From Diphasiastrum complanatum (lineage: Eukaryota > Streptophyta > Lycopodiopsida > Lycopodiales > Lycopodiaceae), in contig CM055100.1 in NCBI GenBank assembly GCA_029204225.1, positions 66,916,472 through 66,980,471 on the forward strand: a stretch of DNA of 64,000 nucleotides. Reading direction: 5' to 3'. A program made the position numbers and the translations under genes. Shown here piece by piece: positions 1-64,000 of the stretch (the stretch's first letter is position 1; each line of letters opens with the position of its first letter). Under the pieces are notes generated by a model that was given only the letters and a program-made list of their open reading frames with translations, ran no database searches and was not told the DNA's origin.

Positions 1-1920
1 TTTGTGCTATTTGGGCTGCACTATCAATAGTTTTATAAGGTAGAAAATGTGCATATTTTGTAAGCCGATCCACCACCACATAGATACCATCATATCCCCC
101 AGTCGTTGTTGGCAAGGAAGGTATAAAATCCATACTAATACTTGTCCAACGTTGTGTAGGAATAGATAACGGATGCAATAGACCTGGTTGCTTAACATGT
201 TCCACCTTATTCACTTGACAAGGAATACATTCTTGCACATATGTGTATATAGCTTTCTTCATACTAGCCCATTTGAATAACTTTCTCATGGTTTGATATG
301 TCTTCAAAATTCCACTATGCCCAGCACTTGGAGATGAGTGTAGCTCATACAATACTTGTGGTATGAATTTGGATTTAGGGGCAAGCACAACTCTAGAATT
401 GTCATACAACAATACTTGTCCTTGCTTCCTATAACGGGGATGAACAACTGAATTAGAGTCTTGAGATTCTTCCCAAATCTCTTTCAAGTCTGAATCCTCC
501 ATATATTTCGCTTGAATGTCTCTTATCCAATCTGCACTTAATGCAATTATTGCAGAAATTGTACTAAATCTCAAATTTGACCACAACATTTTGTGCTCCT
601 CCATCAAAGGATGATCCAAAATTTCGTTATGGTATTCCTTCAAATAGGCTACATATTCCTCTAAAGATTCTGAAGAAGCATTCATCTGTAAAGACCATAT
701 TCTTGATAGCGCGTCTGCAACCACATTGTCCTTTTCTTTAAGATATTCAATGTTAAAATCATAAGATTGAACTTGTGACACCCATCTCTTCTGCTTATCA
801 TTCAATTGCTTTTGGCTCAAGAAATATTTCAAACTATGATGGTCACTTTTAATCAAGAATTTAGAACCATATAAATAGTGTCGCCATTTATTGAGGGCAT
901 GCACAATTGCCAACATCTCCTTATCATGAGTAGGATATGATGCTTCCTTGTCAGTGAGTTTCCTACTTTCATAGGCAATGACTCCATCTGATTGACTCAA
1001 AATAGCTCCCAAACCTGTGCCACTGGCATCCACTGTAACCATGAAAGGTAAGTTGAAGTTGGGTTGCACTAGTAAAGGAGCCGTTACCAACGATTCCTTA
1101 AGAGCTTTGAAAGCCATCTGAGTTTTCTCATTCCATTCAAACTTATCTTTTCTCAAAAGATGGGCAAGCGGTGCTGCCACTTTTGAGAAGTCCTGAATGA
1201 ATCTTCTATAATAGGATGCTAAACCCAGGAATCCTCTCAATTCTCTAATGTTGTTAGGTGAATTCCAATTCTTGATTGCCTCAATCTTCTTCTGGTCCAC
1301 CTCGATTCCCTCCTTGGACACAATGTGTCCCAAGTATTCCACCTCATCTCAAGCGAATTCACATTTGGTTATCTTTGCAAACAACTTGTATTCTCAAAGA
1401 ATACTTAAAACTGTATTCAAATGTTTCGCATGCTCTTCCATGTTCTTGCTATATATCAAGATGTCGTCAAAGAATACCAACACAAACAAATAAAGATAAG
1501 GTTCAAAAATACGATTCATAAGAGCTAAAAAGTGGTAGGAGCATTAGTTAATCCGAAAGGCATCTTTGAATTCATAATGTCCCCTATCAGTTCGAAAAGC
1601 TATTTTATGTATCCTGAACGTAGATCTATTTTTGAAAAGACGCTGGCTCCCTTTAAAGCATCCAACAAATCATCCACCCTAGCGATTGGATATTTGTTTT
1701 TGATGGTCACTTTGTTAAGAGCTCAATAATCAATACACATCCTGAACGTTCCATATTTCTTCGTAACCAGCAACACGGGAGAGACAAAAGGTGATTTACT
1801 TTGAACAATAAAATTTTTGTGAGAGTAACTCCTGAACCTATTTATGGACTTCTTCTTTTTCGGCCCTTGATAGTCTGTAAGGTGGTAAATTGACTGGTTT
1901 AGTCCCCAATTCCAATTCAA
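1..1920 (-). pseudogene. Ty3/gypsy R1 pol: RT, RNase H and integrase (partial)
   Basis: This is the polymerase part of a minus-strand gypsy element. Reading down from 1920 I see the RT N-terminal segment (NLPPYRLSRAEKEEVHK), the RT active-site block FFDDILIYS near 1470, [10 protein letters not shown], then [14 protein letters not shown]. The RNase H motif [15 protein letters not shown] lies near 1035 and ADALSRI near 700. The HHCC zinc region of integrase follows near 350-230, then the first catalytic Asp block [12 protein letters not shown] near 70. The frame is open without a stop from 1348 to the window edge. Two in-frame TGA codons (1349-1351 and 1394-1396) and a one-base deletion near 1530 break the upstream part. 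The domain order RT-RNH-IN is that of Ty3/gypsy. The rest of integrase and the 3' LTR lie outside the window. Confidence 0.93.
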
Positions 1921-2406
1921 TGGGATGGTTCACAAATCTGGTAGGAGGTTCACCTTTGGGTAACTGATCAACAAACACATAAGAAAATTTACCCAATATC
2001 TTCCAAATCTTTGGATCTTTCACACTTTGTTTTACCTTGGCCAATGGTTTTGTTTTGACTTCCTTGACTTGTCCCTCAACTTTTTTGATCCTGAGCACAA
2101 ACATTTCCACATTTGATCTAGACAGCCTTTGAGCCTTCTCCATAGAAATCAGCTGCAAAGTTGAACATTGTTGAGTAGATTGAATGCTGTGTAGTTCAAA
2201 TTGGCGTTCTCCTTGTCTAAAGCTCATCAGTCCTTGATCAAAGTTGATTGTCACATTTCCCAATGTCTTAAGCCATTCCACCCCTAGTATAACATCAATT
2301 GGGCCCAGCTCCACAATATGGAAACTCGGTTTAAGAGTATAATCCTCGTTTTGCAAGTTCACCACTAGGGTGATGTTATTACAAGGGATGGTTACTCCAT
2401 TGCAAT

Positions 2407-2771
2407 CTATACTCTCATCTTATCACAATGATCCAAAGATGCTAAATTGTAGCTTCGTAATGGCCTACTATTAAAGAAGTAATGTGTACTACTATCTATT
2501 AAACAAAAGACTTTCCTTCCATTAATTAATGCTTGCACATGGAAGGTTTGGTTAGAATGGGATCCATTAAAAGCATTTAGAGATATGCTCAATAGTTCAA
2601 CTTTCTGATCCCTCCTAATGGATCTTTCCTACTATCCGTGGTCTGATTGATGGTTTGGTGATTCCTCATCAGACGAGATGTCTTCCTTTTCTTCATTACT
2701 TGCGGTGGCTCAGTGTCAATGACATTCTCTAAAAAAGTGCTAATATCGTCTTCGTCATTTTCAACAATCAA
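2407..2771 (-). pseudogene. Ty3/gypsy R1 aspartic protease region (degenerate)
   Basis: Between the zinc knuckle and RT of R1 lies a decayed pepsin-like protease. The segment 2592-2407 reads VQALINGRKVFCLIDSSTHY. That matches the family pattern in which an Asp-Ser-Gly-(Ser/Ala)-Thr active site follows a hydrophobic strand, but here the Gly is missing, so the site is probably dead. Residues around 2300-2250 (HIVELGPIDVILGVEWL) match the second conserved strand of these proteases, in the frame of 1838-2365. The acidic linker at 2589-2771 joins this to gag. A frameshift separates the active-site strand from the downstream part. Confidence 0.8.
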
Positions 2772-2797
2772 GAAAATCCCTGCAAACTTAGATTTGT

Positions 2798-4050
2798 CAC
2801 ACTTATGCCCTGGTTTCCATTTTTGCTTACAAGTGAAACATAAGCCTTGTTGTCACAGTTGATCTATCTCGGCCTTTGATCTGACTAATTTCACCTCCGG
2901 CTTGGCCTCCATGTTGCTCACTTGTTTCTTACCACTATTCCTCCTATCAGCTTCTTTGACTGTCGAGTACTGGAGGATTATGTTCCTTTCCTTATCATGT
3001 CGATGAATATCAAAATTTTGCTCAGCTTTCCGTCCATTAACTTCATATCGGGGTGCTCCCAGTTTACTCGACCACTTACCAGCATATTTAGGCTCAATTT
3101 TAAGAGCCACCCACATAGCTTGATCAAGATCGGTACAGAAACGTGATGCTACATCAGCTCCAATATCTGGTTGCAGTCCCTATATATACCTTCGCAAATG
3201 ATCTGCATCAGACATTGTGGGTAACCTAAGAGTTAGACTCCAGAAATCAAAGTTATACTCTTGTATCGAACTCTTCTGGCGTATCTTCGTCCATCTTTTG
3301 AAGTTGTCATCATCCTGTAATGGTCTTCTGAAGGTCTCAATACAAGCATTCTTAAATAATGGCCAATTAGTTCATGCATTACATTCCTCTATTGATAGCC
3401 TATTCTCCCTCCGCTTCCACCACTCATAGGCTGCTCCTCAAAATAAATTGTAGCAAAAGTAACTTTGGCTTGATCAGGTCTATCAAATAGGGTGAAATAA
3501 CGATCTAATTTATCCACCCACTCTTCAATGTCAAGGGTCTTAAAGTCACCATTGAATTTCTGAATAGTAATATATTCCTGAGCATCGAAGTGGTTGCATT
3601 GTACATGAAACCTCGTTGATTGTTGCCGCGTTGTTCTAACATTCCCCTGTTATTTCCAAGTCTGACTGGGTATTCAATATGACTCTGTAATACCTGTTTT
3701 CCCTTGTCCATGTCAATTCTCCGGACATCTTGAGAAGATTTTACATTCTGTGACGAAGACGGTAGTTGAAATGATGTGGATGTCTCATTATATCTTCGGT
3801 CAGTTCTGGCAATTCTGTCTTGCCTACAAGCTAGGCTATCAAACAATTTTGTCCATTTTACCTCATCACCTTGTCGATCTTGTCTCATTTGTTGCAACAT
3901 TGCCACTATCAGATCTTGTGTGGCCTGCATTTTACTTAGTAAGTTCTCTTGTTGGTTTGAAACCTACAGTTCTTCCACCATCTCATCAGCAGGCGAGTTG
4001 TCTTGAGGTGCATTATTTTTATCCATAGTTTGTTTCCCTCGACCACCCAT
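2798..4050 (-). pseudogene. Ty3/gypsy R1 gag with CCHC zinc knuckle
   Basis: The minus-strand frame begins with an ATG at 4048-4050 and encodes a gag-like protein rich in Gln and charged residues (KMQATQDLIVAMLQQMRQ near 3930). Several stops and frameshifts follow (3505, 3200-3430, 2853). The zinc knuckle at 2798-2842 reads CFTCKQKWKPGHKC, the spaced knuckle usual in plant chromodomain-type gypsy elements (CX2C, then GH, then C). Gag would package the element RNA. As it stands the ORF is broken and cannot make a full-length product. Confidence 0.75.
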
Positions 4051-5042
4051 TTTGAAGCGTTACAACATGAGTTTGAATAGTTTCGTTGAGCCCGTCTTCT
4101 CGTTTTGATCACTTTTTGTTCTTACCTGACTGAAATCCGAGCTCAAGCAAGAAAGTTATGGAAGTAATATCAAGTTAAGAGTTTTGTACATTTGATATCG
4201 GACTCAAGTGCACACAAAGTACTAGGACAAGAGCAGAGCAGAAAAAACGCGCTCGAAATCGATATTGGAGGAAAAAAAATAGTTTTTTTTTTGGGTATCG
4301 GTTTCAAGCGCAAATAGGTTAGCCGAACTTTTTGAATAGTCCACCCGCGCTTGAAAGCGATATTGCCAAAAAAAAAATTTGATTTTTTTTTTTATTAAAA
4401 AAATGACGTAAAAGGCTTACGAACCTTTCAAAATGAAGAAACTGAAAAAAATTTATAGCAAAAAAAAGCTTCAAAATTGAAATTTTAAAGTGCTTCTCTC
4501 TCACCAAGAAATACAAAAGAAAATTTCCAGAATTCTAGCAAATCTGACCCAGCTTCACTAATATGATCATAACTCTCCCAATATTGATCCAAATCACACA
4601 AACTCAGTACCTTTGAAAAGCTAAGAACAAGCTCTATCAGCCTAAGTACAGATCATTGATTGGAGGTAATTTGGTAGGTCAAATTTACAATATAACAGGT
4701 CTGAAAATTTTGAAGAAAGAAAACTAGTAAAACTAGAACTAGAAATCATGATTTGTCATAGCTTTTTGAATACTAATCCAAATGACCTGCCATATGGATC
4801 GAATCAAAACTAAGACAATGCTCTAAAAGCCTATGTAAAGAAACTAGGATGAAAGCTAAAACAAAGCTCTAAAACTCTATGAAATCAAATTAGAAATAAC
4901 AAACGAAGTTATATGCTAAAAATGAGTCTGAACAGACTCAAGAATTCAAAAGTTAGAAATTAGCAAAAAGAAAACTACAAAAGCAATAAACTCTTCAAAT
5001 GAAATGAGATTCATGTTGAATCAAATGATTATTGGATCTTAA
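4051..5042 (-). other. R1 untranslated leader between PBS and gag
   Basis: This stretch lies between the primer binding site and the gag start of R1. It has no supported ORF. It is rich in A/T runs (near 4270-4290 and 4366-4400), which is usual for a retrotransposon leader. No separate gene is visible. Confidence 0.6.
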
Positions 5043-5054
5043 GCTCTGATACCA
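5043..5054 (-). other. R1 primer binding site (initiator tRNA-Met type)
   Basis: The minus strand reads TGGTATCAGAGC, the complement of the 3' end of plant initiator tRNA-Met. It lies 4 bases inside the LTR edge at 5059, which fixes both the 5' LTR and the orientation of R1. Confidence 0.92.
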
Positions 5055-5058
5055 CAAA

Positions 5059-5595
5059 TGTCATGTGCCATACCTCTCAATCCAAGCCAAGCAAGCTACA
5101 ACAAGGAGGCAACCACCACACCTATGTTGAAGAGAACCAAAGATGAAGAATAGCCACAAGCTACCAGAAAGCTCATATCAAAGTGAAGCTCAAGAGGAGA
5201 TGGATTCTATAATAGAGGGTGAGGAGTACATGAATTCATGTGATGGGGCACATGAGACCTAGCAAGATCAAGATCCCAAGGCTCACATTCACAAAGGAGG
5301 AAGAGGAGATGGAGCTCCTAGGTCTCTCAATTGCAAATGAGCCAAAAGATTCCAAAAGTGATGTCTCTTGCCTACTTATAGACAAGTCCCCTAACTTAAC
5401 TAAACATAACTATCTTGAAGGATATTTAGCCTACATTGGGCCTTTAGTGGCCTATTATCCTTATTAATTACTTTGAAGGGCCTAAAGAGGGAACCGCCTT
5501 GTTCTTAAGACTAGTAGTTCCTTTTTGGGCCTACAAAGCTTACAATGGATATTTTAAGGCATTAATAGACATTGATGTACTAGAAGTACATGACA
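5059..5595 (-). repeat. R1 5' LTR (537 bp)
   Basis: The repeat is bounded by TGTCATG at 5059 and CATGACA ending at 5595, a perfect 7-bp terminal inverted repeat of the TG...CA type, with the PBS directly beside it. A related LTR, with a polypurine tract beside it, is at 58840-59283. The two share long stretches, such as the block around GGGCCTACAAAGCTTACAAT. The matching 3' LTR of R1 itself lies left of the window. Confidence 0.9.
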
Positions 5596-6029
5596 AATCA
5601 GATCTTCTAATCAGACCCAGCATGTTATATATTGGAGATCGGATACAGACATGAAGGAGATGTGTGTTAGTCATGCAGTAGCAGACACTCATTGTCACAA
5701 TTGCAGACATAGAATTAGCAGTAGCTAGTTTAACTCATGAGAGAGAACTCCTCTCTTGTGCAAATGCGCTGATCTAGGAAATAGACAGCAGCTAAAAGGT
5801 TTTTGTTATTGTAAACTCGATTTTGTTAATATAGAAGAGTCGCAACAATCTGGTCATCATGTACATAATCTGTGAATGATTCTATGGTGCTTACTATCAG
5901 TAGATTATACTTCCACTATTTCTCAATCTTAGTTGATTAATATTATCTACTGCTTATAAAGTTTTACATCAAATCTTTAGTGTCAGTTTGTAGTTCGGAG
6001 GAGGATCGATTGTTGGTATGAAACAATAG
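5596..6029. other. Unassigned flanking DNA
   Basis: No ORF or repeat termini could be recognised here. The stretch is the target DNA of R1 on the left and runs into the LINE-like ORF on the right. Confidence 0.4.
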
Positions 6030-6328
6030 CTTCGCCTGGCTTATCGACTCCATCTGAGCCTCACATCAGTGAATCATGATTGTCTAACTTTGAAGTGCTC
6101 GAAGTCTCCGACTTTCCCAGCCGTCATCGGGTTCACATCAGACATGTTCAAAAATACTGAAGCAAAAAGCAATAAGATGGTTTTACAGGTGATGGAAGAA
6201 CAAGCCAAACGAGAATACAAATCTCAAAACGTCCACGTTAGAGATCTTTTCGAAACCAACCCCTTGCTTGCAGCCAAAGAACTTCTGGCCTCACTTTCTT
6301 ATGAGGAAGAGGAGGGCGTCGTGGAAGC
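6030..6328 (+). pseudogene. LINE-like ORF, 5' half (interrupted)
   Basis: The frame is open from 6030 (after a TAG at 6027-6029) and has an in-frame ATG at 6144. It encodes a charged segment (RDLFETNPLLAAKELLASLS) that stops abruptly at the 5-bp target duplication 6324-6328. Past 6328 the reading frame enters an LTR and is artefactual. The frame resumes in phase at 13969 on the far side of the composite insertion. I do not recognise this half by itself; its identity rests on the downstream half, which resembles the C-terminal part of LINE ORF1-type proteins. Confidence 0.6.
6324..6328. repeat. Target site duplication GAAGC, left copy
   Basis: GAAGC directly precedes the TGTG end of LTR A1. 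It is repeated exactly after the CACA end of LTR A3 at 13964-13968. Confidence 0.9.
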
Positions 6329-7159
6329 TGTGCAAAATGTACAAAAAGGACCAAGAGTGGATCCTAATCTGATCCTCAAGAGGGATTGGTTGTCAAATTA
6401 CTTGATCTATCAATCTACTGCAGATCAAGATCAATCTAGATCAATTCTAGACACAAAATCCTAACAAGAACAATCATTAATTGAAGGTAAGTGTACTTTA
6501 TGGTTTCACACGTGTGAAACACTGTCTGAGTACGAACTCCAACCTGAAAATTAAGTACACATTGATAGAACCTCAAAACAATCAAGACAAATGTAGACAA
6601 ATGGAGAGAATCACTCAAAATTGCTTCCAAAACCAAGAGTGGTGTCTCACATTGATTATGGCCAAATGTGGCTCTATATATTCAATAAGTGGGAGCTCGT
6701 GGTACTGATCATCCCTTTGATCCCACATGTGTGAAGGTGCTTTGTCATATGATGATTCATCATGCAAAACTGACACTTTCAAAACCTTCTATTTTGAGCA
6801 CTTTTGGTCCATTTTTCTTCTATATGGAGATCTACTTGAAAATCTTCTAGAAGTCAAAATTCGTCTACTTCAGCTTATTTCACACATGTGAACTGTCCTC
6901 TACACATGGGATGTGACACCTAACTAAAGGATGTGGCTCATGCAATCAATAGATTGATGCCATGTGTCATATGTCTAGAAAACTAGTTTTTGGCTTTTTT
7001 AGCCACTAGAACTTGAATTAAATCATATGTACAACCTATATGATTATGGTACATGACAAGTACACTATTTCCACACGTGGGAACAGGCTCCACACATGTG
7101 TAATCATCCTATATACAAGATTTTTGGCCTCTACCAAGCTTATTTTTGCATTTTTCACA
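6329..7159 (-). repeat. Copia-A LTR A1 (831 bp)
   Basis: Bounded by TGTGCAAAATGTAC and GCATTTTTCACA, the same ends as A3. It holds the 16-bp perfect palindrome TTTCACACGTGTGAAA at 6504-6519 and further CACATGTG-type sites near 6725, 6885, 7075 and 7095. Confidence 0.9.
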
Positions 7160-7178
7160 CTCCTCAAAAATCTAGCTT
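7160..7178 (-). other. Copia-A polypurine tract (internal 1)
   Basis: The minus strand reads a purine-rich block ending TTTTTGAGGAG directly before the LTR start TGTG. This is the expected plus-strand primer position. Confidence 0.75.
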
Positions 7179-7296
7179 GGTAAATCTAGCTTGATGGAAA
7201 ACATGATGATCTTGAACTTGACTCCATGGGCTGAATTGGTTTTTTCTAGTTCAAAAGGTGTGAAGATCAGCCAATGAGCTTTATGTTGATCTGAAA

Positions 7297-8529
7297 TCAC
7301 CATATCCATGATAGTGCTTCTTTGATGTTGACATCTTTGATGAGCTTGAGATCTTTGCACCATCCTACCACCTCCAAAATTGATTCCTTCCAATTTTCAT
7401 GTAGATGCTTGACTTTGAGGTTTGCTCCTTCTTCATGTGCATGCTCTTCTTTGATGAAAATCCGAGACCTCCATGTCTCATAATGATCACAACAAGTATG
7501 ACCATTCAATATGCACTTCCTGTGATTATCAAGATTACTTATGCTAGAAACATAAGTCCAAAAATCACCACAACTTGGCATGATTTCTCCAATATTGAAA
7601 TCAAAAGGTATTTCCATCTCAATAAGGCTAACTACTTGCTTATGGATATAAGTGTCCACTTTGGATGCTTCACTTATTCTCATAAGAAGTTTACAACTTG
7701 CCTTTAAGATTGAAAACTTACAATTTTCATCTTTATGAATGAACACATCATTCATGATCTTATTGAAACCAAAAGATCCTACATTATGAAGATATTTCCA
7801 TTACCTTGACTTCATAACTAATGTAAGCTTACAAGGAAAACATATTTTGCTATCTTTTAAGGCATCATACTCAACTAGTATTGCCTTAATCCACCTTTGA
7901 GATACAAAAATCTCTTCAAAGCAAAATGGTTCTTCATAAGTTGACATGATAGCATAAATGAAACTATTTTCATTTAGTGATTGCTCCTTATTCTTGATTG
8001 ATTTCTCTTGGATAATAACAATAAGTTTGAACTTGTCCAAAGTTCCAAGCAAAATACTTTCCAAGGACATAAAATAAATCCAAGTTACTTTCATGAAAGT
8101 GACATCTATCTTTGCATCTTGAACCAAACAATGTACTTCCAAATGAAAAATTTCAAAAGATTTGACATGTGTTGTGATGGACTCTTGAAGACAAACCTTG
8201 CAAGTCCTTGTGAGACTCCAAGCCTCATTCACCTTTCTAGAAAGGAAACACCTTTCCTTGGACTTGTCCTTCTTGTATTTGCATTTTGAACTGGAAGCTC
8301 CATCCTTCACCTCGACCCCCTTGCTTTGGTTCTCCTTGGATGGACTGGTCTTCTTTTTGTAGCATCTTGAGAGAAAATATCCTCCCTTGCCACAAAGGTT
8401 GCACTCAAGATCCTTTCTTTCCTTCACTAGGATGCCACCTATTGATGCCATGTGAATAAAAACCTGTGATATGATTCTACAAATGTAATTTGTGACTTTC
8501 AAGAGACTAGATTTGAACATCTTCAACAA
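7297..8529 (-). pseudogene. Copia-A chimeric ORF, copy 1 (one nonsense mutation)
   Basis: This is the same ORF as 11769-13001, but a TAA at 7801-7803 (AAA in the sister copy) splits it into 242-residue and 152-residue parts. The first part carries the altered zinc knuckle CNLCGKGGYFLSRC, in which the usual His is Tyr, and an RT-like stretch (QRWIKAILVEYDALKD). The second part matches no domain I know. The two copies otherwise agree over their length, so the break is recent. It is not expected to be a functional gag or pol. Confidence 0.75.
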
Positions 8530-10111
8530 TCTAGAAGGATCTACAAAAGATCTAGCTCACAAACCTAAGCATCAATCTTCACAGTAAAGACTAGTCACTT
8601 GGAAACTTTGCTTTGATCACTAAGACAAAAGCACACAATCTTTGAATCAAATCACTGAAAAAATCAGATCCAATCTCCTATTGGACTCATCAAATACCAA
8701 TGACTCTTTCTTTTGAAAGTTGAAATGGATATGAAAAAGATTTGACACTTAGATTTTCCTTTTCACTTGACTAGTTCTCTCAACACTTGAGATTCTTGAA
8801 CAAAAGATGGATTTGTTTCCAACACATGAAAATCAAACTTAATCACTTCTTTTGGACTCACTCTTGACCCAAATAATCTCACCCTTGAGATTTAGAATGA
8901 ATTTGATTTGATGAAAACAAACTATACCACCAATTTTTCACAAAGCTTAAAAATTAGACAACTAGAGATTCACAAAGATCTCAACCATACATGAATACTC
9001 AAATATGGACTCCTCCTCATTCTAGACATCAAACGGGATCACAAATTGACCCTCACACTTTCACAAAGAAAGTTGAATAGAACTAATTTGAGTTTCATAC
9101 ATACTATGTCAATTTTTGCTCAACAAATTGAATTCAATCATTCCTATTGGATTCCACCAATTACTCTACCTTTTAAGACTTGGAATGAAATTCAAAATCA
9201 AAAGTTGTGATTTTTCTCACTAAGATATTGTGCTTCAAAGAGCTAATGCCACTTAGAAAGATTTGATCACCTAGGAGAATACAAATTCTCCACCAATAAC
9301 AACACAAAATGAGCTTCTAGATCTTGCCTTCTACAAAGGAAGGAACTCATAGAAAATTGGATCTCTCTCTACACATTTGCCATAGACACCTTAATGACTC
9401 TTTTCAAACCTCACAAACACTCAAACAAATTGAGTAGGATTGAATAATGTGACTTGGATCTCAATCTCTTTTCTAGAACTTTCAATTGAAGCCAATCTAT
9501 GTCAAATTCTACAAAAGATTTGCATAGATGCTCTATATGCACTAGAAACTCTCAAAGGTTTCACTTGGAGGACAGATCCAAGGATGTTTTCTAGCAAATT
9601 GATGCTTCTAAACTTGACCCTATCACTCTTGAACAAATCTAGAGCGATGGTACAATGGATTTCAACCTCTCACCTTCAATATCACTCCTTAATCTATGAT
9701 TTTTAGCAAAATCTCTCTCAACTTCAACATACACTCAAAAAATCAGAGATAATCAATTAATGCACCTAATTCAAGCTTCAAATTTAATTTCTTGGCTGAT
9801 CTAATCCAAGAACTAATCAAGGGATTAGATTCTCTATAGAAAATGCTTAATTTTGCACTAAAAATCACTCAAATTGGGTATGTGAGTCAAATTCTACAAT
9901 CTTTTGAAATTTCTCGATCAAAACTGGAGATGTATGGCCTCACACGTGTGAAAAGGGTTCCTACAGCCCACAACAAGATTTGGACCAAAAATTTTGAGGA
10001 TAGCTATGAAATCCAACTCGCTACACAAAATTTTACTAGTGTCCAAAAAACTGCTAATTTTGGCTTTGATTTGGATTAACCCTATCAATTTCAACAAAAA
10101 CTCTTGTACTA
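8530..10111 (-). other. Copia-A internal 1 leader
   Basis: About 1.6 kb between the PBS and the ORF with no coding pattern on either strand; the short ORFs at 9440-9706 and 9843-10079 have no recognisable features. It contains CACACGTGTG at 9941-9950. The segment 8608-10052 is absent from internal 2. Confidence 0.6.
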
Positions 10112-10124
10112 GGCTCTGATACCA
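10112..10124 (-). other. Copia-A primer binding site (internal 1)
   Basis: The minus strand reads TGGTATCAGAGCC and abuts the LTR A2 end at 10125. Confidence 0.9.
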
Positions 10125-11631
10125 TGTGCAAAAAGTACAAAAAGGACCAAGAGTGGATCCTAATATGATCCTCAAGAGGGATTGGTTGTCAGATTACTTG
10201 ATCTATCAATCTAGATCAATTATAGACACAAAATCCTAACAAGAACAATCATTAATTGAAGGTAAGTGTACTTTGTGAAGAATTGCCAAAAATTGACAAA
10301 TCTAGCTTGATCAAAAACCATGTAAAATAGTGTAAATTGTGTACACAAGTGGGTCCCACACATGTGAGGCCATGATGCCACATGGGAAACCCATCCTAAT
10401 GTAGGTTAGGTCAAGTCAAGAGAGTTGGTCATGTCTATTTGGTGGTCATCCCTACTTTATAGGACCTACACCTAAGTTTAAGGTGAAAATTTGACCAACT
10501 AACTACCTACCAAGCATAATTCTAGGAAATAGACTAGGGTTTCATTTTAGGTCAAGGAGAGTGAGTTAACTTCCTTATTACATGTTGGAAATCCACCTAA
10601 CTTCAAGAAGGAAGTCGAATTTGCTATGTATTCCCTCTCTCCATAGTGAGAAGATAGAAAATTTTTGGAGCTCATTGGCAATCTCAAGCTAGTTCACTAT
10701 GTACATTGAGTTTTTGTGATCCAAATGAAACCAAATCAATTTATACTTGTTTCTCAGGTTGAAGGCCGTACTACAGCCTGTAGTACACACGTGTGGGCTC
10801 GGATTTCAATGTTTATCAATGCTTTTGATTGTTAATGCTTGTTGTTTGTCAAATTGCCAATCTAGATCAATTTTTTTTGTGTCTAGTTTTTTTGATAGAT
10901 TGTTAAGCAAGCATCCAATCACTCTTGTAGATCTTTTGTAGATCCATTTATGGTCCTAAAGTACAGTACTTTCACATACTACATGGTTTCACACGTGTGA
11001 AACACTGTCTGAGTACGGACTCCAACCTGAAAATTAAGTACACATTGATAGAACCTCAAAACAATCAAGACAAATGTAGACAAATGGAGAGAATCACTCA
11101 AAATTGCTTCCAAAACCAAGAGTGGTGTCTCACATTGATTATGGCCAAATGTGGCTCTATATATTCAATAAGTGAGAGCTCGTGGTACTGATCATCCCTT
11201 TGATCCCACATGTGTGAAGGTGCTTTGTCATATGATGATTCATCATGCAAAACTGACTTGGACAAAACCTTCTATTTTGAGCACTTTTGGTCCATTTTTC
11301 TTCTATATGGAGATCTACTTGAAAATCTTCTAGAAGTCAAAATTTGTCTACTTCAGCTTATTCCACACATGTGAGCTGTCCTCTACACATGGGATGTGAC
11401 ACCTAACTAAAGGATGTGGCTCATGCAATCAATAGATTGATGCAATGAGTCATATGTCTAGAAAACTAGTTTTTGGCTTTTTTAGCCACTAGAACTTGAA
11501 TTAAATCATATGTACAACCTATATGATTATGGTACATGACAACCACAAGTGGGAACAGGCTCCACACATGTGTAATCATCCTATATACAAGATTTTTGGC
11601 CTCTACCAAGCTTATTTTTGCATGTTTCACA
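10125..11631 (-). repeat. Copia-A LTR A2, interrupted by a solo LTR
   Basis: Starts TGTGCAAAAAGTAC and ends GTTTCACA. The LTR is split by 703 bp of copia-B solo LTR plus a 5-bp duplication; without these it is 799 bp. The right part carries CACACGTGTG at 10990-10999. Confidence 0.9.
10274..10976 (+). mobile_element. Copia-B solo LTR (703 bp) nested in LTR A2
   Basis: Bounded by TGTGAAGAATTGCC and GTACTTTCACA, matching in reverse orientation the full copia-B LTR at 30065-30766. It is flanked by TACTT (10269-10273) and TACTA (10977-10981), a 5-bp target duplication with one mismatch. No internal sequence remains, so this is a solo LTR from LTR-LTR recombination. It carries CACACGTGTG at 10786-10795. 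Confidence 0.92.
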
Positions 11632-11650
11632 CTCCTCAAAAATCTAGCTT
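11632..11650 (-). other. Copia-A polypurine tract (internal 2)
   Basis: The same purine-rich block as at 7160, directly beside the end of LTR A2. Confidence 0.75.
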
Positions 11651-11768
11651 GGTAAATCTAGCTTGATGGAAAACATGATGATCTTGAACTTGACTCCATG
11701 GGCTGAATTGGTTTTTTCAGGCTCAAAAGGTGTGAAGATCAGCCAATGAGCTTTATGTTGATCTGAAA

Positions 11769-13001
11769 TCACCATATCCATGATAGTGCTTCTTTGATGT
11801 TGACATCTTTGATGAGCTTGAGATCTTTGCACCATCCTACCACCTCCAAAATTGAGTCCTTCCAATTTTCATGTAGATGCTTGACTTTGAGGCTTGCTCC
11901 TTCTTCATGTGCATGCTCTTCTTTGATGAAAATCCGAGACCTCCATGTCTCATAATGATCACAACAAGTATGACCATTCAATATGCACTTCCTGTGATTA
12001 TCAAGATTACTTATGCTACAAACATAAGTCAAAAAATCACCACAACTTGGCATGATTTTTCCAATATTGAAATCAAAAGGTATTTCCATCTCAATAAGGC
12101 TAACTACTTGCTTATGGATATAAGTGTCCACTTTGGATGCTTCACTTATTCTCATAAGAAGTTTACAACTTGCCTTTAAGATTGAAAACTTACAATTTTC
12201 ATCTTTATGAATGAACACATCATTCATGATCTTATTGAAACCAAAAGATCCTACATTATGAAGATATTTCCATTTCCTTGACTTCATAACTAATGTAAGC
12301 TTACAAGGAAAACATATTTTGCTATCTTTTAAGGCATCATACTCAACTAGTATTGCCTTAATCCACCTTTGAGATACAAAAATCTCTTCAAAGCAAAATG
12401 GTTCTTCATAAGTTGACATGATAGCATAAATGAAACTATTTTCATTTAGTGATTGCTCCTTATTCTTGATTGATTTCTCTTGGATAATAACAATAAGTTT
12501 GAGCTTGTCCAAAGTTCCAAGCAAAATACTTTCCAAGGACATAAAATAAATCCAAGTTACTTTCATGAAAGTGACATCTATCTTTGCATCTTGAACCAAA
12601 CAATGTACTTCCAAATGAAAAATTTCAAAAGATTTGACATGTGTTGCGATGGACTCTTGAAGACAAACCTTGCAAGTCCTTGTGAGACTCCAAGCCTCAT
12701 TCACCTTTCCAGAAAGGAAACACCTTTCCTTGGACTTGTCCTTCTTGTATTTGCATTTTGAACTTGAAGCTCCATCCTTCACCTCGGCCCCCTTGCTTTG
12801 GTTCTCCTTGGATGGATTGGTCTTCTTTTTGTAGCATCTTGAGAAAAAATATCCTCCCTTGCCACAAAGGTTGCACTCAGGATCCTTTCTTTCCTTCACT
12901 AGGATGCCACCTATTGATGCCATGTGAATAAAAACCTGTGATATGATTCTACAAATGTAATTTGTGACTTTCAAGAGACTAGATTTGAACATCTTCAACA
13001 A
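11769..13001 (-). CDS. Copia-A chimeric ORF, copy 2 (410 residues, open)
   Basis: An intact 410-residue frame from an ATG at 12999-13001. Residues 7-35 (SSLLKVTNYICRI and following) resemble the late part of the UBN2-type gag seen in copia-C (ASNYVLRVKDIQRELACIG). Residues 43-56 form a knuckle CX2CX4YX4C, where Tyr replaces the zinc-binding His. Roughly residues 190-260 (QRWIKAILVEYDALKD) resemble the start of a copia RT; protease and integrase are missing. The last 130 residues match nothing I know. I infer a fusion of pol remnants kept open by chance or by weak selection. No catalytic residues are present. Confidence 0.6.
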   Translation of the reverse strand: MLKMFKSSLLKVTNYICRIISQVFIHMASIGGILVKERKDPECNLCGKGGYFFSRCYKKKTNPSKENQSKGAEVKDGASSSKCKYKKDKSKERCFLSGKVNEAWSLTRTCKVCLQESIATHVKSFEIFHLEVHCLVQDAKIDVTFMKVTWIYFMSLESILLGTLDKLKLIVIIQEKSIKNKEQSLNENSFIYAIMSTYEEPFCFEEIFVSQRWIKAILVEYDALKDSKICFPCKLTLVMKSRKWKYLHNVGSFGFNKIMNDVFIHKDENCKFSILKASCKLLMRISEASKVDTYIHKQVVSLIEMEIPFDFNIGKIMPSCGDFLTYVCSISNLDNHRKCILNGHTCCDHYETWRSRIFIKEEHAHEEGASLKVKHLHENWKDSILEVVGWCKDLKLIKDVNIKEALSWIW

Positions 13002-13074
13002 TCTAGAAGGATCTACAAAAGATCTAGCTCACAAACCTAAGACTCAATCTTCACAGTAAAGACTAGTCACTTGG

Positions 13075-13084
13075 AAACTACTAA
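13075..13084. other. Deletion junction in copia-A internal 2
   Basis: Relative to internal 1, 1445 bp (8608-10052) are missing here. Both breakpoints carry AAACT, which is retained once at 13075-13079. The two internals differ in length by exactly this amount (2965 and 1520 bp). Confidence 0.85.
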
Positions 13085-13138
13085 TTTTGGCTTTGATTTG
13101 GATTAACCCTATCAATTTCAACAAAACCTCTTGTACTA

Positions 13139-13151
13139 GGCTCTGATACCA
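13139..13151 (-). other. Copia-A primer binding site (internal 2)
   Basis: The minus strand reads TGGTATCAGAGCC, directly beside LTR A3. Confidence 0.9.
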
Positions 13152-13963
13152 TGTGCAAAAAGTACAAAAAGGACCAAGAGTGGATCCTAATATGATCCTC
13201 AAGAGGGATTGGTTGTCAGATTACTTGATCTATCAATCTAGATCAATTCTAGACACAAAATCCTAACAAGAACAATCATTAATTGAAGGTAAGTGTACTT
13301 TATGGTTTCACACGTGTGAAACACTGTCTGAGTACGGAATCCAACCTGAAAATTAAGTACACATTGATAGAACCTCAAAACAATCAAGACAAATGTAGAC
13401 AAATGGAGAGAATCACTCAAAATTGCTTCCAAAACCAAGAGTGGTGTCTCACATTGATTATGGCCAAATGTGGCTCTATATATTCAATAAGTGGGAGCTC
13501 GTGGTACTGATCATCCCTTTGATCCCACATGTGTGAAGGTGCTTTGTCATATGATGATTCATCATGCAAAACTGACACTTGGACAAAACCTTTTATTTTG
13601 AGCACTTTTGGTCCATTTTTCTTCTATATGGAGATCTACTTGAAAATCTTCTAGAAGTCAAAATTCGTCTACTTCAGCTTATTCCACACATGTGAGCTGT
13701 CCTCTACACATGGGATGTGACACCTAACTAAAGGATGTGGCTCATGCAATCAATAGATTGATGCAATGTGTCATATGTCTAGAAAACTAGTTTTTGGCTT
13801 TTTTAGCCACTAGAACTTGAATTAAATCATATGTACAACCTATATGATTATGGTACATGACAAGTACACTATTTTCACACGTGGGAACAGGCTCTACACA
13901 TGTGTAATCATCCTATATACAAGATTTTTGGCCTCTACCAAGCTTATTTTTGCATTTTTCACA
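13152..13963 (-). repeat. Copia-A LTR A3 (812 bp)
   Basis: Bounded by TGTGCAAAAAGTAC and GCATTTTTCACA and followed exactly by GAAGC. It contains CACACGTGTG at 13309-13318. Confidence 0.9.
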
Positions 13964-13968
13964 GAAGC
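13964..13968. repeat. Target site duplication GAAGC, right copy
   Basis: An exact repeat of 6324-6328 that closes the composite element. Confidence 0.9.
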
Positions 13969-14206
13969 ACCTTGGCATAGTAAATTTGACTCTTTGATTG
14001 TCTTCATCCGTTTCAAATACACTAATCATGGTAATGAAGTTCTTAAGCATCGTGGATGGCTTAAAGGTAGTAATGTTTTCGTTTATGAGGATCTAACTGC
14101 CTTACAGTGGAAGGAACGGTAGCAGCTCATTGAGGAAGCAAATGCAATAGAAAAAATGGTTATTTCCTGGGATGGTCAACATCTTTTTGGTCACCCCATC
14201 CAGAAC
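13969..14206 (+). pseudogene. LINE-like ORF, 3' half (ORF1-type C-terminal domain)
   Basis: The frame continues in phase from 6328 across the insertion. It contains VFIRFKYTNHGNEVLKHRGW, then LKGSNVFVYEDLTALQWKER, then a TAG at 14120-14122. After the stop the same frame still reads sensibly (QLIEEANAIEKM, then WDGQHLFGHP) to a TGA at about 14206. The pattern of an RF strand, a VL..R helix, LKG...V.EDLT and a late WDG..F block is, from memory, that of LINE ORF1-type RNA-binding C-terminal domains and related retroelement proteins. The TAG is therefore probably a secondary break. I have no alignment to prove the family. Confidence 0.55.
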
Positions 14207-14493
14207 TGATCACTAAGTGACGCCTCCTATGTGAGAGCCTTTTAGTCAAGAGAGAATTTTCAAACTATATGTATAATTAAACTGCCTCCTACGTGAGAGC
14301 CTTTCATTAACGTTTGTTAGAGATTGTTTAGAGTTAGGTTGAGAGTTAGAGCATTGAAGAGATATTTTTCTCTTCTTAGGTAGTTTGGTTTTAGTTATGT
14401 GGTTTTGATGACATTGCTCCATCTTGTTGCCATCGATTTTGAAGTACTTGTTCGTCTTATATGCCTTTTGGCATGGAAAGGACGTTAATAAAG
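14207..14493 (+). other. Probable 3' untranslated part of the LINE-like element
   Basis: Non-coding, with two direct copies of a block around CCTCCTA(T/C)GTGAGAGCCTTT (14223 and 14285). It ends in GTTAATAAAG directly before a CTT/TC repeat tail. The repeat tail is consistent with a non-LTR retrotransposon 3' end. Confidence 0.4.
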
Positions 14494-15519
<1,026 letters not shown>

Positions 15520-15928
15520 TGTTTTGTCCATGACTAAAATATAGGATTCAATATACTCCTAGTCTTGGATATCCGGTATTCTAGTGAATCAAGTTCATTA
15601 GTTATGCCACGTCATACTGGACGTGACCCGTAATGTAATTAATGACCTTGTGAGGCCCAAATACTAATTGGAGTTAGTACAAGGTTTGGGACAGTCCATG
15701 CATGTGTAGAGTATCAATAGCAAATGAATCTATCTATAGGGGAGTTGGGACTTTGCATTACTATATGCACATGAGGGTCTTAGGCCTATATAAGGAGGAC
15801 AAACTCGCGCTACTCCATCATGCTTCTAGAGATTGATTGGTTGCTTCTACTTGGTTGGGTGGCTTCTCCATAGTGTGTTCTCTATTTTCTTGTCTTGTGA
15901 GCAGAATCTTGTGGAGCTTTCCCTTACA
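15520..15928 (+). repeat. Gypsy-K LTR (409 bp)
   Basis: Starts TGTTTTGTCCATGAC and ends CCCTTACA, one base before a PBS. A TATATAAGG box lies near 15787. Its first 200 bp are related to the reverse complement of the LTR ending at 54398, for example the GGACGTG...GTAATTAAT...GGCCCAAA series of blocks. An AAAGGGGGAAG purine tract directly precedes it, which is unusual for a 5' LTR. Confidence 0.7.
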
Positions 15929-15929
15929 T

Positions 15930-15941
15930 TGGTATCAGAGC
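15930..15941 (+). other. Gypsy-K primer binding site
   Basis: TGGTATCAGAGC lies one base after the LTR end CA, so the element reads on the plus strand. Confidence 0.85.
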
Positions 15942-17353
15942 AAGGCTACGAAGATCGGAGAACTTGGAGTGGTGTTGCTTTTTGTCGAGATTTTGGTGTG
16001 GATCAATTGTTATTCCCATCCAGGTGGAGAACAAGGTTGCAAATGGGTGTATTCTCCCGGTTTCAATCTGCATGTTGCTAAGATCCATTTCTCTCAAAAA
16101 GTTTTTAGGTTCTATGGAGAATTTTCCTTCAAAGCTAATTTAGAATATTTTTTTGGAGCTTTTTCTTGTGTAGCTCAAATCTTATGTAGATCTGAATTTT
16201 TCCAGCAAGTGTACTTTCATTTCAAGGATCATTAATGATGCATGCTGGTTCTTTTCAAGATTTATGGTTCTAGGCTATGTTTTTGGCCAAAAATTACTTG
16301 TTTTTCATGTTTATTGACTAGAAATTCATAGCAAGAGCTAAAATTCAGCACGATCAGATCATTAGGATGGCTATAATTTTGTAAATTGACTTGCATGTGG
16401 TTGAGAAAGAGTTGCATGTCATAAATTTTCACTTTATGGTGAAGGAAAAACCAGAAAATAGTAAAAAATCATTACTTTTGTTAGTTTTTTTCTTAAAGTT
16501 GGATAGTTAGATGTTGTAAACTACCTTGTAGAGCTTGCCAAAAGTTGAATCAAAGTCTTTTGAAGATGTCCTTGAAGTTAGAGCCAAGAATTCCATGAAT
16601 TGAGTGTGTAGAAGGCCAAAAAAATAGCCTTTTTTTTGGTGATTTTTGGGGGACAGATTGCTCCTCTCAATCCATAGAGGGATCATGTTGGGAGATTATA
16701 CATCCTATTAGTGCTCCTCTTGACTTGTCCTCAAGCTATCAAACCTATAAATTGATGGCCGGTGGCTTATGGTCGTTTGAAGCTAAAATCACTTCTACAA
16801 ATCAAGAAATCTTTGATCCCAGTCCATATTACTTCTTAGGACCTGTATGAATGTTTCATGGAAGTCTAATAGACCATTTAAGACTGTTGGTAACATCACT
16901 TTTGGGCTTGCATAGGTGTTTGCTTGGTTTTACATCATATGGCCTTGTAGAAGTGCGCCCTACTACAGAATTTGAGATGCTCTATTCTCACACGTGTGAA
17001 GCCTAGGTGGTAGGCTGATGTGGCAAACATCTTGGTCACTTGGTCTCCCTCTGTACTGTACTTTACAGTGCTTAATTTGGTGCACTTTAGCTCAAGTTAT
17101 GGCCGAAATTTTGACAGTTTTGTGAGCAAAATTTGCAAAATCCGTAATTGTTCAGATTGCATGCTAGTTTTTTTCCTAATTTGTGGTATTGTGCTTGCAT
17201 GGATTGATTGCATGTTGATTCTCTGAGTGTTTTTGACATGCATGAGGGATTTACATTCGTTTTGAGTGGTTATACACATGCGTGAATCGATGTGTTGTGG
17301 GTCGGATGAGCACGTGGTGGGGGTGCGACTTCTCCCTCCATAGCCGCCCTGCA

Positions 17354-17356
<3 letters not shown>
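15942..17356 (+). other. Leader-like sequence after the gypsy-K PBS
   Basis: No supported protein; the ORFs at 15837-16235 cross the LTR edge and look random. CACACGTGTG occurs at 16989-16998, followed by a CTGTACTGTACTTTACAGT block like those in copia leaders and LTRs nearby. A second, nested leader is therefore possible. Confidence 0.4.

Positions 17357-17450
<94 letters not shown>
17357..17450 (+). repeat. (TC)47 microsatellite
   Basis: An uninterrupted dinucleotide repeat. The Arg/Glu ORF on the minus strand is a translation of it. Confidence 0.97.
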
Positions 17451-17452
<2 letters not shown>

Positions 17453-17964
17453 GTTCTGATGTGGGCAGACAGGCCGTGACGAGGTGGAGGAGGGCTCGGG
17501 CGGGAGTAGGCTCGAGTTAAGGAGGGGGGGCTTCTCCTAAAAAAAAGAAATGAGAATGTTTTTTTTAGGGGGGAGGGGCCCTTTCTAAGCATGCAAGTTA
17601 AGATGAACTTATATCTGGTGCATGTTGGTTTAGAATGGGCTATTCATGTGGTGTCCGAGGTATAACAAACTTGCTATGGTTGTCTCTCGGTTTTCCATGA
17701 GGGTTTTGGGTATGTGCCTTGCTTTTATGGTTTGCTTGGCTATGTAGTTCTGACCATGTTATTCGGTGTAGTTGAGCAAACACGACTTTGTGGCTTTACG
17801 GGTTCATGATGGGCTTTGGTCCTTTGGTGAAGAAACGATTTTTGGCTTGAATTTTTGTGGTGTCTGAGCTAGGGGCTTAATGTCGATTTGTTAATGGACG
17901 TTGTTCTGGATTTATCTAGTTTCGGGCAGTTTCTCGCACCTTTGAAATGGATTTTGTCATGTTG
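17451..17964. other. Unassigned DNA with a short hairpin
   Basis: No coding pattern. CCTAAAAAAAA (17536-17546) and TTTTTTTTAGG (17559-17569) form a perfect 11-bp inverted repeat with a 12-base loop. Confidence 0.5.
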
Positions 17965-18720
17965 GCAGTCATGGCCGACATGGAGCAAGAATTACTTGGA
18001 GTGTGGGAAGTCCAAACAACAACCCACAGTCAATTCTGGATGTGATGAGCAAGGCACGGCTGGAAATCCACCAGAGTAATAAGCAGCAGGACGAACAAAT
18101 TAAATTTCCATTGTCTCGACATGATGCGGCATCTTCGACACAGTTAGATTTTTAGCCAAAAGTTTTTTTGGCAGACAAGAAGTTCAAGTAGCTGGCAACA
18201 GTGGAATAATGGCTAAACAGGTGGAACGATTAATTTGGTCTACACGGGGTGTCTGAGGAAAAAATCTTCCTTCTAATCTACTTGGAGAGTAAAGTCATGT
18301 TGTGGTGGAGAGATCTCGATCCTAAGCAAGTCACATGGGTTTCTTTTTTTGGAGGTGTTCCTGAAAATGTTTATGACTGTGGATGAGCGAGACTCTTATC
18401 GGCATTTTGTTGAGCTTAAGATAGGGTCGCATGACTTGGACATGTACATCCAAGAGTTCATGGACCTCTTAACCAAAGTGCCGCATTTTCATTAAAAAAT
18501 ATGAAGAGTGGCAATTTGTGAATGGATTGCCCGCGGATTTTCAAAATGAGTGCAAGTGCCATCAGTTGAACTCGTGGGAAGATGCCATCCGGATCGCACA
18601 GGTTTACGATCAGACAGTGGTAGCTTCTAGGAAACGAGGGCAAGAGAAGGGCTCGACAAATTTTTGACCACGGAAAAAAATCTAAGAAGTTTTTGATGAA
18701 GTTGAAGCAATGGCTTAGCA
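17965..18720 (+). pseudogene. Gypsy-K gag (decayed)
   Basis: Fragments in shifting frames read DVMSKARLEIHQSNKQQDEQ, then MLWWRDLDPKQVTWVSFF near 18300, then HDLDMYIQEFMDL near 18430, then EEWQFVNGLPADFQNECK near 18510, then EDAIRIAQVYDQTV. This is the gag core of plant gypsy elements (W-rich segment, then a LP..f...c block). Stops and frameshifts are frequent, so no full product is possible. It probably belongs to the element whose LTR and PBS are at 15520-15941. Matching fragments occur at 53800-53940. Confidence 0.7.
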
Positions 18721-19490
18721 AAAAGCCAAGTCAGGAAAGAAAATTAAGAAAAAACCTAAGACATCAGTGAGAGATGCCTTTAAGCAAGGGCTATCCTTTA
18801 ATTGCACCAAGGCGGGCCATTTGACTATAATGCCCGTTGAAGAACAAATCCTCATCAAATCTTGCAACAATCGATTTGCCAGCAGGTAAAATGAAACTTG
18901 ATGTTATTAATGCTACTTGTGAATGCCATTTTAGTACATTGTCTTTTGGTCCTCACAATTTGTTTCATGTTAGGGGCACATTGTTAGTGAAAGATGTGAA
19001 TGTGTTGTTTGACTCAAGTAGTACTCATAACTTTATTAATTCTCAACTTGTGCAAAGACTCCAGGTGCCTACCAAGCCAAGTGATCACAAATACTGAAGT
19101 TTTTGATGTGATGATTCTGAAATTGGAACTAGATCTTCAAGACTATGTTGATAAAATTAATTTTCATGTTCTGAACTTGGGCCAATCGGACATGATTTTA
19201 GGTATGAGTGGTTCTTTGATAAATTTGACAGTTTGCATATCGATTTTAAGAAACATAAGTTACAATTTATTGATCCTAGTGGTAAAAGTGTATCCATTTT
19301 TGGTGATGACACTTGTACTCAGTTGTTGATGATTACATCGATGGAATTAATAGAGGAAGCTCACAATTTTAATTGTTATTATCTTGTTTTAAAATCCTGC
19401 TTAAGCAGAATTGTTTTTGAATCTACGGATGTGAATGATAGTTCTAATTCAATTATTGATAGTAATTTCATTGTCATTAGGGTATATTAG
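18721..19490 (+). pseudogene. Gypsy-K zinc region and protease (decayed)
   Basis: After a Lys-rich linker the frame at 18837-19097 reads CECHFSTLSFGPHNLFHVRG, then VLFDSSSTHNFINSQLVQRL. The latter matches the gypsy protease active site D-S-G-S-T-H-N-F-I, with Gly changed to Ser. The second strand (FHVLNLGQSDMILGMS) lies in the next frame near 19170-19215. A near-identical arrangement is at 56450-57380. RT and later domains are missing, and the element ends without a visible LTR near 19490. Confidence 0.75.
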
Positions 19491-19850
19491 AACTCAAAAT
19501 GGGCCCTTTGTCAAGATGTTGTTTTTGACTTCGCACACTTTCAATGTCCAAGTGGCCCAATAAATTGTGTCCATCTGTGATGAACTGTAACAGTGCTTGA
19601 CAAACGAATTTTTTTTTGGCTTTCCTGGCCAAAATTTGGCAATTTTCAAAAATCCCACCGGGCAGAACAAATGACTATGATTAGACCACCGTTACTGCCC
19701 AAATACTCCTTTGTTGTCCGTATTGTACACTTGAGGTTAATTTGGATTCAATGTTCATGAATTATAGTTAACTAATTTCTATAATTTAGAAACTCCCCTT
19801 GTCATTCTCATTCTCTCCATTCTCAGCTTCCATACAAATATTTTGGACTA
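19491..19850. other. Unassigned DNA
   Basis: No ORF or repeat ends. The pyrimidine-rich run just before 19851 (CATTCTCATTCTCTCCATTC) would suit a 5' UTR. Confidence 0.35.
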
Positions 19851-20520
19851 ATGGCGACACATAATCGGTCAATGGATTTTGATGCATCCTTCTTCAAAAG
19901 GCTCTTTCCGAAAAAAAGATCAGATAACATATATAGAAACAAAGGAAAGACAATGGATTTCAAAGTATCAGCTATTGGTCAGTCTATCACAGAAGTTTTA
20001 GTTTAGCATGCTTATCTTCACAAAGAGCTCAACATTCAGGATTGGAATCCAGATGATAGAAGAACATTGCAATTGTAAGTATACGATTAGTATGTACATA
20101 TTCAGATTAAATTTCTTTAGTATTAGTAAATTTTTCTCATGATATTTTTGTTGGTTTTGTAGATTTGTATCTATCAAATTTTGTTGAATGGCAATCAGTT
20201 CAATCTATTGCAAGAATACTTGATGTCATACATTTTGATATTAGTATTTTGCAATATAAAGGTCGTTCTCCAAAATAGCTTTTAAGGTTGGGTTTTTTTT
20301 TTTTATAATCACACCTATATTCTTGATAAAAATGGTTTAGTGGGTAGAGTAGAGCATATCCTCTACTAGATTTTTTGAGTGAGGAATGAATTTCTCCAGA
20401 TTCAGCAATTTTAGAAAGTTTTCGATCTAGACTTTATATGGATATTCAGAGTATATTAAAATGTAGCACTGGTTTAAAGAATAATAGATAAGTTGGTATC
20501 TACCTTTCACTATTTTTGTT
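19851..20520 (+). pseudogene. Unrecognised, possibly spliced gene remnant
   Basis: An ATG at 19851 opens 51 codons (MATHNRSMDFDASFFKRLFP and on) to a TAG at 20004-20006. After it the same frame reads sensibly again (HAYLHKELNIQDWNPDDRRT). It meets a GTAAGTAT donor-like site near 20074. A pyrimidine-rich TTTTGTAG acceptor-like site is near 20161. Downstream, one frame reads SNFVEWQSVQSIARILDVIH and then a further stop. I do not recognise the protein. Two in-phase stops suggest a pseudogene. It is unlike the retrotransposon proteins around it, so it may be a host gene fragment. Confidence 0.35.
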
Positions 20521-20722
20521 GATTTTTTTTCCAAATGCAATGTTCAACGAACGAAAACAATTTTTATTTGTAAGGACTTGAGTGATGAAATGCTCGCCAA
20601 GTTGTTGGATGAACGTTGGGATACAAAACAAAATGAGCAAGTTGAGTGCAGAGTATGTAAGTCATGAATGACATTTAGATATCACATAGAAAAACAAATG
20701 CTCACTTTGCTGCGGTATTATA

Positions 20723-21556
20723 TGTGAGAAATTGGCAAAAATCTAGCCTGGTATTTTTATGTTAGAAGTTTGTGAGTGAATCTCACATGTGTGAAGATGT
20801 TCCCCATGTGGAGAATTGTAAATAAATTAGAAATGTTTTTCATAGGGGTCTCATAAAGTTATATGGTCAAGCATCTTTGTGTAGAATGTTGATAGGGTCA
20901 AAAATTGGCATAGATGGCAAATTGGTCAAATCCACATGTAATGCCTCTATTGAGCCAAAGTAGTGTAAGAGGTGAAACTCATGCTAAATAGGTTGTTGAC
21001 AAGTGTCTTTGGTTAGTTTGATGTGTGACAAGTCAAAGTTCAAGAGTTCCAATAGAATTTAGAGGTGGAAGCATCAATGGTCCAATAGGATTTGAGATAG
21101 GCTTGTATATGGACCAATAGAATTTAGAGGTGGATGCATCAATGGTCCAATAGGATTAAGAGATTGTAAATATGATGTCCAATCATGGTTGAGTTAGAAT
21201 TAGCTCATGGATCTACTAGTATCATTTTACTTCTCATTCTATGCTAATTGGTTTTGAGATCAAGTGAGATTTTGGATCAAAGTATTTTCTAGCATTCTCT
21301 CTCTACCCGAGAGCTATTGGTATAATTATCTCTCTACCCAAGTAGAGCAGCTTGTTTTTACTTAGTTTTATTTTGGAACACTGTCCCACACATGTGTATG
21401 TACTTTGAAAGTGAGCTAATGCATGTAGTAGTGTGTTTTTGCCATTGACAACTCGATAGATCTTAAATCTCAATCTAATCTTGATCATTGTGCATCCACA
21501 CATCTTAGGAGATCTAAATTACATGTAGTGGGCACTCCACACGTGTGAAATTCACA
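20723..21556 (+). repeat. Copia-C 5' LTR (834 bp)
   Basis: Bounded by TGTGAGAAATTGGC and GTGTGAAATTCACA and followed directly by the PBS. It contains CACACGTGTG at 21538-21547. Two short blocks, CAATAGAATTTAGAGGTGGA and CATCAATGGTCCAATAGGAT, recur near 21050-21160. Confidence 0.85.
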
Positions 21557-21569
21557 TGGTATTAGAGCC
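21557..21569 (+). other. Copia-C primer binding site (variant)
   Basis: TGGTATTAGAGCC, one C-to-T change from the usual TGGTATCAGAGCC, directly beside the LTR end. Confidence 0.85.
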
Positions 21570-22286
21570 TACCTAAGATTACCATGCATTTCCATCTATT
21601 AGTATAAAAATTTCTACCATATTGAGCTAGAAATTGTCAAGATCCAATTTCCTAGCTATCTTGTCCATTTTTAAATCAAAAGAGATCAATAGGGCATTGA
21701 TTGAGTCTGACCTGGTACTGTACGGAATCAGGTGCTCAGACACGTGTGAGGAACATCCAATTTCAGTTTGAGACTTCTCTTTCATGTTTGATCCAAAAAT
21801 CTTGCTAGATAGCTTGTTGTAAAGGTAGTTTGTCTAGTTTTTGATGCAATCAATTTCATTCCATTTGGTTGAGCCAATCAAAAGTTATAAGGTTTTGAAG
21901 AGGGTTAGGTGGACACATTTGGTTTGGTCAAGAGACTGCCTATTTGATCCTAAATCACATGCTTGTCAATCTCATCCGTTTGTGATCTAGGCATTGTTTT
22001 GAGATCTTAGCCATTTTGTTTCATACAATATCATTGTATTTGAGTCAAATTTGGTTTCTTAGTGTATTTCACACATGCTAAGAGTATTTGATCCTAACTT
22101 TGTCCATACTCCATCATTTGATGTGAAGTAGATCTAGTTTCGGAGAGATTGGTAGAGCTAGTGAGAATTATCTCACAGTTTGTTGCAAGATCTTGCATAG
22201 GAGTTGGTAGCACATCATTATTGGATCCTATAGTGAGAGAGTAGCAACATTTTTAGTGTCTCATTACAAGGAGTCTTCACTATTTA
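21570..22286 (+). other. Copia-C leader
   Basis: Non-coding sequence between PBS and gag. It has one CACGTGTGAGG site near 21741. Confidence 0.6.
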
Positions 22287-23040
22287 ATGGCTTTTATGAG
22301 TTCCTACCTATTGGAATCTACCGAAAGACTATCTACCTCCAACTATTCTATTTGGAAGGTTAGAATGGAGTCAATCTTGATACTCCAAGATGTGATGGAC
22401 ATTGTACTTGGGATTGAGGATGAGCCTCAAGTCCTTCAAGAAATACAAAAATACAAGAAGAGAGCTAGGATGCTCCTCCATTTTATTACGATGAATGTCT
22501 CTAATGAGATATTGAGGGAGATTGGTACTTGCACTACAACCAAAGAAGCTTGGGATCTATGAGGCTGAGAACACCCCTAGTCTCCTCACTCTTAGAAATC
22601 AAATCTTCCAAAGTAGTCAAAAGAGTGATGGGAGTGCATCTAATTATGTTTTGAGAGTCAAGGATATTCAGAGGGAGCTTGCTTGCATTGGTGATCCAAT
22701 CAATGAAAGTGAACTAGTCAAGTCATTCTAAATGGCTTGAGAGATGAATATGACAACCTTGTCCAATCCTATGCCATTAAGGAGGAGCTACCAAGTTTGG
22801 AGGCCCTTCAAAGTGTGCTTATTTCTGAAGAATCAAGACAAGAGTACAAACTCTTGAGGATGGACAAGCTATCACTCAATCATAATAATGATGGCAAAGT
22901 TGAGTAAGAAGCAACACCAACACTTCTCTAATGACAAAGCCAAAGACCAAGATGGAGAGGAGGAGGACACCTCTCATGCTTCTTTTGTGGCAAGAAAGGC
23001 CATTATGCCAAAAATTGCTTCAAGAAGAAGAACTGATTCA
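22287..23040 (+). pseudogene. Copia-C gag (UBN2 type) with zinc knuckle
   Basis: The ATG at 22287 starts a gag of the UBN2/retrotran_gag class: SYLLESTERLSTSNYSIWKV, then RMESILILQD, then NVSNEILREIGTCTTTKEAW. A TGA near 22560 with a small deletion shifts the frame, and gag resumes as TLRNQIFQSSQKSDGSASNY and ELACIGDPINESELV. More shifts follow. The knuckle at 22977-23018 reads CFFCGKKGHYAKNC, a perfect CX2CX4HX4C. Gag would form the particle and bind RNA, but at least four breaks prevent that now. Confidence 0.85.
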
Positions 23041-23101
23041 AGCAAGCCAACATCTCTAATGAGAAATAAGACTATATTGCAAGTGATGGAGAGGCTCTCT
23101 T

Positions 23102-23642
23102 ATGGCATCAAGCTTCTCCTCTTCCACCTTCAACAAGGGTGATTCATGGTATATTGATAGTGGAGCATCTTCACATATGTGTGGCTCCAAGAACTCTTTT
23201 TCATCTATTATGCCTTATGAAGGAGTCAAGAAGACCATATACATTGCAAGTGAGCATGAGTGCAATATTGAAGGAGTAGGGATTAAGAAGCTTGCATCTT
23301 CTAAAAATCTCTTTTTCAACAATGTTCTTTTTGTCTCAAAGCTTACAAAGAACATCTTAAGTGTTGGCCAACTTCTTGATAGTGGCCTTGATGTCAATTT
23401 CCATTTTGACAATTGTGTGATAAAAAAGGATGATGAGATCCTTGCATATGGATCAAGGTTTGAAGGCATCTACAAATCGGATCTAAGTGAGAGTGCAAAC
23501 TCTCTTGATGTTTCTTATATGTCCAATCTTTCAAAGGAGGATGATCACACAAGATGCACATATCTTCTCTCTTCAAGTTTTATGGTATATAATTATTTCC
23601 TATTATTCAAATCATATGTTGAGAAGCAATTCTCATTGAAGA
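23102..23642 (+). pseudogene. Copia-C protease and pre-integrase fragment
   Basis: The frame at 23102-23680 includes WYIDSGASSHM (Asp at about residue 19), the canonical copia protease active site. It continues through the conserved NVLFVSKLTKNILSVGQLLD and FEGIYKSDL segments typical of the protease to pre-integrase region. The copia part ends near residue 165. The last residues come from the adjacent reverse-oriented LTR. The protease core itself looks intact, but the polyprotein is truncated before integrase. Confidence 0.85.
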
Positions 23643-24093
23643 TCGAAGAGAGTAGGAATATTGTGGAACAACTATTCTAATCAGCTGCTAAATGCAAAAA
23701 CAGTCTAATAGACAACTTATGCTAAATGTAATCATAGCTTTAAGTGTTCTAATTGCCCAACATGATCATAAAAAATAATTCATACTCTGAAACAAGAGTA
23801 CAGTCCACCGAAGAGATTAGAGATGATTTGTATTTGGTACTACTGAAATCAGATTCAACGTGAAGTACAGTTCTGAAATAAATGGAAGAGCAATATGATA
23901 ACGTGAGTTCCTTAGGCATCAAAGACAGCCATCATCTGATCAGAAACTAAGAAGTCGTAGACGTTCGTGTTCTGATCAGAGTGAGTAAACAAATGCGATC
24001 AAACAACAATGAAAAGTGCATTCAATCACAACAAGCATTCATCTATGTTGTACACAGATAAAAGCAAGCTGTTGTTATATTACACTGAAGCAC
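23643..24093 (-). repeat. Copia-D type LTR fragment, reversed
   Basis: The reverse complement matches 42770-43240, for example the block around CTCTTCGGTGGACTGTACTC and GGGCAATTAGAACACTTAA. It has neither terminal TG nor terminal CA, so it is a fragment. It cuts off copia-C. Confidence 0.8.
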
Positions 24094-24694
24094 AATACAA
24101 GATTTTTATCACTTATGTTCTGTTTGAGTCTGATAGGCGTAGTCATGCTTAGGGAAAGAGTGAGATAGCTCATTCCGCTGCGCACGAACACTTTCCATTT
24201 GACTTCGCTTCTTTTCGTGCTCATTTCTTTTCGTGTTCATTTCTTTTCAAGCTATTTTCGTTTCTCACACACCCTCTTTTTCGAACAGAACCGATGTATC
24301 TACAATTCTTATAAGGTTATTATCTCTCAAGTAAAGATGCAACAAACTTTTATCAGGACAATTGGAACATTAATAGATTCATTTCCGAAGAATGGCTTTA
24401 TGTGTACAAACTTTGCTTAATCATATTTCAGCTTCTCGAGCGTGAAACATTTCCAGGACTTGTTTATGATTTACCTAGTAACATTTTTGTTCTTCTGATG
24501 GGCAGTTAGCTAACAAATGCACTTTTCCAAAATGATGTTGAGCATTGTTTGATTCATTAGGATCTTGAGATAGGCCAGCGCTAGATTTGTGCCCTACTTT
24601 GGTGCATAAAGGATAGATTTTTTGCATTCTAAATGAAGAACATGATCATTTGTGCTTTTGGTAAGCAATACGTTAGAGTTTTCAACAGTTGATT
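24094..24694. other. Unassigned DNA
   Basis: No supported gene. A short run of CTTTTCGTG(C/T)TCATTTCTTTT repeats lies near 24212-24250. The 73-residue ORF here shows no recognisable features. Confidence 0.35.
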
Positions 24695-25030
24695 GCAGCG
24701 ATGGACTGCTCTTTTCCAGTGCACTACTTTATGGCTTGTTTAACATTCATACATAATGTATGTGTTGTATACTTTAGAATGATTGAAAGCATCTATTTTT
24801 CAACGATGGCCTGCTATTTTTCAGCGCACTACTTTGTGACTTTGATGTCAAAAGCATATTGTGGATACTTTAGTATGCATGAAAGCATCCATTTTTCCAG
24901 CAATGGACTATTGTTTTCAGTGCACTACTATGTGGCTTTGTTGTCAACCATACATAAAGTTTGCCGTGTATAGTTAAGAATGCTTGAAAGCATGGATTTT
25001 TGCAGCGATAAACTGTTGTTTTTGACACCA
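24695..25030 (+). repeat. Tandem repeat, unit about 97-105 bp, about 3.3 copies
   Basis: The block (G/A)ATGGACTGCT...TGCACTACTTTATGG...GAAAGCAT starts at 24701, 24806, 24903 and (partial) 25008. The 94-residue ORF across it shows the same periodicity (VHYFMA, AHYFVT, VHYYVA). It is a small minisatellite, probably non-coding. Confidence 0.8.
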
Positions 25031-25740
25031 TGTTTTGCTTGAATGATCTGCATATGTAAAGTATGTCATATACACTATAAGTGACTTGTTCTTATAAGAA
25101 AATACATTGATGCACTACCTGCTCACATCATGTAAAGAGTAGTGACAGGGTTTTCTTTGCAACTAAAAGTAATATATCATTTTCAAAGTACTTTTCTCAT
25201 CATGTTTCTTGCTAAACAATACATATGTGTTGTCAAGAAGTCGAAGGCTTTTCAACTTCTCCTCCTAAGTCGTTTGTAGCATGAGAAGCAGCCTCGAACC
25301 TAAGAGCCTTGAAGATGCTTGCAAAACAAAGAGTGTTAGCATCTACTTCTACTTGCAAACAAATAGCATACTTTTTTAAGTCTAAGTTAAAACCGTGAGA
25401 CTTGCAAAAATTGGTTCCATGCCTCCTAGTGACTAATGGCACCACAAGTTGGACTTATGCACACAAGGTGCCATACTTGGGGCCTAACGCAACTTATCTA
25501 CTGACGACTCTTCAAGATGGGCTTATACACGTAGGATGCCATGCTTGGGCCATTAATTACATAACATCATTATTTACATGGGCTATTTCCTTGCAAGGTA
25601 ATACTTTTCTTAATATTCCCGGGCTCCATTGAAATGCCCCTTAGGCCTTGTATTCCATCCCCCACACTCCCCACTGCTAAATGGTTGCCAGTCCCATGGC
25701 AATTAGTGGATGTTTTTTTTTTGGTACCCACTTGCTGCTT
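25031..25740. other. Unassigned DNA
   Basis: No gene supported. Two imperfect copies of a GTGCCATACTTGGGGCC / GATGCCATGCTTGGGCC block occur near 25470 and 25537. Confidence 0.35.
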
Positions 25741-25745
25741 AGGTT

Positions 25746-26463
25746 CTAGCTCGTCATTTTACTTGTGGATTTTTTGAATGAGCTTTTTGTAGCCTTCCAT
25801 TGCCTGGGCCGTAGGATTGTGTCATCTTTAGACAGCCCGAAGACATGTGAGCTATGGGGCAACCATTGGGTACGTTGCCACTCCTCCACTCGTGCTACTG
25901 AGATGTTGTCATAGGTGCTCAATAGTAGATTCTTGTCATCATTAGCTGGTCTTGGAATTTCAAGCTGAGAAGGGGGTGTTGGGATCAAAATACAAAGGAC
26001 CCAAGGAACGGTCCCAATGGAACTCAAATTAACTAAGGAAAAAGAGCTCTTTGCAGTTGAGAGCTGCTTGTCACACCATTGGATCATTTAAAATATGGTT
26101 CTTTTAGAAGAACTGCTCCAAGGTGTACTTGGCTTGGAACTCTTGGACCGACTCCCTAGAGTCTAGGGCTTCTTAAAAAATATGTTTGATGCTCTTGCTT
26201 GCTTGGCCCCGGCCTGCATCCATGCCTATTGTTTTGTTGTGAGAGAGGGTTTCTTGGGGTGAGCTTGTACTAGATGGTTCACCCTCGAGCACATCCAGCT
26301 GTTCAAATGTGAAGGTTATATCAAATTGAAAGGAGCTGGAGTTAATGCTCGTGTGCTTGTTGGTGCAAATGGGGCCCCTTGGGATGTCGTCAATGGCCCT
26401 AGGCTTGTAATGGCTGGTTGGTTGTGTGTGTTCTTGAATTTGTGATGCCAAATCCTCAGCCAA
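25746..26463 (-). pseudogene. Two unrecognised minus-strand ORFs, possibly one broken frame
   Basis: 26463-26173 (96 residues, MAEDLASQIQEHTQ...) and 26087-25746 (113 residues, containing VARVEEWQRTQWLPHSSHVF) lie in series on the minus strand. Neither has a motif I recognise. The composition is ordinary for coding sequence and there are no repeats. They may be pieces of a host gene or of a retroelement gag. Confidence that either is a gene is low. Confidence 0.25.
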
Positions 26464-26656
26464 CTAATTGTGTTGATGATTGGACCGACGTAACTTTTTT
26501 GCTTGACCCCAAATCAATAAAACAATTTCTCCTATGCTTGTAGCATTTGCAAGGTTCACTTGCTCCCGATGCTCGACCTTTTTCTATTATATTTTGATCC
26601 TGATTTGAAATGCTTGATTTTGTCTTTGTAGAAATGGTACCATGGCCTGATAGGAT

Positions 26657-26892
26657 TAGGTAGCTAGTTGGTCAAATTTTCACCTTAAACTTAGGTGTAG
26701 GTCCTATAAAGTAGGGATGACCACCAAATAGACATGACCAACTCTCTTGACTTGACCTAACCTACATTAGGATGGGTTTCCCATGTGGCATCATGGCCTC
26801 ACATGTGTGGGACCCACTTGTGTACACAATTTACACTATTCTACATGGTTTTTGATCAAGCTAGATTTGCCAATTTTTGGCAATTCTTCACA
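26657..26892 (-). repeat. Copia-B 3' LTR, truncated
   Basis: Matches the right end of 30065-30766 with only two differences (CACTATTC versus CATTATTT). It starts abruptly at TAGGTAGCTAG; the rest has been lost or replaced by 26463-26656 sequence. Confidence 0.88.
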
Positions 26893-26910
26893 CTCCTCCT
26901 CAAATTTAGC
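26893..26910 (-). other. Copia-B polypurine tract
   Basis: The minus strand reads AAATTTGAGGAGGAG directly before the LTR start TGTGAAG. Confidence 0.8.
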
Positions 26911-27102
26911 TTGATCTATTTACAACTCTCTTGATAGATCAATGAAAGCTTTTAGAAGTGTCTAAAAAATCCAGCTACAAAGAAGGAACTTTTGAGACTC
27001 CAATAGAGAATGATGTCCATGAAGGATCTTTCACCACCTCTTAGAGGATCCCTTACAAGATGTTCCATAAATGTGTCTATATACATGTAGCACACTTCAA
27101 AA

Positions 27103-27552
27103 CTAAACATCATGCCAAGCCATGGATGCCATGGCATTTTGTTCACTTGAAGATACATCAATTAAAATATTAAGTGCATAGATAATGTTGCCAAAGACAA
27201 CTTGTCTTGCTTGATCCATATGATTGAGCCTAGATGGCTCCATCTTGATACTCAAGGTTCTTCTTGGAGTCCTCGGGTCTTGAGCTTGCTCCTCCACTTG
27301 ACTTGACTCCAAACCATCAATGAATTGAATAAGGTGTTGATCCAAAGGTGCTTCTTCAAGTTTACAAATCTTCCACTCTTGAAAGATCACATTTCCACCA
27401 TTGACAAATTCTTTGGTTGAAAACAAGTAGATTCTACAATCTCTACTTGAAGAGCAAAACACTACCATTATTCCTATCATTGAAATAGGATAATCTTTGG
27501 TCCTTACATTGGAATGATCATGCTCAAAGCATGTGGACCCAAAGATTTCCAA
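27103..27552 (-). pseudogene. Copia-B segment after integrase (SH3-like)
   Basis: The frame reads FGSTCFEHDHSNVRTKDYPI, then CRIYLFSTKEFVNGGNVIFQ. This is the well-known copia segment downstream of the integrase core (F-G-x-x-C-x-x-H...R-x-K...Y-x-x-x-T-K...V-x-F-x-E). It is followed by an acidic linker, after which RT should start but does not. The ORF shows where the internal deletion lies: RT and RNase H are gone between here and the PPT. Confidence 0.75.
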
Positions 27553-27564
27553 TACAAATGATGT

Positions 27565-28462
27565 TTAATCTTTTATGACACTATTCAAACTATTACAAAA
27601 ATAGTTATCCAATGAAATTGCTTTATCAACAACAAATGTAGATTTCAAAGCATCCCATTTCATTGTCTTGTCATACAAAGTAATAAACACCATGAATCTT
27701 AAAGGTAAGAAACAAGTCACCTCATGTCTACTAATACTTTCCAAAAAGTATTTAAAGATAGTAGACTCTCCAATGCTCACCACCCTTGCAAGATGCACAC
27801 TTGAATGGACAATTTGCATGCAATTTGATGACTCGGACATTGTCATTGAGGACTCCCTTGGAACTCTCATGCTTTGAGGCTGCTCCTCAAGATCTTCCTC
27901 CTTTTGATGCTCCTCCTCAATGCAAGCAAGATCACACTTTGCCAAGATCTCCTCTTGAGTGATCTCCTCCTTTGCCAAGCTCATTCTTTCAAAAGCAACA
28001 CTAGCTTCCAACTTAAACAATCTTCCATGTTTAAACCCCTTTGCAATGCAAACATCATTCTTCAAGATGAAGCAAACACCATGCTTAAAGTGGACATCCA
28101 AACCACTTTCTAAGAGTAGACCAACACTAAGCATATTCTTGGTGATTGATGGTACATAAAGGACATTTTCTAGATCCATGCATTTTGAGGATTCTAGATA
28201 CAAAGAGATGGTGCCAACACCATCTATCCTACACTCTTCATCATTTGCAGTAAAGACAAACTTTTTAGCATCATTGAAAGAGTGTAAGTTTGAGAAAAAG
28301 TCCTTTTTCACAAGACATCTGGGAGCTAGCCCCACTGTCAATCCACCAATTGTCTCTTGAATTGCTATTGCTTGTTGGTGAGGATGTAGATGCCATCAAG
28401 AATACATCTACTTCATCCTCCTCCTCCTCCTTTGCAAGGTTTCCTTGTTTGTCCTCCTCCAC
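27565..28462 (-). pseudogene. Copia-B protease and degraded integrase
   Basis: The first frame (28462-28271) contains WWIDSGASSQM, the copia protease active site. A frameshift near 28320 moves the rest into a 258-residue frame with ENVLYVPSITKNMLSVGLLL and FKHGRLFKLEAS, the usual protease to pre-integrase sequence. The end (RFMVFITLYDKTMKWDALKS) looks like a decayed start of the integrase core. The catalytic Asp and Glu blocks of integrase are missing. Confidence 0.75.
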
Positions 28463-28483
28463 TTGTGCTCTTAGCCTCTTGTA

Positions 28484-29283
28484 GCATTCAGATGCATAAT
28501 GCCCCTTCCTTCCACAAAAGAAGCATGTTTGCTTTGACTTGTCCTTTGAGCTTGATGCATCATCCTCTTCTTTGGCCTCCTTTGGATGCTTCTCTTTCCA
28601 TTGGTCTTCTTTTTGCCCTTGAATGAGAAATTGGCTTTCTCATCACCATCCTGCAATGACAAGGAACTCATCCTAGATTTTGCATGGAGCATCCTACACT
28701 CTTCAGCCACTAATACACTATGAAGTTTTTCTATAGTTGGCAAAGTGTCTTGGATGGCAAAACTTTGGACCAAATTTGCAAAGTCATCTCCTAGACCATT
28801 AAGGACAATTTGTACAAGCTCTCCATCATGAATCTTCTCTCCAATGGAAGCCAACTCCCTATTTAGAGACTTGATTCTGAGTACATAATCCTGTGCACTC
28901 TCCTCACTTCTCCTCATGCTTTGCAAAATTTGATTTCTAAGCATAAGAACTCTAGAAGTGTTGCTAGACTCATAGATTGATTTTAAAGACTCCCAAGCCT
29001 CTTTAGCATTAGTACAAGCTGATACTTCTCTCAACAAATCATTGCTCACATTCATCTTCACACAATGAAGTGCAAGCCTAGATCTCTTCTTGTATCTAGC
29101 TAACTCTTGTGCACCTAGAGGTTCATCTTCATCTTCAATCAAGAACTCATAAAGGTCTTGGAGCACCAAGAGTGACTCCATTCTAACCTTCCAAATAGCA
29201 TAATTTGTAGAATTCAACCTCTCACTAGCTTCTAGAAGGTATGCTCCAGCAGATCCCATCTTACTAGTGACTTCTACAAACAA
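28484..29283 (-). CDS. Copia-B gag (UBN2 type)
   Basis: From the ATG at 29281-29283 the frame is open for 270 residues: AYLLEASERLNSTNYAIWKV, then RMESLLVLQD, then NVSNDLLREVSACTNAKEAW, then SAQDYVLRIKSLNRELASIG, then ELVQIVLNGL. This is a nearly complete UBN2 gag. A frameshift near 28530 puts the knuckle CFFCGRKGHYASEC (28484-28525, a perfect CX2CX4HX4C) out of frame. Gag packages the RNA. An intact gag core in an element without RT is the pattern expected of a transcript moved by a partner's enzymes. Confidence 0.85.
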
Positions 29284-30051
29284 GAAATAGATTTGATTGA
29301 CTTGAAACTCACAAAGGTCTCACACTTGCAGTGTTTCACTCAAATTTGATTTCTAATCCAACAAATGGACTTATAATCACAGTTCTATCACTCCCTCACA
29401 AAGTTGGAATGAAGATAAGATGAAGTGAAAACTACTTTCAAACAAATCTTGCCAAGAAATGGATTTGATTGTCTCTAGAAACTCACTAAGGTCTCTCTCT
29501 TGTAGTTTTTCACTCAAATTAGATTTCTAATCCAACAAATGGACTTATAATCTCAGTTTTAGCACTCCCTCACAAAGTTGGAATGAAGATAAGATGATGT
29601 GAAATCTACTTACAATCAAATCTTGCCAATTTTGGCTATTTTTGGACAAAAAAATGACTTAATCTCTTTCTTCCTTCTTGGTGTACTTTCAAGACCTGTT
29701 TTTAACCTTAATAGGACTTGAACTCAGCCTAGATTAATTAGATTCCATGAAACAAATTCAAATCTAATCAATGGCAAATGATCTTGGTAGATTATCCTAG
29801 GATTTCCACCAAAAATTACACCAATAGCTCACAAATTGAATTTTTTTGGATCAAATGAATACCATGCATTAAATGCAGGTTCAGAGGTGCCCACACATGT
29901 GGACAGTACGGATTTGGACCCCTACCAAGTTTGGGATCAAATCTCCTCACCAAAATCAAGATTCTAGCTTGCCCTCTCAATACTAGTTTTTAGCACCGAA
30001 ACTTGCTAAAAATGGATTTGCATTAGATCAATGGCTTATGCTCTTGTACTT
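29284..30051 (-). other. Copia-B leader
   Basis: Non-coding, between the PBS and gag. It contains a direct duplication of about 160 bp: the block CTCACAAAGTTGGAATGAAGA recurs at about 29394 and 29570, with matching sequence before it. A CACACATGTGGAC site is near 29890. Confidence 0.65.
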
Positions 30052-30064
30052 GGCTCTGATACCA
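30052..30064 (-). other. Copia-B primer binding site
   Basis: The minus strand reads TGGTATCAGAGCC, beside the LTR start at 30065. Confidence 0.9.
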
Positions 30065-30766
30065 TGTGAAAGTACTGTACTTTAGGACCATAAATGGATC
30101 TACAAAAGATCCACAAGAGTGATTGGATGCTTGCTTAACAATCTATCAAAAAAACTAGACACAAAAAAATTGATCTAGATTGGCAATTTGACAAACAACA
30201 AGCATTAACAATCAAAAGCATTGATAAACATTGAAATCCGAGCCCACACGTGTGTACTATGGGCTGTAGTACGGTCTTCAACCTGAGAAACAAGTAGAAA
30301 TTGATTTGGTTTCATTTGGATCACAAAAACTCAATGTACATAGTGAACTAGCTTGAGATTGCCAATGAGCTCCAAAAATTTTCTTTCTTCTCACTATGGA
30401 GAGAGGGAATACATAGCAAATTCGACTTCCTTCTTGAAGTTAGGTGGATTTCCAGCATGTAATAAGGAAGTTAACTCACTCTCCTTGACCTAAAATGAAA
30501 CCCTAGTCTATTTCCTAGAGTTATGCTTGGTAGGTAGCTAGTTGGTCAAATTTTCACCTTAAACTTAGGTGTAGGTCCTATAAAGTAGGGATGACCACCA
30601 AATAGACATGACCAACTCTCTTGACTTGACCTAACCTACATTAGGATGGGTTTCCCATGTGGCATCATGGCCTCACATGTGTGGGACCCACTTGTGTACA
30701 CAATTTACATTATTTTACATGGTTTTTGATCAAGCTAGATTTGCCAATTTTTGGCAATTCTTCACA
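30065..30766 (-). repeat. Copia-B 5' LTR (702 bp, complete)
   Basis: Bounded by TGTGAAAGTACTG and TTCTTCACA; CACACGTGTG is at 30245-30254. The same LTR is found as a solo copy at 10274-10976. Confidence 0.93.
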
Positions 30767-31740
30767 AGATCTAACTGCATCTTGGCCTTCTTGAGAAAAC
30801 TTAGGTGGCCTCCGTGAATGCTTTGGAGGTGCTTGGGAATATTGGAAAGTTTCTGAAAAATTGTGGTAGCATCTCTTTAGTAAACGTGAGTTTGAGCAGG
30901 ATCCCACCTCTTTATATAGACCCCCCCCCCCCTCTCCAAATTTGGGGAACCAAGATGTTAGATATCAAATTGACTAGAAAAGACATTCTAAGATCAATGG
31001 TGACAGAGGCAAACCAAGATCAGGTCATTCACACGTGTGGGGGTCCAAAACAGGGCTAAAAATGGCCAAAAAACTTAATTCAACTCAGAAAATCACTAAA
31101 TCTCTGTTTTTGGGAGTTTGGTTGGGGATCTTGGCTCACGTGTTTGTTAGTAGTTTTAGCATGGAAAGATGTGCAAAATATCAAAGGGGCAAACCATGAT
31201 GTCATTTTCACATGTGTGGGGAGCATGTTTAGTGATTTTCTAAGAATGGATCCCCAACAAAAACTGGCTAGGATTCTTGGTTCGCCTAACTCACTTTTGA
31301 TAAAACATAATATGTGGAGTCTATTGTGAAGAGGGTGAGCCAACATCTCAAAAAGACAAGCCTGCAGATGGGTTTAAGTGATTTTTACTTCTTTTGGTCT
31401 ACAGGGTTGGAGTTTAGGACTCTTGGCTCACCTGACTCAAATTAGACTTATCAGTATGTGTTGTAGTCATGGTCAAATAGGAGAACCAAGACAATAAAAA
31501 TTGGGTGAGATATTGAGATCTTTGTCTCCTATAGTGATTGTTGCTGCTGCACTTGGCTGAATAGTGAATGATTTGGAATTGTTCAGATCATTGGCAAATG
31601 GGATCTCCTTCATTGGCATTGATTTCAAAGTTTCTTGATGAGGATTCACTTCTCTTTGTCCAGCTTTGTTGATTCACTTTGTTCTACAATATTGTGTTTG
31701 GTGGCCTTCAGTTTTCTTACTTGTAATCTACACTAACTCC
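30767..31740. other. Unassigned DNA with a C12 run
   Basis: No supported gene. A TATATAGA box is followed by twelve C (30921-30932). CACACGTGTG is at 31030-31039 and CACATGTGTG near 31209. Loosely repeated blocks (GCAAACCA(A/T)GAT, then a CACA(C/T)GTGTGGGG site) suggest old, diverged tandem copies. Confidence 0.4.
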
Positions 31741-33300
31741 TCAACAGACTTATCAGCGACCAGGACAATTTCAGCCATGGCCTCCAGGCTCACATCAGTT
31801 TCAGCCTAGAGAGCTTGTAGACATGCAAGCCATAAAAGAGCCATAGGGCAGTATTACAAAATCCAAATGGAACTGAGCTAGTCAGCATAGGAGTTTTGTT
31901 AGGCCGAATAGGATTTACGAACAACACTGTTGAATATAAAGCCCTTCTCATTGGTCTACAAATGACCATGAGATCCTCGAAAACTATAAAGAATCTACTA
32001 ATTTGAGATATGACTAGAGTGTACCAGCTCAAGAGCAAGACCCTACAAGCCTATACCATTTCCATCAATGAACTCATCAGAGAGTTCTCCCACATCGAGT
32101 GGATGCACATTCCACGTGCAAAACTTACAAGCTGATAGTCTAGCTACACTAGCATATGACTAGACCACTACTAGTAGTGTGGACCAAGTACTTTAAATTT
32201 TTCTCTCATAACCATTGTCGCGGAACTATGGACAATACTGAAATACCAAGCATGGTATGGAATTTGGTGGGTTAAGAAACTGATCAACCAAGTGAGTCTA
32301 GAGAATCTCTAGCTCCTAGCTCAACTGCAACAAATGATGAGCCATGAACTATCTAGAATGTGCTTTAGGACACACCACGAAAGCATAACCCACACATTAA
32401 TGCACATGGCCTGATGGCGAATAATCAGTAAAACACCTGCTCTAGAAGAAACTTCAACAGATATACCTGAAGAGAAATAGAGACTGTAAATTTGTTAATA
32501 GACCCAACCACTGTATATTCATCACATGTATATTCACGCAAATGCTAAATCACAGGTGATGGAACACCCTACGGTAACCACTATGGAAGAACCACAAAGT
32601 AATGATTGATCCAATTTGCCCTATAGTAGGCTAACTAGGTTTATACTAGATGATAGACAAAGAACCAATCTAGAAATTTAGAGTTTGAAGGATAATCTCA
32701 AGAAGTAGAAGAATCTCATAATCAGATCCATTAACGAACTGACTAGTGCCAATAAGGAGCGAGATACCTGGAGACAAAAGTACACTAAAATAAAAGAGGC
32801 AAGTGATAGAAGACAAATAAGCTAGAAGAAAGAATACAAGGGACACATGAAGATCATAGCTAGTTGCGACTGAGACCACCACCTCCATGTAATTAGCCAG
32901 ACAATTGCACGAATACCAGAAAAAAGTGACAGCATGCGGATCGTGTAGACCTCAGAGTTCACGTAACTCTTTATTTGCCTATCTTATATATAGAAAAAAA
33001 ATTCCGTCAGATGTCCGATTCTACAAGAACTTCGATGCCTACAGCTTTATCTGCCACCTATAAAATTTCCTCTAGACAGCCCGGTTTTTGAGCTACAACC
33101 ATCCACTAGTTCACACCTTAGATTCACATGACCACTTATTCCATGTAGCTTTGAAAACTACAAGGATGCATGCGAGAGTTTGTGTAGGTTATCAGTTGTG
33201 GTTGCGCACCATACAAATGACATTATCAGATTGGTCGGCCACTATGCCTACTGTAGAAATGGTTACTGTAATTTTGGGGCCCTAAGACAAAACCCACCAA
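31741..33300 (+). pseudogene. Gypsy (Tat-like) remnant with archaeal-type RNase H
   Basis: Across broken frames I read FTNNTVEYKALLIGLQMTMR near 31920-31970, LKSKTLQAYTISINELIREF near 32030-32080, then SHIEWMHIPRAK and LQADSLATLAYD near 32090-32160. This is the pattern of the plant/archaeal-type RNase H: NN..EY.AL..GL, then QAY...I.EL...F, then .HIPR..N..AD.LA.LA. In plants that domain sits as an extra RNase H in Tat/Ogre-type gypsy elements. The sequence after 32200 should hold integrase but is too decayed to read. No LTRs were found. Confidence 0.55.
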
Positions 33301-33642
33301 GATCCACCTTTCCAAATGGTGGTACAACCCCAATGAGCCCATCAAACTAGGAGCTGACCTAGTACTCTATTTATGGATACTTGACGAAACCTCTACGGAA
33401 TGCAAAACTTTAAACAAAATGTTCTATTTTTTGTTCCGAAAGGGAGTGGACCCAGCTCTTGTGAATGTGTTGTGATCAAGAAATCAACATTCTATGTGCT
33501 AGGATTTGCTAGAAAAGAGAAAAAGGAGACACTAGATTGTTTCCATATCTTTGTGATTTCTTCTTGAGTTTCATTTGTTGATTTTCAAGGGAGTGATAAG
33601 TGCATTGGAATGGGTTCAAAGAGAAGATGAAATTATTGCAAC
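33301..33642. other. Unassigned DNA before a gag fragment
   Basis: No coding pattern. It is probably leader of the copia fragment that follows, without a visible PBS. Confidence 0.35.
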
Positions 33643-33963
33643 ATGGCAACCTCAAGTGGCTTCATGTTGGAAGGCAATGATAGGGTTACCTCAACAAATT
33701 ATTCTACTTGAAAGGTGAGGATGGAATCTTTGCTTGAGATGAATGATTTGATGGATATTGTTGTAGGTGTGGAGGAGAGACATTTGGCACCTCATGAACA
33801 ATTGAGGTATGACAAGAGGGCAAAGAAATCTCTACATGTGATCAAGATGAATGTGACTAATGAACTTCTCAAGGAAGTTGGTAAGTGCACAACATCAAGT
33901 GAGGCTTGGAAATCTTTGAAGAAGGTTTATGAGTCCAAGTCTACATCTAGGGTTCTAACCCTT
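33643..33963 (+). pseudogene. UBN2 gag fragment (copia-C/B lineage)
   Basis: From the ATG at 33643: MATSSGFMLEGNDRVTSTNY, one stop where W is expected (TAC TTG AAA instead of a W codon gives a near-miss, and a TGA follows), then KVRMESLLEMNDLMDIVVGV, then NVTNELLKEVGKCTTSSEAW and KSTSRVLTL. It is cut exactly where gag would read L-R-N-Q, by an LTR of another family starting near 33964. The order and residues match the gags of copia-B and copia-C. Confidence 0.85.
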
Positions 33964-34690
33964 GGCCATCTTCAAGGACTTCCACGAAATTAGCATTTAG
34001 AACAAGTCTACAAAAATACATTACTTTCGCGACAGTCTGCAAAAATACTCCAAGTGTCGCGACAGTCTGCAGAACTAAACCATATTTTCAACAGCTTCGA
34101 CTTTTTTGCATTTCCCCGAAATGTGACACTTGAATAGTTCAAAAATTCAACTTGTTTACAGTTCAAAAGTTTAACTGTTTTCAACACCTTCGGCTTTTTT
34201 GCATTTTTTTCGAAAAATGCGAAGAGAGAGAAATTTTTTTGAAGGTCATCTATTTTCATAAGTTAAACTGTTTCGAGGACACCTTTGCCTTTTAAGAGCA
34301 CCTTCGGCTTTTTTCACAAAATCCCGAAGAGAGAGAAAAATGTTGAAGGTCATCTATTCTGAACAAGGAACGTTCCCAGTCACTTCCCGAAATTCGCGAA
34401 GTGAGAGAAAACCACTTCATATAAAATGCGAAGTGAGAGAATTTGCGACGGCCTCGTCCGCGTCAACGATGCTAAATTATTACCGTATATATATTGTGTA
34501 CAGTTGTCACAAAAGCCATATACTTTCAAGTACAACGGCTTTCCTAATTAGGTGACAAGCATTCAATGTAATTATTACATGGATGACATTTATAAATAGA
34601 TCGTCCGAGCACAGATTAGTGGTTGCTCCGTTCATGAGACACATTATTTGAGCCTCCCAATTACACCGTCATTTTGGTTGTAATTGACTG
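33964..34690 (+). repeat. Copia-D type LTR, U3 part
   Basis: Matches 42050-42770 along its length, starting CTTGGCCATCTTCAAGGACT and ending near TTTTGGTTGTAATTG. A TTTATAAATAG TATA box is at 34589-34599. Four copies of a GCGAAG(A/T)GAGAGAA module lie at about 34217, 34326, 34396 and 34429. Confidence 0.8.
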
Positions 34691-35112
34691 ATTACATAGC
34701 CAAACATTAAGCATGATGACATCAGAATGATAATTTGTCGCAAACAGCTAGATTGATTGTCAGTCGCGAATTAGTCGCGAAAGGCAAGACTAAATGTTAG
34801 TCACGAACAACTAGACTAATAATAATTCGCTAAGAACAAACTACCAGATTAAGCAATAAGAGACTCAGACAGAATGTAGAAAAGCATAGCAATATTGAAA
34901 CAAATCTGAACACAGAACAAACAGAGCTTTAATCAGATTAAGTATAGCAAAATATACAGGTCAATAATGCAGGTGAGCACAAGACAATAGCGGACGAAAC
35001 TACTTGCTTCACAAAGCTAATCCAATCTGAAAAAGGAGTAAACCTACTACTGACAATACAAAGAATCGATGCGCAAAAGCATCTACTTCGTCTATCTCTG
35101 ATAAGCTTCTGA
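34691..35112 (-). other. Leader of a second copia-J copy
   Basis: 34870-35112 matches 38330-38540, the leader of copia-J, at high identity. A degenerate PBS (minus strand TAGTATCAGAAGC, near 35100-35112) sits at its right end. No gag follows to the left. Confidence 0.65.
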
Positions 35113-35643
35113 TACTATTATATTTTTCACACTCTACTGGATACGTAGATGGTATCCAATATATATACATAATGTTACAGGTGTGCAAATGAAGAAGGTA
35201 CAAAGTGGATGTGCTGTCTGTGGGAGATCGTGGGTGGCTATTGTCGTTGTCGAATCTGATTGCACAGTGCATAGGATGAGCTTGAGAAGCCCACGACATC
35301 AGCCTTCGCTGAAATGAACGTTGATGAAAATACAAAAAATACGACACTCTGACAAATGCCTTAAAATTTGATTTATTGGGTACCTTTGTTTTTTCATTAG
35401 GGAACCTTTGACATTTGTAGGGTAGTGTCGTCTTTTTCACCTGTCACAAATCACGTGTAAAAAACAGTGTCTTCTTTTTCGCCTGTGGAAATTTACTTGT
35501 ATTTATGCAGATAGTCGCGTTTTTTGCCTATCTTATTTTACATGTAAATATGCAGACTGTGCGACAACATGAGTAAAAATGTAGTAGCATGAATGGAGGC
35601 AGATTAACATAGGATTTAGGAGAGTAAAGGAGATAATCCAACA
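35113..35643 (-). repeat. Copia-J LTR, with a PBS on one side and a PPT on the other
   Basis: It ends ATCCAACA at 35643 with a PPT beyond it, and begins near 35113 beside a PBS. It contains the repeated words GTCGTCTTTTTC and TTTACTTGTA, also found in the LTR region 60230-60730. The left edge lacks a clean TG. About 180 bp next to the PBS match 38542-38740. Confidence 0.65.
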
Positions 35644-35660
35644 CCCCTCCTTAATTTGGA
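35644..35660 (-). other. Copia-J polypurine tract
   Basis: The minus strand reads AAATTAAGGAGGGG directly before TGTTGGATTATC. Confidence 0.8.
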
Positions 35661-36834
35661 TCCATGAATGCCTTGATCTTCAGACTAAGCAATGCACAAA
35701 ACTTGTTGTGTGCATTAACACTTAATGCCTTTTTAAATATATCTGCAACCATGTCCTGCGTTCTACAGTATGTTAAGCTCACCTCCTTGTTGAGAACCTT
35801 GCCCCTGATCTGGTGATATCTGATTTCAATGTGCTTACTCCTAGAGTGAAATCTAGGATTGGCCGATAAGGCAATAGCACTCTAACTATCACAAAATATA
35901 ATTGTGGGGTTGTACTGATACAAATTAATGTCTGACAATAAATTTCTCAACCAAAACGCTTCTTTAATAGATTGAGAAGCAGCAATGTATTCTGCTTCTA
36001 TAGAAAAAAGAGCGATAGAGGTTTGCTTACGATTGTTCCATGAGATAGGACCGTCGTTGAAGAAGAATGTAAATCTAGATGTGGACTTACGATTGTCTAC
36101 ATCTCCTCCCCAGCTTGCATCAGAATATCCACTGAGCTGATGAAGATTGTCGTTGTTAACATCTCCATAGCAGATGCACTGGTCCATGGTAGCTCGAATA
36201 TATCTCATGACTCTTATGAGAGCCTTCCAATGGGTAATGTCAAGATTAGCCATATATTGGCTGAGTGAGCTTACAACAAAAGAGATGTCAGGTCTTGTAT
36301 AGACCATTGCATACATGAGAGATTCAAGTATTGATCAATAAGGATATTCTCTCATCTGCTCCTCTTCCTGGTTGGTCTAGGAACATTGACAAATGCAGGC
36401 TTGGATCCATCGATGAGTGAGCTAACTTACAATTCATTAGATTGTATCTGTTAAGAACATTGTGAAGATACTTTGTTGAGTGATATAGGTCAGTCATCTG
36501 GCTATGTCTCTGTGGATCTGAATGCCTAAACAGAAGTGAGCTTCACCCAGATCAGTCATGTCGAACTCAAAAAACAGCATCTGTTTAGAATCCTTGACCA
36601 AATTGGTATTGTTGCTGAAAAGCAACATATCATCCACGTATACGGTGATGATAATGAAGGATTGGTGCACCAACTTAGAATAAACGTTGCAATCAGCAGT
36701 GCTTGGTTTAAAACCTTGCTTGATGAGGAATGTGTTGATCTTCTCAAACCAAGTTCTGGCAGAGTGTTTCAAGCCATAGAGTGCTTTATAAAGTTCACAA
36801 ACAAAGTGCTCATTACTAACAGCTTGTTTCACTG
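35661..36834 (-). pseudogene. Copia-J second RT module and RNase H
   Basis: Minus strand: ELYKALYGLKHSARTWFEKI, the catalytic YVDDMLLFSNNTNLVKDSKQ, then DLGEAHFCLGIQIHRD. After a frameshift come MYAMVYTRPDISFVVSSLSQ, the RNase H block SGYSDASWGGDVDNRKSTSR, then EAEYIAASQSIKEAFWLRNL. The region below 35880 reads into the end of RNase H and the PPT. This module keeps the full YVDD motif. Its first nine residues derive from a gypsy-K LTR fragment. A frameshift near 36490 and a stop near 36340 break it. Confidence 0.88.
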
Positions 36835-36890
36835 GAGTATCGTGTATCCAAGACTAGGAGTATACTGTATCCTATGTACTGGTCATGGAC
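36805..36890 (-). repeat. Gypsy-K LTR 5'-end fragment between two RT modules
   Basis: The minus strand begins TGTTATGTCCATGACC and continues with CTCCTAGTCTTGGATA and CCAGTGAAACAAG. It tracks the first 85 bp of the LTR at 15520. It has no second end. Confidence 0.75.
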
Positions 36891-37990
36891 ATAACACATG
36901 GTAGTTCGAATATACCTCATGACTCTTATGAGAGCCTTCCAATGGATAATGCCAAGATTAGCCATAAATTGGCTGAGTGAGCTTACTGCAATGGAAATGT
37001 CAGGTCTTGTACAGACCATTGCATACATGAGAGACCCAAGTATCGATTGATAATGATACTCTCTCATCTGCTCATCTTCTTGCTTGGTCTGAGGACATTG
37101 GTCCCTTGACAAACGTAGGCCTGGATCCATCGGTGAGTGAACTAACTTACAGTTCATAAGATTATATCTGTCAAGAACATTGTGAAGATACCTTTGTTGA
37201 GTAATATAAATTATTCGTCCCACTCTGTCTCGGTAGATTTGAATGCCCAGACAAAAGTGAGCTTCGCCTAGATCAATCATGTCGAACTCAGAAAACAACA
37301 TCTGTTTAGCATCCTTAACCAACATATCATCCACATATAGCATGTTAATAATGAAGGATTGTTGCACTGACTTGAAATACACGTTGCAATCGGCAATGCT
37401 TGGCTTGAAACCTTGTTGGATGAGGAATGTGTTGATCATCTGAAACCAAGCTCTGGCAGATTGTTTCAAGCCATAAAGTGCCTTATGGAATTTACAAACA
37501 TGATTCTTCATACCTTCTAGAACGTATCCTTTGGGATAGATCATGTAGATGTCTTCTTGTATAACTCCATTCAGATAAGCTGTTTGCACATCAAGTTGAT
37601 GCACTTCGAGGTCGACAACTACAACATATGATAGGAGGGCTCAGATTGACGATTAATGCTTGACTACTGGATTGAAAGCCTCAATGTAGTCGACGTTGGA
37701 GATTTGAGTGAATCCTCATGCTACCAGTCTCATCTTCCTTCGATTAATTGCTCCATTGGCATTGTATTTGATCTTGAAGATCCATTTGCAATCAATGATA
37801 TTGTAGCCAATAGGAGCTTCGACTAGTGACCATGTTTGGTTCTTGATCAGAGAGGAATACTCTCTATCTATAGCTTCTCTTCAGAGATCAGAGTTTGGTT
37901 GGCTGAGTGCCTCTTCGACTGTTGTCGGTTCTTGTATCAAGAGACATGCAGACTCATGAGTATACCTTGTGGGCTGTGTGTGCACTCAGC
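36891..37990 (-). pseudogene. Copia-J first RT module
   Basis: Minus strand from about 37900: EPTTVEEALSQPNSDL, EYSSLIKNQTWSLVEAPIG, CKWIFKIKYNANGAINRRKM, then the 262-residue frame 37604-36816 with HQLDVQTAYLNGVIQEDIYM, HKALYGLKQSARAWFQMINT, YVDDM, DLGEAHFCLGIQIYRD, and PDISIAVSSLSQFMANLG. Directly after YVDDM eight residues present in the second module (LLFSNNTN) are missing in frame, so the active-site loop is probably damaged. RNase H is not reached. The frame instead ends in the gypsy-K LTR fragment. Two stops lie in the N-terminal part. Confidence 0.88.
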
Positions 37991-38340
37991 TTGATCTTCT
38001 GGCCAACTGTCATATGAGCTTGGCAAGCTTGTAAGCAGTTGCATCACTAAGTCTTGATCATCTATGATAGATCCGACAACGGCCATTTGCTTCAGCAGGT
38101 TTTTGAATTGGTTGATGTGATTCTGCAGGGAATCACCATTCGCTATCTTGAGGGAGTAAATTTTTTTTTCTGAGATGTAGCTTCAAAGCTATATCATACA
38201 CTTTGTATAGTGTGATCAAGATGTCCCAGACTTCTTTGGATGTCTAGGCCCTGGATACATGGCCGATCCGAGTATCTGAAATGTTAAGGATGATCAGCAC
38301 AAAAGCCTTTCCATCCTTATCAAGCTATAGACACAAATCT
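37991..38340 (-). pseudogene. Copia-J gag fragment fused to RT
   Basis: The minus strand reads DKDGKAFVLIILNISDTRIG, TSKEVWDILITLYKVYDIAL, NGDSLQNHINQFKNLLKQM and DDQDLVMQLLTSLPSSYDSW. It then passes directly to an RT N-terminal linker. This is the same gag as in copia-I (60900-61583). Zinc knuckle, protease and integrase have been deleted. Confidence 0.8.
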
Positions 38341-38541
38341 GTACGCAAAACAAACAAAGCTGAAATCAAATTAAGTATAGTAAAATATACAGGTCAATAA
38401 TGCAGGTGAACACAAGACAATAGCGGATGAAATTGCGTGCTTCACAAAGCTAATGCAATCTGAAAAAGGAATAAACCTATTACTGACAATACAAAGAATC
38501 GATGCGCAAAAGCATCTACTTTGTCTATCTTTGATAAGCTT
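38341..38541 (-). other. Copia-J leader with mutated PBS
   Basis: Matches 34870-35112. The PBS position reads CTTCTGACGATATTA, compared with CTTCTGATACTATTA in the other copy. Confidence 0.65.
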
Positions 38542-38740
38542 CTGACGATATTATATTTTTCACACTCTACTGAATACGCAGATGGTATCCAATATATATA
38601 CATAATGTTATAGATGTGCAGATGAAGAAGGTACAAAGTGGATGTGCTGTCTGTGGGAGATTGTGGGTGGCTGCTGTCATTATCAAATATGATTGCACAA
38701 TGCATAGGATGAGCGTGAGAAGGCCGCGACATCAGCCTAG
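38542..38740 (-). repeat. Copia-J 5' LTR, truncated
   Basis: About 200 bp matching 35114-35310, through TATCCAATATATATACATAA and GTGGATGTGCTGTCTGTGGG. The similarity ends at GACATCAGCCT. Confidence 0.75.
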
Positions 38741-38804
38741 GAGCTGCAAAATTTTTGTGGGATAATATTTGCATGAGATTGAGAAATGCATTGTTTGTCT
38801 ATTT

Positions 38805-38809
38805 ATAGT
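38805..38809. repeat. TRIM target site duplication ATAGT, left
   Basis: ATAGT directly before the LTR1 start; repeated exactly at 39191-39195. Confidence 0.9.
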
Positions 38810-38840
38810 TGTGAAAAGTTTTTACACTTGGTGTGTGCGG

Positions 38841-38911
38841 TCGCGGGCTAGGGATTGAACCTAGGACCTCCCCCATTCCGGTGGGGTGCTCTACCATTGA
38901 GCTACCCGTCC
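38841..38911 (-). other. tRNA-like sequence in TRIM LTR1
   Basis: The minus strand has a perfect A-box match (TAGCTCAATGG) and a perfect B-box match (GGTTCAATCCC), 43 bases apart start to start, the normal tRNA spacing. It folds as a D-arm (GCTC/GAGC), an anticodon-like arm (CCCCA/TGGGG) and a perfect T-arm (CTAGG, loop TTCAATC, CCTAG). The acceptor stem pairs only at its four inner positions, and the anticodon-like loop has six bases, so it is not a working tRNA gene. I cannot assign the isotype. Confidence 0.85.
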
Positions 38912-38964
38912 ATTTGTGTTCCAACAATGTTGTGCAAGGGCTATAGCCTCGACACTTTCTAACA

Positions 38965-38975
38965 CTCCCCCTCAA
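38965..38975 (-). other. TRIM polypurine tract
   Basis: TTGAGGGGGAG on the minus strand, directly before the LTR1 terminus. Confidence 0.85.
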
Positions 38976-39020
38976 GGCATAGCCCTTTTTAGCTACCGCC
39001 CACCTAGACCACACCAACAA

Positions 39021-39037
39021 CCATGGCTCTGATACCA
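39021..39037 (-). other. TRIM primer binding site
   Basis: TGGTATCAGAGCCATGG on the minus strand abuts LTR2. At least the first 14 bases match the initiator tRNA-Met 3' end as I know it. Confidence 0.9.
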
Positions 39038-39068
39038 TGTGAAAAGCTTTTACACTTGGTGTGTGTGG

Positions 39069-39137
39069 TCGGGCTAAGGATTGAACCTAGGACCTCCCCC
39101 ATTCTGGTGGGGTGCTCTACCATTGAGCTACCCATCC
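39069..39137 (-). other. tRNA-like sequence in TRIM LTR2
   Basis: The same structure as in LTR1. The A box (TAGCTCAATGG) is unchanged. The last B-box position region reads GGTTCAATCCT, and the T-stem keeps five pairs with one G-T wobble. The anticodon-like loop differs (CCAGAA instead of CCGGAA). Confidence 0.82.
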
Positions 39138-39195
39138 ATTTGTGTTCCAAGAGTATTGTGCAAGGGCTATAGCCTTGATACTTTCTAACAATAGT

Positions 39196-39640
39196 GAGCA
39201 TTGGAGCTTGGGAATTCTATGTCCCTGCATTGGTAACGAGGGACCTCCTACCTGGGTTTGCTTGAAACTCAACTCGATGTCCTCAACCCATATCCTATTT
39301 GACAAGTAAGATTTGCTGGCTACTCTAGACCTAAAAAAAATATCACGACGATTTGATATGCTAAATCTAATCCAAGCTTGCAAATTGCAAGGTTGTGAAT
39401 GATATCGTTAATATGTTCACAGTGGAGAAGCCTGCTAAATTCATTGTTCAAATCATCAACGTCCATGTTGGAATGTACATGAATTGCATTGCTCATTGGC
39501 TTTAAAATTACTTGGCTATTGTTGAGTCAAACTTCATGTATCTCCTATATTGCCAAAATGATGATGTTCACTCTCCTCCTCAAAGGTACACTAAGCGATA
39601 AATCTTTCAGGTGGGATAAATCCTCATCAAATCCAACTGT
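39196..39640. other. Unassigned DNA after the TRIM
   Basis: No gene supported. Confidence 0.35.
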
Positions 39641-39990
39641 GTCACCTTCACGTAAACTTAATTTTAATCGGCTCACATGAAATACTAGATGTCTAGTATA
39701 TTTTTCTTGAGGATCTAGTTCATAAGCTAAAGAATATATTAATCAATTTTTCCTACAATCTTGAATGGTCCACAAAATCGGTAGACAGTTTATAATGCTT
39801 CTCGGTACATGACATCCTGGAATCTTTTGGAATTCTAAGATATACTCAGTCATCAACTTTAAAATCTCTGAGAGCTTTCTGGATCTTAACAGTCTCCACA
39901 TTAATAGAAGATCTAGGTTGAAAACCATACATAAACATAAAAAGACATCATAAGAGTATACAATGATCTGTTCTCCACACAGGTGCAACT
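39641..39990 (-). pseudogene. Gypsy integrase C-terminal fragment
   Basis: Closely related to 54535-54900 on the same strand (shared blocks such as TTCATAAGCTAAAGAA and ATCATCAACTTTAAAATCTC). The minus-strand translation matches the segment between the integrase core and chromodomain of the gypsy pol at 54399-56064. Frames are broken, and no catalytic residues are included. Confidence 0.65.
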
Positions 39991-40106
39991 ATTTATAACA
40001 TCCATAATTATGATTTGGCCACTTTCCCTAAGTGTACCTCTAGATACTTGTCCAAAAACCTAGAAATCCTAGTCTAGATGCAATGTATGAAATCTAGTCA
40101 ATTAGA

Positions 40107-40448
40107 ATGGGTCCAAATCCAATCTCATATTATCTACTTCACAAAAATAGTACAAATACTATGTTTTTTATTGAAAAATATGAAATTATCTCTAAGTTGA
40201 GATTTCAAGTTGGCCTCCAAAAATGTCAAATAATAAACAAACTAGTTGACAATTTCTCACAAAATGTTGTAATTTGTGGAAATCATACAGTCAACGAGTG
40301 TCCAATGATGAAGGAAAGATTGATGAATAAGTATTGTCATCTTTGTAATTCCATGGGTTATGATATAACCTGTTGGAAATCATACAGTGAAGAATTTCTT
40401 GTGATCTTGCAGGTTTTCTACAAGATTTCAAGTTACATTGTAGTCTAA
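40107..40448 (+). pseudogene. ORF with two decayed knuckle-like motifs
   Basis: A 113-residue frame with CGNHTVNEC, PMMKERLMNKY, then CHLCNSMGYDITC. The second resembles a knuckle CX2CX4HX4C with His changed to Tyr and one residue short; the first is a partial GH..EC end. Paired knuckles of this kind occur in gag of some gypsy lineages. I see no other domain and rate the assignment as weak. Confidence 0.3.
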
Positions 40449-40569
40449 GCATTCAGTGCTATTTTGATACTACATAGAAGACAACATTATTTGAATAATG
40501 TAGATTGGCTTTCAAAACATTCAGTCCTGAAACTCCTTGGCAAATTCTCCTGGAACTTGAGCAGATAGT

Positions 40570-40960
40570 TTGTAGGAAAGCATTAATGTGTTCTTATATA
40601 AGAGTGTCTACAGAAGAGAGCTGCTTCTTCCACGTTTCATCTCTCTCTTATTTCATCATTATACATGGTTCTCTTTGGGTTCTACTACTCATTGGTGCAC
40701 TCTCATGATGTTATCTTGCAATCTTATGTGTAGAATGATCATTTATTGCTATTTTTTGTTCCACACGTGTAAAATACAGTAGGGTACTGTAATTGTATGG
40801 ACAACAACTATATTTTATATTTTGGTTCATGTTTGATTAGCATCTCATTTTGTATGTAGATGCTGATTTTTCTACATTGGCAGGATTGTTGGTTTGCTCC
40901 TTTTTGTAACCAAAGATCAAGGACATGGATTGGATCTTGAATGATCTGAAATCCTTCACA
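40570..40960 (+). repeat. Copia-E 5' LTR, R/U5 part
   Basis: It ends AATCCTTCACA directly before a PBS. From a TATATAAG box at 40595-40602 onward it matches 46391-46779 (about 80 percent by eye), including CACACGTGTA at 40762-40771. The upstream U3 does not clearly match, so the start is unknown. Confidence 0.7.
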
Positions 40961-40974
40961 TGGTATCAGAGCTC
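40961..40974 (+). other. Copia-E primer binding site
   Basis: TGGTATCAGAGCTC, directly beside the LTR end. Confidence 0.88.
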
Positions 40975-41334
40975 TTGTGTTTCAGATTATAAAAGGATCA
41001 GTCACATTTAGCAAGGATTTGGAGGAGTTACCAATGTTAGAGCATGCTAGGATTTCTACTCAAAAATCAGCATTTTTGCATATGTAGAATTGATCTTCTG
41101 TAGGTCTAGAGGGTTATATACTTGATCAATTCCAATTTCACACTTGGTTTACTGAAATTAGCCAATGTTTGGTGCATTAGGAAGGTCTCATTGGAGGCTA
41201 CAAGAAGAAGAAAAAATTGCATGTAGAATTTGAGATATTCATATTTTTGTGATTTTGTCAAAACCTAAATTTTGATTGGATCTCTAGTTTGTGAGGTTAC
41301 TGAATTTTATTTGAGTTTGTTTCAATCTTAGGAA

Positions 41335-41814
41335 GTGGCAAGAATCATTAGATTGAGGATATTCATTGATAATTTTAGTAGATTTTGTTGGATCTATCTA
41401 CTAAAGAGCAAAGAAGAAGTGTATGATGTCTTTATGAAGTTCAAGAATGCAAGGGAGAACCAATTTTCCACAAAGATCAAGTGCTTAAGGAGTGACAATG
41501 GTGGTGAGTACATGTCTACCAAGTTCAAGGCCTTTTGTACCAAGAGGGAGTATATAACATCAAGGATCGCACAACAAAATGGAGTGGCTGAAAAGAAGAA
41601 TAGGACTTTATGTGAAAGTGCTAAAGCTAAGCCATTTTGGGATCAAGCTTGGTTGTGTGCTAATTTCTTGTCCAATAGGTGGACAAGTGCTATTTTGGAT
41701 GGAAGGACACCTTTTGAGATGCTGGTCAAGAGGAGGCCGAGTGTCAACGTTCTTAGAACTTTTGGATGCACATGCTATTGTTGGAAATTAAGCCCACAGT
41801 TGTCTCCTTGGTGA
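41335..41814 (+). pseudogene. Copia-E integrase core fragment
   Basis: The frame reads IFIDNFSRFCWIYLLKSKEE, KCLRSDNGGEYMSTKFKAF, then QQNGVAEKKNRTLCESAKAK and FGCTCYC. It includes the second catalytic Asp (RSDNGGEY) and the catalytic Glu (NGVAEKKNRT) of the copia DD35E core. The first Asp block and all of gag and protease are absent: the leader after the PBS (40975-41334) joins integrase directly. The frame is cut after the C-terminal start by inserted DNA near 41790. Confidence 0.88.
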
Positions 41815-42049
41815 ATGACTAATTTCTATTTCATGATTCTTCCTGCATGTTTATTGATCATTGATCTAGGGTTAGGTGAAACCAACTTTGGTTCTATGTC
41901 TGCTCATCCGATACCTGTAGGAATCACAAACTCAGACAACCAATTTATTTGAAGAATGTCTACAACGGCTGATCTCCAGCAAGGTAACCAATCCTATCAT
42001 AAGTTCAAGTTCAGATGTTAAGTTGAATTATTTGAAGTCATTAAAGACT
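41815..42049. other. Unassigned DNA next to the copia-D insertion
   Basis: No coding pattern. It may include the outer end of the copia-D LTR, but no TG start could be fixed. Confidence 0.35.
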
Positions 42050-43275
42050 TGGCCATCTTCAAGGACTTCCACGAGATTAGCACTTAGAACAAGTCTGCAG
42101 AAATACATTACTTTCGCGATAGTCTGCAAAAATATTCTAAGTGTCACGATAGTCTGCAGAAATGAACTATGTTCGCCACAGTGTTGATGCAAAACCGACA
42201 TAGTTCAATAGTTTAAACTATTTTGCAACAGCTTCATCTTTTTTGCATTTCCCCGAAATGCGACACTTAGGCACAATTCAAAGTTCAACCATTTTAGGGC
42301 ACCTTCAGCTTTTTCGCGAAATGTTCGCGAAGAGAGAGAAAATTCCCGAAGGTCATCTACTTCAAGACTTGAACTGCTTTAGGGCACCTTTGACTTTTTC
42401 GCGAAAAACCCAAAGAGAGAGAAAAAGCAAAGGTCGTCTATTTTTGAACGAAGGACGTTCCCAGCCACTTCCCAAAATTTGCGAAGTGAGAGAAAACCAC
42501 TTCACGTAAAATGCGAAGTGAGAGAATTTTCAACGTCCTTGTCCACGTCAACATTCCTAATTCATTGACCGTATATACCATGTATAGTTGTCACAAAAGC
42601 CATATACTTCCAAGTACATCGACTTACCTAATTAGTTGACAAACATTTAATGTAGCTAATACATGGATGCAATTTATAAATAGATCATCCCAGCACAGAT
42701 TACTGTAGACGCTCCATCCATGAGACAAATGATTTTGAGCCTCCCAGTTACGCCGTCATTTTGGTTGTAATTGCTATTTTATTGTGCTTCAGTGTAATAT
42801 AGCAGCAACATGCTTTTCTATCTGTGTATAATGTAGATGAATGCTTATTGTGATTGAATGCACTTTATCACTGTTTGATTGCGCTTGTTTACTTACTCTA
42901 ATCAGAACACGGACGTCCACGACTCCTCAGTTTCTAATCAGACGATGGTTGTCTTTGACGCCTGAGGAACTCGCGATATCAAACTGCTATTTCAATCTAT
43001 TTCAGAACTAAACTTCATATTTAATCTGATTTTCAGTATACCACACACACGCAAACCATTTCTAATCTCTTCGGTGGACTGTACTCTTGTTATTGTGAGT
43101 ATGAATTAATTTTTAAGATCCTGTTGGGCAATTAGAACACTTAAGACTTTGATTATATTTAGCATAAGCTTTCTATTAGACTGTTTTTACATCTAGCAGC
43201 TGATTGGAATGGGAGAGCTATTTCGCAATATTCATGTTCTCTTCTCCGTTTGCATCTATCTCCCTTGCCCCCTCA
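42050..43275 (+). repeat. Copia-D 5' LTR
   Basis: It ends CCCCCTCA at 43275, three bases before the PBS. A TTTATAAATAG TATA box is at 42673-42683. The U3 carries four GCGAAG(A/T)GAGAGAA-type modules (near 42328, 42412, 42481 and 42511), each next to words such as GAAGGTCATCTA or CCACTTCA. The left part is shared with 33964-34690 and the right part with the reverse of 23643-24093. Confidence 0.75.
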
Positions 43276-43278
43276 GAT

Positions 43279-43290
43279 TGGTATCAGAGC
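43279..43290 (+). other. Copia-D primer binding site
   Basis: TGGTATCAGAGC after the LTR end. Confidence 0.88.
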
Positions 43291-43343
43291 TTAGCTCATA
43301 TAAACCGAGAGATTAAGTGTGTTCTATTTGTATTACTGTTAGT

Positions 43344-44246
43344 ATGTCTCATATATGTAGCTCTTCGTCTTCATCATCCAGTGAAGCTAGAATCATTGAC
43401 AAGTTCAATGCTTCTAGCTTCTATATCTGGAAGTTAAAACTTTGGATGATGTTGATAGATTTAGATCTTTGAGATGCAGTAGAAGGTGCTGACCTGAAAC
43501 CAGAAGATGGTGATCAAGCAAAGGCATGGAAGATCAAAGATCAGAAGGCCTTAGCATGTATCACACTCAATCTGGCTGACTCCCAAATATCCCACGTTAC
43601 CACATGCAAAACCTCTAAGGATGCATTAGATTTGTTATCAAATCTCTATGAGACTCATGATGTAACCACTAGATTACATCTGAGAAGAAAGTTCTTCACT
43701 CTTAGCATGTCTAATTCTATTGCCATCACTTCTCACATCAACAACTTCAAGTCTTTATTGGATCAGTTATCAACTGTAGGATGTTCTATTCAAGACGATG
43801 ATGTCATCATGACCTTGTTTTTTTCTCTTCTAGAGTCATATGAGAGCTTTGTGGTGATGATCTCCACACAACCCGACCTCACTCTTCAAAAGGTGATTGC
43901 TCACCTACTTCAAGAAGAAATGCGGAGAAAGACTAGCAGCCTGTATATCAAAGACAAAACCATGGCTCTAGACAACCTATCTATCAAAGACAAATCCATG
44001 GCTCTATACACCAAGAAGAAAGACTACTCCAAGAGCAAGAATCAAGTGCAACAGCAATAGCAGAAGCCTCACACTCAAGGTGAGCATGGTGGATCATTCA
44101 AGAAGCTTTTCTGCAGATATTGCAAGAGAGCCAATCACGACATCAAGGAGTGTCGCATCCGCATTTACAACGAGACAAAGAAGCAACAACAGTAGCAACA
44201 GTCAGACTCCTCCAACGCGACGGAATTCAAGAAGCAAGATACACAC
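43344..44246 (+). pseudogene. Copia-D gag with zinc knuckle
   Basis: From the ATG at 43344 one frame holds throughout: EARIIDKFNASSFYIWKLKL, TSKDALDLLSNLYETHDVTT, SLLDQLSTVGCSIQDDDVIM, and the knuckle CRYCKRANHDIKEC at 44112-44153 (CX2CX4HX4C). Three in-frame stops break it: TGA at 43470 where the family has W, TAG at 44058 and TAG at 44193, both within Gln runs. There are no frameshifts, so this gag is only lightly decayed. Confidence 0.9.
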
Positions 44247-44890
44247 TTGTTAATGGCTTACAACAATAGCAACGAAGACTGTGATAGTTGGTACCTGGAT
44301 AGTGGCGCTACCCAACACATGACCTCTCGCAAGGAATGGTTTACCGAGTATGCAGCTTACAACAGAGATCAATTCATCTACCTTGGAGATTCAAGCACCA
44401 TACATGTTGAAGGAAAAGGGACAATCAAGATCACATTCAACAACGATCTTTCTATTTGTGTTCCCAACATCCTTCATGTTCCTCAACTATCAAAGAACAA
44501 GTTATCAGTCTCTAAGATAACTGATGAGGGCTACACTGTTACTTTCTCATCTGAGCAGTGTACAATATTCGAGGAAGATACTACTCTGACTACATGCACT
44601 AGAGTCAAAAATCTTTACATACTTTCTAGTTAAATTGCAATAGCTAGTATCTCTAATGAAAATGTAAATGATAATGCTATTCTATGGGATAGTCGATTTG
44701 GACACGTGATAACAAGATCACTTTCCTATATGCCTTGTAATAACTTAGTTGATGAATTGTATTTCCCTTCTTTATTAGATAGGAAATATTTCTTTTGTGA
44801 ATCATGCGTCTATGGCAAACACTCTAGAAGCAAGTTTCCCAAATCACATTCCATCAAAACAAAACATGTATTGGATCTTTACATAGCGAT
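44247..44890 (+). pseudogene. Copia-D protease and pre-integrase
   Basis: In the same frame as gag: DSWYLDSGATQHMT (active-site Asp at 44298), GDSSTIHVEGKGTIKITFNN, VPNILHVPQLSKNKLSVSKI, then after a TAA at 44631-44633 LWDSRFGHVITRSLSYMP and CESCVYGKHSRSKFPKS. The last is the integrase HHCC zinc-binding part. The protease active site is intact. The stop at 44631 ends translation before integrase. Confidence 0.88.
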
Positions 44891-45400
44891 CTTTGTGGTC
44901 CAATGCCAATTTCGTCCTTAGGAGATGCAATCTATTTTATCACTTTCATAGATGATTATTCTAGATGGTCTACAGTCCTGTTCATTAAGCACAAATCTGA
45001 AGCCTTTGAATGCTTCAAGAGATTCAAAGCCATGGCTGAGACACAAATGTCTACAAAAGTGAAGACACTCCAAACTTATGGTGGCGGTGAATACCTCTCT
45101 AATGAGATGTCCGACTACATGACTGAACATGACATTAGAAGACAGTTCACCACTTCCTATTCACCTTAACAAAACGAGATTGCAGAAAGGAAGAATCAAA
45201 CTCTTCTCAACTCAGGCAGATCCATGCTACATCAAGCACACCTACCTGTGAAGTTCTGGGAAGAAGCTACTGCCACAACCTATTACGTGCAGAACATATC
45301 CAACACCAAAGTCAACAACAAATCTTCATAAAGTTTGGCATGGGCACAAGCCTAGTGTCATCCATTTAAAAATCTTTGGTTGTATATGTTTTGTTCACAT
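44891..45400 (+). pseudogene. Copia-D integrase core
   Basis: Contains SDLCGPMPISSLGDA (first Asp), then FITFIDDYSRWSTVLFIKHK, then LQTYGGGEYLSNEMSDYM. Here the family has R-S-D-N-G-G-E-Y, so the second catalytic Asp has become Tyr. QNEIAERKNQTLLNSGRS keeps the catalytic Glu. A frameshift lies between the pre-integrase and the core, and a TAA at 45167-45169 interrupts it. The enzyme would be inactive even if translated. Confidence 0.85.
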
Positions 45401-46000
45401 TCCTAAACAGCTTAGGAAGAAGCTGGATCATAGGACAAATAAATGTATTTTCATTGGCTATTTTGATGAACATAAAGCTTATAAAGTTTATGATCCATCC
45501 ACCAATGTAGTATTTGTCTCTAGGGATGTAATATTTCAAGAACATATATACTATGATTTCAAACAACCATCGATAAACGAAGCTATGTCATTTCATCCTA
45601 TTTTACGTAGCATGGAATCTTCCAACGATAATGTTTCTTCTATAGAACCTGCAGCTATAGCTACAGAAGCCGAGCAGCTGACAGTACCTATCATCAGACC
45701 AGACCAAGCCAGCTCGAACAAATCTGGAGAAATTCAAGAAGAAGCATCATCGCATCCTGGTCAACCAAATGACCGCAGATCCTCACGGACTTGGACGATT
45801 CATGATAAGTATACACCTCAATCATTCTGGACTTCATCAAAAGAACCAGAGAGCCTAGCCAAAGCAATTAACTCCAAGGATGTTATGAAGTGGCAAGAAG
45901 CTATGGAAAGTGAGTACAACTCACTTTTGACGAACTAGACCTGGACACTGGTCAACTTCCCCACTCACAAGAGAGTTATCGACAACAAGTGGATCTTCAA
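45401..46000 (+). pseudogene. Copia-D linker and start of RT
   Basis: A frame at 45585-45938 carries the acidic linker and RSSRTWTIHDKYTPQSFW, then VMKWQEAMESEYNSLLTN, a TAG, then TWTLVNFPTHKRVIDNKWIF. This is the start of a copia RT. The frame then joins directly to the RNase H tail of another copia, so RT catalytic sequence is missing. Confidence 0.8.
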
Positions 46001-46112
46001 AATGTGTCTTCAAGGGAATGTGTAGCTGATATCTTCACCAAAGCATTGGGAAAGGACTTGTTCATGAAGCATCAGACATCATTTGGAGTGTTATCAAAGT
46101 CCATGCTAAACT
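46001..46112 (+). pseudogene. RNase H C-terminal tail (probably copia-E)
   Basis: The frame reads VADIFTKALGKDLFMKHQTS and FGVLSKSMLN, then a stop. This is the last segment of copia RNase H (the conserved ADIFTKAL block). It sits directly before a PPT and the copia-E 3' LTR, so it most likely belongs to copia-E. A deletion fused it to the copia-D RT start. Confidence 0.8.
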
Positions 46113-46125
46113 AGTTGAAGAGGAG
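46113..46125 (+). other. Copia-E polypurine tract
   Basis: AGTTGAAGAGGAG directly before the LTR start TGTGCAAG. Confidence 0.8.
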
Positions 46126-46779
46126 TGTGCAAGATTAAACTAGTTTGATCATATTTGCTGTATTTCCATATTTGGCATATTGAGTCCAACTTTGTTTTTA
46201 GAATTAGAGATTGACTTTTCAAAGTTCATTAGTCTAAATGTCATTTGAATAAACACTTTTTGAAAGTGTGGGAAAGTTAGAAGGTGAGTTTAAGTAGATT
46301 CAAATTTGCAATTGAATGTTGGGTACTTTGAATCTAGACCCAAAAATAGTAGGGTTAGCATTTTGGAGGGAAAGCCAAGTGGCCAAATAGGGTTTGGACC
46401 TGTTATAAAAGGATGTAACTCGTGGAGAGAGTGATCTTCTCTCTTTTCTATCTCATTTCATGCTTATACATGGTTCTCTTGGGTTCTACTATCCATTGGT
46501 GCACTATACTTGTGATTGCATGCAATTTTATGTGTAGAATGATATATATTTGTTATTTTTGGATCCACACGTGTGAAATATAGTAGTTTGTTGGTTTTGT
46601 ACGGACAACAACAATACTTTATCATTTCATTCAAGTTTGATCAAGTTCTATTAGTGTTTGCATCTCATTTTGTGTGTAGATGCTGATTTTTTTACATTGG
46701 TGAGATTGGTAGTGTATTTCTCTTTCTAACCAAAGATCTTTCAAGTGGATTGGATCTTAATGATCTGAAATCCTTCACA
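46126..46779 (+). repeat. Copia-E 3' LTR (654 bp)
   Basis: Bounded by TGTGCAAGATTAAAC and AATCCTTCACA, with TATAAAAG at 46404-46411 and CACACGTGTG at 46566-46575. Its 3' part matches 40590-40960. Confidence 0.85.
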
Positions 46780-49700
46780 ATAATCAGTGGCAAGGTCCTT
46801 GTTAGCTTCCAATCCATCCATTTTTGCTCACAATATCCGTTACAGATTAACAGACATTGATCCAACATTATATCATGGAGAGTCGACCGATACTATCAGA
46901 TTTACAAGTTGTTCTTCCATCTGCAATGGGGCTAGGTTTAGCAGAAGTCATTTCCTTTGTGCTGCTCACGCCTCTTTGCCTACCTCCTTCCGTTGCCAAA
47001 TTTGCTGAAATCCTCTCCAATTGAAGTGCAGGCTACTTACGTAGCTACCATGCCATTTTTGGGCGGTCCTTATTGTGGTTAGCTATGCAAGAGGCCTTGT
47101 AAACTCTAATGTTTACTTTGGCTATACAACATGCAAGTAATGTCACTAGAGAACATGTAAGTAATAGGTTAGTATGCTTAGACCAATTTGCTCATGGAAG
47201 ATTACCTCAAAATATGCATGCAGGTTATTTCAACGCTCCACCAAGGTCCAAACCTTAAGTGTTTGGACCATCACCACAAGTTAAGCTTTAACGTTGACTT
47301 TTTTTCAAACTCCATTAACCAACCACAACACATAGGATTGCCTTTGCAAGATAAAGACTTCCTACTAAGGAAGGTTTACCTCCTCAGCATCAATCTTTTG
47401 GGGTCTTTAACCAAGGGAAGTAACCTTGCCCCCATAATACGAGCCTATATAGGTGTTTTAGTTACTTTTTTAATGAGAGAGATAGAGAGAACAAGGCCAT
47501 AGGCTGCCTGTAGAGACAACCTTTGGAAATGTGGGGGTGAGCCACATATCGAAAGTAGGCACAAAGGTAGCACCTACCTTTGACCTAGGTGTCATTTTTA
47601 CAATTTTAGCCTACCGTCGTGTTGTGGTCTTCCCGAGACCAGAATGAACCACGTGTCCAATTTTAATAGGAGTAAATCTGTTTTATTCTGAAAAACCTTC
47701 CTCCCGCGTACTTCTGGATGTCCCAGTGCTTTCCAAACTACCGAATAGTTCCTGCGCGGCTGCAGGCTTTGTATTTCACCGGCCTGCGCGGCTGTAGGCT
47801 TTCTAATTCAGAAAAATCCCTCTCCCACATTTTTCGATATATCCCAGTTGATCTTCTCTCCTGGTTACGTTCTGCAACGGATTCCTGTTCATGAAGATGT
47901 GTGGATCCTGGTTACGTTCTACAACGGATTCCTGTTCATGAAGATGTTTCATTACGATCTTATATGTTAACCAGTCATGTTCTTTTCTATTTTGGAAAAT
48001 TTGTATCGCTTGTTTTTCTATATGTTCCATGACTTTGGAAAATCTGCTAAGTACAATAGGGGTAGACTGCAGCGAAGATGGCCGCTTGTTTCTGATGACT
48101 GGTGCCTCAGCGAATGAACATTCTAGGCAACGATAGTGAGCGATGGGCGGCGATCAAGAGGGGTAGACTGCAGTGGGGGTGGTCGCTTTTTTTTGACGAC
48201 TGGTGCCTCAATGAAAGACTTCCGTCTTTGGAATAGTGCAGCAGATGATAATAATTTTCACAAAAGAGCCTAGAACTATCAGGTGCAAGTTCTTTTAAGG
48301 TAATCTCTTTGGCTCAGTAATTACTACAAAGAGAGCATTTTCTGGCATTTTCTCATGTGCTTCAAAGTAGGTGGGAAACTCAATAATGGATATGTAGTCA
48401 CGTTTTGGACATCTGCAAAGTGTACGATCCTCAGGTCTCTTATCACAACAGATTATTGAAACTGTAATAGCAACTGATCGGAGTCGAGATTCTGAAGTGC
48501 GAAATTCATCAACAAACAGTTTTCTTAATTACAGCGTTCGCTTGATTCCAGTCCTATTGCCTGTTGTGTGTTGGGTTAGTATATATACCTCTACAATTCG
48601 CTACAGCCCTTTTAGTTGCTTTGTTGTTTATATTACTAGCTTCAGGTCTATTTAGATTGCACAAGTTTTCAAATCATAGATTGCATCACAAAAAACCATT
48701 CTAACAAAAGGTTTTAATTCATTTTTAAGTTAAATTGAAGCATGTAGTATTTTGCAAGTGCTAAAAGTTGTAGGAATAAGTATCACAATAATCATGAGCT
48801 TAAAGGCAGCAACTTGAAAATTTTGTTTTGAAGAATTTGGCGCATAGTAGAAGTGGCAAAAAAGGTATCTATCAATTCCAATTTCATATGCAATGTAAAT
48901 TTCATATATAATAATTTAGAATTCAAATGAAAAATCAAAATTGTAGAAATGATTGATATACTAATTCAGTTAGTTTCCTGTTGAAATAATGATTATATAC
49001 AATTTGTATCTTGTAAGTAAATCAATATAAAGAGTATTGGCTTGTAGATATTGATATATGAAATATTTTTTTTGGGGGGGGGATATAAGAAATATGTATT
49101 TTTGAAAATGTAATTAATGATTTGTAGTATGAATTAAAATGATAATCACGAGAAAATAGATAGTAGTGAAAAAATAATTGAACGAGGTTTCTACATTTTC
49201 ATTTTGTAATGTACATTAAAATTTAATAATAATCAGATCAATAATAGATTGAAAATAATAGGAATAATCTTTTTGATATTCAAATCATATAAGGTACATT
49301 AAATTAATGTACTAAATGTCGATGTAAAAGCAAAGCAATAAAGAGAATCTCTGAAAAAAATAAATCAAGTAACATGAATTAAAGAAAGTTCTACATAAAA
49401 TGGTTTTAAAAAGAGTGCAATAGAAATTGGAAATGGAGAATTTTTGGAATGTGAAATGCAATTTGCAATTGCAAATTTCGATCTTCAAAGTTCCAACTTT
49501 ATTCAGGAGACAAGCATAATCTACCAGTTTATATATTTTGGAAGGAAATTGCCACTTCCATAACAACTAACTTTACTGACAACTATCACACACAATTTCA
49601 AGAAATTTCCGTTTCCAATTTTTATTCACAATGAACATTAGGAAAAAAAACTGAGAGAATCTGCTAATGAACATGTATTTGCAATTTTAACAATATATTG

Positions 49701-50400
49701 AAAGAAAAAAAAAAGAATTATTGAATTGAAATATTTTTATGTGAAAAAGTTGGCAATTTTTGGAATCTTTTTTTGCTTAGTAGCATATGAAATACTTTGG
49801 ATTGGAATTTGATGTTTTGTGTTTTTTCTTTTGTTAAAGTAAATAGGATTGTTTTTATTAATAATAGTGCTTTTAAATTGCAAACGTTCAAAAATATTGG
49901 TACGTTCAAAGACGACAGAGAATTTAGGACATAATTTGAAACAACTGTTTTATATTGTACAAAAAACCATATGATTGTTTTTTTGAATTATTGTTTATGT
50001 TTCCATACATTGTAGCATTTTTTATAGAATAAAGGATTAGATTTCATTAAACTTTCATCTATTAACAAATGGTTCGATTCAAACAATGTTATTTATATTT
50101 CGCTTTTTGTTTATAGGTAGTTTTTGAAATGCAAGAACTTTGAAAAGATGCAACTATAATTTTTAAACTAACTTCTTAAAGCTGATTTAGGCTAAAATTG
50201 CGTGGCTAGTTAAAAATGGTAGGCAATAGAGAGGAGCTTGGGGGATCATGCAACGGGGAGCAAGCAAAAGCCTGCCTTTGAAGGGTGACTTTTTAAACCT
50301 TGGGAGGCCTCCTAACTTCTAAGGTTTGGACTCCAAAGATAAAAGAGAATGTTCCACGAATAATTTGTGCCCGCGTCCTATGGCCCTCCGAGCGACGATA
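46780..50400. other. AT-rich gene-free stretch with small tandem duplications
   Basis: No gene is supported. 47860-47953 is a 47-bp unit repeated twice (CTGGTTACGTTCT...GAAGATGT). About 48059-48230 is a roughly 103-bp unit twice (GGGGTAGACTGCAG...GACTGGTGCCTCA). CCTGCGCGGCTG(C/T)AGGCTTT occurs twice near 47752 and 47783. 48700-50200 is extremely AT-rich and shows no repeat ends. Confidence 0.5.
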
Positions 50401-50476
50401 AAAGGAGGAGTTATGTTAGAAGTTGGAAGAAGAAAGCACAGCAAAGCAAAGCAAAGGAGAGGATAGGAGGAGGACG

Positions 50477-50944
50477 ATGACTATGGATACAAGAGGAAGA
50501 AAATCAAGAAGAAGAGGAAGCAGCTGCTGCAGCGCTAGTAGCGCTTTGCTCCCCGATTGTACCAATCATGTGAAGCTTAGAAGGCGGCTGCATGAGGAGC
50601 TGGAGACGGTGAGAGGTTTGCTTAATAGAATAGAAGCAAGACAGCAACATATTTTGAGGTCCAAAGAGTTGAGCGGGCAAGGGAATGGATCGGGCGCGGA
50701 TTCGGCTCAGCCTTCTTCGTCTGGACAGGAGGGCAGCGGTGCAATTAGGGTTAGTATGAAGAAGCCGGGTGGTGCTTTTACGAAGGAGAGGAGGGCTGTT
50801 GGGGCTCGGATGGCTCTGGCATCATTCAACGGATCGGACTCCCGCGAAACAGATAAGAAACAGAGTCACGATCCTGAGACTGCTAATAAAGAGTTTTCTG
50901 GAAACAAGAGGCCAGAACGCGGAGATCTAAGTATGAAAAAATAG
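50477..50944 (+). CDS. GTE-like bromodomain protein, N-terminal segment (fragment)
   Basis: A 155-codon ORF that is clearly more GC-rich than its surroundings; the first ATG is at 50477. It begins with a basic, nuclear-targeting-like stretch (RGRKSRRRG) and then has LRRRLHEELETVRGLLNRIE, matching from memory the coiled segment (L.R.L..EL..VR.L..RIE) that precedes the bromodomain in plant GTE proteins. A Gly/Ser-rich linker and NKRPERGDLS follow, then a TAG. After the stop, NRNVMRQAS recalls the GTE sequence leading into the bromodomain, but no bromodomain is visible. It is either a gene fragment or a first exon cut by retrotransposon DNA. Confidence 0.45.
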   Translation: MTMDTRGRKSRRRGSSCCSASSALLPDCTNHVKLRRRLHEELETVRGLLNRIEARQQHILRSKELSGQGNGSGADSAQPSSSGQEGSGAIRVSMKKPGGAFTKERRAVGARMALASFNGSDSRETDKKQSHDPETANKEFSGNKRPERGDLSMKK

Positions 50945-51149
50945 GAAACTGAAGCTTGTTTGTTTGAAGGCAACAACCGCAATGTCATGAGGCAGGCATC
51001 ATGAACTATCAGCCGGCGTTGGCGCCAGGAGCAGGAGGGGTGTTGTTGGCACCGGGGACAATGCTGGCGCTAGTGGCGCCGGAAGTAAAGCTTGTAAAGG
51101 TAGCTTTACAACACGTTTACAAATGCATCCGCTTATAATGAAAAGGGTT
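50945..51149. other. GC-rich unassigned DNA
   Basis: A short frame from 51001 (YQPALAPGAGGVLLAPG) is low in complexity and ends after about 46 codons. No domain is visible. Confidence 0.3.
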
Positions 51150-52320
51150 CTTCCTTTTACACTCACGCAAAACACATGAAGCAACGATTTGAGGCAAAGT
51201 TCAGACCATTGGAAGTAAAGTTGGCTACGAACATGGCTGTGCTGAAGGAAGATAAATCATGTCAAATCCAGAATTCAGCGAGACAAGCTGTTTCTGGAGG
51301 GTTAGTTCGAAGTAGGGCAGTTACTCACACCAGTTGCCTACTTCCTTAGAGCCAAGCTATAAGGTTTGGCTGAACATAGATTAGAGGGCAAGAAAAAGGT
51401 GAAACCAGTTGCCTACTTCCTTAGAGCAAGCTATAAGGTTTGCCTGAACATAGATTGGAGGGCAAGAAAAAGGTGAAACAACAACCCTCTTCAGTGGGCA
51501 AGAAGAAGGCAAAACAACAACCCTCTTTTTGAGCAGCCTTCTCAAAAGGGTTTTCAATTTAGAAAGAAATTTTTGAAAAGACAGAAAGAAGAAAAATCTA
51601 AAAATGAAACTTAGAAACGCCCATCACTCATTCAGCCCCTGAAACTAGAAGATTTCGAGAAAGCCAAACAAAAATATTTGTGCTATGTGTGCATGGGACA
51701 CACAGTCAGGCAGTGTCCTAAGGGGCCGTTTATTAAAAAGATAAAAAACAAGTTCACCTTGTATAGACCATGAGCCTCCTAAATGACTTAGCAGCTATTG
51801 AGATAGAAGTTTTCATGAAGACTATAAACACTGTTGTCAATTTACCTTTGTGATGCTAGAGAGGCCCTTCAATTTTTGGCCACATGATCTAGTACGTATG
51901 CATGGCAAAATTGGCAACCAATTAGTTAAAGTCATGGTTGACGATGGAGCAACCCATAATTTCACTACACCCTAGTCAAAAAACTCATACTTATAGAGAT
52001 ATCTAGTCAGTATAGGTATATAGTTTCTTTGGCCAAGGGTGAAGACAAGAAAATCTGAGAAACTATGGTAAGTAGCTTAGGTCTTGATATTCAGGGGTAT
52101 CAAGATAAAATTAACTTTCAAATAATGCACCTAGGTCGCACAGATCTTGTTCGCGGGAGAGACTGACTCTACAGTTTAGGGCCTTCCCTCCAAAGAAATT
52201 ATCAGGAGAACACCCTCAACTTTCAACGTAATGGCGGGAAAATCCAGTTGCATGGGGAGCATGATGGTGTGCAGCTCAGAGCTTCGTCAGCTAACCGATG
52301 ATAGCAAGCACTAGGTATTC
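51150..52320 (+). pseudogene. Gypsy gag, zinc knuckle and protease (decayed)
   Basis: Plus strand. A Lys/Gln-rich gag end at 51331-51480 is a 75-bp tandem duplication. A shortened knuckle CYVCMGHTVRQC follows near 51680 (CX2C, then only two residues before His). A protease follows with VKVMVDDGATHNF near 51940, where the active site reads D-D-G-A-T-H. DIQGYQDKINFQIMHLGRTD near 52090 is the next conserved strand. Many stops are present. RT does not follow; inserted DNA begins near 52385. Confidence 0.6.
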
Positions 52321-52385
52321 TTATGTGACCTTCAGTTTGTTTCAGAAGTTTCTACTTTCAGTTGACACAGGTCACGTTGCTTGTT

Positions 52386-52720
52386 CTGATACCATGTAGG
52401 AATTCAGTGGGCCTTCAACGAATACAACTTAACCTTTCTGGTTCAGAGATTGCATCGTGATGCAACTTAACCTTTTTGGTTCAGAGGTTGCACCAAAATC
52501 ATGGAGTCTTTTGCCCCTTCCGTGAGCTGCGTTCTGGGATTTCGTCCCCGTACGCCTAGCCGCCCACGAATCCAAGTGCTCCCCCTTGCCTGCAAATGGG
52601 CTGGTACCAAGGGACATTAAACACTTGGACATTTACCACTTATATCCACTTTGAACAAAGTTTCACTTCTACTTATGAGATTTCTTTGAGTGTGGGCTGT
52701 GGCTCCACTTTGCCATTCCA
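52386..52720 (-). repeat. Possible LTR with PBS, minus strand, with a 38-bp duplication
   Basis: The minus strand reads CCTACATGGTATCAGAACAAG near 52397-52377, a PBS-like match to initiator tRNA-Met, which would make 52396 onward an LTR starting TGTAGGAATTC. A 38-bp unit (CAACTTAACCTTT(C/T)TGGTTCAGAG) is repeated at 52425 and 52463. The far end is not defined. Confidence 0.4.
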
Positions 52721-52729
52721 ACAACACAG

Positions 52730-53345
52730 TAAGGTTAAGGCCATACTCAGTTGGCCGAGACCTCAGAATATTTCAGATGTTCAAGTCTTTCTAGGCTTGT
52801 TAGGATATTATGGACAATTTGTCAAGGAATATGCTCAGATAATAGTTCCTATGACAAATTTTTTTAAGGGAAAGGGAAAGGAGAAAGAGTTCATATGGGA
52901 GTCTGCACAAAATGAAAGCTTTGATGCTCTCAAAACAGCCATAGCAATCGTAGCGGTTTTAAAAGTCATCGACTCCAATAAGCCATTTGTGGTTGAAAAA
53001 TATGCCAACGACTTTGTAGTTTGTGTTGTACCAACTCAGAATGGACGACCGACTACACCCTCAAAAAAGGAGTGTGTGCTAAGTTGTCTCCTAGGTATTG
53101 TAGTCCATTTACCATCAGCCGAACTAGGCGAAGTCACCTATAAGCTAGAACTCCTACGTAGTAGGAAGGTTTTTCCAGCTTTTCATGTAAGTCAATTACG
53201 AAAGGCCTTAGCCAGATAAGATAATTTGGTAGGGGACAGTGTTCTAGTTCCTCCATTTGATTCCCAGGAACTTTCACATGAGCCAGAGGAGATTCTTAGT
53301 AGTAGAGAGACGTAGACCCGTCATACTCCATATAGGAAGTTGGCA
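52730..53345 (+). pseudogene. Gypsy RT end joined to integrase chromodomain
   Basis: One frame holds KAILSWPRPQNISDVQVFLG, LLGYYGQFVKEYAQIIVPMT and FDALKTAI, which is the RT C-terminus and RNase H start. It then jumps without a stop to EVTYKLELLRSRKVFPAFHV and SQLRKALAR. This is the linker to the chromodomain at the end of integrase, followed after a stop by EPEEILSSRET. The whole RNase H and integrase core are missing. The in-frame join makes an apparently intact 207-residue ORF that is really a deletion product. Confidence 0.8.
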
Positions 53346-53690
53346 AGGCTGGGTGGATCAGTTAGTATCTAACCTACTATGGTGTCAAGGTCTCTAACGG
53401 GGAGCGGGGAGAGAGATTCTTGTACTCGAAGGCCAAATTTCTTCTCTCGATAATCAATCCATCTCTCCTGCCATGGCAGGCCCGATCAATTTCACCCATT
53501 TACTCAATAAGTTAGGCAGTCCTAGAACTCCAAAGTAACAAGCAACATGACATGACTAACAAATGCATTATTTACTTAATCAACTACAATCTATTAATTT
53601 TAACAACTTGGGCTATCGACTGGATATGTTTATTAGTGAAAAAAAATTAAATGCCTCGTAGTTGTCGAAGACTGGATTATTAGATGGTTA
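53346..53690. other. Unassigned DNA after the gypsy pol end
   Basis: A GGGGAGCGGGGAGAGAG purine tract at 53399-53415 could be a PPT, with no clear TG start beside it. Confidence 0.35.
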
Positions 53691-53696
53691 AGCTAT

Positions 53697-53960
53697 TTGA
53701 GCTTCCATAATGTCCTAGAAGATAAACAAATTTTATCAGTCCTCTTGTTTCTAGAGGCCCGAGAGAAAGGAAAAATAGTGGGGGGAATTTTCTACGAAAT
53801 CGGCTTAGTGGATATGAAGTTTTTGATAGGGAGTTGGCTCAGTGGCAATTCGTGTTTGGATTGCTTCCCGACTATTAAAATGAGTGTAAGCGCAATGTAC
53901 TCCACAACATTGAGGATGTTATCTATAACGATCGCCAAGTGAAGATCTTCAAGAATTCTG
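53697..53960 (+). pseudogene. Gypsy-K gag fragment
   Basis: In shifting frames it reads ELAQWQFVFGLLPDYQNECK, then DVIYNDRQVK. It matches gag at 18490-18620 (EEWQFVNGLPADFQNECK, then EDAIRIAQVYDQ). It is a short, isolated piece. Confidence 0.6.
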
Positions 53961-54009
53961 TCACATGCAAACCGAAAGGACGCCTGTGGAGCATGAACCA
54001 CCCAACCAA

Positions 54010-54398
54010 TATGGAGAGGCTAGTCAATACCCTAAACAATCCACCCCCAAGCCACAGTGAAGAACACAAGAGAGGAGAGGAGAAACTGGCTCAAGAATCT
54101 AAATTCACAATAAGGAGGTGGGCGAGTTTCCATAGGATATATTTTCTCCAAGAGAGAGAGAATATTCTCTCCAGGATTCCCATGCAACCTATATTGAGTT
54201 ATTGACCTCCTATTCTTGCATTAAAGTAGTCAATCACCATGCATGTGCTCCTATGTCCAATTATATGTTTGGGCCCTCATATGATTATTAATTACTTGAT
54301 ATGACCACGTCCGGAATAATAACCACATACAACTGGAGTGACCAGCTATCCACGTCAGGAATTATTTCGATTCTCTTGTATAGGACATGGACATAACA
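54010..54398 (-). repeat. Gypsy-K 3' LTR (left edge uncertain)
   Basis: It ends ACATAACA at 54398, so the minus strand starts TGTTATGTCCATG. The order of shared blocks follows the LTR at 15520: GGACGTG, TAATTAAT, GGCCCAAA, CATGCATG. A purine tract (minus strand TTCAAGGGGGGAAGAA) flanks it at 54399-54414. Confidence 0.65.
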
Positions 54399-56064
54399 TT
54401 CTTCCCCCCTTGAACCACTTCTATCTCTAGAAGTGAAACCTAGAGAAATTCTTCTTTATGCTTTTGACATGCTCCCATGAATTATCATCCGCAGTCCGTC
54501 CCTTCCACCTGATCAAGCACTCAACTGCGTCACCTTCATGTAAACTTAATTTTAGCCGGCTTACATGAAATACAAGGTGAGCTGTAGACTTGTTCTAAAG
54601 ATCTAGTTCATAAGCTAAAGAACCAATTTTCTTTATAATCCGAAACGATCCATAATATCTCTTTAGACAATTTATAATGCTTCTCTATACGCATAGTCTT
54701 AGAATCCTTATATCCAATCATCAACTTTAAAATCTCTAGGAGACCTCTTAAGATTGGCATAGTGCTTAGCTCTATCCTAAGCACTATGGATACAGTCACG
54801 GGCCACTTGCAACATTTCATGCATATCATGCAAGAAATCTGCAACTTTTTAGATCTTAACAGAATTTGTCTCCACATTTACTGGAGATCTAGGTTGAAAA
54901 CCGTACATCAGCATAAACGGACTATAACCAGTAGCAGAATGTTTCCTACTGTTATAAGCAAACTCAATCAAAGCAACGTAATCTTCTCACTGAGATTGCC
55001 TGTGAGACACATGTTCTCAACATATCCTCCATAGTTTGATTAGTTCTCTCAGTCTGGCCATCTGATTCAGGATGATCAGAAGAACTAAAACTAAGCGAGG
55101 TTTCTAGCTTATGGAATACAGCTGACCAAAAGTGACCTGTAAATTTAGGATTTCTATCACTAACTATATCACTTGGTAGTTCATAAAGCCTAAATAATCT
55201 TTCCACAAAGATCGAGGCTAAATCCGAAGCCTTATTAGTTGACTTGATTGGTATAAAAGTAGCTAACTTTGTCAACCTGTCCACCACAACCCAAATAGAA
55301 TCATTTTGACGTTGGGTCCTTGGAAGTCCAACCACAAAATCCATAGATATACTTTTTCATAGTTTTTGAGGGATGTCTAGGGGATGTAACAACCCTCCAG
55401 TCTCTAAGCATTCAGCTTTGGCTAATTGACATGGTCTACATTAAACCACATAAGACTCGACAAATGGCTTGAGTTTCAGCCAATAAAACTCTCTTTTGAC
55501 CAAGTCCAAAGTCCTGTGTATACCCAAATGACCTGCACATGAAACGTCATGACACTCATAAAGAATTCTCTTCTTTAACTCATCTGGTACACAAACTTTC
55601 CCATTCCAAAATAGTAACCCACCTCAGAGAGAGAATTGTTCCGCTATCTTCTTATCTTTCCTAGGAAGCTGAGACCCCTGTGAATAAATCTCTATTCCAT
55701 TCTCATTTTTTCCTGTCTCCACCATCTTTTAGATGGGACCAAAATGAGAATCTAATTCACACTTTCCTCTCAACGAAAGATATAGATCAGTGGAAATCTG
55801 GGTGAATGAAAGTTCACCAATCCGACTAAGCGCATCCACAACTTGGTTAGAATTGCCCTTGATATATCAGATCTCATGATCAAACTCTTGCATAAGCTTA
55901 GCCCAGCGAGCTTTACGACCCCTTAGATCATTCTGATTACAAAAGTACTTTAGAGGCTGGTGATTTGCATACACTATAAACGGACTACCGTAAAGGTAAT
56001 GCCTCCAAAATTTAAGTGCATGTATCACATCAAATAACTCCTTCTCCTGAGTTGTATAACGCAA
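54399..56064 (-). pseudogene. Gypsy-K pol: RNase H to integrase C-terminus
   Basis: Minus strand from 56064: RYTTQEKELFDVIHALKFWR and HYLYGSPFIVYANHQPLKYF (RNase H). ELKKRILYECHDVSCAGHLG and CRPCQLAKAECLETGGLL follow (HHCC zinc-binding part, near 55590-55400). The 126-residue frame 55344-54964 has [60 protein letters not shown] and DHPESDGQTERTNQTMEDML, the catalytic D, D and E blocks. The C-terminal part is broken by shifts but reaches the PPT. RT and gag are absent on the right. The integrase core itself has all three acidic residues. Confidence 0.9.
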
Positions 56065-56200
56065 TTAAGGCCCCGTGCGAGGGCGCACTTTGGGAAGGTG
56101 GTATCATAAAAAATTGCATTCCAGCCTGATTCCCTTGTACAGGACATAGACATAATATTATCTGAGAGCGAAAGCCTATGACAGTACTTTGGTGGTGTTG
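56065..56200. other. Junction with gypsy-K LTR end fragment
   Basis: 56120-56155 (CCTTGTACAGGACATAGACA) resembles the LTR end at 54375-54398. It marks another broken edge. Confidence 0.45.
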
Positions 56201-57560
56201 TGTAAAATGGTTCAAATGGCCTCCAAAAATAAAAATGAGAAATCTAAAAGTAAACGAAAAGAATATTTTGATGAATTCTATGTCGTGACATATCAAAAGA
56301 AGAAAAATAAGAAAATGATGGTAAAGGATAAAGCACGAAAGTTGACAATCAAAGAAAATCTTTGTTTCATATGCAACAAACCTGGGCATTGTATGAAATG
56401 GTACTTCGAACGACAATACAAATCATCCAATGTCGTGATGATGGAGTTACTCGCAGGTAAACTCGATATTGATTTAATTGGAAATTGTGCATGTTCTTGT
56501 AATTTTAGCACGTTATCTTTTCGTCCTAATCAATTGTTTTGAGTTAGAGGCAAGATATTAGGAAAAGACGCAAACATTTTGCTAGATTAAGAAAGCACTC
56601 ACAATTTCATTAATTCTGGACTTGTAGAAGCTTCGGGTGCCCACCATGGTTGGTGATCATAGATATGTGGTCTATGTAACCTCGAGGTTAGTACTTATTT
56701 TTATAGAATTCTTTACATCAGTAAAGAGCTTGCATGAGAACGAGTCTAAAATAGTGTCTAGAATATAAAGTGATTTATAAAAAAAAAAGTAGATACTACT
56801 ATCAACAAGTTTTTTTTGGATATCTTCCTTGATATTGCAATTTCTTATATTTGAATGTATCAACAATTGTGTCCCATTCATTTATATTTGATGGATATAA
56901 ATCTACAAGATACAACAAATTATAAGATTCTAAATATAAATCAAAATTTGGATGGGTAAAATAAAGGTAAAACTACAATGATTTAAATACTTATAATAGC
57001 ATTCTTGTGATCATTTGGATTCATGGATTGAATACTTAGTGCGAAATGCATATAAACATATTGAACTAACACCTCTAAAATGGATTGCCCTCATGAAGAT
57101 GCTTTGAAGCCAAGAATCCTAGCCTTCCAATAGGACCTAAAAGATAATTTGGTTTTTTTGGGTTGCAACGTTCCTTTTGATGATGGATGCATCAGTATAT
57201 TTCACATTTTTTTGGTATCCAGTTTCCTATTTCGTCTCTCTCATTATGAAGAATGTAAAAGTCCTTGATCTGGAGCTTCAGATGCATGATTACAGTACCA
57301 AGCGACTTTCATTCCATGTCATGCATTTGGATTGTATTGATGTAATTTTAGGATATGAGTGGTTTTATAGTAAATGAGATACATTAAACATACGCTTCAA
57401 AACCACTCTTTGATATTTAAAGATTGTAATGGTAAAAAAGTCTTTATTTTTGGAAAGACTGATGTACTCCCATTGTCAATGGTTTCCTCAACTGAAGTCA
57501 TAGAAAAAATCAATAATTCAGATTATGATTTGTTTCATCTTTTTTTTATAATCTAGATTG
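56201..57560 (+). pseudogene. Gypsy-K zinc knuckle and protease, second copy
   Basis: The frame 56189-56542 carries a Lys-rich linker, then CFICNKPGHCMKWY, a knuckle in which the last Cys has become Tyr. CACSCNFSTLSFRPNQLF, a stop, and ESTHNFINSGLVEASG follow; the last is the protease strand after a lost Asp. About 500 bp of unrelated AT-rich sequence intervenes. Then 57240-57377 reads VLDLELQMHDYSTKRLSFHV and MHLDCIDVILGYEWFYSK, the second protease strand. It tracks the copy at 18837-19215. All frames are broken. Confidence 0.75.
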
Positions 57561-58839
57561 TATTGTGATATTGCTAATGAGTGTGTGTGATTTATAATTG
57601 TAACACTAAAGATTTCCATCAACATCAACAATTAGTGCAAGGTTGAAGACAAGAATTTGTTCATTTTGTACATAGCTTTTGAGATGAAACAAGATATTAT
57701 TTTTGACAATTTTAATACTTGATGTATGTGATATTTTGTGTCAAATGAGTTGATTTGAACTTGCTAAAAATTATGTATTTTTCACATGTGTGAGAAGCCA
57801 TGAGAATCATTTGATGATAAATTACTTGTGGTGTTTAAAGACAATTGCCAATCTAGATCAAATTAAGCTACATAAAGTGTTTATATCTTGATGAATCTAA
57901 TTGCTGTGCAATCCTTGATGCTTGAATGATGTATGTACATCCAAATAAGATTTACATACTCTGATTTCAACATCTAGCATATGATCAAAAATGTTTTTAT
58001 AGAAAATAACAAGCATGACACATGGTTATTTTTACAGACTCTAATTACATAACTGAGGTAAATTTATTATTAAAATTTATGAATCCAAGTAATAATTCAT
58101 ATTATTTCTATTTTTATTTGCATAATATAAAATAGACAATTACGTATATATTATCTTTATTTTTAGATTCTAATATTTATTCTATAATCAGAATTGTTTC
58201 AAAAATTAGAAGAGGAAACAATTTCGACCAAAGTGATAAAAATGAAATCAATATTCCCAACAACAAAACAAATGTTTCTACTAAATATTTGTGGTGCTGA
58301 ACCTTCAAATTATGTAAATGGACTTGAAAACAATGAAGAATCAATTGATTTTATCAATGACCACAAATCGAAAAAAGAGAAATGTGAGGAAGAATATAAA
58401 GATAGTCCAATTGAAGGTAAATTTGTGGTGTTGAACTTTCAAATTATGTAATTGGATTTGAAAACAACGAAGAATTAAATGATTCTATCAATGACGACAA
58501 ATTAAAAAAAAAAAATTTGAGAAAGAATATAATGATAGTTCAATTGAAGGTAAAATTTATCTATATATAATTTTTTATAAACAATAGAATTAAAATAAAA
58601 TAGTCAATAAAAACATTTTTTTCAAAAAGACAGTCACAAAATTTGTAAAAGACCTTTCGAAAAAATTTGACATACAAATTCCAAAGACTATCAATACGAA
58701 TACAGCATCCATAAAATATTTGAAATCAAACATAAATAAATCATATTGTACATTACGGAGCTTATATTATGGATATAATATTTCAATATAAGAGAAGTAA
58801 AGCTAATAGCAAGAAAAGTACAAGACCATCAAGATAGCA
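57561..58839. other. AT-rich DNA with a 134-bp tandem duplication
   Basis: No gene is supported beyond an 85-residue ORF (58194-58451) lying across the repeat. The unit GTGGTG(C/T)TGAAC(C/T)TTCAAATTA starts at 58291 and 58425. CACATGTGTGAG is near 57782. Confidence 0.5.
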
Positions 58840-59283
58840 TATCCATAGAAAGCTAGAATCAATGAGATCACAATGGTATCACATTAGTAATGAAAAGAAT
58901 AGTACAAGATATAAACATGAGCAGTGATTCATGTGGATAGGGCACATGAGGCCTAGCAATGGAGATCCCTATGGCTCACATTCACAAGGAGGAAGCAAGA
59001 AGCTCTCACTTGCAAATGAGCCAAAAGATCCACAAATTGATGTCTCTTGTCTAGTTATAGACAATGATCTCACTTAACTATTTTGATGGATAGTTAGTCC
59101 TTGTTAAGTATTATTTAAACTACATTGGGCCCTTATTGGCCTATTATACTTATTAATTACTTTGAAGGGCCTAAAGAGAGAACCACCTTGTTATTAAGGC
59201 TAATAGCTCCTTTTGGGCCTACAAAGCTTACAATGGATATTATATTGCCTTGAAAAGCACTGATGTACTAAAAGTACACGACA
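58840..59283 (-). repeat. R1-family 3' LTR (partial)
   Basis: Shares the right-hand 370 bp of the R1 LTR (5220-5595) with many substitutions and small gaps, and ends GTACACGACA. The left part is too diverged to bound. Confidence 0.8.
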
Positions 59284-59300
59284 CTCCCCCTACTTAAACA
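59284..59300 (-). other. R1-family polypurine tract
   Basis: The minus strand reads AAGTAGGGGGAG directly before TGTCGTG. It is preceded by GGACAAAAATG, the typical end of gypsy pol before a PPT. Confidence 0.8.
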
Positions 59301-60160
59301 TTTTTGTCCTAAAAAATGAAGACACTTGTCTGATCAGCTTGATCGCCTCAGTTAAGTAGTCATGATTGAGGACATATCATTGTAGAAAAATTACTACTTC
59401 ATTCAGATTCAAAGCTGTCGAATTGAATCCATTTTGCTAGCTTCAGATTGTAATCCGTGTTCCCATGAAGAAAAAATGATGGTCGAAGAAGAGATGAATG
59501 AAACACCATATTGCTTTTTGACAACCAAATCGCAATATCCTCTTTTGTCTGCTTCTTTGGTATCATGACAAATTGGATGATCTATCCAATTCCATTAAAA
59601 TCGTATTTTGGCATTGCATCTGGCTCTTCTGACCTAAAGATTTTGTCATGTTGTTGGATGTGGTCACTTTATTGTTCAATTTAAGTGCTTCGATGGTAAC
59701 CATAAATCTTGCATTTGAATTGTTAAGATCCCACATTAGAAAATTACTGTCATGACCAATTCCCAATTTAGGGACTAATATGCTTTGATTGATCATTTTT
59801 GAAAATAACAAATGATATTATGGATGGAGATTCATTTCCAAGAACATCGAATGAATGAGATGCTTGCAAAGAGTGATGATATCTCTTTCACTCAAAGTCT
59901 CTACGAAAAGTCTTTCGTAGATTACATCATCATGTTCAGAAATATTGATAACTTCAATATTTTGAACCACAAACTAGAAACTTTGATATAATGAGATATT
60001 TGATTATTTGTCCCATCTCATATCGAGGACAATTTCCAACTTGTATATTACCAGTTTCATTCGTTGTGCACTCTATACTAAATGTGAAACATTCATATAG
60101 ATCAGTTTTATTCTTGTCTATTGATTCCATTTCACAAGAAGTCTTAGACAAGTCTTCTGG
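59301..60160 (-). pseudogene. Decayed internal end of an R1-family element
   Basis: This lies inside the PPT, so it should hold the pol end. I read only scattered pieces (DYLTEAIKLIRQVSSFFRTK near the PPT). No catalytic domain survives, and the ORFs at 59563-59811 and 59954-60151 show no motif. Confidence 0.4.
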
Positions 60161-60860
60161 TTGAACGTGATGTTGGAATATTCTCCTTCTTACTAATTGA
60201 CTTATCGATTTTAATCCTCATCCATTGTTTATCCACTTCTGCGGATTTTTTCGTGTTTTTATATAGTCTACAGAGTTACAAGTGTTTTTACACAGTCTGT
60301 AAAAATACACGGAGTTTGACAACAGTGTCGCATTTACTCTCTCTACAATCTAGACAGTGTTGTCTGTCTTCTGAATAAAATTACATTGTCGCATTTTCGC
60401 ATTTTTGCGACACTGTTGCCTGTCAAGAATTACGTGTAAAAATGCAGTGTCGTCTTTCTCGCATTTTTTGCCTGTCAGGATTTGCGAGTAAAACTACATA
60501 GTCGCATTTTTCGCATTTTTCAAAGTGCTTCAAATGTTAAGGAAATGACTCTGGCAAAGTGTGGAGCTACTCCAATATTAAGGAAATGAGATTTTATGAC
60601 ACTGTCGTCTTTTTCGCAAAAAGCCGACATTGTCGTCTTTCTGCGACACTATCGTCTCTGGTAGTTTTAGTTCATTTCTGCAGAGTGACAGTTTTAGTTC
60701 ATTTATGCAGACAGACTGTTTACGGCCAATTTTCACCGCTTATCAGCAATCAATTTTTGAGAAAGAACTGGATGAATGCCAGCGGACTCCAGCCAATTGA
60801 CAATCGCATTTGATGACCTAATTACTTAGTATAAATCAGTTGTTCATACATCTCAATTAT
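60161..60860 (+). repeat. Copia-I LTR-like region with short direct repeats
   Basis: Repeated words TGTCGCATTTT, GCGACACTGT, GTCGTCTTT and GTTTTAGTTCATTT(A/C)TGCAG recur, as in the copia-J LTR at 35390-35560. No clean LTR end or PBS was found before gag. Confidence 0.5.
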
Positions 60861-60899
60861 CATCTGAAAATGTTATTGTGAATTGTAAGGGAATTTGGA

Positions 60900-61583
60900 G
60901 TGTTATTATACGACGCTATAAAATCTGAAGACAACACAGAAGACTCGAAGTGGAAATCGAAGGATGGTAAAGCTTTCACGCTTATTATCCTCAATACAAA
61001 GATTGGACATATAGTTGAAGCTAAAACTTCAAAAGAAGTTTGGGACATTCTAAACTCACTATATGATGTGAGGGACGTAACTACTAAGTTACATCTATGA
61101 AGGAAATTCTTCACATTCAAGATGTCTAATGGTGATTCTCTTTAGAGTCGCATTAACGAGTTTAAGAATCTCTTGCAACAGATTGCCGCTGTCGGATTAG
61201 TCATAGACGATCAAGACACAATAATGACATTGCTTTCAAGCTTGCCTTCTACATATGAGAAGTGGGTGATGATCATATCGACACACTCAAATTTAACTCT
61301 TACTAGATTTGTCACTATGTTGCTGCAAGAAGACAATAGAAGAAGTCAAGACACTTTGTCTACTTTCTCTTCTCAAGCTCTATATGTCAACAAAGGCTCT
61401 AAGCGACAGAAGCAAAAAAGCTCCAAGAAAGCTACATCGAAACAAAAACAGACTCAAAGTCAAGGACAATTATCAAATCCACAATCGAAAAAGAAGATAT
61501 TTTGCACGTATTGCAATCGCAATAACCATGAGATCAAGGATTGCCGAATTCAAGAAAGTGAGGAATGTAGCCAAGCAACCTGA
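60900..61583 (+). pseudogene. Copia-I gag with zinc knuckle
   Basis: The N-terminus is missing. It reads KDGKAFTLIILNTKIGHIVE, TSKEVWDILNSLYDVRDVTT, a stop, NEFKNLLQQIAAVGLVIDDQ, LSSLPSTYEKWVMIISTHSN, a Lys/Gln-rich linker, and the knuckle CTYCNRNNHEIKDC (61503-61544, CX2CX4HX4C). It is the same gag as the fragment in copia-J. Two stops, near 61099 and 61144, split it. Confidence 0.85.
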
Positions 61584-62275
61584 TCAACAAGCAAATCATC
61601 ATCTCCTCAGGTCGAAGTGGACGAAGGCGCATTTATGGTCAAAGACCAAAGCGCATTTTTGGATGATTCATAGTTTCTTGATTCTAGAGCAGCTCAACCC
61701 ATGACCAATCAACGTGAGATTTTCAACTCCTACATGCCCTACAACACTAAGAAATTTGTTCATCTTGGTGACAATAGTACTCACACTATTGAAGGTGAAG
61801 GTACTGTAAGATTGTGATTCCAGCATGATTAATTCAAACTACTATCAAAGGTTTTATATGTTCCTAAACCCTCTACAAATCTGTTATCAATAAGTAGAAT
61901 TATAGATTAATTGTCATGAGAAAAAACTACACCAAAAATTAGTTTTGCTAGACATATAAAGTTTTAAAAATGTTAAGTTAGTCATAAGGTAGAATTCGAA
62001 TATGATGAATGCAAAATTATTGATAGGAGTAATAAGATTCTTGCACTCGACAAGAGGCAGAGTTACTTATATAGATTGTCACATTGTTATTCTGAGTCTA
62101 GTCAAGCCTTGAAAACCTCTGTTCTTGTCAATAAAGCATTACTATGGCATCATCAATTAGGACAATTGAATTATGCATTTTTTTTAACATGTCTAGACAA
62201 TCCATGGCTCTTGATCTCGACTATCCTTCTAGTAAGGTTGATCTCTTTGTCTGTCATAGTCTTTGGAAAGTCATA
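61584..62275 (+). pseudogene. Copia-I protease and pre-integrase (decayed)
   Basis: Reads FLDSRAAQPMTNQ near 61675-61710, where the family has D-S-G-A-T-x-H-M, so the active-site Gly is Arg. Then come KFVHLGDNSTHTIEGEGTV, VLYVPKPSTNLLSISRI, and LLWHHQLGQLN near 62140 (pre-integrase). Stops and shifts are common, and no functional protease remains. Confidence 0.75.
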
Positions 62276-63290
62276 GGCATGCAGCAAAAGGTCCGTTAGA
62301 TGTTGTTCATACAGATATATGTGGACCTATGCAAACTCCTTCATTACTAGATGCAAAGTATTTCATTACCTTTATTGACAAATTCTCCAGAAGAATAGAT
62401 GTTTATTTCATTAAATAGAAATCAGAGGCTTTCATCAAATTTAGACAATTCAAAGAGCATGCTGAGAATCAAACTGGCAAATGAATCAAAGCGCTGAGGT
62501 CAGATAATGGGGGAGAATACATCTCCACCGAATTCAAAGAGTATTGCCTTAACAACGACATTGAGCAACAGTACATTACCTCCTATATGCCTCAGTCAAA
62601 TGGTTTTGTTGAGAGAAAGAACAGAACCTTAGTTGAATCGACAAAGTGCATGTTATCACATGCGACACTTCCGAAGTCCTCCTGGGATGAAGTTATTTCA
62701 ATAGCAACCTATATTCATAACAAATGTCCTACTAAAGGTCTCTCAGACAAAACACCATTTGAAGTTTGGACAGGTATCAAACCTTCTTTATCAAACTTAC
62801 GAGTTTTTGGATGTATTGCTTTTGCACAGATACCTCACGATCTTAGAAAGAAGCTCGACTTCCAGAGTATCAAATGTATTTTCTTCAGCTACACTACTTC
62901 AGATCAAGCCCACAAGTTGTTCGATCCCATCAAGTATATTCACTAGCCGGGATATCATCTTCATCGAAGATCAGTTTCAAGACCTCAAAGAAAAAGATAG
63001 TGCCCATGTAGCCGACCTGTCAGATTCTCCTGACATATTGAACTTTCCAGTTTCTCAGTCGACTATTCCCCTTGAAGGTCCAAGCTCATCTACTCTTGAT
63101 GAACAACAAATCAATGGCGAATCAGAAGATGATGATGTTGCAGTTCAACAACTATAGTATGATGGAAATGATCAACTTCCTATATTATCCAAAAGATCTT
63201 CAAGAGCAAGCAGACCACCTAATAGGTATATCGACAAGTCTACAGCCTACCTTGTTCATGAGCCGATGTCTATCGAATTGGCACTCAGTT
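62276..63290 (+). pseudogene. Copia-I integrase and linker
   Basis: HTDICGPMQTPSLLDAKYFI gives the first Asp, LRSDNGGEYISTEFKEYC the second, and QSNGFVERKNRTLVESTKCM the Glu, so the DD35E triad is complete. NLRVFGCIAFAQIPHDLRKK is the segment after the core. Stops at about 62417 and 62482, a stop at 62944, and frameshifts in the linker break it. The linker end (63180-63290) leads into RT. Confidence 0.88.
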
Positions 63291-64000
63291 AGCTTGATTC
63301 AGATCTCTGGAAAGAAGCTATGGATAAAGAGTATTCATCTCTTATCAAGAATCGGACATGGATGATTGTCGAATTACCTACTAGAAGAAACGTAGATGAT
63401 TGCAAATGGATTTTCAAAGTCAAGTACAATGCAGATGGAAGCATCAACAGGAGAAAGACACGACTTGTCGCTAGAGGATTTTCTCAAGTATACAACGTTC
63501 ATTATACTGAGACTTTCAGTCCAGTAGTCAAACATACTTCTATTCGACTTCTACTATCATTTGCCGCTGCAACAGATTTGGAAATACATCAAATGGATGT
63601 AAAGACAACATATCTCAATGGAGTTATTAAAGAGGACATTTACATGGACTCAAAGGTTATATTATCGAGGGTAAACACAATCATGTGTGTAAACTCCATA
63701 AGGCACTTTATGGCTTGAAGCAATATGCTCGAGCATGGTTTCAAATGATCAATACTTTTCTTATTGATCACAGCTACACACCTAGCTCTTCAGATTCTAA
63801 TGTTTACTTCAAAGCAGTGCATCAATCTTTTCTCATCACTTTATATGTGGATGATACATTGCTTTTCAGCAATAGTACCAATCTGATAAAAGAGGCCAAG
63901 ACAATGCTATCTTCCGAATTCGACATGACCGATCTAGGTGAACCTCATTTCTGCCTTGGTATACAAATCCACAGAGACAGAAAACAGAAGTTGGTCTACA
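63291..64000 (+). pseudogene. Copia-I reverse transcriptase (runs off window)
   Basis: LWKEAMDKEYSSLIKNRTW, CKWIFKVKYNADGSINRRKT, LVARGFSQVYNVHYTETFSP, HQMDVKTTYLNGVIKEDIYM, then after a frameshift near 63645 HKALYGLKQYARAWFQMINT and the catalytic LYVDDTLLFSNSTNLIKEAK, DLGEPHFCLGIQIHRDRK. RNase H would follow beyond 64000. The catalytic Asp pair is present. It is very similar to both RT modules of copia-J. Confidence 0.9.

What the first reader, a model, noticed from the sequence alone, without database searches (positions are those of the whole stretch)
38810..39190. A complete TRIM whose LTRs carry a tRNA-like sequence with pol III A and B boxes
Seen: two TGTGAAAAG...CTAACA repeats of 155 and 153 bp, a PPT, a PBS matching initiator tRNA-Met, and a perfect ATAGT duplication on both sides, in only 381 bp. 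Each LTR contains, on the element's sense strand, an exact A-box match and a B-box match 43 bases apart, plus D-, anticodon- and T-arm pairing. Known: Cassandra TRIMs carry 5S rRNA promoters in their LTRs. Inference: this is an analogous design using a tRNA, so the element may be transcribed by RNA polymerase III or combine pol II and pol III signals. The second LTR keeps the A box unchanged and a wobble pair in the T-stem despite about 7 percent LTR divergence.
Basis: partly seen in the sequence, partly recalled or inferred. Interest (0 to 1): 0.88.

Follow-up and report, generated by a model that had tools for sequence, protein, structure and literature searches.

The report
Plant mini-retrotransposon with tRNA-like LTRs
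This is a real 381-base mini-retrotransposon, apparently of a plant, whose two end repeats each carry a tRNA-like promoter sequence; it is of a type first described in 2024 (Helenus), and the same genome holds many copies in at least two families whose end repeats share little beyond the tRNA-like part.

Summary
Window 38810-39190 holds a complete 381-bp TRIM, sense strand minus: LTRs of 153 and 155 bp, PBS, PPT, perfect ATAGT duplication. Both LTRs match Rfam tRNA on the sense strand (47.5 and 43.4 bits, cut-off 29). It is one copy of a dispersed family: 130 exact LTR-internal-LTR junctions in the 1.74-Gb source genome. A second family has the same design: 408 exact junctions. In the LTRs compared, the two families share the tRNA-like block (83% identity, z about 20); their flanking LTR parts score little or no better than shuffled sequence (z 1.3 and -0.6).

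The design is published: Kojima 2024 (PMC10886601) named such TRIMs Helenus and reports one plant host, Selaginella. So this is a new member of a known kind.

Most likely the block is an internal pol III promoter and Copia enzymes mobilise the element; both are inferred, and pol III transcription is untested. Against a simple pol III model: no excess conservation of the block within family 1, a TTTT stop already in the 5' LTR, no TTTT in the family-2 LTRs and internal regions checked, and a cluster of units in which no block probe matched.

The parts
38805..38809 (.). target site duplication ATAGT (left)
39191..39195 (.). target site duplication ATAGT (right)
39038..39190 (-). 5' LTR, 153 bp (element sense strand is minus)
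38965..39037 (-). internal region, 73 bp, PBS to PPT, too short for a gene
38810..38964 (-). 3' LTR, 155 bp
39026..39037 (-). PBS TGGTATCAGAGC abutting the 5' LTR; initiator tRNA-Met match is recalled, not tested
   Evidence: same motif in the Cassandra search formula of PMC7215508 (passage)
38965..38973 (-). polypurine tract GAGGGGGAG abutting the 3' LTR
39066..39137 (-). tRNA-like block of the 5' LTR (LTR positions 54-125)
   Evidence: RF00005 47.5 bits
38838..38911 (-). tRNA-like block of the 3' LTR, with a 2-nt insertion
   Evidence: RF00005 43.4 bits over 38844-38908; insertion
39120..39130 (-). A box TAGCTCAATGG, 5' LTR
38894..38904 (-). A box TAGCTCAATGG, 3' LTR
39077..39087 (-). B box GGTTCAATCCT, 5' LTR (last base off the recalled motif)
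38851..38861 (-). B box GGTTCAATCCC, 3' LTR
39167..39172 (-). TATA-like CTATAG, 30-35 nt before the block, 5' LTR; promoter role inferred
   Evidence: sequence; TATA motifs upstream of plant tRNA genes, PMC11700998 (passages)
39140..39142 (-). CAA triplet 3-5 nt before the block, 5' LTR; possible pol III start, inferred
   Evidence: sequence; PMC11700998 (passages)
39042..39045 (-). TTTT, minimal pol III terminator, 5' LTR
   Evidence: sequence; TTTT after the block in 37 of 38 sampled 5' LTRs
38814..38817 (-). TTTT, minimal pol III terminator, 3' LTR
   Evidence: sequence; TTTT after the block in 36 of 38 sampled 3' LTRs

Best explanation
A Helenus-type TRIM: a 381-bp non-autonomous LTR retrotransposon whose LTRs each hold a tRNA-derived block. 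Likely cycle: TFIIIC binds the A and B boxes of the 5' LTR; pol III starts just before the block (a CAA lies 3-5 nt upstream) and reads through the TTTT of the 5' LTR, the internal 73 bp and the 3' LTR as far as its TTTT. The RNA of about 330 nt would have an R region of about 100 nt. Reverse transcriptase and integrase of a Copia element prime at the PBS and PPT and insert the copy with a 5-bp duplication. Shown here: the anatomy, a dispersed family with target duplications, the tRNA-like block in LTRs of two families. Inferred: pol III use, start and stop sites, Copia as helper.
For: Anatomy and Rfam match. Dispersed copies: 130 exact LTR-internal-LTR junctions of family 1 and 408 of family 2, reversed-pattern controls 0 in both. 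Exact 5-bp duplications in 18 of 38 family-1 units left after dropping twin loci, one mismatch in 4 more. Family-2 element L096 with TAGTG on both sides and solo LTR L092 with TTCTA. Between families the block scores z 20.1 over shuffles, the upstream LTR part 1.3, the downstream part -0.6. GGTTCGAATCC 20-50 nt before a PBS at 487 places, GGTTCAAATCC at 70, GGTTCAATCC at 120; a 16-mer with the A box core 65-90 nt before a PBS at 525 places; all reversed controls 0. TTTT after the block in 37 of 38 5' LTRs and 36 of 38 3' LTRs, in 0 of 38 5'-LTR blocks and 0 of 38 internal regions. CAA within 10 nt upstream of the block in this element and in the family-2 LTRs printed; about 36-45% of angiosperm tRNA genes have this (PMC11700998, passages). 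Copia reverse transcriptase and gag genes and integrase domains lie in the same window, and other elements there carry the same PBS motif.
Against: No excess conservation of the block within family 1: within-element LTR divergence 0.0507 in the block against 0.0294 upstream and 0.0342 downstream; between elements 0.059, 0.0485 and 0.0368. The TTTT in the 5' LTR would stop part of the transcription before the internal region. No TTTT in the 7 family-2 LTRs and 3 internal regions checked, so pol III would have no such stop inside those elements. RNAfold gives no cloverleaf preference. Exact block probes match 6 of the 26 family-1 units listed on C1 and C2; 15 of the 20 misses lie in one 5-Mb stretch. 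No RNA data; no helper element identified.
Confidence: 0.7

Rival explanations
1. Passive relic: a tRNA-headed SINE or tRNA gene once inserted into the LTR of an ancestral TRIM and has been copied along ever since; transcription is by pol II from upstream sequence and the block does nothing.
For: No excess conservation of the block within family 1; no TTTT in the family-2 pieces checked; TTTT already in the family-1 5' LTR; a cluster of family-1 units without a block probe match.
Against: A neutral relic should not be the best conserved LTR part between two families, unless each family captured its block separately. Many family-2 units keep both boxes: of 79 on contigs C1-C3 found by junctions outside the block, 62 have an exact B box, 53 an exact A-box 16-mer, 43 both, 7 neither (the A count misses most copies with the AATGG variant).
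Confidence: 0.2
2. Two independent captures: families 1 and 2 each took up the same kind of tRNA or SINE head, so the shared block shows repeated recruitment and not long constraint or exchange. This bears on origin and is compatible with the pol III reading.
For: Sharp similarity borders; block 72 against 73 nt with different anticodon-loop and variable-arm lengths; Kojima 2024 argues for multiple origins of Helenus.
Against: PBS, PPT style and LTR tips are also alike. Among the 98 genome matches of one exact head pattern, those whose surroundings were read (10 fetched, plus the family-1 loci already held) showed no SINE. The genome's tRNA genes and SINEs were not surveyed.
Confidence: 0.35
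3. RNA role: the tRNA-like part of a pol II transcript is cut by RNase P or RNase Z, or aids packaging or transport.
For: Most D, anticodon and T pairs are standard in both families, and two pairs are changed on both sides between families.
Against: Acceptor pair 3 is A.A in 60 of 67 family-1 blocks, acceptor pair 1 pairs in only 3 of 7 family-2 blocks, anticodon pair 5 fails in both families; no fold preference; ARAGORN calls no tRNA.
Confidence: 0.1
4. A chance tRNA-like stretch or a tRNA gene next to an unrelated repeat.
For: None found.
Against: E-values; the block recurs in LTRs across the genome.
Confidence: 0.01

Closest known systems
Helenus (TRIMs with tRNA-derived LTR sequence; Kojima 2024, PMC10886601, text parts 1-4 of 6 read)
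   Same: [quoted passage not shown] Copia helper suggested there for fungal Helenus.
   Different: The paper characterised only one plant host, Selaginella moellendorffii, with LTR 120 bp and internal 85 bp; here LTR 153/internal 73 and LTR 144/internal about 115.
Cassandra TRIMs (5S rRNA promoter in LTRs)
   Same: Design, same PBS motif TGGTATCAGAGC, tandem LTR-internal arrays, promoter block with neat borders against unlike LTR flanks (PMC7215508 and PMC10853983, passages).
   Different: The block matches Rfam tRNA; no 5S match at cut-off in the window.
Ajax (5S-derived TRIMs of nemerteans, PMC10886601)
   Same: TRIM with a small-RNA promoter in its LTRs.
   Different: 5S-derived; animal host.
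tRNA-headed SINEs (recalled; also discussed in PMC10886601)
   Same: Degenerate tRNA head with A and B boxes; possible source of the block.
   Different: This element has LTRs, PBS, PPT and a 5-bp duplication.

Membership tests
Helenus / TRIMp3 | Two LTRs with PBS and PPT, short (311-1263 bp in the paper), no genes | tested here: met
   381 bp, 73-bp internal region
Helenus / TRIMp3 | tRNA-derived sequence inside the LTRs | tested here: met
   RF00005 in both LTRs; 29 hits over 20 relatives' loci, each locus with at least one
Helenus / TRIMp3 | Box A with TRGCY and YGG, box B with GGTTC | tested here: met
   TAGCTCAATGG and GGTTCAATCC in both LTRs
Helenus / TRIMp3 | 5-bp target duplication (plants, fungi) | tested here: met
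   ATAGT here; exact in 18 of 38 family-1 units
Helenus / TRIMp3 | tRNA isotype disagreement or no functional tRNA by tRNAscan-SE (most families in the paper) | tested here: inconclusive
   tRNAscan-SE not available; ARAGORN calls none
Helenus / TRIMp3 | Sequence kinship with the published plant family Helenus-1_SMo | not testable with these tools
   its sequence is in supplements and Repbase, not held
Helenus / TRIMp3 | Pol III transcription | not testable with these tools
   no expression data; the paper also leaves it unproven
Cassandra | 5S rRNA-derived LTR sequence | tested here: not met
   Rfam hit is tRNA; no 5S hit at gathering threshold in the window
tRNA-headed SINE | No LTRs; variable-length target duplications and a tail (recalled) | tested here: not met
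   LTR-internal-LTR structure with 5-bp duplication
Functional nuclear tRNA gene | Predicted tRNA with intact stems | tested here: not met
   ARAGORN none; mispairs in acceptor and anticodon stems

The most novel reading that the evidence does not exclude
The tRNA-like promoter block is a portable module: TRIM families of this plant keep or exchange it while the rest of their LTRs turns over, so that hundreds of dispersed LTRs act as TFIIIC/pol III sites and feed a mixed system in which pol III makes the RNA and Copia enzymes, themselves made from pol II transcripts, copy it.
Probability: 0.3. Interest if true: 0.6.

Novelty: new member of a known kind. Interest (0 to 1): 0.45.

Why it matters
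It extends Helenus, published with one plant host, to another genome that looks like a plant's, with at least two families (130 and 408 exact units). So many copies make the open question of the 2024 paper testable: is a tRNA-derived promoter in an LTR really used by pol III? They also warn that tRNA annotation of such a genome may collect many LTR-borne false tRNA hits.

Tried and rejected
Chance match rejected. tRNA gene rejected. Autonomous partner with the same LTR: none met among the loci fetched; no dedicated search was made. L035 and L050 (near-identical loci) have a family-1 LTR and PBS followed by foreign sequence and what looks like another Copia's LTR and gag start; read by eye as a chimera or nested insertion, not as a helper. 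Source SINE or parent tRNA: the 72-bp block search scored 40 of 920 candidates and the 30 loci fetched all carry family-1 LTRs, so it is no test of origin. Empty-site test: the neighbouring Copia LTR-like repeat (38326-38738, twin 34893-35305) ends before the insertion, so no empty site was available. Viral contigs and genome-contig scans gave 0 matches, as expected for a plant repeat. Gao et al. 2016 on plant TRIMs (recalled title) is not held and was not checked. Print searches for plant TRIMs with tRNA-like LTRs; in those listings only PMC10886601 describes this design by title and abstract; the other listed papers were not opened except PMC10853983 and PMC7215508 (passages). Host species not identified: 'plant' rests on Copia, PBS and PPT style and genome size (inference).

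Full report
OBSERVATION. Its sense strand is minus: 5' LTR 39190-39038, PBS TGGTATCAGAGC from 39037, 73-bp internal region, PPT GAGGGGGAG, 3' LTR 38964-38810, flanked by ATAGT on both sides. The LTRs differ by 10 substitutions and a 2-nt indel: three substitutions and the indel in the block, seven substitutions outside, so this pair alone says nothing about constraint. Rfam finds tRNA in both LTRs on the sense strand, 47.5 and 43.4 bits against a cut-off of 29, and nothing else at cut-off in the 64-kb window. ARAGORN calls no tRNA.

THE FAMILY. The window lies in G000, 1.74 Gb in 5176 contigs. The whole element finds 775 candidates, of which the best 40 were scored, giving 43 matches at 91-100% identity, so sampled copies are those nearest to ours. 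After searches with the whole element, the block alone and the stretch between the two blocks, 62 distinct loci held 64 LTR-internal-LTR units, 49 with full LTRs. Nine loci (11 units) with matching flanks were dropped as twins, leaving 38 units; two arrays contribute two and three of them. Of 38, 18 have exact 5-bp duplications, 4 have one mismatch, 16 neither; 9 have an edge abutting another unit's PPT or PBS, that is, tandem or rearranged copies. LTR divergence runs from 1.3% to 12.4%. An exact-junction pattern counts 130 units, reversed control 0. Tandem LTR-internal arrays occur (L020, L079/L080, L086), as reported for Cassandra (PMC7215508, passages).

IS THE BLOCK KEPT? In 20 of the 30 loci fetched with a query that leaves out the block (L061 is the window copy; nine were set aside as twins or repeats of a place; L066 and L073, twins, were both left in), there are 49 LTR matches; 7 truncated ones were set aside; of the 42 that span the block 38 have a strict A box, 31 a strict B box, 28 both, and the other 14 show a block with one or a few changes or a small deletion. 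With all 29 loci, twins included, 64 of 76 span it: A 57, B 47, both 42. The spanning filter favours LTRs with a block. Within family 1 the block is not more conserved than the rest: within-element divergence 0.0507 against 0.0294 and 0.0342; between-element 0.059 against 0.0485 and 0.0368 (the sample includes loci found by the block itself). This goes against selection on the block, as far as such copies can show it. On contigs C1 and C2, 26 family-1 units are listed; 6 match an exact block probe near their PBS; of the 20 misses 15 form a cluster at C1:94.6-99.7 Mb. One of the misses (L068) still carries a block that Rfam recognises (36.9 bits), so a probe miss is not proof of loss.

A SECOND FAMILY. 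The pattern GCTCAATGGTAGAGC N20-45 GGTTCAA gives 98 genome matches, reversed control 0. Beside family 1 a second sequence class appears. Ten stretches of this and odd classes were fetched. L096 is complete (LTR 144, internal 115, LTR 144, TAGTG on both sides); L091, L093, L094, L097 and L098 show LTRs beside internal parts; L092 is a solo LTR with TTCTA on both sides; L095 and L099 are rearranged relatives; L100 is family 1. Rfam tRNA matches all ten, the nine family-2-type stretches with best scores of 31.6-48.6 bits (29 hits over the 20 loci given). Exact junctions of family 2: 408. GGTTCGAATCC lies 20-50 nt before a PBS at 487 places, GGTTCAAATCC at 70 (a few of these are family 1), GGTTCAATCC at 120; a 16-mer with the A-box core 65-90 nt before a PBS at 525 places, of the 100 listed 82 with one identical spacing; GGTAGAGC alone at 711 places. 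Of 79 family-2 units on C1-C3 found without using the block, 62 have an exact B box, 53 an exact A-box 16-mer, 43 both, 7 neither.

BETWEEN FAMILIES. Alignment of 20 sampled family-1 LTRs with 7 family-2 LTRs (140 pairs): block 83% identity, z 20.1 over shuffles; upstream part z 1.3; downstream part z -0.6. The upstream part shows 81% over the few columns that align with free end gaps, the LTR tips being alike, but its score hardly exceeds shuffles; BLAST finds no match outside the block between the family-1 LTR and the family-2 stretches. Selection of rows: the 67 usable family-1 LTRs of 76 are those with AGCTCA intact, and the family-2 LTRs come from a pattern that demands the D arm and GGTTCAA. 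This raises identity at those places but cannot explain the unlike flanks. Acceptor pair 7 (G-C against A-T) and anticodon pair 1 (C-G against T-A) differ on both sides and keep pairing; acceptor pair 3 is A.A in 60 of 67 family-1 blocks, acceptor pair 1 pairs in 3 of 7 family-2 blocks, anticodon pair 5 fails in both. The pattern is that of a retained or re-captured promoter module more than of a working tRNA. The Cassandra paper PMC10853983 describes neat borders of the same kind and speaks of modular reshuffling (passages).

HOW IT PROBABLY WORKS. This element has the parts of a plant pol III gene in order: TATA-like CTATAG, CAA just before the block, A box, B box, TTTT. A CAA within 10 nt upstream is found in about 36-45% and a T run downstream in 67-72% of angiosperm tRNA genes (PMC11700998, passages), so these motifs are supportive, not diagnostic. 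TTTT follows the block in 37 of 38 5' LTRs and 36 of 38 3' LTRs and is absent from 38 of 38 5'-LTR blocks and 38 of 38 internal regions. But that stop lies in the 5' LTR too, so a full template needs read-through, and no TTTT is present in the 7 family-2 LTRs and 3 internal regions checked. Termination is the weak point of the pol III reading. Mobilisation by Copia is inferred from the PBS, PPT and 5-bp duplications; Copia genes and further elements with the same PBS motif lie in this window.

AGAINST THE LITERATURE. Kojima 2024 (PMC10886601; outline and text parts 1-4 of 6 read) defined Helenus as TRIMs with tRNA-derived LTR sequence, proposed TRIMp3 for it, Ajax and Cassandra, and states that the only plant with a characterised family is Selaginella moellendorffii. 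Searches listed no other paper with this design by title or abstract in the held library. The element meets the Helenus features that gave a clear test here; kinship with the published plant family and pol III use could not be tested. It is a new member of a known kind, with a useful second family, not a new kind of element.

CHANGES AFTER RECHECK. The confidence of the best explanation was lowered from 0.72 to 0.70 for the C1-C2 probe counts.

Noticed in passing
G000:C1:94614258-99678794: 15 of the 100 listed (of 130) family-1 LTR-internal-LTR units lie in this 5-Mb stretch and none matches the A-box, variable-loop or B-box probes; perhaps local amplification of a copy whose block was lost or changed.
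   Followed up: partly
L035 and L050, around 1448-2250: Family-1 LTR and PBS followed by about 60 bp of foreign sequence, a purine tract and what looks like the LTR and gag start of a different Copia: a chimera or nested structure, judged by eye.
   Followed up: partly
G000:C3:51363998-51364911 and G000:C2:78731297-78731951: Family-2 junctions at a regular spacing of 259-260 bp, four and three in a row: tandem LTR-internal arrays.
   Followed up: no
window 6494-8607 and 10977-13079: Two 97.8% identical stretches; the second has a 419-aa reading frame (11769-13028) without a Pfam match, split in two in the first. A repeat of 236 bp recurs at about 99% at 26657, 30531 and, inverted, 10274. Probably a young LTR element family.
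   Followed up: no
window 34893-38738: Copia remnant on the minus strand between 413-bp repeats 90.6% alike; the TRIM lies 71 bp beyond its 5' side.
   Followed up: no
window 14514-14630 and 17357-17450: Long TC microsatellites.
   Followed up: no
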